IMG/VR virus record: IMGVR_UViG_3300022752_000354
Span: 1 to 25,525 of that record
Source of the DNA: a virus
Reading direction: 5' to 3' (one strand)
Length of the DNA stretch: 25,525 bases
The position numbers and the translations under genes are program-made. Positions 1 through 25,525 of this stretch are shown here, piece after piece; within the stretch, counting starts at the first letter, position 1; each line of letters begins with the position of its first letter. Below the pieces are notes generated by a model, which was not told the DNA's origin, made no database searches, and was given only the letters and a program-made list of their open reading frames with translations.

Positions 1-2779
1 TACCAGACATAATCATCCTGGCAACATCATCAAACCCTAGGATATCTTGTAGGGTTTTAGCCCACTCAACTAGGTGTAATCCTTCTTCCTGAGTTGCTAA
101 GATAGTACGAGTTCCAGTACTTCCTCTACGAATATTCTCAATTTCAAGTTCACGTACATTGGACAATGCTCTACGCAAATCATCTTTTTGTAGTAATTGT
201 TGTCTTGTTATGTCGCCAAACCTACCTGAGAATGGGGCAGGAAAATCATATCCCAATACTCTGATAGACTTATCTCTAGCAACTGTGGGAGTTTTTACTC
301 CACTTAGTACAGCATTTTCTTGACGAACAAGTTCATCTCTATTTGCTTTAATCTTATTTAAACTATTTATAATATCATTAAGTTCAGCAGGCACCTTTTT
401 AGGTGGCTTCTTAACATCGTAATCTGAACGCTTAAGTGCTTTTTCAAGTGCTTTAATTGTAGCATTATTAAGATTAATATCTTTGCGAATATTCTCTAAA
501 CTCTTTTTAGGATTGCCAATTGCACTAAGGTAATTAGTAATCTTCGATACAGTATTAGAAGAGTTTGCAAGAGCATCAATCTCTTGTTTTCCGAGTTCTT
601 TTAATACACTAAATAAAGCAGCATCACCATATACGCGAACAGATGAATCACGGATAACGTTAATTGGATATCCAGCACGGAATAATGTAAGACCACGCCA
701 TAAAGAGTTAAACTCTTCTGCAACAAACTGTCCTAATAATTTTGCATTAAGGGGAAGACTTGCTTCTGCTCCTTTTTTCTCTGCATATCTTTTAAATGCA
801 GCATTCCACATTTTAGGATCTGGTAAAAATGCACCATTTGCTAACTGTGTTACAAGTTGAGGATCTGATAAAACATCGTTTATTCCACCAGGACCAAACA
901 TGTAGCCCTGCTTTAAGTCTCTAGCAGCACGTGCTTCTTCTAATAATGTTCTATGTGCTTTATCGTAGGCTTTCAAAACTTCAGATATAATACTTGGGTG
1001 GATATTATATTTTGCTCCCAAATTTTCTGCTAATCTTGCTGTATAAGTATCAACAACATTCTTTTTAGCAATTTCATTTGGTGCTTTAATCATGTCATTG
1101 TATAGTTTTAGACCTTCTTCAGGAAGAAGTCCTTTATACTTTACAGCGGAACGGATGCTTGTGCGAAGTCTATCTGGAGATTGAATTGGATCATTAAAGT
1201 TAATTGTATTCTTAGGGATATCGTCACCTAAACGGTCTACCATTCTTACAAATGCAGAAAATGGACTCTTCTGGTATATTGTTTGAATTGCTTTTCCAGT
1301 TAAACTTTCACGTGCAGTAAGATCTGTAGTTTCTGTTTTTCTGGCAGCCTTTTCTTTTGCTAAATCGTTAGCAGTTCTTTCTACCCAAGCCCAACGAGAG
1401 GTAGTTCTATTCTGCATTCTTGAGTCAACCTTAAGTGCATCATCTAACCACTTAACTTGATTGCGAAGTTCTTTTACTTCAGCAGTAACCATCTCAATGT
1501 TGTTCTTAAATCTTTTAGATAGTACAATATTATCGCCTTTATATGCAAGACTAACTATACCTTCTGTCTTAACGGCCTGTAATGAATCAGTATACCGTTG
1601 CATTTGAGCAAATATGTCTGCTCTTTTTGCAGCAAGTTCTTGTAATGCTGTTATGTCACCACGACCAGTACGAAGAACTAAGCCAATTGACTCTCTATCT
1701 GCACCAGCAAGCAGGTTTGCACCTACTGTTCCAATTTCATTATCAAATTGTTTACGTTGTAATATTGTAGATGGAGTATTGTTTTGTAAAAAATCAAATA
1801 ATGGTGTGTATTTTGTTACTTCACCATTAACAGTTCTCTTAATTGTATCAACATCATCGGCTAATCTAGCAGCAGTTAGTTCTTCTTCTCTTTTTGCTAG
1901 TATCTTTCCAGTTAAACCAGGAGTAGGACGCACAATTGGCGCTACTGTAGCCTCACGTAATAAAGCACCAGTGACTTTACCAGCAGCAATATCTGGACCA
2001 ACACCAAGTTCTAGACCAAAATTAAGAAATCCACTTACTACTGCGCCTAAACCTTTAGTAGTATCGCCCCAGTCCTCATAACCTAATGCTCTAGATGCTT
2101 TACCAACCGTACCTGAGTACACATCTCGACCAAAATTATAGCGAACTTGTCCCGCTTCTGACTCAGCAAACTGTGCGGATGCCACATTTTCTTCACCAGC
2201 GATACCAGTCTTAGCAACTGAACGTGCTATCTTTCCAGTTAACGCTGCACCAATTGCTGTAAGTCCAGCAACGGCTGCTACTGGTGCACCAACAGTTACT
2301 GCTGCAGCACCTGCAAGTACACCGCCACCAATAATTCCAAGACCTGCAAGTAATCCCATACCAGTAGAGTTATTTTCAACATCTCTAACAAAAGCATAGT
2401 TAGATCTTACATTCTTAGGTCCAGCCATTAAAAGTCTAGTGAGAGCGCCATCAGTTTTTTCATCAACTCTACCAAGAGTTGCTTCGGTTATAACACCTAA
2501 TGTACCACCAACTGTTTCAATACCACCAACACGAAGTTGCTCAATAGCATCATTCCATCCACCAGGATTTGCTGGTAGATTCTTTGCTATATCTGAATAT
2601 AAACCAAATCCACTTGTGCGTGTAATACCAGGAGTTGTAACACTCGTCCTAGGCGCAGTATCTGGCAAATATGCTGCTGATGGAATACGTTGTCCAGCAT
2701 CTGGTGCTGGCCTTGGTGCATTCTCAGGAGTCTTAGTAAGTTCTTTTGCTAGATTTGATATTGTATCCCATAAACTCAC
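1..2779 (-). CDS. Large virion protein, partial (C-terminus beyond left edge)
   Basis: An uninterrupted minus-strand frame of 926 codons runs off the left edge. It starts at a GTG (2779-2777) whose bases overlap the TGA stop of the upstream gene (GTGA), with a GGGGAG ribosome site about 7 nt upstream. The N-terminal ~70 residues are Pro/Thr/Ala-rich. Residues about 141-181 form a long Gly/Ala-rich hydrophobic stretch. The rest is charged and helical, with several Lys/Glu-rich segments (for example 'LEKALKRSDYDVKKPPKK') that could form coiled coils. I do not recognise a family. Size, a hydrophobic patch within a helical protein, and its place downstream of terminase and portal suggest an internal virion or DNA-ejection protein; a tape-measure protein is the alternative. 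No enzymatic motif was seen. Role is inference. Confidence 0.75.
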   Translation of the reverse strand, partial: MSLWDTISNLAKELTKTPENAPRPAPDAGQRIPSAAYLPDTAPRTSVTTPGITRTSGFGLYSDIAKNLPANPGGWNDAIEQLRVGGIETVGGTLGVITEATLGRVDEKTDGALTRLLMAGPKNVRSNYAFVRDVENNSTGMGLLAGLGIIGGGVLAGAAAVTVGAPVAAVAGLTAIGAALTGKIARSVAKTGIAGEENVASAQFAESEAGQVRYNFGRDVYSGTVGKASRALGYEDWGDTTKGLGAVVSGFLNFGLELGVGPDIAAGKVTGALLREATVAPIVRPTPGLTGKILAKREEELTAARLADDVDTIKRTVNGEVTKYTPLFDFLQNNTPSTILQRKQFDNEIGTVGANLLAGADRESIGLVLRTGRGDITALQELAAKRADIFAQMQRYTDSLQAVKTEGIVSLAYKGDNIVLSKRFKNNIEMVTAEVKELRNQVKWLDDALKVDSRMQNRTTSRWAWVERTANDLAKEKAARKTETTDLTARESLTGKAIQTIYQKSPFSAFVRMVDRLGDDIPKNTINFNDPIQSPDRLRTSIRSAVKYKGLLPEEGLKLYNDMIKAPNEIAKKNVVDTYTARLAENLGAKYNIHPSIISEVLKAYDKAHRTLLEEARAARDLKQGYMFGPGGINDVLSDPQLVTQLANGAFLPDPKMWNAAFKRYAEKKGAEASLPLNAKLLGQFVAEEFNSLWRGLTLFRAGYPINVIRDSSVRVYGDAALFSVLKELGKQEIDALANSSNTVSKITNYLSAIGNPKKSLENIRKDINLNNATIKALEKALKRSDYDVKKPPKKVPAELNDIINSLNKIKANRDELVRQENAVLSGVKTPTVARDKSIRVLGYDFPAPFSGRFGDITRQQLLQKDDLRRALSNVRELEIENIRRGSTGTRTILATQEEGLHLVEWAKTLQDILGFDDVARMIMSG

Positions 2780-3246
2780 AAAATACTCCCCAGGTATTTA
2801 ACATAATCTTTAGTTGCTTGTGTAGCGCCTGGCTGTTGCGCCCACCATTCCATAACTTGATAATTTTGTCTGATTAAATTAATGTCTGGATTGTCCGATT
2901 CTTGTGGAGTAGTAGGTAAATTAAGAGCCTCTAATCCATCACCACCACCAAGTTTTGCACCATTGGTTACCGGAACACCAGGTTCTGTAGTTGGAGCAGT
3001 AAGTGGTATTGCGTTAATATTCATACTAGATCTCATAGATGCGGCACCAGGAACATTGGCTACTGGATTACCAGCAAGTTTTGCAGCACGTTGAGTTGCA
3101 AGAGTTTTCTTACCTTCACCGTATCCCATACCAGGAATATAAGTTGCTGCTTGTGTTCCACTTTGGCCGTCTCCACCAAGAGGATTAATGTTCATTGGGT
3201 TATATTGTGGTCCACCATTAGGTCCACCACTTCCTTTTCCACCCAT
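2776..3246 (-). CDS. Gly-rich, probably disordered head-module protein
   Basis: 156 residues, ATG start with a strong AGGAGGA site about 4 nt upstream. The first ~35 residues are rich in Gly, Asn, Gln and Pro ('MGGKGSGGPNGG'). The middle is low-complexity Ala/Pro/Thr/Gly. Only the last ~35 residues look folded ('INLIRQNYQVMEWWAQQP'), and they are probably helical. The gene lies between the proteasome-like gene (8-nt gap) and the large virion protein (4-nt overlap), so all three are probably co-translated. I do not recognise it. A small head-completion, scaffold-like or linker protein is possible, but nothing in the sequence proves this. Confidence 0.75.
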   Translation of the reverse strand: MGGKGSGGPNGGPQYNPMNINPLGGDGQSGTQAATYIPGMGYGEGKKTLATQRAAKLAGNPVANVPGAASMRSSMNINAIPLTAPTTEPGVPVTNGAKLGGGDGLEALNLPTTPQESDNPDINLIRQNYQVMEWWAQQPGATQATKDYVKYLGSIL

Positions 3247-3254
3247 GATTCCTC

Positions 3255-3824
3255 CTACCTAGAATATTGTATTTTAGTAATAATGGGACCACTTGAATAT
3301 ATATCCCATTTGGTTGATATTTCTATTGCCTTTTTGATAATTTTTTCTGCTGTAATAGCAGATGTAACTCTATCGACATTAAGAGCCGCCATAGCACCAA
3401 TGGCAATGTCACCACCAGAGCCAGAGTAATAGATACCACGAGTATCACGATCCCAAGAATAATCCTCAAAGATAGGATAGAGTACTCCGCGAATGCTAAT
3501 AATAAATTGCGAATCATGTGCTGCTGCATCCCCGTCTTCTTTCATATCATAGCCAGCATCTATGAATAGTTTACGCATAGAAGGTATAAACTTCTTAGTC
3601 ATAAACAAATCTAAATCTTCACCAATCTTTGGTTTTGGTGGCTTCCATCCAAATTGTAATAAATTTGAACCACGTCCTGCACCAGAACCTGCAATTAGTA
3701 TTCCGTTGTTCTCAATGATTTTATTTGTAGCCATATCAATTGGTCTACCGTATTCATCTGATGAACGAGAGTCAGAACCTATTACGGACCAACCATTACC
3801 TTGAATAGCAGCAAGTGTTGTCAT
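3255..3824 (-). CDS. Proteasome beta/HslV-like Ntn hydrolase (candidate virion maturation protease)
   Basis: 189 residues. The N-terminus 'MTTLAAIQGNGWSVIGSDSR' matches the start of mature proteasome beta subunits and HslV. Removing Met would expose Thr as the N-terminal nucleophile. Asp18 then falls at mature position 17 and Lys35 ('NKII') near position 33, the classic Thr1/Asp17/Lys33 set. 'GILIAGSGAG' (41-50) resembles the beta-strand and loop after Lys33. 'YSGSGGDIAIGAMAAL' (133-148) matches the Ser129-region Gly-Ser-Gly block, and 'DIYSSG' (174-179) the Asp166/Ser169 region. No propeptide is present, as in HslV. The gene has a strong AGGAGGGG site and lies 15 nt after the portal-like gene, where many phages carry a prohead protease. 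Fold assignment is strong. A capsid-maturation role is inference; altering or replacing host proteasome activity is the alternative. Confidence 0.85.
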   Translation of the reverse strand: MTTLAAIQGNGWSVIGSDSRSSDEYGRPIDMATNKIIENNGILIAGSGAGRGSNLLQFGWKPPKPKIGEDLDLFMTKKFIPSMRKLFIDAGYDMKEDGDAAAHDSQFIISIRGVLYPIFEDYSWDRDTRGIYYSGSGGDIAIGAMAALNVDRVTSAITAEKIIKKAIEISTKWDIYSSGPIITKIQYSR

Positions 3825-3839
3825 TGTCCCCTCCTGTTG

Positions 3840-5603
3840 CTATCGTCTACGAATAGTTCTTACGCTTGCGTTTGCTCCACCACTTGATGTTAAACTTGAT
3901 AGAAGACTTTGAATGTCTGGTACTTCTTGAGGTTCTCCTGCCATAGGGGTAGGGCCTCCTACTGGAGCAGCGGGAGCAGGGGACGGTTGCTCAACCTGAG
4001 GAGCACCAGCAGGAGGAACTTGTTCTTTAGGCGCAAAGATTTCTTCTATTGCGTCTTCGATGCTTTGTCCCTTTTGTCTTGATTTAATAACACTAGCAAT
4101 TTTTGTAACGATATCTGTAGGATCTTGTCCTGCAGTGGCCATTTGTGGAATGGCTTGTGTGTATGCTTGAAGTGAAGAGATAAGAGCATTACGCATATCT
4201 TCAATCTCAATCTTCTCTTGCTCTTGTGTAACATTAACATTAAATGGCAACTCTCTCATAGCCATATCCTTGGAGATTAACTTGCCTCCAAGTGCTTGTA
4301 GCATAAAAATAAGTCCTTGTGCTGGATTAAGACCAGCAAGCATACCATAACGAACATCGGCTGAGTAATCACCTTTAATATCTTTACTTGGTTTATACTC
4401 TAATGCATAAGGTGAGCCAGCATCTACGCCACGAATTGTTTTTAATTCATCAAATATTAATTCATCAATCTCAAAACAGATTCTAATTACATCTCGAAGA
4501 GCCGTTGCAAATATAGATTGGGCTGACTTGACTTGAGTATCGAATGCTCCCATAAGCGCCTGGACGCCTTGGCCTGTAACGATAGACGCATTAACGTTAC
4601 CTGTTCTACCCTCTGGGTATCTAGCACCCACTCTAAGTTCTTGATTGAGCAGCGTCTGTTCTGTAAATGCTCCTTGTGGAAGGGTAAGTTCAACACGTCG
4701 TACTCCTGCTGGATTATTGGTTCTAATGACCGCATCTCCACCGAGTTGAAGTTCTTGAACATCGCTTGGTAGTACAATAGGAGACTGAACTGACTTCTCC
4801 GCTGCTTCCATAGCAAGCATAGCAAAACGGTTACGTAATAACTGAATACCAATAACATCGTCAAATTGTCCACGCATTTCACCGTCAATAGTAGGACGTT
4901 TGGCAATTACTACCATCATCTTTCCTATTGGATTCTTAGCACTAGATAAAATTAAATTATCTCTACTAGGAACATACACCACAGATTGGTCTTTGTCATA
5001 GTAGCGAACTATTTCAATTAAGCCATTAACATCTTGTTTAAAACCTGAGCGTCCAAGTAATTGAACTTCATATTCAGGGAATTGAGCGACTAACTCGCCA
5101 AGTGTTAGGGTATATATTTTTGCAAAAGAGACGCATCTTCCGTAGCGGTCAAATTCAGGATAAGCCATCCTTGGGTTTTCTACACGGATGCGTGGCATCT
5201 TTGATTCCTCATCCAATTCAATTACGAATGGGAGGAAACCGTATGTTATGTAGTAGTCGGCCCCTGTATACATAGAAACTTGTAGGTCAGAATGATTAAA
5301 ATAGTTAGAGGCAATACGAGTACGGTTATCAGCAAACTTACGAGCACGATCATTGACCTGACTAGCGGACGAGCAGTTAACTGCAGGAAGCGGCGCCATA
5401 ACCTCTGACAGGTCGCGGGCAACAATATCAATAAAATTTGCAACGACATTTGTGTCTACGCCTTCTGGAAAAAAATCAGGATATACCTCTGAGATTTTAC
5501 CTTGACGAACAGCAAGTACGTCAGCAGCACGTGCATCGCGCTCTGAGGCACGATACTTGAGTGATTGAACTCGTGCTGCAATACTATCAATTGATAGAGC
5601 CAT
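3840..5603 (-). CDS. Portal-like protein (head-tail connector)
   Basis: 587 residues, ATG start with an AGGAT site, 7 nt after the terminase stop. Length and position directly after the large terminase are those of a portal protein, the dodecameric ring through which DNA is packaged. The N-terminal half is mixed alpha/beta with a basic helical start. The region around 400-490 is helical ('RDVIRICFEIDELIFDELK', then 'MRELPFNVNVTQEQEKIEIEDM'), as in portal stem and wing helices. The C-terminal ~80 residues are Pro/Ala/Gln-rich and end in a basic 'SVRTIRRR', a typical disordered portal tail. There is no strict motif to check, so the call leans on context, size and helical pattern. Confidence 0.75.
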   Translation of the reverse strand: MALSIDSIAARVQSLKYRASERDARAADVLAVRQGKISEVYPDFFPEGVDTNVVANFIDIVARDLSEVMAPLPAVNCSSASQVNDRARKFADNRTRIASNYFNHSDLQVSMYTGADYYITYGFLPFVIELDEESKMPRIRVENPRMAYPEFDRYGRCVSFAKIYTLTLGELVAQFPEYEVQLLGRSGFKQDVNGLIEIVRYYDKDQSVVYVPSRDNLILSSAKNPIGKMMVVIAKRPTIDGEMRGQFDDVIGIQLLRNRFAMLAMEAAEKSVQSPIVLPSDVQELQLGGDAVIRTNNPAGVRRVELTLPQGAFTEQTLLNQELRVGARYPEGRTGNVNASIVTGQGVQALMGAFDTQVKSAQSIFATALRDVIRICFEIDELIFDELKTIRGVDAGSPYALEYKPSKDIKGDYSADVRYGMLAGLNPAQGLIFMLQALGGKLISKDMAMRELPFNVNVTQEQEKIEIEDMRNALISSLQAYTQAIPQMATAGQDPTDIVTKIASVIKSRQKGQSIEDAIEEIFAPKEQVPPAGAPQVEQPSPAPAAPVGGPTPMAGEPQEVPDIQSLLSSLTSSGGANASVRTIRRR

Positions 5604-5610
5604 TTATATC

Positions 5611-7479
5611 CTAACTATAGGTTTCCGACCATTGCTCAGCAAAGGCCTCATCTAAATTTATTCCGTATCTTGCTTCTCTTTGCCGTCTAGTAGCCCATCT
5701 GTTATTCTGGTACTTAGTAGCAAAAGATGATTGTTGCATTAATTCTCTGACTCTGATGATGGCAAACCATAATGCCATTACGCAGTCAGTTGGGTTTTTT
5801 GTATCTGGTTTCCAGGTTATCAACTGTTGAACTAACGACTTCAATCCCTCTGAACCTTCATTGGATGGAAGTTGTATCGTGTTGTTATCTTGAAATCTGC
5901 CGTCCCTCAGACTGCCAAATAAGGCAGACATGGAGGCCACACCGAATGATGTGTCCCATTTATTCTTGCCAGTATAGTGAGGATTTAACTTACACCCATG
6001 TATGGCTAAGAACTGAACTAGATCAGTATCCATCTGATACGCCTTTTGGTGGGCGTTAATTTCAACTCGAAACTCTTGTGGTTTATATCTTTCGACCCAC
6101 TCTTCAATAAGATCACGCTCTTTCTGAGGAGATGGGTCAACCATATTAACACAATCTAAAACATAAATTTTTGAATCTGCTTTATTGTAGGTAACTGCTA
6201 CGAAAGCAGAACGTCCAGATACAGCAGGGTCAAAACCAATTACAGTATAAGAGCCTTCAACGTGGCTTGGATGGCCTGGCGTTCCAGCCTTAAGAGGTCC
6301 GCGTTTTCGCATTCCATTGACACATCCTGCAACAACTGTTGGTGAGAAGATTGAGTCTTCGACGATATCTTCTTGTTGGTAAACCATAGCCCAGATTGAC
6401 GGAGCAACCTCAGACCTTCTAGTAAAGAGCGAGGGTCCATCCCACTTTGGATATAATCCTTGTTCATTTACTTCATCCTTGTCGCCCTCAGCCCTGTCTG
6501 TCCAAGGCCATAATGTTTTCCAGTTTTCTGGCTTCTCATCAAACTCTAATACTGCTGGTTGAGAGAAGTAAGTGAATGGAGATTTGCCACCTGTCCATTG
6601 GTCGCCATCTCGTATCATCTTGTATAAATCTATAGGGGCGACACGGGTTCCTACAATTAGTAGTTTTCCGTGCCGTCCCAAACGGGTGATGACTTCTTTT
6701 TGAAGCCATTCAATTTGCTTTTCCCACTCATGAGAGTTTGAGTTCATCACCACATCGTCTAGGATAATCAGATCGGCGCGAGCACCGTAAATCTGAGATC
6801 CAAATCCTAATGCTTGTACTGTTGGGTCTTTCTCTCCAGAGTCGCGTCCAGTGCCCAAGTAGATCATATCAGCAGACCATGTCTGCGAGTCAGCCTTGTA
6901 TCCACCATTGGGACCAAATCCCATTTGGAGTTTAGTCCAGTTAGGGTGGCTAAGTCTAGTCTTGATTGCACTTAAAAATTTTCTGGCCATACCTTGAGTC
7001 TTTGAGACCACAATGATTCTTACGTTAGGATCAGTGGCTATACGGTAGGTCACATAGTTGATTGTAATGACTGTGGACTTAGCGTGCTCAGGTGGTACGT
7101 TGATTAAGATACGGTTGCTGGCCGCAGGCTCATAGGTCATAGATGGATGTAGCCAACGGGGTTCCCGTCCCTCAATTAGGTCAACCCAATCTTTATGGTG
7201 TTCGAACAGTTTAGTGTCTAGGAATTGCTCGGAGAAATCCTCAAACGAGATATCCTTAAGATTGGCCATATCGGCCTTGACACCTTTACCAGCAAGTCTT
7301 GCTTTATCAGCCTCAGCCTTGAAGTCAGGGTCCTGCATGGACCATTGGCGGAAGGTAACATCATTTCTACCCACAGCCAGCATGGCGTCGGTAATGGTTG
7401 TTCCCTGGGCTAGTAGTTCTAAAACTTTCTTTTGGGCCACATCTTTAGGAACTGATTGTACCCCTGGCTTGCGTCCCAT
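5611..7479 (-). CDS. terL: Terminase large subunit (packaging ATPase and nuclease) with N-terminal helix-turn-helix region
   Basis: 622 residues, ATG with an AGGAG site 5 nt upstream. The ATPase domain has a Walker A-like 'VPPEHAKST' (128-136), Walker B 'LIILDD' (237-242) and a coupling motif 'LLIVGTR' (273-279). The RNase H-fold nuclease domain has the expected acidic residues: Asp417 in 'VIGFDPAVSG', Glu473 in 'FRVEINAH' and Asp565 in 'NPTDCVMALW'. Residues 1 to ~75 precede the ATPase and look like a helix-turn-helix ('AQGTTITDAMLAVGRNDVTF'), the kind of domain found in small terminases and transposase-like DNA readers. No separate small terminase gene is visible in the window. It is the first gene of the minus-strand head module. 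Very confident on function. Confidence 0.97.
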   Translation of the reverse strand: MGRKPGVQSVPKDVAQKKVLELLAQGTTITDAMLAVGRNDVTFRQWSMQDPDFKAEADKARLAGKGVKADMANLKDISFEDFSEQFLDTKLFEHHKDWVDLIEGREPRWLHPSMTYEPAASNRILINVPPEHAKSTVITINYVTYRIATDPNVRIIVVSKTQGMARKFLSAIKTRLSHPNWTKLQMGFGPNGGYKADSQTWSADMIYLGTGRDSGEKDPTVQALGFGSQIYGARADLIILDDVVMNSNSHEWEKQIEWLQKEVITRLGRHGKLLIVGTRVAPIDLYKMIRDGDQWTGGKSPFTYFSQPAVLEFDEKPENWKTLWPWTDRAEGDKDEVNEQGLYPKWDGPSLFTRRSEVAPSIWAMVYQQEDIVEDSIFSPTVVAGCVNGMRKRGPLKAGTPGHPSHVEGSYTVIGFDPAVSGRSAFVAVTYNKADSKIYVLDCVNMVDPSPQKERDLIEEWVERYKPQEFRVEINAHQKAYQMDTDLVQFLAIHGCKLNPHYTGKNKWDTSFGVASMSALFGSLRDGRFQDNNTIQLPSNEGSEGLKSLVQQLITWKPDTKNPTDCVMALWFAIIRVRELMQQSSFATKYQNNRWATRRQREARYGINLDEAFAEQWSETYS

Positions 7480-7567
7480 AGTACTCCTAAAAAACGGTTA
7501 TTTAACGGTAGGTATAAACGGGCAGTATATACCCATTATATATAATAATATATATAATACTATAATA

Positions 7568-7598
7568 GGAGTTGTCGGAATAAAAGGGAGACAACTCC
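7568..7598. other. Stem-loop upstream of the terminase operon
   Basis: GGAGTTGTC (7568-7576) and GACAACTCC (7590-7598) form a perfect 9-bp stem with a 13-nt purine-rich loop. It is flanked on both sides by AT-rich DNA. In the minus direction it would sit in the untranslated leader of the terminase transcript if the promoter lies to its right. In the plus direction no gene precedes it and no clean T-tract follows. It could stabilise or regulate the leader, or mark an origin structure. Function unknown. Confidence 0.5.
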
Positions 7599-7633
7599 CT
7601 ATATATTAATTAATATTACATATATAGATAACC

Positions 7634-7642
7634 TGTGAATAA
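7634..7642 (-). other. DnaA-box match beside AT-rich DNA
   Basis: The minus strand reads TTATTCACA, which fits the TTWTNCACA consensus for DnaA binding. It sits just right of the AT-rich block at 7501-7620, which could serve as an unwinding element. A single match is weak by itself; it gains weight because the only other large intergenic region (19967-19975) holds a perfect box in a similar setting. Confidence 0.4.
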
Positions 7643-8001
7643 CTGAAAAACGAACAACTTAGGGTGATATATTTTTATATATGTCCGATTTATACCTATA
7701 TGTATATATATTACGGGGCTAATATAACAGAAAATTATTGTCGGATATTATATACAGGGTCTGACGCTGAGTTTAAGCACCCACCCTCAAATTGTCGACA
7801 AATCGACTTATCGACTTATCTATATTTTATGGGGTGTTATATTGTCCTAATTGTACTATTTGAACCTATTATATTGTTTTGTAGGTATTTAGTATAAATA
7901 GAGAGTTATGGACTATCTGCCCTAATAAATCCTAATCGCCCCTATTGTCCGATATGTTCTCACCCCAGTATATTACCAACCAGTAATCGAACAGATGTTC
8001 G

Positions 8002-8017
8002 TGTGATAGACACCACA
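8002..8017. promoter_or_regulatory. Imperfect Crp-like operator upstream of promoter P1
   Basis: TGTGA-N6-CCACA: one base off the TGTGA-N6-TCACA consensus of cAMP-receptor-type regulators (Crp; GlxR in corynebacteria). Ten bases separate it from the -35 box of P1. The perfect site at 8072-8087 has exactly the same ten-base spacing to P2, which argues that this imperfect copy is real. Confidence 0.5.
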
Positions 8018-8027
8018 CCATTACCCC

Positions 8028-8056
8028 TTGACTTATCGGTAGGCTTATGGTATAAT
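8028..8056 (+). promoter_or_regulatory. Promoter P1 (TTGACT-N17-TATAAT)
   Basis: -35 TTGACT (8028-8033), exactly 17 bases, then a perfect -10 TATAAT (8051-8056), reading toward the early genes. This is a near-ideal promoter for the host primary sigma factor. It is the first of three tandem promoters ahead of the gene at 8369. Confidence 0.8.
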
Positions 8057-8071
8057 CCCGCCCGCCTTGCG

Positions 8072-8087
8072 TGTGATGTATCTCACA
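8072..8087. promoter_or_regulatory. Perfect Crp/GlxR-type operator
   Basis: TGTGATGTATCTCACA. Both half-sites are perfect, and the central TA matches the actinobacterial TGTGA-NN-TA-NN-TCACA form. The centre is about 53 bases upstream of the expected P2 start, an activator-like place, and about 17 bases downstream of the expected P1 start, a repressor-like place. It could therefore swap use of P1 and P2. No Crp homologue is encoded in the window, so the regulator would be the host's. Confidence 0.65.
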
Positions 8088-8097
8088 TCAAATTGGC

Positions 8098-8126
8098 TTG
8101 ACTTGTGATAGTGAGCGTGGTATTAT
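8098..8126 (+). promoter_or_regulatory. Promoter P2 (TTGACT-N17-TATTAT)
   Basis: -35 TTGACT (8098-8103), 17 bases, -10 TATTAT (8121-8126). It lies exactly 70 bases after P1. Its spacer contains TGTGATAGT, part of a 13-base direct repeat (GACTTGTGATAGT) at 8100-8112 and 8221-8233. The expected start site falls on the palindrome at 8134-8149. Confidence 0.75.
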
Positions 8127-8133
8127 TCTCTTA

Positions 8134-8149
8134 TCAAGTTAGAACTTGA
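8134..8149. promoter_or_regulatory. Palindrome at the P2 start site (operator candidate)
   Basis: TCAAGTT-AG-AACTTGA: perfect 7-base arms with a 2-base centre, placed where P2 transcription should begin. TTAGAACTT recurs at 8184-8192, and a related inverted repeat GTGTC-GAACTT-GACAC (8198-8213) overlaps the P3 -35 box. Probably repressor-binding DNA; the regulator is unknown. Confidence 0.45.
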
Positions 8150-8206
8150 CTTGATATAACTAAATAGAGAACTAAGAACTATCTTAGAACTTAGGGCGTG
8201 TCGAAC

Positions 8207-8235
8207 TTGACACCCGCCTAGACTTGTGATAGTAT
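8207..8235 (+). promoter_or_regulatory. Promoter P3 (TTGACA-N17-TAGTAT)
   Basis: Consensus -35 TTGACA (8207-8212), 17 bases, then a weaker -10 TAGTAT (8230-8235). It lies downstream of P2 and just before the long inverted repeat. No Crp-like site lies at the matching distance, unlike at P1 and P2. Confidence 0.55.
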
Positions 8236-8248
8236 TAGTTCTACAAGG

Positions 8249-8344
8249 TTAGACTACTAGTAAGTAGCCTAGAGAGATACGCCTCTAGACAAGTCGGCGG
8301 GTGCGCTGATAGGATACTAACTAGACTACTTACTAGTAGCCTAA
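8249..8344. repeat. 24-base inverted repeat in the early leader
   Basis: The left arm (8249-8272) and right arm (8321-8344) are complementary at 22 of 24 positions, including an unbroken 14-base core CTACTAGTAAGTAG / CTACTTACTAGTAG. The 48-base loop contains a smaller inverted repeat CTAGAG (8269-8274) / CTCTAG (8283-8288). Because the arms share flanks, on the plus strand both also read AGACTACT...AGTAGCCTA. It lies between promoter P3 and the ribosome site of the gene at 8369, so the RNA leader should fold into a long hairpin. Confidence 0.7.
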
Positions 8345-8368
8345 TCACTAGAGAGAGGATAAATAGTA

Positions 8369-8701
8369 ATGCCGTATAACCCTTATGGGGTTAGCGGTAG
8401 TATTATCACCCCACCTAGACAAGTTAGGGCAAGTAAAGCATGGCGTAGGCAATACCCACGCAAGGCGTACTTCTCTAATCTAGTAGTGAGGGATAAGGCG
8501 GGCAATATAATCGTGGCTATCGAGGATAGTCAAGCGGTTAAACTTGCTAAGCGTGTCGCTAAGAACGCTAAGCCTAAGGATACTACCCCTAAACCCTTAA
8601 CAGAGTTAGAATTGCGTAGAATTGCGCTTGATGAGCGTAAGCGTGAGTTCGAGGCTAAACAAGCGGAGAACTATCGTAAGTTAGTCGGCAATTACAATTA
8701 G
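8369..8701 (+). CDS. Basic early protein of unknown function
   Basis: 110 residues and the first gene of the plus-strand operon. The ATG is preceded by GAGAGAGGATAA, a leader motif that recurs before several genes here (8823, 11279, 11645). The protein is strongly basic. Its N-terminus is Pro/Tyr/Arg-rich ('RQVRASKAWRRQYPRKAY'). The middle has a short beta-like segment ('NLVVRDKAGNIIVAIED') and the C-terminal ~45 residues are a charged helix ('ELRRIALDERKREFEAKQ'). I do not recognise a family. First place in an early operon and basic charge fit a nucleic-acid or host-takeover protein, but that is inference. Confidence 0.75.
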   Translation: MPYNPYGVSGSIITPPRQVRASKAWRRQYPRKAYFSNLVVRDKAGNIIVAIEDSQAVKLAKRVAKNAKPKDTTPKPLTELELRRIALDERKREFEAKQAENYRKLVGNYN

Positions 8702-8710
8702 TAGCCGATA

Positions 8711-8761
8711 GTCCTAGCCCGTAGGTCGGGTGTCTATGGGGTTCGATACCCCACTAGGACA
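8711..8761 (+). ncRNA. tRNA-like element with acceptor and T arms but no room for D plus anticodon arms
   Basis: GTCCTAG (8711-8717) pairs perfectly with CTAGGAC (8754-8760) as a 7-bp acceptor stem. TGGGG (8737-8741) and CCCCA (8749-8753) form a 5-bp T stem around the canonical 7-base loop TTCGATA, and the T stem abuts the acceptor strand with no spacer, exactly as in tRNA. A8761 would be the discriminator base; CCA does not follow directly (CGCCA does). Between the arms are only 19 bases, which fold into one 4-bp hairpin, CCCG/CGGG (8718-8730). A full tRNA needs about 25 bases more. Possible roles are a degenerate tRNA, an RNase P processing site in the operon RNA (a 12-bp acceptor/T helix is the minimal substrate), or an attachment-site relic. 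Confidence 0.65.
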
Positions 8762-8780
8762 CGCCATAAGTCGGGGGTAC

Positions 8781-8810
8781 TTGACTTATATGCCCTAAGT
8801 ATGCTATACT
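8781..8810 (+). promoter_or_regulatory. Promoter P4 (TTGACT-N18-TATACT)
   Basis: -35 TTGACT (8781-8786) and -10 TATACT (8805-8810), 18 bases apart, just after the tRNA-like element and ahead of the gene at 8836. An inverted repeat ATAAGTC (8766-8772) / GACTTAT (8783-8789) overlaps the -35, and a longer palindrome covers the -10. Confidence 0.7.
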
Positions 8811-8814
8811 TAGG
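8794..8814. promoter_or_regulatory. Palindromic operator over the P4 -10 box
   Basis: CCTAAGTAT-GCT-ATACTTAGG: perfect 9-base arms with a 3-base centre, covering the P4 -10 element. The geometry (perfect arms, 3-base centre, -10 inside) is the same as at P5, though the arm sequences differ. Strong candidate for a repressor site; the protein is not identified. Confidence 0.6.
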
Positions 8815-8835
8815 TATAAGTAGAGAGGATAAGAT

Positions 8836-8937
8836 ATGTTGCTAGAGATACTAGTAGCGGTTCAGACCTTAGCGATTATAGCACTAGTGGCTAGAGTTAA
8901 TCGACTACAAGGTCGCCTAGAGTATAGGGGTCGCTAA
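8836..8937 (+). CDS. 33-residue single-pass membrane peptide
   Basis: ATG preceded by AGAGAGGATAA. The product is a 33-residue peptide whose residues ~2-19 ('LLEILVAVQTLAIIALVA') form one hydrophobic helix, followed by a basic tail ('RVNRLQGRLEYRGR'). This gives a membrane anchor with the tail inside by the positive-inside rule. It lies directly downstream of P4, and its stop overlaps the next start (TAATG), so the two are translationally coupled. Function unknown; small membrane peptides in early phage operons often act on the host membrane or exclude other phages, which here is only a guess. Confidence 0.65.
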   Translation: MLLEILVAVQTLAIIALVARVNRLQGRLEYRGR

Positions 8938-9116
8938 TGTCGGACAATGTAGTAATTGAGATTACTAAGGACGACTTAGAACTTATACGCAAGTCCTTAA
9001 GAACTCAAGAGAATTGGTACACTAGGTCAGACTTTAAGAGTATGGCTATGGCTACCAATTTGCTAAGAAGTAAAGTTAATGATATAATGATAGAACTAGA
9101 ACTACCAATAAAGTAA
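8937..9116 (+). CDS. Small helical protein of unknown function
   Basis: 59 residues; the start overlaps the preceding stop by one base (TAATG). Charged and mostly helical: 'IEITKDDLELIRKSL' then 'TNLLRSKVNDIMIELELP'. No Cys pairs, signal or membrane segment. I do not recognise it. It is followed at once by the AAGGAG ribosome site of the amidoligase gene. Confidence 0.65.
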   Translation: MSDNVVIEITKDDLELIRKSLRTQENWYTRSDFKSMAMATNLLRSKVNDIMIELELPIK

Positions 9117-9125
9117 GGAGTTGAT

Positions 9126-10337
9126 ATGCCGATAGATAGTGACGAACCTACCGAACATGGTTGCGGTACTTGTAGTTATACATCTACCAATGATGACGAC
9201 TTCATAATGGTAGGTGATGACCTACTATGTGAGGGTTGCCGAGCATGGTGTAATTATTGTGAGGAGTATTGCCACAATGATAACACCCACTATGTAGAGG
9301 GTATCGGTGATTATTGTGAAAGTTGTTGGGAGAATAATACTAACTACTGCGAGAGATGTAGTTGTACATATTCCGACAATGAGAGCATGTACAATATCGA
9401 GGATAGGGGTGAGTATTGGTGTGAAGGTTGCTATGAGGACAATGGTTCTTATTGTGATGACTGCGACCAATACTATGCTAATGAGTGTGAGGGTTGCGGT
9501 GGTGGTGGTAGGACTAACCTTATCCACGACTACTCTTACAAGCCCGACCCTAAGTTTATAGGTCAAGATAAGAATAACCTATACTTTGGTATAGAATTAG
9601 AAATGGAGATTAGGTCAGGCGACCTAGCGAGTAGTGCTAAATATGTAGCAGAAAATATAGGCGAGTGGTTCTATATGAAGCAAGATAGCAGTATCGGTCA
9701 AGGTGGCTATCGAGGCTTCGAGTTAGTATCTCACCCTATATCCTTTACTAAGTGGTCGGATATGCCAGACTTTGATAGAACCTTAGACTATCTAAGAGAA
9801 CATCAAGAGGCAAGGGCATGGGACGCTAAGAGTTGCGGACTACATATACATGTAAGTCGAGAGGGGTTCAAGGGTGGCGCACATGTACATAGGTGGTTAG
9901 CACTAGTGTACAAGAACGCACCCGATATGATGAGATTTGCTGGTCGTAAGTCAGACTACGCAAAGTTCAATGATGTGTACAAGTATGATGATTATGATAG
10001 ACCATACTTTACACTAGCCGACAAGGTGGCAGACCCTAGAAGGGTAAGCACCGAGAGGCACTCTGCTATAAATACACGCAACGAACATACGCTAGAACTT
10101 AGGTTCTTTAGGGGAACTACTAAGCCTAGTGGTGTCCGTAGTGCTATACAATTAGCACACGCTAGTATAGAATATACTCGCAACCTAAACCTATCAGATG
10201 TAAAGATAGGTATGCTAGGGTGGGAGTGGTTCTATGATTATGTAGAAGCCAACAATGGCTACTACCCTGACTTATATGAGCGTATGTCCAAAGTACGCTC
10301 ATTAAGTATCAACAGTAATGAGTTAGTCAATGCGTAA
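9126..10337 (+). CDS. Amidoligase (glutamine-synthetase-like COOH-NH2 ligase) with N-terminal eight-CxxC zinc-binding region
   Basis: 403 residues, ATG with AAGGAG 5 nt upstream. Residues 1-124 hold 18 cysteines, including eight CxxC pairs (13/16, 35/38, 42/45, 64/67, 75/78, 99/102, 110/113, 121/124), interrupted by acidic and Tyr/Asn-rich loops. This looks like an array of zinc knuckles. From ~152 the sequence matches the Amidoligase_2 family: 'FGIELEMEI' (154-162, metal-binding Glu residues), 'GFELVSHP' (197-204), 'CGLHIHVS' (237-244) and 'LELRFFRGT' (323-331). Family members join a carboxylate to an amine using ATP. The next gene is a class-II glutamine amidotransferase, which could supply ammonia. 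The substrate is unknown: host protein, cell wall or a metabolite. Family assignment is strong, function in phage open. Confidence 0.85.
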   Translation: MPIDSDEPTEHGCGTCSYTSTNDDDFIMVGDDLLCEGCRAWCNYCEEYCHNDNTHYVEGIGDYCESCWENNTNYCERCSCTYSDNESMYNIEDRGEYWCEGCYEDNGSYCDDCDQYYANECEGCGGGGRTNLIHDYSYKPDPKFIGQDKNNLYFGIELEMEIRSGDLASSAKYVAENIGEWFYMKQDSSIGQGGYRGFELVSHPISFTKWSDMPDFDRTLDYLREHQEARAWDAKSCGLHIHVSREGFKGGAHVHRWLALVYKNAPDMMRFAGRKSDYAKFNDVYKYDDYDRPYFTLADKVADPRRVSTERHSAINTRNEHTLELRFFRGTTKPSGVRSAIQLAHASIEYTRNLNLSDVKIGMLGWEWFYDYVEANNGYYPDLYERMSKVRSLSINSNELVNA

Positions 10338-10349
10338 GAGAGGAGATAT

Positions 10350-11222
10350 ATGTGTCTATTAGTGGTGTGTAATCCCAATTCCACGCCTAGTAAAGATGAC
10401 CTTAGCATGGGTGCGTGTAAGAACCCACATGGCTTTGGCTTTGCGATAGATACTGGTGAGGGTATTATATCAGAACGCAGTATGTCCGCTAAGAAATCTA
10501 TCAGAAGGTTCTTAGAACTTAGAGAGCAATATCCTAATGGCTACGCTATGTGGCACGCTAGGTATGCTACTCACGGAGTTAAGAACGAACTAAACTGCCA
10601 CCCCTTCAAGGTAGTGGGCGAGCACGATACTTACTTAGCGCACAATGGTGTGTTAGATATTCATATACCTAAAGGTGATAAGCGTAGCGACACTAGGATT
10701 ATGGCAGAGGAGTTATTGCCTAGACTAGGTGGCGTGTCTGCTTTAGATGACGACTATGTATATGATATGATTAGTTCATGGGCTAGTGGTAATAAGATAG
10801 CAGTAATGACTAATGACCCTAGCGCACAGTACAAGATTTATATTGTCAATGAAAGTCTAGGTAGTTGGGACGACAATGGTGTGTGGTGGAGTAATAACTC
10901 TCACAAGTCTACCATATCTACGCCACGAACTACCACCTATAACTACACCTATGGTGAGCCTAGCGTGTATGATATAGTAGCACTAGACAAGCACTTCGAC
11001 CCTTCAATGTATGAGGATAATAAGTTCGAATGTCCTAATTGTGAGGCAGTAATAGATACATGGGAGAGTGAACTATATTGTACCATGTGTGAGTGTTGCT
11101 TTGATTGTAGCGCACAGTTCTTAGATTGCTTGTGCTATAATCCTACTGCTAAGAGCATGATAAGAGATGAGTATGGATTTTTAAGTGAGAAGTGGTACAG
11201 TAGAGAGCCACTTGACTTCTAG
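10350..11222 (+). CDS. Class-II glutamine amidotransferase with C-terminal zinc ribbon
   Basis: 290 residues, ATG preceded by GAGAGGAG. Met-Cys start: Met removal would expose Cys2 as the N-terminal nucleophile of the Ntn fold. The family signatures are visible: 'HGFGFAI' (27-33), 'HARYATHG' (69-76, Arg71 binding the glutamine carboxylate), 'NCHPF' (82-86) and 'AHNGVL' (97-102). It should hydrolyse glutamine to glutamate and ammonia. The C-terminus carries CxxC pairs at 228/231 and 244/247 plus further Cys at 249, 250, 253, 260 and 262, echoing the Cys-rich start of the amidoligase 12 nt upstream. The partners are probably co-expressed and may form a complex passing ammonia to the ligase. There is no synthetase domain of its own (not asparagine synthetase length). 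Confidence 0.88.
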   Translation: MCLLVVCNPNSTPSKDDLSMGACKNPHGFGFAIDTGEGIISERSMSAKKSIRRFLELREQYPNGYAMWHARYATHGVKNELNCHPFKVVGEHDTYLAHNGVLDIHIPKGDKRSDTRIMAEELLPRLGGVSALDDDYVYDMISSWASGNKIAVMTNDPSAQYKIYIVNESLGSWDDNGVWWSNNSHKSTISTPRTTTYNYTYGEPSVYDIVALDKHFDPSMYEDNKFECPNCEAVIDTWESELYCTMCECCFDCSAQFLDCLCYNPTAKSMIRDEYGFLSEKWYSREPLDF

Positions 11223-11245
11223 AATTGGTAGTGATATAATCACTA
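11212..11245 (+). promoter_or_regulatory. Promoter P5 (TTGACT-N17-TATAAT) with a palindromic operator over the -10
   Basis: -35 TTGACT (11212-11217) lies inside the last codons of the amidotransferase gene; -10 TATAAT is at 11235-11240 after 17 bases. A perfect palindrome TAGTGAT-ATA-ATCACTA (11229-11245) is centred on the -10. It would give the downstream genes, including whiB, separate control from the amidoligase pair. A small hairpin CTTGG/CCAAG (11265-11269 / 11277-11281) follows in the leader. Confidence 0.75.
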
Positions 11246-11291
11246 TCGATACCGACAGACACCACTTGGTAAATTGCCAAGAGGATAACTA

Positions 11292-11309
11292 ATGAAAGGT
11301 AAAGTATGA
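11292..11309 (+). CDS. Five-codon leader mini-ORF (MKGKV)
   Basis: ATG AAA GGT AAA GTA TGA. The ATG follows the operon's standard leader AGAGGATAA at the usual distance, while the next gene's ATG (11306) overlaps this stop as ATGA and has only a weak AAAGGT site. The ribosome may therefore load here and restart at 11306. It may be no more than a coupling device. Too short to judge by codon use. Confidence 0.35.
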   Translation: MKGKV

Positions 11310-11596
11310 CAACCACGACAGCAGAACAAATAGAGAACTACTTGGCTAGCATATCGCTAACACTAGCAGACCTATCAGATGAGTTGGCAACAATTCAATT
11401 TGATTTAGAGGACGCTAATGGATATGAACCAAGAGGTACAATACTTAAAGCACTACCTAATCAGACTAGGTTCAAGCCTAAGTCAGTATGGGTATCGCTA
11501 GGTAATGGTAAGTATCAACATTTGACTGGTGAGAAAGGCTTAATCGCTAAGCACTCACGCCTTGACGGGTACACTTCAGTAGTATTCCGCCCATAA
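11306..11596 (+). CDS. 96-residue protein of unknown function
   Basis: First full gene after P5. The N-terminal half is an acidic helix ('AEQIENYLASISLTLADLSDELATIQFDLED'[in two parts] at about 6-36). The C-terminal half is beta-like ('KSVWVSLGNGKYQHLTGEKG'). The Leu spacing in the helix suggests a short coiled coil. I do not recognise it. Its start overlaps the mini-ORF stop (ATGA). Confidence 0.65.
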   Translation: MTTTTAEQIENYLASISLTLADLSDELATIQFDLEDANGYEPRGTILKALPNQTRFKPKSVWVSLGNGKYQHLTGEKGLIAKHSRLDGYTSVVFRP

Positions 11597-11610
11597 TAAA
11601 CTAGTTAATT

Positions 11611-11636
11611 GTGGGTGGGGTTATTGCCCCACCTAC
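11611..11636 (+). other. Intergenic GC-rich stem-loop
   Basis: GTGGGTGGGG (11611-11620) pairs with CCCCACCTAC (11627-11636), 10 bp with one G-U, around a TTATTG loop. It is the most stable small hairpin in an otherwise AT-rich operon. No T-run follows, so it is not a standard terminator. It may protect RNA ends, pause polymerase, or set off expression of the whiB group. Confidence 0.5.
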
Positions 11637-11656
11637 GCAAACAGAGAGGATAATAT

Positions 11657-11797
11657 ATGTTAGAGGAATACGCATGGACTTCTTATATCAGAAAGTCTGA
11701 CACTCAAAGTCTATCAGATGACGAGTTAAAACAAATGGTATCAGAATTAAACATGGCAGTTCAGGCTATCTGCTTTACTCATGGGATACATAACTAA
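11657..11797 (+). CDS. 46-residue protein of unknown function, coupled to whiB
   Basis: ATG with AGAGAGGATAA upstream; the stop overlaps the whiB-like start by one base (TAATG). The middle is an acidic helix ('SLSDDELKQMVSELNMAVQ') and the tail reads 'AICFTHGIHN'. No known family. Coupling to the WhiB gene suggests the two products are wanted in similar amounts. Confidence 0.6.
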   Translation: MLEEYAWTSYIRKSDTQSLSDDELKQMVSELNMAVQAICFTHGIHN

Positions 11798-12225
11798 TGG
11801 CAGGTGCGTTTGGTACTGGTCTTAAGAATAGCGTGTTTGGCTATCTGTTTAATGACTTAGACTTAGATGTTAGTGATGGGTTATGTGTTAAACATGATGA
11901 CCCTGACCTATGGTTCGCTGGCGAAGCCGAGAAAGAGGACGGCGAGAAGTGGACATTCAATAGAAAACAGAGAGAGCGAGTAGCACTAGAAGTAGATAGG
12001 GCTACACAGGCTCTAGCAATATGTAAGAATTGTCCAGCCAAAGTTAATTGTTTAGAACTTGGTATGCGTGGTACACAGATATACTATGGTATATATGGTG
12101 GCACTATGCCAGGTGAAAGATTACTTAAACTTGGTAGGAGTATGAAAAAAGCAGAGTACGCTAACAAGTTAAACTTTGCAAATAAAGTTAGGAGAACTAT
12201 GAAAGAAAGGGGAATAAGTGGATAG
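11797..12225 (+). CDS. whiB: WhiB-family Fe-S transcription regulator
   Basis: 142 residues. Four cysteines at 30, 76, 79 and 85 give the WhiB signature C-xn-CxxC-x5-C ('CKNCPAKVNC' at 76-85), ligands for a [4Fe-4S] cluster. The glycine turn that in hosts reads G-[VI]-W-G-G is here 'GIYGG' (98-102), with Tyr for Trp. 'MPGERLLKL' follows, then a long basic C-terminal helix region ('KKAEYANKLNFANKVRRTMKE' in part) suited to DNA. WhiB proteins bind host sigma factor region 4 and change promoter choice. Phage versions (mycobacteriophage TM4 WhiBTM4 is the studied case) can act as dominant negatives. The family is restricted to Actinobacteria and their phages, so this is the best host marker. Confidence 0.93.
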   Translation: MAGAFGTGLKNSVFGYLFNDLDLDVSDGLCVKHDDPDLWFAGEAEKEDGEKWTFNRKQRERVALEVDRATQALAICKNCPAKVNCLELGMRGTQIYYGIYGGTMPGERLLKLGRSMKKAEYANKLNFANKVRRTMKERGISG

Positions 12226-12394
12226 TGATATAGTCTGGCAAGGGGTAATCACTAATGATATGGTAGCAGGTTGGTCTGCTGATAAAGTAAGTACACTTAT
12301 CAGAGAACTAGACGACTTGGTATTCATTACATATGAAGAATTATCTAGCGACAGAGAAAACTTAGAAGGTCTATTCGACAATGAATACGAATAG
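12218..12394 (+). CDS. 58-residue acidic protein of unknown function
   Basis: GTG start (12218) with an AAAGGGG ribosome site five bases upstream, overlapping the whiB end by 8 nt; the stop lies inside the next gene (14-nt overlap). Strongly acidic ('RELDDLVFITYEELSSDREN' at 30-49). No Cys and no membrane segment. An internal ATG at codon 15 is a weaker start. Not recognised. Confidence 0.6.
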   Translation: MDSDIVWQGVITNDMVAGWSADKVSTLIRELDDLVFITYEELSSDRENLEGLFDNEYE

Positions 12395-12821
12395 AAAAAA
12401 GAAAAAAAGATTTAATATAAGAAAAGGATTTATATTGCTACTCGGTGTGGGGATATTACTTGTACTGAGTATCAAGTTTGCTAGCCATATTGGCGAGCCT
12501 ACTTCAACCCCGAAAGAAATATCTAAGGGTTGGACAGTAATGGATAGCAAGTCATACGCTCAGGATAAGTTATACGAGTGGCAATATAAACAATGGTCAT
12601 GCCTTAATAAGTTATGGACTAAGGAAAGCAATTGGAGACCCAACGCATACAATAAAGTTAAAGTAATGGGCAAGAATGCTGGAGGTATTCCACAACTATT
12701 AGGGCTTGACCCCAAAACTCCCGCGCCAAAGCAAATAGATAGAGGCTTGTCTTATATCTATAATAGGTATCACACACCTTGCGAAGCATGGAAGTTCTTT
12801 AATAAGAAAGGGTACTACTAA
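12381..12821 (+). CDS. Membrane-anchored lytic transglycosylase-like protein
   Basis: 146 residues. The basic N-terminus ('NRKKKKRFNIRKG') is followed by one membrane helix at ~17-33, so the rest should lie outside the membrane. The outer domain matches the short transglycosylase/resuscitation-factor-like domain common in actinobacterial phages: 'LNKLWTKESNW' (75-85) with Glu82 as the likely catalytic acid, 'AGGIPQLLG' and 'GLSYIYNRYHTPCEAW'. Cys74 and the Cys in 'TPCEAW' probably form a disulphide. It should cut glycan strands of peptidoglycan. It lies in the early operon, far from the lysis genes at 20235-20869, and its anchor points to a wall-remodelling role in infection rather than simple lysis. 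Confidence 0.8.
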   Translation: MNTNRKKKKRFNIRKGFILLLGVGILLVLSIKFASHIGEPTSTPKEISKGWTVMDSKSYAQDKLYEWQYKQWSCLNKLWTKESNWRPNAYNKVKVMGKNAGGIPQLLGLDPKTPAPKQIDRGLSYIYNRYHTPCEAWKFFNKKGYY

Positions 12822-13042
12822 TTAAACCTAAACACATTACAGAACTTAAGCCAGACTATAAGTCTGCTATGGACATTCGTGGTAGAGCCACTACCACATG
12901 TCCTTGCGGTTGTAATATCTGGAACTTAAAGACTGTCTTTGATGAAGAGACAGGTGAGATTGACATGTACTTTCTAGATATGGAGTGCGCTTTATGTGGC
13001 ACTCTTGCAACAGCACCAACACCAGATGATGAGGAGATATAA
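12821..13042 (+). CDS. 73-residue zinc-ribbon protein, likely ATT start
   Basis: The frame is open from 12821 and ends at 13042. The only ATG is internal (12869), but 'IKPKHITELKPDYKSAMDIRG' (first 21 codons, here described to codon 20) reads as real protein. ATT at 12821 overlaps the upstream stop (TAATT) in the same way TAATG joins its neighbours, and GAAAGGG lies 8 nt upstream. Two CxxC-type pairs, 'CPCGC' and 'CALCG', about 40 residues apart suggest a zinc ribbon. The tail is acidic. ATT is a rare but real start codon; starting at 12869 would give 57 residues. Confidence 0.6.
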   Translation: MKPKHITELKPDYKSAMDIRGRATTTCPCGCNIWNLKTVFDEETGEIDMYFLDMECALCGTLATAPTPDDEEI

Positions 13043-13218
13043 TGCCTACATATTCTTATAGATGTATAGATGATAAGACACTATTAGAACTAAGTCGTAA
13101 TGTAGATAACAGAGATGACTTAGTTGAATGCCCACAATGTAATAAAGAAATGACAAGAGAATATCAAGCCAACCCTGTACATTTTAAGGGCACTGGATTC
13201 TATTCAACGGGAGGTTAA
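13042..13218 (+). CDS. FmdB-like zinc-ribbon protein
   Basis: 58 residues; the start overlaps the upstream stop (TAATG). It has the FmdB-family pattern: 'MPTYSYRC' at the start, 'CPQC' at 31-34, and the ending 'FKGTGFYSTGG', which matches the F-x-G-x-GFY-x-T tail of that family. Cys8 stands alone where the family usually has a CxxC pair, so one zinc ligand may be missing or replaced. FmdB proteins are small presumed regulators; the job in phage is unknown. Confidence 0.75.
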   Translation: MPTYSYRCIDDKTLLELSRNVDNRDDLVECPQCNKEMTREYQANPVHFKGTGFYSTGG

Positions 13219-13219
13219 T

Positions 13220-13339
13220 ATGCCATATGGTAAATGCTGGGTGTGTGGTTGTATAATGAGTGGCGATAGTCAAACTCTAGAAGGTAAAGTTAAATGCGAT
13301 AGATGTGGTTGGATATCATCTAAGAATGGAGACTGGTAA
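13220..13339 (+). CDS. 39-residue zinc-ribbon peptide
   Basis: ATG one base after the upstream stop, with GGGAGG just upstream. The peptide contains 'CWVCGC' and 'CDRCGW' separated by a short loop, a minimal rubredoxin-like zinc ribbon, and ends 'SSKNGDW'. The stop overlaps the next start (TAATG). Not assigned to a family. Confidence 0.65.
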   Translation: MPYGKCWVCGCIMSGDSQTLEGKVKCDRCGWISSKNGDW

Positions 13340-13422
13340 TGGATAATACAATTCTATTATTAGAGGAAGCCAATAGAATTATGGCTGATATATTTAACAT
13401 AGAGGAGGATAGTAATGAGTGA
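13339..13422 (+). CDS. 27-residue acidic peptide
   Basis: Coupled to the previous gene by TAATG and overlapping the next by 8 nt. One amphipathic acidic helix ('ILLLEEANRIMADIFNIEED'). At this size only the tight junctions support it as a gene; it may serve mainly to bring ribosomes to the next start. Confidence 0.45.
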   Translation: MDNTILLLEEANRIMADIFNIEEDSNE

Positions 13423-13540
13423 ACCTATGTATTTAATGGGTGATGATGTTGCACTAGGTATCAACCAAACCTGTGATGACTGCGATGAGATTGATTGTAT
13501 ATGCTTTGAACCTGATAGAATGTGGGGAGATGATGATTGA
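13415..13540 (+). CDS. 41-residue acidic Cys-rich peptide
   Basis: ATG preceded by AGAGGAGGATAG, a strong ribosome site. Contains 'CDDCDEIDCIC', four Cys in a short acidic stretch, suited to binding one metal ion. The start and end overlap the neighbouring genes. Not recognised. Confidence 0.6.
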   Translation: MSEPMYLMGDDVALGINQTCDDCDEIDCICFEPDRMWGDDD

Positions 13541-13661
13541 TATTACAGAACAAGATGAACAAGATGAAATGCTGGCAAAGTTCTGGGCTGACTATGGCGA
13601 GAGTCTATGGGTAGACCCAGCAGAACAGGAAGAGTTATGGAATGATACTGAAAGCAATTAA
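13530..13661 (+). CDS. 43-residue acidic protein ending the early operon
   Basis: 'MMIDITEQDEQDEMLAKFW...' with GGGGAG immediately upstream; either the ATG at 13530 or the one at 13533 may be used. A longer frame starts at 13473 but has no ribosome site and would overlap the previous gene heavily. Very acidic, with several Trp. Could be a charge mimic or binding peptide; function unknown. Last plus-strand gene before the convergent junction. Confidence 0.5.
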   Translation: MMIDITEQDEQDEMLAKFWADYGESLWVDPAEQEELWNDTESN

Positions 13662-13696
13662 GTACAGTGTTATCACTGCGATAGTAACCTATTATA
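13662..13696. terminator. Convergent junction with a weak hairpin
   Basis: Only 35 bases separate the plus-strand operon from the minus-strand sigma gene. CAGTG (13665-13669) and CACTG (13674-13678) form a 5-bp stem with a 4-base loop, followed by AT-rich DNA. It could give mild two-way termination but is not a strong terminator, so the two transcripts may run into each other. Confidence 0.3.
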
Positions 13697-14365
13697 TTAT
13701 TCTTGCGGTGGCTGCACTTCTGATTCTTGTGACTCCTCTTGACTAGACTCAGTGTCAACATCATGATAGGGTTTGTATCCACCTATCTTATTAATGAGTC
13801 TACGAATAGCACGATTAAGTCTCATTCTTGCAGCACTATCTGTCCCAAGTTCTAAGTAATTTGATATCTCACCGAAGTCTAAGTTCTCTGCAAAGCGCAA
13901 GAATATAATTCTTCTATCATCTTTACTTAACTTCCAATAACCTGAGTCAACTTCTAACATCATAATAGTTAGGTTGCCACCTTCGGCTGGGGCAGATGGT
14001 CTGCCTGGTCTACCAAGATTTAATTTATGTGTAACACCATACTCACCACGCAATACGGGTGGTAGTAATGCTTCAACTATTTCTGGTTCATAGTAATGTA
14101 AGTCAGTAACATCATAGCCAATAGACTTAGCCTTCCAACGTTGGCAATAATCTAATGCTTGATTACGAAGTGAACGATAGATTAAATTTTTAGCGTCCTT
14201 CTCACCTATTGCTTCCCAATCTTTAAGTTTATTTGGGTGCTCTGCGAACCATTGATACAGCGATTGTCTTATATCCTCTAACTCTACCATAGAAAATTTC
14301 TTATGGTACTCTGAGGCAACCGCTGTTACAATGTAGTCCCACTTCTCAATGCTGTCCCAATCCAC
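13697..14365 (-). CDS. Phage-encoded sigma factor-like protein
   Basis: 222 residues, GTG start directly abutting the TAA of the upstream phosphoesterase gene. Residues ~20-80 resemble sigma region 2 (helical, 'LEDIRQSLYQWF' then 'NLIYRSLRNQALDY'). Residues ~143-196 resemble region 4 with a helix-turn-helix ('LSKDDRRIIFLRFAENLDFG', then 'AARMRLNRAIRRLINKIGG'). The linker at 110-135 is Gly/Pro-rich, and the C-terminal 25 residues are an acidic Ser/Glu/Gln tail. It should guide host RNA polymerase to phage promoters. As the last gene of the replication module it is timed for a middle or late switch; the late promoters it reads are not identified. Confidence 0.75.
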   Translation of the reverse strand: MDWDSIEKWDYIVTAVASEYHKKFSMVELEDIRQSLYQWFAEHPNKLKDWEAIGEKDAKNLIYRSLRNQALDYCQRWKAKSIGYDVTDLHYYEPEIVEALLPPVLRGEYGVTHKLNLGRPGRPSAPAEGGNLTIMMLEVDSGYWKLSKDDRRIIFLRFAENLDFGEISNYLELGTDSAARMRLNRAIRRLINKIGGYKPYHDVDTESSQEESQESEVQPPQE

Positions 14366-15106
14366 TTACTTCCATACCTTCCCATCGAACACAAATGAAC
14401 CGTCCATATTTACAGGAACAAGGTGTGGTACAACTTTATTTCCATCTACATATAGCACACCAAATCCCTTGTGCCAAGTAAATAATCCACCTCTAATATA
14501 TTTAGCAAATTTAAAGTCCATTAAACAACCGACTTCCATACCCCATATAGTTCTAGGATTACCACCAAAGTATGATTGAGTATAATGTGTCAAGCCCATA
14601 CGGTGCGTGTGTCCACAGACTACACTAAGCCCCGCTCTTTTTGCTAGTCCAAGTGCGGTAGCACCAGCAGTAGGTTGAACATTACCCTCATCACCATGAA
14701 GTAGTAACCAATTCGGTGCTAGTTCATATGGTTTTTCATGATAAGTAATACCTAAGTTATCTAACTTTAAGAAGTTCTTTAACTCTAATTCAGGTAAACC
14801 TGCAAGTCCCGGTGCTCTCATCTTAATAGTATTAAATAATCTATCAGTATGATTACTACGAATCATATGTTTAATCTTTAATGATTCTAATATGCGATAG
14901 GTTTCATCTCTATCTCTGCCGATAGATTTCTCATGTTCAAGTTCAGTACCCTTACTCCAACGAGAGATAGTCTGCATGTCCATTTCATCCCCGACTGACA
15001 CTACTTCATCAGGTTTATAAGACTTAATAAAGCGAGCCAGTACAGACACCGCTTTCCTGTCATGGTACGGTACCTGCAAATCAGACACGCAGACTATAAC
15101 CTTCAT
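14366..15106 (-). CDS. Calcineurin-like metallophosphoesterase
   Basis: 246 residues from the ATG at 15106, chosen because it overlaps the upstream stop as ATGA; a GTG three codons earlier (15115) is possible. The metal-binding blocks are present in order (numbered from that GTG): Asp12 and His18 in 'SDLQVPYHD', 'VGDEMD' (41-46), 'SNH' (87-89, a variant of GNH), 'LLHGDEG' (138-144) and 'CGHTHR' (167-172). Family members hydrolyse phosphomonoesters or diesters, including nucleic acids and nucleotides, with two metal ions. In phage replication modules they are often called DNA-repair-like exonucleases, but this one lacks the extra capping domain of SbcD/Mre11. The exact substrate is unknown. 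Confidence 0.85.
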   Translation of the reverse strand: MKVIVCVSDLQVPYHDRKAVSVLARFIKSYKPDEVVSVGDEMDMQTISRWSKGTELEHEKSIGRDRDETYRILESLKIKHMIRSNHTDRLFNTIKMRAPGLAGLPELELKNFLKLDNLGITYHEKPYELAPNWLLLHGDEGNVQPTAGATALGLAKRAGLSVVCGHTHRMGLTHYTQSYFGGNPRTIWGMEVGCLMDFKFAKYIRGGLFTWHKGFGVLYVDGNKVVPHLVPVNMDGSFVFDGKVWK

Positions 15107-15426
15107 TTGTCCCACTTTCCTCTCAGTACTAGCAACCCTATGATTGCATAGTTTGCCATGTCCTTGAAGGAATCTTCGAAAGACTCGTGCTCTGGTGCCA
15201 TATCCCTTATTGAATCGTATAGATTATTTATACGTGCCAACTTGTCATGCATACGAACCCTTAGCCCATTGATAGCACCACCTGGTGCATCTGCAATATT
15301 TCTTGGTCCGTAATCTTTATGCTTAGATAATAACAAGTCCAATAGTTCTTGGAATGTTTGTGCTACCGCCACTTCAAATGACTCAGCACTTGGCGGATAA
15401 TTAACTTCCCATTCTTTACTTTTCAT
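15103..15426 (-). CDS. DUF1599 / nucleotide modification-associated domain protein
   Basis: 107 residues, ATG start. 'LLSKHKDYGPRNI' (32-44), 'GLRVRMHDKLARINNL' (54-69) and 'ANYAIIGLLVLRGKW' (90-104) match a small all-helical phage family known as DUF1599, linked by others to DNA base modification operons. Acidic residues after 'HESFEDSFKDM' resemble the metal-binding pattern of MazG-like nucleotide hydrolases, so a nucleotide-cleaning role is an alternative. Flanked by overlapping genes on both sides. Confidence 0.75.
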   Translation of the reverse strand: MKSKEWEVNYPPSAESFEVAVAQTFQELLDLLLSKHKDYGPRNIADAPGGAINGLRVRMHDKLARINNLYDSIRDMAPEHESFEDSFKDMANYAIIGLLVLRGKWDK

Positions 15427-15541
15427 TTATATCCCTATCTGTTGGAATTTTTTCTATTATCTTATTAACTGATTGTTGAAGTCTTTCGTAATACCAGTTA
15501 TTAAATTCTTCTTGTCTATCTAGTTCTTTTATACTAGCCAT
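15416..15541 (-). CDS. 41-residue helical protein of unknown function
   Basis: ATG overlaps the upstream stop (TAATG in the minus direction), with GGGGATAA upstream; the end overlaps the next gene by 11 nt. The whole product looks like a charged helix ('EEFNNWYYERLQQSVNKIIE'). No family. The tight junctions and fit between neighbours support it. Confidence 0.6.
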   Translation of the reverse strand: MASIKELDRQEEFNNWYYERLQQSVNKIIEKIPTDRDINEK

Positions 15542-15879
15542 TATTTATCCCCTTCAAGTAACTTCTTAATCTCATCGTCTATCTCCATCATTTGAGATTC
15601 GATTATCATTTCTTCTACTATATCTTTAATCGCCTCGGGTTGTGTCTCAGCCGTAAACAATGTCATGTATGTGGATTGGGTTATAGACTTTATCTGATCT
15701 GGTTTATTAGCATATTTGAATAAACATCTAAGTAAAGAACCTATCATTAATCTTGCACCATTAGGCAGCACTAATGCTGGATCAAACTCTTCATCATCTT
15801 CTAGTAGGTGGTCTGTTGCTTCGAACACATTTTCGAATCGCTCACCGCATTCAGGGCAAGGTGGAATCTCTTTACTCAT
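15541..15879 (-). CDS. Small protein with N-terminal C2H2-like zinc finger
   Basis: 112 residues. 'CPECGERF' (8-15) followed by 'EATDHLLED' (20-28) gives a C-x2-C-x12-H zinc-finger start; the final ligand is not clear. The rest is helical and ends acidic ('MEIDDEIKKLLEGDK'). Overlaps the primase Toprim gene by 8 nt and is coupled to the next gene. Possibly a nucleic-acid-binding accessory of replication; inference only. Confidence 0.65.
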   Translation of the reverse strand: MSKEIPPCPECGERFENVFEATDHLLEDDEEFDPALVLPNGARLMIGSLLRCLFKYANKPDQIKSITQSTYMTLFTAETQPEAIKDIVEEMIIESQMMEIDDEIKKLLEGDK

Positions 15880-16495
15880 TTAGTCCTGCCTTCTCTCTTA
15901 TATAGTCTGCCCCATATTTAACATATGAACTATTAACATCTTCACCATCTGGTAATTGAACAATAGTAACTGGCAGTTCTCTTGCTAGACTATTAGCAAA
16001 TTCTTTCCCTGGTTGATCGCCATCTGCAAATACAAATATTCTTTCAAAGTCTGCAAGCAATCTTGTATAATGTTTCTTCCAAGAGTTAGCACCAGGTACG
16101 CCAACGCAAGGTATGCCAATACAACTAGACATAGTTATTGTATCTAGTTCTCCTTCACATACACCTATATAATTGCCAGCCTTTTCTATATCTAATACAT
16201 TAAACATCTTTGTTTCTGCACCAGTCATACCCATATACTTAGGTTCTACAGCAGGATTAAGACTTCTAAATCTCAAATCAACAACGCCAGTTTTAGTAAT
16301 GTATGGTATAGATAATCGTCCGATGAATGCATCGTGTCCAATCTCAGCCTCCACGACTACGCCTAATCGTGCCAGACGTGCTGCTTCCATTGATATTCCC
16401 CTGCTTCTGAGGTAATCTTCTGCCTGATAAATGTTTGCTGCGTATCTCTGTGTTGCTAGATCCAACAATTCCTTCTGCGATTGATTTTGCTTCAC
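15872..16495 (-). CDS. Primase Toprim-domain subunit
   Basis: 207 residues, GTG start at 16495 with a strong AGGAAAGGG site 9 nt upstream and an in-frame TAG just before it. 'AEDYLRSRGISMEAARLARL' (25-44) is the usual linker before the Toprim domain. 'GVCEGELDTI' (111-120, catalytic Glu) and 'VFADGDQPGK' (155-164, metal-binding DxD) are the Toprim motifs. It makes RNA primers for DNA replication. In related phages this region is fused to the zinc-finger domain encoded by the overlapping gene upstream; here the two frames differ by one base. Confidence 0.85.
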   Translation of the reverse strand: MKQNQSQKELLDLATQRYAANIYQAEDYLRSRGISMEAARLARLGVVVEAEIGHDAFIGRLSIPYITKTGVVDLRFRSLNPAVEPKYMGMTGAETKMFNVLDIEKAGNYIGVCEGELDTITMSSCIGIPCVGVPGANSWKKHYTRLLADFERIFVFADGDQPGKEFANSLARELPVTIVQLPDGEDVNSSYVKYGADYIREKAGLNE

Positions 16496-16733
16496 GTATA
16501 TCTACCCTTTCCTGCTGTGCGATAATTTGTAAACTGTTACCCTGGACTCCGCAGGCGAAGCATATGTATATGTTATTGTCGAGATTAACACTTCCTGACT
16601 GGTGTGTATCGGAGTGGAATGGACACTTGAGATTAACTTGTCCGTGCCCTTGTCGTACTTGCGCTCCATAGTGTATGAGTACTTCTCTGATATTTGGTAA
16701 GTCATTTACCCGCCCTCTTAATCCATTGTTCAA
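16344..16733 (-). CDS. Primase zinc-finger (CHC2) subunit
   Basis: 129 residues. 'CPFH' (37-40) and 'CFAC' (58-61) form the C-x2-H...C-x2-C zinc finger of DnaG-type primases, followed by 'GVQGNSLQII'. The only in-frame start is TTG at 16733, with GGTGG/GGAAG upstream. An ATG at 16705 with a better site is out of frame. The last ~50 residues, overlapping the Toprim gene by 152 nt, become Ser/Gly/Arg-rich and look unconserved. Joining it to the next frame needs a +1 shift. Either a true gene split or an indel in the sequence. Confidence 0.75.
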   Translation of the reverse strand: MNNGLRGRVNDLPNIREVLIHYGAQVRQGHGQVNLKCPFHSDTHQSGSVNLDNNIYICFACGVQGNSLQIIAQQERVDIREAKSIAEGIVGSSNTEIRSKHLSGRRLPQKQGNINGSSTSGTIRRSRGG

Positions 16734-17055
16734 AATCTTCCACCACCCAAGCCTTGTTTATCCCTGCCTGTCTACGTTTAACTATCACGAACTTATTTGG
16801 AACTTCTTTTAATCCTCTAGCCTTAGCATAGTTCTCTGCTTCTACTTCTGCTTCTCGCCAGAACTGTGGTAAGTCTAACTTCTTTGTTGCCTTTAGTTCT
16901 AATATATTTGCTGCGCCATCTAAGAAAGCAACAACATCGCCCTCGTCTTTAGCACCAGCCCTGGTTAATCTTTCAGCCAATACATCTTTAGACCTAAGCC
17001 ATTTAACCACATCAGTTTCAAAGGTTGAACCCTTACGTTTACCATAACTACTCAT
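16702..17055 (-). CDS. Hjc-like Holliday-junction resolvase / PD-(D/E)XK nuclease
   Basis: 117 residues from the ATG at 17055 (a GTG at 17067 would add four). 'GKRKGSTFETDVVKWL' (5-20, Glu13), 'DEGDVVAF' (37-44, Asp40) and 'ILELKAT' (51-57, Glu53-x-Lys55) supply the nuclease set of the archaeal Hjc and phage resolvase family. It should cut branched DNA before packaging or in recombination. The start overlaps the previous gene by 8 nt. Confident on fold, fairly confident on role. Confidence 0.82.
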   Translation of the reverse strand: MSSYGKRKGSTFETDVVKWLRSKDVLAERLTRAGAKDEGDVVAFLDGAANILELKATKKLDLPQFWREAEVEAENYAKARGLKEVPNKFVIVKRRQAGINKAWVVEDFEQWIKRAGK

Positions 17056-17530
17056 GAGTGAACCCACTTATAGGTATACGCCAACCATTTATATAATTAT
17101 CATAGTACTCAGGCTTAGTAAATTCTTCTGGGTATGCAATACCAAATATCTCAACCTCGGAAAAATATTCTAAGTCTAAACATTTAGTACCTATAATAAC
17201 CTTACCTTTATCCTTGCCCCAAAATGGTATGCTGTCTTGAGTTCTTACTGACCTTACCTCTACATTAGTTCCAACATCAGGTAATGAATGGCGCTTCTTA
17301 TGCAGTGCATTAGGATACCAAGGATTATTCCACGCTAAATTATAATGTTTAGCAACAGCCCACTCACATACATTGGCACGTATATTAGCATTGATCTCAG
17401 GTTCTAACTTACCATCAGCCTTACCCTGTGCATAATTAGGTTGGTCAGTAGAGCCAAACTTAGCCAGCCATCTTTCCACTGCAAGCATAGTGCAGACTCT
17501 CACTTCATCTTTACTCAGGGTTATTATCAC
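17048..17530 (-). CDS. Putative nuclease-fold protein of unknown function
   Basis: 160 residues, GTG start overlapping the previous gene by 20 nt. 'NVCEWAVAKHY' (53-63), 'SLPDVGTNVEVRSVRTQDS' (82-100) and 'KVIIGTKCL' resemble the acidic-x-E-x-R/K core of PD-(D/E)XK-like nucleases, with Arg where Lys is usual. The end ('INGWRIPISGF') resembles the tail of phage proteins annotated only as hypothetical. It lies next to the resolvase gene. Nuclease activity is a guess from the pattern. Confidence 0.6.
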   Translation of the reverse strand: MIITLSKDEVRVCTMLAVERWLAKFGSTDQPNYAQGKADGKLEPEINANIRANVCEWAVAKHYNLAWNNPWYPNALHKKRHSLPDVGTNVEVRSVRTQDSIPFWGKDKGKVIIGTKCLDLEYFSEVEIFGIAYPEEFTKPEYYDNYINGWRIPISGFTHE

Positions 17531-17723
17531 GCCACTTTACCTTAGGATATTTAGTTATATTAATAAAGAAAAATATGAAATCAAACCTAATAATTCTAGC
17601 GATAACTGTTGGAAAAACATTATCATCAAACTCAAGTAATCCATAATACTCCATTCCCACACCCCAACAATCTAGGGTATTTCTACTTATAGTTATAGTA
17701 TAGTTATTAATATCTCTTTGCAT
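17511..17723 (-). CDS. 70-residue protein of unknown function
   Basis: ATG overlapping the ATPase stop (TAATG). Contains a hydrophobic aromatic stretch ('FDFIFFFINI', about 47-56) that is short for a membrane helix. The N-terminus looks beta-like ('NNYTITISRN'). Not recognised. Coupled to the ATPase upstream and overlapping the next gene. Confidence 0.55.
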   Translation of the reverse strand: MQRDINNYTITISRNTLDCWGVGMEYYGLLEFDDNVFPTVIARIIRFDFIFFFINITKYPKVKWRDNNPE

Positions 17724-18505
17724 TAGTGATTCTCTGGAATATCATCTACGAACATATACTCAGGATTAAATGCAATCCAGGTCATGAGACCTCCACCTGC
17801 ATCGGCTCTTCCGTATCTGTTCTTAACAGGTGCAACTCCCATCGACGTTCCAACAACACCAAGCGTGCATATAAGTGCTGGAAGTTGTGCCACCTTACCT
17901 TGGATAGCAGAGCGTGGCTGACATGGTGTCCCAAGAACAGCCTCGCTAGTGTGATGAAGAACAACAACAGCCGAGTTCGTAGCACGTGCAAGATATTTCA
18001 ACTCCTTCATGATTGCTCTCATCGAAGCAAACTCTTCGCCACCATCAGTGGCTACATCCATTAAATTATCTACTATGATAAGCGTAGGAGAGCAACCCCA
18101 TAGTTCTTCAAAGGCTTGCACTTCTTCATCAATATCTTGTAGTGTTGGCGCAGATTCAAATGACCAGACTATATGGCTACTCTTTGATAAAGTAGCCTTA
18201 GTCCAACCTAAATCAGATTGCAACATTCCCTCTACATCTGTCTGGTTCTTACCAGAAATCATAGATGCTAACCGCATAGCCATTGTATGTGCATTAGTAT
18301 CAGCAGAGATGTATAGTGTTGGCACCTTCATCTTCAATGCTAACGCTAGTGCGAGTGTGGATTTTCCAACTCCTGGTGCTGCAGCAAACATAGAAACTTC
18401 GGAACGCCTGATGATAATCTTGTTGGATTCGAATGCCTTAAAGCAAGATGGTAATGGTTCCCCACCAATACTGGCACGACCAACTGATCGGATAAGTGTA
18501 CGCAT
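17723..18505 (-). CDS. RecA/DnaB-fold ATPase, likely replicative helicase
   Basis: 260 residues, ATG with AAAGGAA 7 nt upstream. Walker A 'APGVGKST' (43-50), Walker B 'LIIVDN' (142-147), then 'VVVLHHTSE' (180-188), as in DnaB/KaiC/RadA-like ATPases. There is no N-terminal DnaB primase-interaction domain, so the protein is the minimal motor found in many actinophages. It probably unwinds DNA at the fork together with the primase pieces encoded nearby. A recombinase-like role is the alternative. Confidence 0.85.
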   Translation of the reverse strand: MRTLIRSVGRASIGGEPLPSCFKAFESNKIIIRRSEVSMFAAAPGVGKSTLALALALKMKVPTLYISADTNAHTMAMRLASMISGKNQTDVEGMLQSDLGWTKATLSKSSHIVWSFESAPTLQDIDEEVQAFEELWGCSPTLIIVDNLMDVATDGGEEFASMRAIMKELKYLARATNSAVVVLHHTSEAVLGTPCQPRSAIQGKVAQLPALICTLGVVGTSMGVAPVKNRYGRADAGGGLMTWIAFNPEYMFVDDIPENH

Positions 18506-18548
18506 CCAGGTTCCTTTCTAGTTCCGAAAAAAGATTTATGCCAGTCTT

Positions 18549-18938
18549 TTAGTTTACTGGTTTGCACTGGTCTGGAGTTCCTTGAGGTGAAGGACAAGAC
18601 CAAAACGCATAAGGTTTACCGCTTGCCTTACTGATACCCTCTCTCCAAATACGTGCTCCGTGCTTGCACACTGGCGCTGCTGTACCTGATGCTGCCGACA
18701 CTGGGGTTGGAGCGGAGTAGTTCGAGGGCCTTGTGCCTGTAGTGGAACTCGATGTCGATAAAGGGGATAGATTATAAGCACCAACAACTTTCTGTTGTGT
18801 TGCAGCAATCTGTGGAGAGTAATCTCCAATACCCTCTAATAGTACTGATAGTTCATCAGCAGTATTAGCACGGATATTTATCATATCACCTGACGGTGTC
18901 TTGTAGGAAACTTGTAGTTTCCAGTCTTCATTTGCCAT
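18549..18938 (-). CDS. Zinc-ribbon protein, possible single-strand DNA-binding partner
   Basis: 129 residues, ATG start. The N-terminal 35 residues form a small beta domain ('WKLQVSYKTPSGDMINIRA'). The middle (50-88) is a disordered Ser/Thr/Pro linker. The C-terminal zinc ribbon has Cys91-x-His93, Cys115 and Cys125 around 'GKPYAFWSCPSP'. This architecture recurs in actinophages beside the Cas4-like exonuclease, where it is often called a DNA-binding protein. It lies between the exonuclease and the helicase genes. A single-strand DNA-handling role is inference from context. Confidence 0.7.
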   Translation of the reverse strand: MANEDWKLQVSYKTPSGDMINIRANTADELSVLLEGIGDYSPQIAATQQKVVGAYNLSPLSTSSSTTGTRPSNYSAPTPVSAASGTAAPVCKHGARIWREGISKASGKPYAFWSCPSPQGTPDQCKPVN

Positions 18939-18945
18939 TATTTTC

Positions 18946-19551
18946 TCATTTCTTCGAAGTGAATTGACAGTGCTCTGTTAATCCACAACGATTGCAGTTG
19001 TTTGTATTAGGAATAAATATACCAGCCTTACGTGCCTTATCGAAGGAGCGAACTAGGTAATCAAGTTTCTCTTCGGTGTAATCACTAAGGTCTACCATAG
19101 CAGAAGTACCCTCTTGCCTTGCCATCCAGTACGCACCATACTTGACATCTACACCTAAGATTTGTTTAAGTCCTAGTTTGTAGAAGCCAAGTTGTAAAGT
19201 ACTAGTTGGGGTTTGTTGTGAAGTCTTGAGGTCAACCACGACTAACTCACCATCGACTTCAAACACTCTATCGAGAACCATCTTCACTGGTACATCAGCA
19301 AAGACTGGAGTTAACCCCAACTCTACGGCGGGTGCGCCTTCAGGAGTGTGCCAAATTTTCCAATTGTAATTAGCCTTACGCCAATCAATATATGACTGAA
19401 CCCATTCAGGTCCTGTCTGTTGCCAAAAATCTATATTCTCCCTATTAGGAAATGCTTTAGATGTTCTGCCACCAACACGAGCAAAGGTTAAATCAATACC
19501 CTCTGCTTCTTTTATCCAAGCCTTATCCCATAAACTTTGAGCGGTGCTCAC
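18946..19551 (-). CDS. RecB/Cas4-like exonuclease, catalytic C-terminal part
   Basis: 201 residues, GTG start with an AGGGAGG ribosome site 7 nt upstream. PD-(D/E)XK motifs: Asp94 in 'KMVLDRVFE', Asp107-x-Lys109 in 'VVVDLKTS', and 'LQLGFYKL' (119-126, the Q-x3-Y motif). Cys186, Cys189 and Cys195 near the end match three of the four Fe-S ligands of Cas4/AddB-type nucleases. The protein begins at the linker where whole homologues continue from their N-terminal part; that part is encoded separately at 19759-19974. It should resect DNA in phage recombination if the two chains assemble. Confidence 0.85.
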   Translation of the reverse strand: MSTAQSLWDKAWIKEAEGIDLTFARVGGRTSKAFPNRENIDFWQQTGPEWVQSYIDWRKANYNWKIWHTPEGAPAVELGLTPVFADVPVKMVLDRVFEVDGELVVVDLKTSQQTPTSTLQLGFYKLGLKQILGVDVKYGAYWMARQEGTSAMVDLSDYTEEKLDYLVRSFDKARKAGIFIPNTNNCNRCGLTEHCQFTSKK

Positions 19552-19762
19552 GTAAGGCCTCCCTAAGTACTATCTTAGCGTTAAGTAATCCAACCAATTC
19601 AGTTTCATCCATAGTCTTATCAATGAGAGAATCAATAGAGCCAACAGCAACAGCCCAAGTTTCTTGTAGACCATTCAAATATCGGTCACGCATAATCTGA
19701 TTATAGGTTTCCCATGTTATGGTAGTAATCCCATCAGTTTTTTCATTAACAATTTCAATCAT
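19523..19762 (-). CDS. Unknown 79-residue protein inserted within the split exonuclease locus
   Basis: ATG at 19762 overlaps the stop of the N-terminal exonuclease piece (ATGA), and the end overlaps the start of the C-terminal piece by 29 nt. Mixed alpha/beta N-terminus ('MIEIVNEKTDGITTITWETY'), then helical ('LVGLLNAKIVLREALREHRS'). It has no nuclease or metal motif, and I find no resemblance to either exonuclease half. It is translated in a different frame from its neighbours. It may bridge the two halves, control them, or simply be a gene captured at the break point. Confidence 0.65.
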   Translation of the reverse strand: MIEIVNEKTDGITTITWETYNQIMRDRYLNGLQETWAVAVGSIDSLIDKTMDETELVGLLNAKIVLREALREHRSKFMG

Positions 19763-19974
19763 AGATTTTCCAAGTCCCACATCTCAGTTGCGGTATGGAA
19801 TGCAGACCCACCTACGGACCAAACTGATGGCTGTTCGGGTAAGTTAAGCAATCGACCTAAGTAGTACTGATAACCACAGTCGATGTATGTAGTAAATGCG
19901 GAGTATGATATATGTTCAGGCAGGGTATATTCCCCAAGTTGTATAGTCATGTCAGATAGTATATACTTATCCAC
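19759..19974 (-). CDS. RecB/Cas4-like exonuclease, N-terminal part
   Basis: 71 residues from GTG 19974, or 63 from ATG 19950. 'LPEHISYSAFTTYIDCGYQY' (18-37) with Cys33 matches the first Fe-S cysteine region, and 'GGSAFHTATEMWD' (55-67) holds the G-x3-H motif (His60) of the family. The reading stops where whole homologues run into the region encoded at 18946-19551. Neither start has a clear ribosome site. TATACT lies 7-12 bases upstream of the ATG, so a leaderless transcript is possible. First gene of the replication module. Confidence 0.75.
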   Translation of the reverse strand: MDKYILSDMTIQLGEYTLPEHISYSAFTTYIDCGYQYYLGRLLNLPEQPSVWSVGGSAFHTATEMWDLENL

Positions 19975-19975
19975 A
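19967..19975 (+). other. Perfect DnaA box at the head of the replication module
   Basis: TTATCCACA, the full consensus. It is half of an inverted repeat CCACAG-GTTT-CTGTGG (19971-19986). The other half (GTACCCACA on the minus strand) is a poor DnaA match. AT-rich DNA lies within 60 bases to the right. Candidate origin together with the site at 7634-7642. Confidence 0.5.
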
Positions 19976-20070
19976 GGTTTCTGTGGGTACGTAATTGTAA
20001 TCAGTCATACCCATATAAAGAATTCAGGTATGTATAATTATATATCTCTTATATATAATATATAATAATA

Positions 20071-20087
20071 AGACCCTTTCGGGGTCT
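20071..20087 (-). terminator. Small terminator-like hairpin in AT-rich DNA
   Basis: AGACCC (20071-20076) and GGGTCT (20082-20087), 6-bp stem, 5-base loop TTTCG. In the minus direction it is followed by TATTATTATATA, a weak T-rich tail. A backup to the stronger terminator just upstream in transcription order. Confidence 0.5.
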
Positions 20088-20145
20088 ATAATATATATAA
20101 ATATATAATATATAGAGATAGAAAAAACACGAGATAGAACGACAA

Positions 20146-20187
20146 AAGACCCCCCTTCCCAGTATCTCTACTAGGTCGGGGGGTTTT
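20146..20187 (-). terminator. Strong Rho-independent terminator of the tail-lysis operon
   Basis: CCCCCC (20150-20155) pairs with GGGGGG (20178-20183), extended by four more pairs including one G-U to 20146 and 20187, with a 22-base loop. Minus-strand reading ends GGGGGGTCTTTTG, a T-run after a GC stem; plus-strand reading ends GGGGGGTTTT, so it may work both ways. It lies 48 bases past the last late gene. Confidence 0.75.
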
Positions 20188-20234
20188 AGTGTCTCTAATG
20201 GGCCTTTAAAGCCCAATTAAGGGTATATTTAAGC

Positions 20235-20426
20235 CTATCTTCCGAAGTCTTTTTCAGCGCTATCAGCCCATTTTGCCAATGGTCCGAATACAGCACCAAT
20301 TGCAATAGCATATTGAGGGGCTAAGTCAGCAGCCAATGCTAACCCTAAGGTTACGGCTGAGGCTAGTACTGCACGGCAGTAAGACTTGAATGCTTTCTTC
20401 TGACGCTCTGTGATTTTGAACTTCAT
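20235..20426 (-). CDS. Holin-like two-helix membrane protein
   Basis: 63 residues from the ATG at 20426, which has AAAGGAG 7 nt upstream and overlaps the endolysin stop as ATGA; the longer frame upstream is ignored. Basic N-terminus ('MKFKITERQKKAFKSY'), hydrophobic helices at ~18-34 and ~38-54, then a charged tail ('KWADSAEKDFGR'). Size, topology and place next to the endolysin fit a holin, which makes the membrane hole for lysis. The protein at 21464-21658 is a second candidate. Confidence 0.7.
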   Translation of the reverse strand: MKFKITERQKKAFKSYCRAVLASAVTLGLALAADLAPQYAIAIGAVFGPLAKWADSAEKDFGR

Positions 20427-20869
20427 TTGTTCTCCTTTTTTGGTAGTGGCTTTACTGATGCCTTTACCTTGTTGAGTGTTGTTACTTTTCCCAACCAAGG
20501 AAACCAAGGTGACGTATCGTTACCGCAGTTATCTTTGATGGAAATATGTAGGTGCTTATTATGTTTATTTGTTCCAGTATATCTGGCTTCACCATTCTTG
20601 GCTGACCAAATCTTACCTTGAAATATTAGATACTTAACTCTTGAATCTGATTGCAACTTATCATAAATCTCAAAGCAATCAATACCATTATCTGGGTCGT
20701 GAGTTAAGTCTACTGCATACCCTGTATTGTGGTCTGAGTTAGGACTCTGTTTTAGATGAGCAGCAGATGGTAGCAGACCATCGCTGGCTTTCTTGCGCTT
20801 CGGTCTTAACGCCGTCGCTTGACGGAGAACAACAATTGCAGCAGGTGTGGCTTTCTTTGCAACAGTCAT
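20423..20869 (-). CDS. Endolysin: M15-type zinc peptidase
   Basis: 148 residues. 'SDHNTGYAVDL' (45-55) with His47 and Asp54, and 'NKHLHIS' (104-110) with His106/His108, give the S-x-H-x2-G-x-A-x-D ... H-x-H pattern of D-Ala-D-Ala carboxypeptidase/VanY-like (M15) enzymes. These cut peptidoglycan peptides. There is no signal peptide, so release would need the holin downstream. No separate wall-binding domain; the Lys-rich C-terminus ('LNKVKASVKPLPKKENK') may bind the wall. Starts 3 nt after the methyltransferase stop. Confidence 0.85.
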   Translation of the reverse strand: MTVAKKATPAAIVVLRQATALRPKRKKASDGLLPSAAHLKQSPNSDHNTGYAVDLTHDPDNGIDCFEIYDKLQSDSRVKYLIFQGKIWSAKNGEARYTGTNKHNKHLHISIKDNCGNDTSPWFPWLGKVTTLNKVKASVKPLPKKENK

Positions 20870-20872
20870 AGT

Positions 20873-21451
20873 TCACTTCTTTCTTATCCATACTTGCCAT
20901 CCCATACGTAATATATCAATATCTGATTTATGTTTTAACAGCCAGGCATTTATTGCTGGCTTAGGATTTTTATCTGTACCATCTGGATGGTCCCACTCGT
21001 AATCATCAAATGCCATAATACCGCCAGGCTTTAAAATATCCCAAGATAGGTTAGCATCTAAAGTTACTGACTCTGGTAAATGGTCACCATCAATATAGAT
21101 AAAGTCATATTTAACATCTCTATGTTCTTTTAACCAGTCACCACTGAATGCTTTGTGTGATGCTACCTTCTTAGCATAAGGCTTTATCTGTTCCCTATAT
21201 GCTTCTTGTATATCATCCCAGTCATAGACTGATTCGTGAGGCAGGTTACCGCACCAAGGGTCTACATCTACAAGTAATGATGTTGGGTCTGTAAGAATAT
21301 TTTCTAGTAACCAAACAGATGCGTTGCCAGTAAAGACACCTATCTGCAGGAACTTAAGATTCTTTTTGCCCTTAAACTCTGCTAGTCCATTCTCAAAATC
21401 TTGGACTGTGGCATTATCGTAAAACCATTTAGGAAAGTTATCTGCTTTCAT
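20873..21451 (-). CDS. Class I SAM-dependent methyltransferase (Methyltransf_24-like)
   Basis: 192 residues from the ATG at 21451 (a GTG at 21457 is possible). 'FLQIGVFTGNASVWLL' near 34-49 is the SAM-binding motif I. 'YDFIYIDGDHLPES' and 'DILKPGGIMAFDDYEW' are the acidic and post-motif strands typical of the Methyltransf_24 group, which often modifies sugars or small molecules rather than DNA. No DNA-methylase catalytic motif (DPPY/NPPY or PC) is seen. It lies between tail and lysis genes with a glycosyltransferase nearby. Modification of virion glycans or host surface is a reasonable inference. Confidence 0.8.
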   Translation of the reverse strand: MKADNFPKWFYDNATVQDFENGLAEFKGKKNLKFLQIGVFTGNASVWLLENILTDPTSLLVDVDPWCGNLPHESVYDWDDIQEAYREQIKPYAKKVASHKAFSGDWLKEHRDVKYDFIYIDGDHLPESVTLDANLSWDILKPGGIMAFDDYEWDHPDGTDKNPKPAINAWLLKHKSDIDILRMGWQVWIRKK

Positions 21452-21463
21452 CCCCACTACTTT

Positions 21464-21658
21464 CTACTTCTGTATTAAAATTGTGTATAAAGTATCTACT
21501 TTTTGTTCTAACCTATTAACCTGGTCTTTTACACTTGAGCCACCATTAGGACGAAGTTCAGATAGATAGTGTTTAACTAAGTGTCTAACTCCAATTGCAA
21601 GTGCGCCAATTAAAGAAGTTATGGCAACTGCCAATGCAGCCCAGTCATTAGGTGTCAT
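21464..21658 (-). CDS. Small membrane protein with C-terminal coiled coil (holin-like)
   Basis: 64 residues, ATG start. One hydrophobic segment at ~7-24 ('AALAVAITSLIGALAIGVRH' region), then a charged stretch and a heptad-like C-terminus ('VKDQVNRLEQKVDTLYTIL'). Resembles small phage membrane proteins found near lysis genes, of the class II holin or XhlA-like type. It may act with the two-helix protein at 20235 as a holin pair or as its modulator. Confidence 0.65.
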   Translation of the reverse strand: MTPNDWAALAVAITSLIGALAIGVRHLVKHYLSELRPNGGSSVKDQVNRLEQKVDTLYTILIQK

Positions 21659-21663
21659 AAGTA

Positions 21664-23868
21664 TTATACCGTTCTAATAGTTATCTCAATTACTCCGCCA
21701 AATCCATCAAATCTTTTATCTGGTGGAGTCATGCGTGTAAATGAGACTTGCTCAATAACTACCTGACGACTTTCGCCAGTAGTAAGGTCTTGCCAGGTAA
21801 CAACGTCGCCATTCTCTTCAACTCCTTCTAGTAGTTGTAGTCGTGCTAGTGCCTTACCTTCATATCCAGATACAACATTGTATCTATCTGTTTCTATATC
21901 AAAACAATAAACAGGAAATCTCATAACTCTTTGACGAGGTGTAGCAATAGTAGCCTTTGCTTGATAGCCTTTAAATACAGGACCCAGGCTAGTAGTTGTA
22001 GCATCACGAGTAAGAACAAACTTGTAGGCTACATACTCTTGTGCTGTATCAGGATTAGATGTACCTACTTCAACTGCGGTTACTCCTGCTTCGTAAGTGA
22101 TATGGTCATACTCAATACCATCTTTATCTACAGTTTCAAGAGTTAATGAACCATAAGTAAAGTCACCACGAGCAAGTAAACGCTTAAAGTTTTTAGGTTC
22201 TAATGTGCCATATCTAATATAACCAGTAGTTATATAACCAGTAGATGTAAGCGTAGATGAATCTTCAATATTTATTGAGCCAACTTTATTAACCTTAGCA
22301 AGGCTAGATGATACAGCAGTAGAGGATACATTGCTAGCAACTTTGGCATAGGTAAACGTAGTAGTTGTTGGAACAGATGTGACTGTATACTTACCATTAA
22401 AGGTAGAGTCAACACCCTCTATCCATACTACATCATCAACTGCAAGTCCGTGTGCTGCAGATGTAGTTAATGTAGCGACATTAGATGTTAATGCTTTGTT
22501 AGTAATAGTGCCAGCATTGTTTGCTGTAGTAATAAAGACAAGTCTATTTGTATCTCCAGCGAAAGCACAACTAGTAGTTTCATATCCTGATATAGTGCTT
22601 ACATATAAATCATTTGCATACGCAAAGCGTAAGGTTTCTATTTCATTACCTAAGTCAATACGGATAACTCCAGGGGCACCATCTACACCTGTTGCACACC
22701 AGATGAATCTGTCTCGTGCAGCAAAGTCATAGCAAGGCTGAGTGGTTTCCACAATAAGTGGGCCATAATTAATGGAGCCATCTTGGTCAGAGACAACTGC
22801 TGCACGGATTCCCTTGTTTGTCCCTATCATCATATAACCTAAATAATAGTAAATCTTGTGAATGATTTCACCAACTGGCATCTCTGCTGCAGTAATGGCT
22901 GTGGTAAGGGTTGGCATAACGCCAGATGTATTAAGGGTAAACTTATAAATAAATGATTGAATGCCACTATAGCCTGATACATAGATAGCAGGACCCGATG
23001 CTGTGATAGAAGTAAACACTACATCTGAATCTGAGTGTGTATATAAAGCAGTAGGCAATGATGTAGCAGATGAAGATATTTCATAGATAGCATTATTAAT
23101 AATTAAAACTATACGGTCTTTAACATACTCCATTACACCCTTGTTAATTACAACGCTACTAGTTTTAAACATTTCAGTAGGTGAGGTAGATGTAGTACCA
23201 GTCAAGGCCTTCTTGTATACAACAGTTTTATCTACGCCTGCATCAAGGATACGGGTAGCCCAGTAAACATTAATACCATCATCACAGATAGCATATACTG
23301 CATAATCTGTACCAGCATTATAATCTATAAAGTGAGTAACTGTTCCATCTACAGCAATCTTATCAACATCATATTCATCCCATAATAAAATACCATTAGT
23401 ATTACTCCACTGAATAGAACGTGCTTGTTGGAATGGTTTTTTATTAGATTGAATAGGTCCAGATGTATAGTGAGTAGAGGTTGTATTCTTAAGTAGACTT
23501 ACTTCACCTTTAGTCCAGATATTAACACCTTTACTATCTGTAAATCTATGGGCAACAGTCTCGCCAGCAGATGGGTCATAAAACTTAATACCTTCGCCAC
23601 CGTGAAAAGATGATTGACTTCTAATCCACCAGCCAGTAAGTGATTGCTCACCTGGCTCTGTACCATTATCAAACTGGTCTTTTTTGTAAGGTGCGGTCTG
23701 TCTAATATATGGACGCGAATCATTTATGGCATAGAAGAATGGTTGTCCACCAACTGCTACATCGTATGAGTCAGATGTGTTTTGCCAGTATTGAGATGTA
23801 GATACAATACCAACATCAACAGCAATGGCTTGATTAGCACGACCTTCGGTTAAATCACGACCTGCCAC
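21664..23868 (-). CDS. Large beta-rich tail protein with embedded 'HGL' repeat domain
   Basis: 734 residues, GTG start immediately after the upstream TAA with AAGGAG 7 nt before. Almost entirely beta-strand, with repeated 'Y/F-x-x-G' turns suggesting propeller-like blades in ~150-450. Residues ~456-522 ('NVATLTTSAAHGLAVDDVVW' and 'FNGKYTVTSVPTTTTFTY') match a small beta domain found scattered in phage tail and baseplate proteins, apparently a mobile module. The C-terminus has 'RVMRFPVYCFDIETDRYNV'. It is probably a tail hub, spike or fibre component that meets the host surface. Exact type unknown. Confidence 0.75.
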   Translation of the reverse strand: MAGRDLTEGRANQAIAVDVGIVSTSQYWQNTSDSYDVAVGGQPFFYAINDSRPYIRQTAPYKKDQFDNGTEPGEQSLTGWWIRSQSSFHGGEGIKFYDPSAGETVAHRFTDSKGVNIWTKGEVSLLKNTTSTHYTSGPIQSNKKPFQQARSIQWSNTNGILLWDEYDVDKIAVDGTVTHFIDYNAGTDYAVYAICDDGINVYWATRILDAGVDKTVVYKKALTGTTSTSPTEMFKTSSVVINKGVMEYVKDRIVLIINNAIYEISSSATSLPTALYTHSDSDVVFTSITASGPAIYVSGYSGIQSFIYKFTLNTSGVMPTLTTAITAAEMPVGEIIHKIYYYLGYMMIGTNKGIRAAVVSDQDGSINYGPLIVETTQPCYDFAARDRFIWCATGVDGAPGVIRIDLGNEIETLRFAYANDLYVSTISGYETTSCAFAGDTNRLVFITTANNAGTITNKALTSNVATLTTSAAHGLAVDDVVWIEGVDSTFNGKYTVTSVPTTTTFTYAKVASNVSSTAVSSSLAKVNKVGSINIEDSSTLTSTGYITTGYIRYGTLEPKNFKRLLARGDFTYGSLTLETVDKDGIEYDHITYEAGVTAVEVGTSNPDTAQEYVAYKFVLTRDATTTSLGPVFKGYQAKATIATPRQRVMRFPVYCFDIETDRYNVVSGYEGKALARLQLLEGVEENGDVVTWQDLTTGESRQVVIEQVSFTRMTPPDKRFDGFGGVIEITIRTV

Positions 23869-24600
23869 TTATTCTCCTTGTGTTTGTTGAGCCTTTATCT
23901 GGTCTTTCAAATGTTGCATAGACCAATAGAGTGCGTACATATCCATATCCCACACAGTAGTCTTCATATGTTTTGCTATTGCACCAGTATGTGCGTGTAG
24001 CGGAATACCTGCAGCCTTACATTTACGGAAGAAGTTAATATCTTCTCCTACAAACTTCTCAGCCTTCTGGTCATTCTCGGCAAAGAAAGATACATCTGTG
24101 CCATACTTCTCACGTAATTTAGTTACTACATCTCTGTGCATAACTACGAATCCCATACCTGCCATATCAATTTTAAGTACTTGATTAGGTGGTAGTGGGT
24201 GATGATACTTAACTGTATATTCATCTATATCATCAAAGATAACTGGCATAAATACTGGCAGACTGCCATCTCTATCCTTGGCTATGAAGTAGATACCGCT
24301 CACCATTGGGTGGGTATCTTTATCTGCAGTATCGTGTAGTAATTTCCATATATTCATATCTACTACTATGTCTGAGTCTACCCATAGCAACCAGTCAGTC
24401 TTAGTCTTATCATACCAATGGTCTAATAAAGATTGTCTTTGTCTGGCTATCTGATTACCTTGTACTCTAATAGAACTGGCAATAGGCATACCGTTGTTAG
24501 CCCCAGCAAGAATTATAGATATTAATCCTTCGGTAAACTTACCGTCAGTTGTGCCATTATCGCACCAGCCAATAGATACTGTTTCGTTTGGTTTAATCAT
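23869..24600 (-). CDS. GT-A fold glycosyltransferase (family 2-like)
   Basis: 243 residues, ATG start. 'LLWVDSDIVV' (71-80) holds the D-x-D metal and nucleotide-sugar motif. 'IDMAGMGFVVMHRDV' (144-158) and 'VGEDINFFRKCKAAGIPLHA' (184-203) match the acceptor side and the [EQ]D base region of GT-A enzymes. It should move a sugar from a nucleotide donor. In the tail operon it may decorate a virion protein or host surface; its stop abuts the tail protein start. The fold is clear, the acceptor is not. Confidence 0.82.
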   Translation of the reverse strand: MIKPNETVSIGWCDNGTTDGKFTEGLISIILAGANNGMPIASSIRVQGNQIARQRQSLLDHWYDKTKTDWLLWVDSDIVVDMNIWKLLHDTADKDTHPMVSGIYFIAKDRDGSLPVFMPVIFDDIDEYTVKYHHPLPPNQVLKIDMAGMGFVVMHRDVVTKLREKYGTDVSFFAENDQKAEKFVGEDINFFRKCKAAGIPLHAHTGAIAKHMKTTVWDMDMYALYWSMQHLKDQIKAQQTQGE

Positions 24601-24616
24601 TGTGTCCCCTTATTAG

Positions 24617-24895
24617 TTATTCTTGTGTTACTACTGGTTCCTCTACTACTGGTTGAGATGTAGTAGCAGATGTCTGTTGAGCAGCCAATGCTGCAGCAAC
24701 TGCTACTGCTACGGCATCATTAAATGCTTGTTGCTTTGCTGCTTCTTCTGCTGCCTTGGCTTCTGCTTCGGCTGCAATACGAGCAGCCTCTACTGCTTGA
24801 TTTGCTTCAAATTGAGCAAATTCTTCATCAGTCATTTCACGGTCTATAATTGTATCTGTTGATATATCGTGTATACGAATCATTGGTTTACTCAT
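24617..24895 (-). CDS. Ala/Glu-rich helical protein of the tail operon
   Basis: 92 residues, ATG overlapping the upstream stop (TAATG). The N-terminus is beta-like ('MIRIHDISTDTIIDREM'), followed by 'TDEEFAQFE' and a long Ala-rich helix (34-72), then a Thr/Val/Glu tail. Similar short proteins with a 'REMTDEEFAQ'-type block lie beside tail fibres in many environmental phages; a tail-fibre chaperone or trimerisation role is possible. No enzyme motif. Confidence 0.65.
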   Translation of the reverse strand: MSKPMIRIHDISTDTIIDREMTDEEFAQFEANQAVEAARIAAEAEAKAAEEAAKQQAFNDAVAVAVAAALAAQQTSATTSQPVVEEPVVTQE

Positions 24896-25401
24896 TAATT
24901 AACCCCATAAATTCTAACTGTTCCACCTGAAAATGTTGAAGTTCCATTATTATTTGCTAGTACTAATTGAGTTACTGCCGATGTTCTTTCGTAAGTACCA
25001 ACTGCAAAAATAGCATTACTAGCACTTGTTTTACCAAAAAGAGTATAAACTTTAGCATTAGTTATACTTGTATAATCATAAACATCTAAAACATAAGCAA
25101 CTCTTGTTGCGGTTGATACAGTTGTTTGATTTGCAGCAGTTATTAATCCTGCAGATGCAATTGCTGCAGTTCCTCCGCCTTGTCTTAATTGAACACCTGT
25201 TGTATCATCAATATCAAAAGAAATTTGTAAAGTAGTTGCTGCACTAACAAATGGATTTGTTATTAAAATACGTAAATTAGTATATGCTTGACTAATATTT
25301 GTTATTGTTGTACTAAGCCCAGACAATGTAGTAGTAGACAACAAAGTCATACTACTAACAGATGCAGGTACTATGGCTTGAGGTATTTGCTTAATAGTCA
25401 T
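24895..25401 (-). CDS. Short tail or receptor-binding protein
   Basis: 168 residues, ATG coupled to the upstream stop (TAATG). Ser/Thr/Ala-rich beta protein: 'LLSTTTLSGLSTTITNISQ' (20-38) and 'YTNLRILITN' (40-49), then 'LQISFDIDDTTG', ending in 'GGTVRIYGVN'. The block 'LSTTTLSG...YTNL' recurs in phage tail-tip and fibre proteins. It follows another beta-rich gene (partial at the right edge), so this is probably a cluster of tail-tip proteins that vary in host range. Confidence 0.7.
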   Translation of the reverse strand: MTIKQIPQAIVPASVSSMTLLSTTTLSGLSTTITNISQAYTNLRILITNPFVSAATTLQISFDIDDTTGVQLRQGGGTAAIASAGLITAANQTTVSTATRVAYVLDVYDYTSITNAKVYTLFGKTSASNAIFAVGTYERTSAVTQLVLANNNGTSTFSGGTVRIYGVN

Positions 25402-25525
25402 TAGTAGACCTCAAATCCAGCAATGTGGAAATTAACTCCAGTCGTTGAAGCAGAACCTGTAATGGTCTCACCATTAAAAAGAATCTGCTCTAGGTCAATA
25501 AATTGAGTTGTGTTAGCAGCAACAG
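25401..25525 (-). CDS. Tail protein, C-terminal fragment (runs off right edge)
   Basis: Forty-one in-frame codons end at a TAA (25403-25401) that overlaps the next start (TAATG). The visible end reads 'FIDLEQILFNGETITGSAST', then 'TGVNFHIAGFEVY'. The style matches the C-termini of phage tail-fibre or receptor proteins, and the 'G[FV]-x-V-Y' ending resembles the '-RIYGVN' end of its neighbour. The start and most of the gene lie outside the window. Confidence 0.65.
   Translation of the reverse strand, partial: VAANTTQFIDLEQILFNGETITGSASTTGVNFHIAGFEVY

Follow-up and report, generated by a model that had tools for sequence, protein, structure and literature searches.

The analysed stretch of virus DNA (record IMGVR_UViG_3300022752_000354; 25.5 kb, 25,525 nt; hereafter the window) carries adjacent genes for a glutamine synthetase (GS)-like amidoligase and a class II (Ntn) glutamine amidotransferase (GATase), which are best read, with a probability of roughly 0.45, as a single glutamine-dependent enzyme that would be made early, hold its substrate or a partner with zinc fingers, and amidate a carboxylate of the host envelope. 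The assignment of the genes and their folds is close to certain, and the two very probably constitute a physical or functional pair. The first-pass annotation, made from the letters alone, had proposed neighbouring Amidoligase_2 and Cys2 Ntn GATase genes, and both reading frames were recovered, with the quoted motifs FGIELEMEI, CGLHIHVS and LELRFFRGT all present in the amidoligase ORF.

Table 1. Predicted features of the amidoligase-GATase locus (positions in the window, or in the relative named)
Feature	Position	Strand	Basis or remark
Three further strong promoter-like sites (8028, 8098, 8207)	8028..8235	+	
Strong promoter upstream of the pair, predicted	8781..8810	+	Similar place in L016, L008
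Extended -10 sigma-70 promoter of the pair, TTGCTA-17-TATAAT, predicted	9060..9088	+	66 bp before amidoligase
Amidoligase gene P0001, 403 aa	9126..10337	+	Amidoligase_2 match, model fold, homologues in 45 phage loci
N-terminal Cys-rich domain, residues 13-124, eight CxxC pairs	9162..9497	+	Cys conservation, weak LIM matches
GS-like ligase domain, residues ~150-375	9573..10250	+	Invariant residues, Foldseek matches
Class II (Ntn) GATase gene P0002, 290 aa	10350..11222	+	
Glutaminase domain, residues 1-190	10350..10919	+	Invariant residues, GlmS fold match
GATase C-terminal Cys cluster, residues 228-262: C2C, C2C, C2C, CxC	11031..11135	+	
Promoter-like site over GATase stop codon, start of next unit	11212..11240	+	Also after GATase in L016, L008, L035
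tRNA-like RNA copy, L047	6032-6083		
tRNA-like RNA copy, L091	6076-6124		
tRNA-like RNA copy, L013	6654-6700		
tRNA-like RNA copy, L071	2331-2375		
tRNA-like RNA copy, L123	6415-6369		

The amidoligase, preceded by the Shine-Dalgarno sequence AAGGAG (9115-9120), scored 26.7 bits against Pfam Amidoligase_2 (PF12224), above the 22-bit cut-off. In GxELE, CGLHIHVS and LELRFFRG the protein has motifs similar to those that bind metal and ATP in glutamine synthetase (ExE, HxH and ExR), and their roles are assigned by analogy. The residues E157xE159, K185xD187, E199, H240xH242 and E324xR326 were invariant among 47 sequences with identities down to 35%. The AlphaFold2 model (mean pLDDT 85) was matched by Foldseek to gamma-glutamylmethylamide synthetase (GMA synthetase; E 1e-4) and PafA (E 8e-4), as well as to glutamine synthetases, Dop and YbdK, with probabilities of 0.98-1.0 across the set. 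The TM-scores were low (~0.3) at a Foldseek probability of 1.0, reflecting remote matches and a two-domain model, and the case for the fold therefore lies in the consistency among the ranked matches. Fold prediction and the conservation of the catalytic Glu, His and Arg had been named by the first-pass annotation, along with co-occurrence of the two genes in relatives, as the points on which its proposal would turn; the fold search returned the GS superfamily and these residues proved invariant in the homologues. Judged from sequence and model, the protein is a predicted ATP-dependent ligase of GS-like type whose active site is intact.

The GATase ORF starts after a 12-nt gap on the same strand and has the Shine-Dalgarno sequence GAGGAG (10340-10345). 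Its scores fell slightly below the Pfam cut-offs (GATase_6, 26.1 versus 27 bits; GATase_4, 21.9 versus 23 bits), which are score thresholds and not defining biological features, and the relative in L204 passed clearly with 50 bits. C2, R71, H75, N99, G100 and D114 were invariant in 45 sequences, and the RxATHG and HNG motifs aligned to GlmS. The top fold match of the AlphaFold model was the GlmS glutaminase domain in complex with glutamate (E 3e-7), and PurF and EgtC were also matched. From these alignments and the model, the protein is a GlmS/PurF-type glutaminase with an N-terminal cysteine (Cys2), and its active site is intact. The C-terminal CxxC pairs that had been noticed in the letters turned out to be three CxxC and one CxC (C228/231, 244/247, 250/253 and 260/262), with all eight Cys invariant in 42-45 sequences. 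The tail was also present in gp106 of mycobacteriophage Marvin and absent from most clostridial partners, indicating that it is not needed for pairing in general.

The two genes were adjacent in 95 of 96 first-round phage loci, and the exception was a contig starting inside the GATase; every complete locus examined in the phage family had them side by side. When 84,980 species genomes were searched with a profile, 80 amidoligase loci were obtained, about 77 of which had a class II GATase immediately or closely downstream (68 by a stricter pattern); the GATase was not found, even by tblastn, in L194 and L219, nor in L240, which is cut by a contig end. The two-protein machine envisaged earlier is thus borne out by adjacency, by the expected folds and by the retained catalytic residues. 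Both genes were under purifying selection (dN/dS ~0.06-0.34 in the usable comparisons), which argues that they are not a product of chance. The window GATase was 90% identical to partners of ligases that were just 55-58% identical to the window amidoligase, indicating that the partners are exchangeable. As a class II glutaminase is encoded beside a GS-like ligase, glutamine-dependent amidation of a carboxylate is the natural reading. In the proposed mechanism, the Cys2 nucleophile of the GATase would hydrolyse glutamine and hand ammonia to the ligase, and the ligase would activate the substrate carboxylate with ATP as an acyl phosphate and convert it to a primary amide. We consider this coupling between the two proteins probable.

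The genome loci belonged mostly to gut Clostridia and also to Coriobacteriia, Victivallis and Phycisphaerales, and most of their GATase-paired ligases had six N-terminal CxxC pairs. In the few loci checked for context, integrase, resolvase, recombinase or relaxase genes were located nearby, suggesting that the pair benefits mobile DNA beyond the lytic cycle. Amidoligases accompanied by gamma-glutamyl cyclotransferase (GGCT) have been reported on a C. difficile transposon (PMC3485107) and in C. clostridioforme prophages (PMC11318856). An apparent amidoligase-GATase fusion in an Atopobiaceae MAG (L247, 4969-7215) was explained by a one-base deletion relative to a Collinsella locus (L232) that is 97% identical and has two separate genes. 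A contig binned as 'Rhodobacteraceae' (L184, 1-3330) carried the phage pair at 58% identity and is probably a misbinned phage fragment. Neither protein matched any of the PADLOC defence models.

The N-terminal region of the amidoligase contained exactly the eight CxxC pairs counted in the first reading (C13/16, 35/38, 42/45, 64/67, 75/78, 99/102, 110/113 and 121/124), at positions conserved in about 45 relatives. Among 45 homologues with 42-95% identity, 15 of the 16 Cys were invariant and C113 was kept in at least 90%. Over the first 130 residues the CxxC pairs were kept and the remainder varied, with 26-50% identity to many relatives. Residues 13-67 fit the LIM spacing CX2C...CX2CX2-3CX2C...CX2C. 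The PDB sequence search with the amidoligase gave weak LIM and FYVE matches only, and for the finger domain the matches were a LIM profile from the PDB (E 0.06) and LMO2 by Foldseek (E 0.015). The pairs probably make up four predicted Zn sites with LIM/treble-clef-like spacing, and on these weak matches the domain looks unlike the zinc knuckles named in the first-pass annotation.

The fingers (window 9126-9550) and the catalytic core (9560-10337) gave conflicting trees in a comparison with L009-L012 and L052. The finger tree grouped the window with L011, L012 and L052 (support 98/98), whereas the core tree grouped it with L009 and L010 (90/92). AU tests rejected the swapped groupings (p 0.023 and 0.045) for groups that were picked after the identities were known, and the evidence for separate exchange of the finger domain and the core is consequently suggestive. 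The finger domain was more variable and evolved faster than the core. LIM-like, variable and swappable fingers fit with, and do not prove, a role in the choice of target.

As for the target, the host envelope is a tentative choice, which we rate a little below even odds. It follows the wall target predicted for phages of the phiEco32, RIO-1 and LUZ24 types, called a hypothesis in those reports (PMC5498523; PMC10580990). The LIM-like fingers may hold a macromolecular substrate or a partner protein, and the substrate could be a carboxylate in the peptidoglycan stem peptide; the infected cell might thereby be changed, one possible outcome being protection from superinfecting phages. The usual binding partners of LIM-like domains are proteins, and this speaks against peptidoglycan. 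The same chemistry could instead be directed at a host or phage protein, with the fingers docking on it and a Glu, Asp or C-terminal carboxylate being amidated so that host machinery is redirected. We place this on the unlikely side, although several observations agree with it: the fingers resemble protein-interaction domains; the Pup ligase PafA, which modifies proteins, ranks second among the kinds of fold match; the finger domain shows faster evolution and has apparently been exchanged apart from the core; and the pair resides on elements whose hosts differ greatly in envelope type. On the other hand, the dN/dS of the fingers was low, like that of the core, and the fingers may simply be structural or hold the two enzymes together. 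A broader proposal appears decidedly unlikely to us, namely that LIM-like-finger amidoligases with dedicated glutaminases form a class of their own among the amidating machines of mobile elements, found in actinophages and in mobile DNA of gut Clostridia, that amidates specific host proteins with exchangeable fingers setting the target.

The suggestion that the system might be undescribed did not survive comparison with known phages. Pairing of amidoligase and GATase has been published for Pseudomonas phages tf and UFV-P2 and LUZ24-like phages, and for RIO-1-like phages within a 'peptidoglycan modification cassette'; OM43 phages with the pair have been reported with reference to Marvin (PMC10580990). 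In these OM43 phages, MEP401 and MEP402, the adjacent genes also lie near one end of the record, but the ligase has a long unrelated N-terminus with few CxxC pairs and the GATase lacks the zinc tail. In LUZ24, gp18 (Amidoligase_2) is followed by gp19 (class II GATase) in the same order as in the window, whereas gp18 has no N-terminal Cys domain. The cassette of LUZ24, phiEco32 and RIO-1-like phages is said to have been predicted by Iyer in 2009 and Hardies in 2013 to modify peptidoglycan. Marvin (Marvinvirus), whose gp105 and gp106 were reportedly described by Mageeney et al. in 2012, is the closest named relative: its amidoligase and class II GATase are adjacent, the former with a CxxC-rich N-terminus and the latter with a Cys tail like that in the window. 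It differs in belonging to another phage family, in having the pair at the right genome end with 32-35% identity to that of the window, and in a gp105 with fewer CxxC pairs before the ligase motif and an extra C-terminal region. MurT-GatD belongs to other families, being composed of a Mur ligase and a class I type GATase. Its amidation of peptidoglycan is a functional analogy, with no homology claimed, in which a glutaminase and an ATP-dependent ligase amidate a wall carboxylate (PMC3267633).

The LUZ24 cassette comprises gp16 (COOH-NH2 ligase), gp18, gp19, gp21 (RimK-type ATP-grasp) and gp22 (GGCT). Neither GGCT (control positive in 9 of 14 genomes) nor COOH-NH2 ligase (PF14395; positive control LUZ24 detected) was found in any of 22 phage records, indicating that two genes suffice as a unit. 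With these two tested cassette partners missing and the Cys N-terminus absent from LUZ24 gp18, the pair of the window is a variant of the known pairing, and the zinc-finger-bearing two-gene form seems undescribed within the literature searched. It is also the smallest unit seen. To our knowledge, within the literature searched, no substrate of a phage amidoligase has been established experimentally in over a decade. A relative exists in a genetically tractable model, Marvin on M. smegmatis, and together with the smallest unit this makes the question of what phage amidoligases amidate directly testable.

Two further explanations were considered. There is only a small chance that the pair serves to synthesise or alter a metabolite, either a small molecule or a peptide, such as a glutamine-like or antibiotic-like amide: a similar prediction exists for several amidoligase operons, a role in secondary metabolite synthesis was suggested for the Marvin pair (PMC10580990), and the closest fold match, GMA synthetase, and YbdK act on small molecules. 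However, no other conserved biosynthetic gene lies beside the pair, with GGCT and COOH-NH2 ligase absent, and the large conserved zinc-finger domain would be left unexplained. In solved enzymes, the ammonia released by class II GATase subunits is channelled to a synthase domain, which weighs against a ligase that joins a different amine. Such a ligase, with a GATase acting separately as a glutaminase or a link-reversing amidase, is highly unlikely given that the adjacency is almost never broken, even though PafA, YbdK and GMA synthetase use amines or lysine and not ammonia and PMC5498523 places phage GATases among 'degradation' genes.

Amidoligase relatives at 95% identity sit in records of ~39.5 kb, and the window is therefore probably a fragment of a genome of that size. 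TerL and portal shared ~75-76% identity, and the DnaB-like helicase 83%, with their counterparts in two cultured phages of 'Ca. Planktophila', LanE43AprE7 and LanE43AprF5 (OX376640/OX376641; PMC10202952). WhiB and a sigma-like factor were common to the window phage and E7/F5. By these sequence identities the window phage belongs to the same family, and the host is most likely a tiny freshwater actinobacterium of 'Ca. Nanopelagicales'. The pair was located between terL and whiB in 24 of 24 closer TerL relatives having enough upstream sequence. Neither gene was found in the E7 and F5 genomes, where a nuclease-like ORF and other small genes occupy the terL-whiB interval. The pair is accordingly near-core in one branch, nearly universal in phages whose probable hosts rank among the most abundant bacteria of fresh water, and absent from a sampled neighbour. 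That cultured relatives do without it counts against envelope amidation as the best explanation. The island between terL and whiB (window 7480-13697, compared with L102/L103) is replaced in E7/F5 and represents a variable accessory site. Elsewhere in the window, a homologue of HslV/proteasome-like Ntn peptidases adjoins the portal gene (3255-3824, - strand; phrog_1040, E 9e-20).

Early expression, also part of the first-pass annotation, found indirect support. Strong sigma-70 sites, defined by an extended -10 together with 10 or more of 12 matches, numbered six in the whole window, all on the + strand between 8028 and 11240, against 0.8 expected and a maximum of 3 in 40 simulated sequences, for a subset defined after the list was seen. 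The plain promoter count over the window showed no significant excess (22 versus 20.3 expected). A strong site was present 57-68 bp ahead of the amidoligase in 4 of 8 relatives (L016, L008, L061 and L064), and no equally strong site preceded the replication and virion genes on the - strand of the window. It is reasonable to suppose from these sites that the pair is transcribed early by the host RNA polymerase, so that the enzyme would be made early from host-type sigma-70 promoters. The promoter island (8028-11240, +) stands in a record transcribed mostly from the other strand.

A 51-nt minimal tRNA-like RNA was observed ahead of the amidoligase, on its strand (window 8711-8761, +). ARAGORN called no tRNA there, and no Rfam family was above threshold, the best sub-threshold one being mascRNA; the RNA was not found in E7/F5. 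Its fold consists of an acceptor stem, a single short arm and a T-arm capped by a TTCGA loop, and apparently lacks a full anticodon arm. Nine distinct versions carried both-side changes in pairs of all three helices, and 100% of the cells in the alignment were paired, compared to 33-45% when slid. Weaker relatives with strongly different sequence occur upstream of the amidoligase, on the same strand, in several divergent members, most of which keep the acceptor stem, the TTCRA-type loop and the discriminator A. Our guess is that the RNA may mark early transcripts for processing by RNase P/Z.
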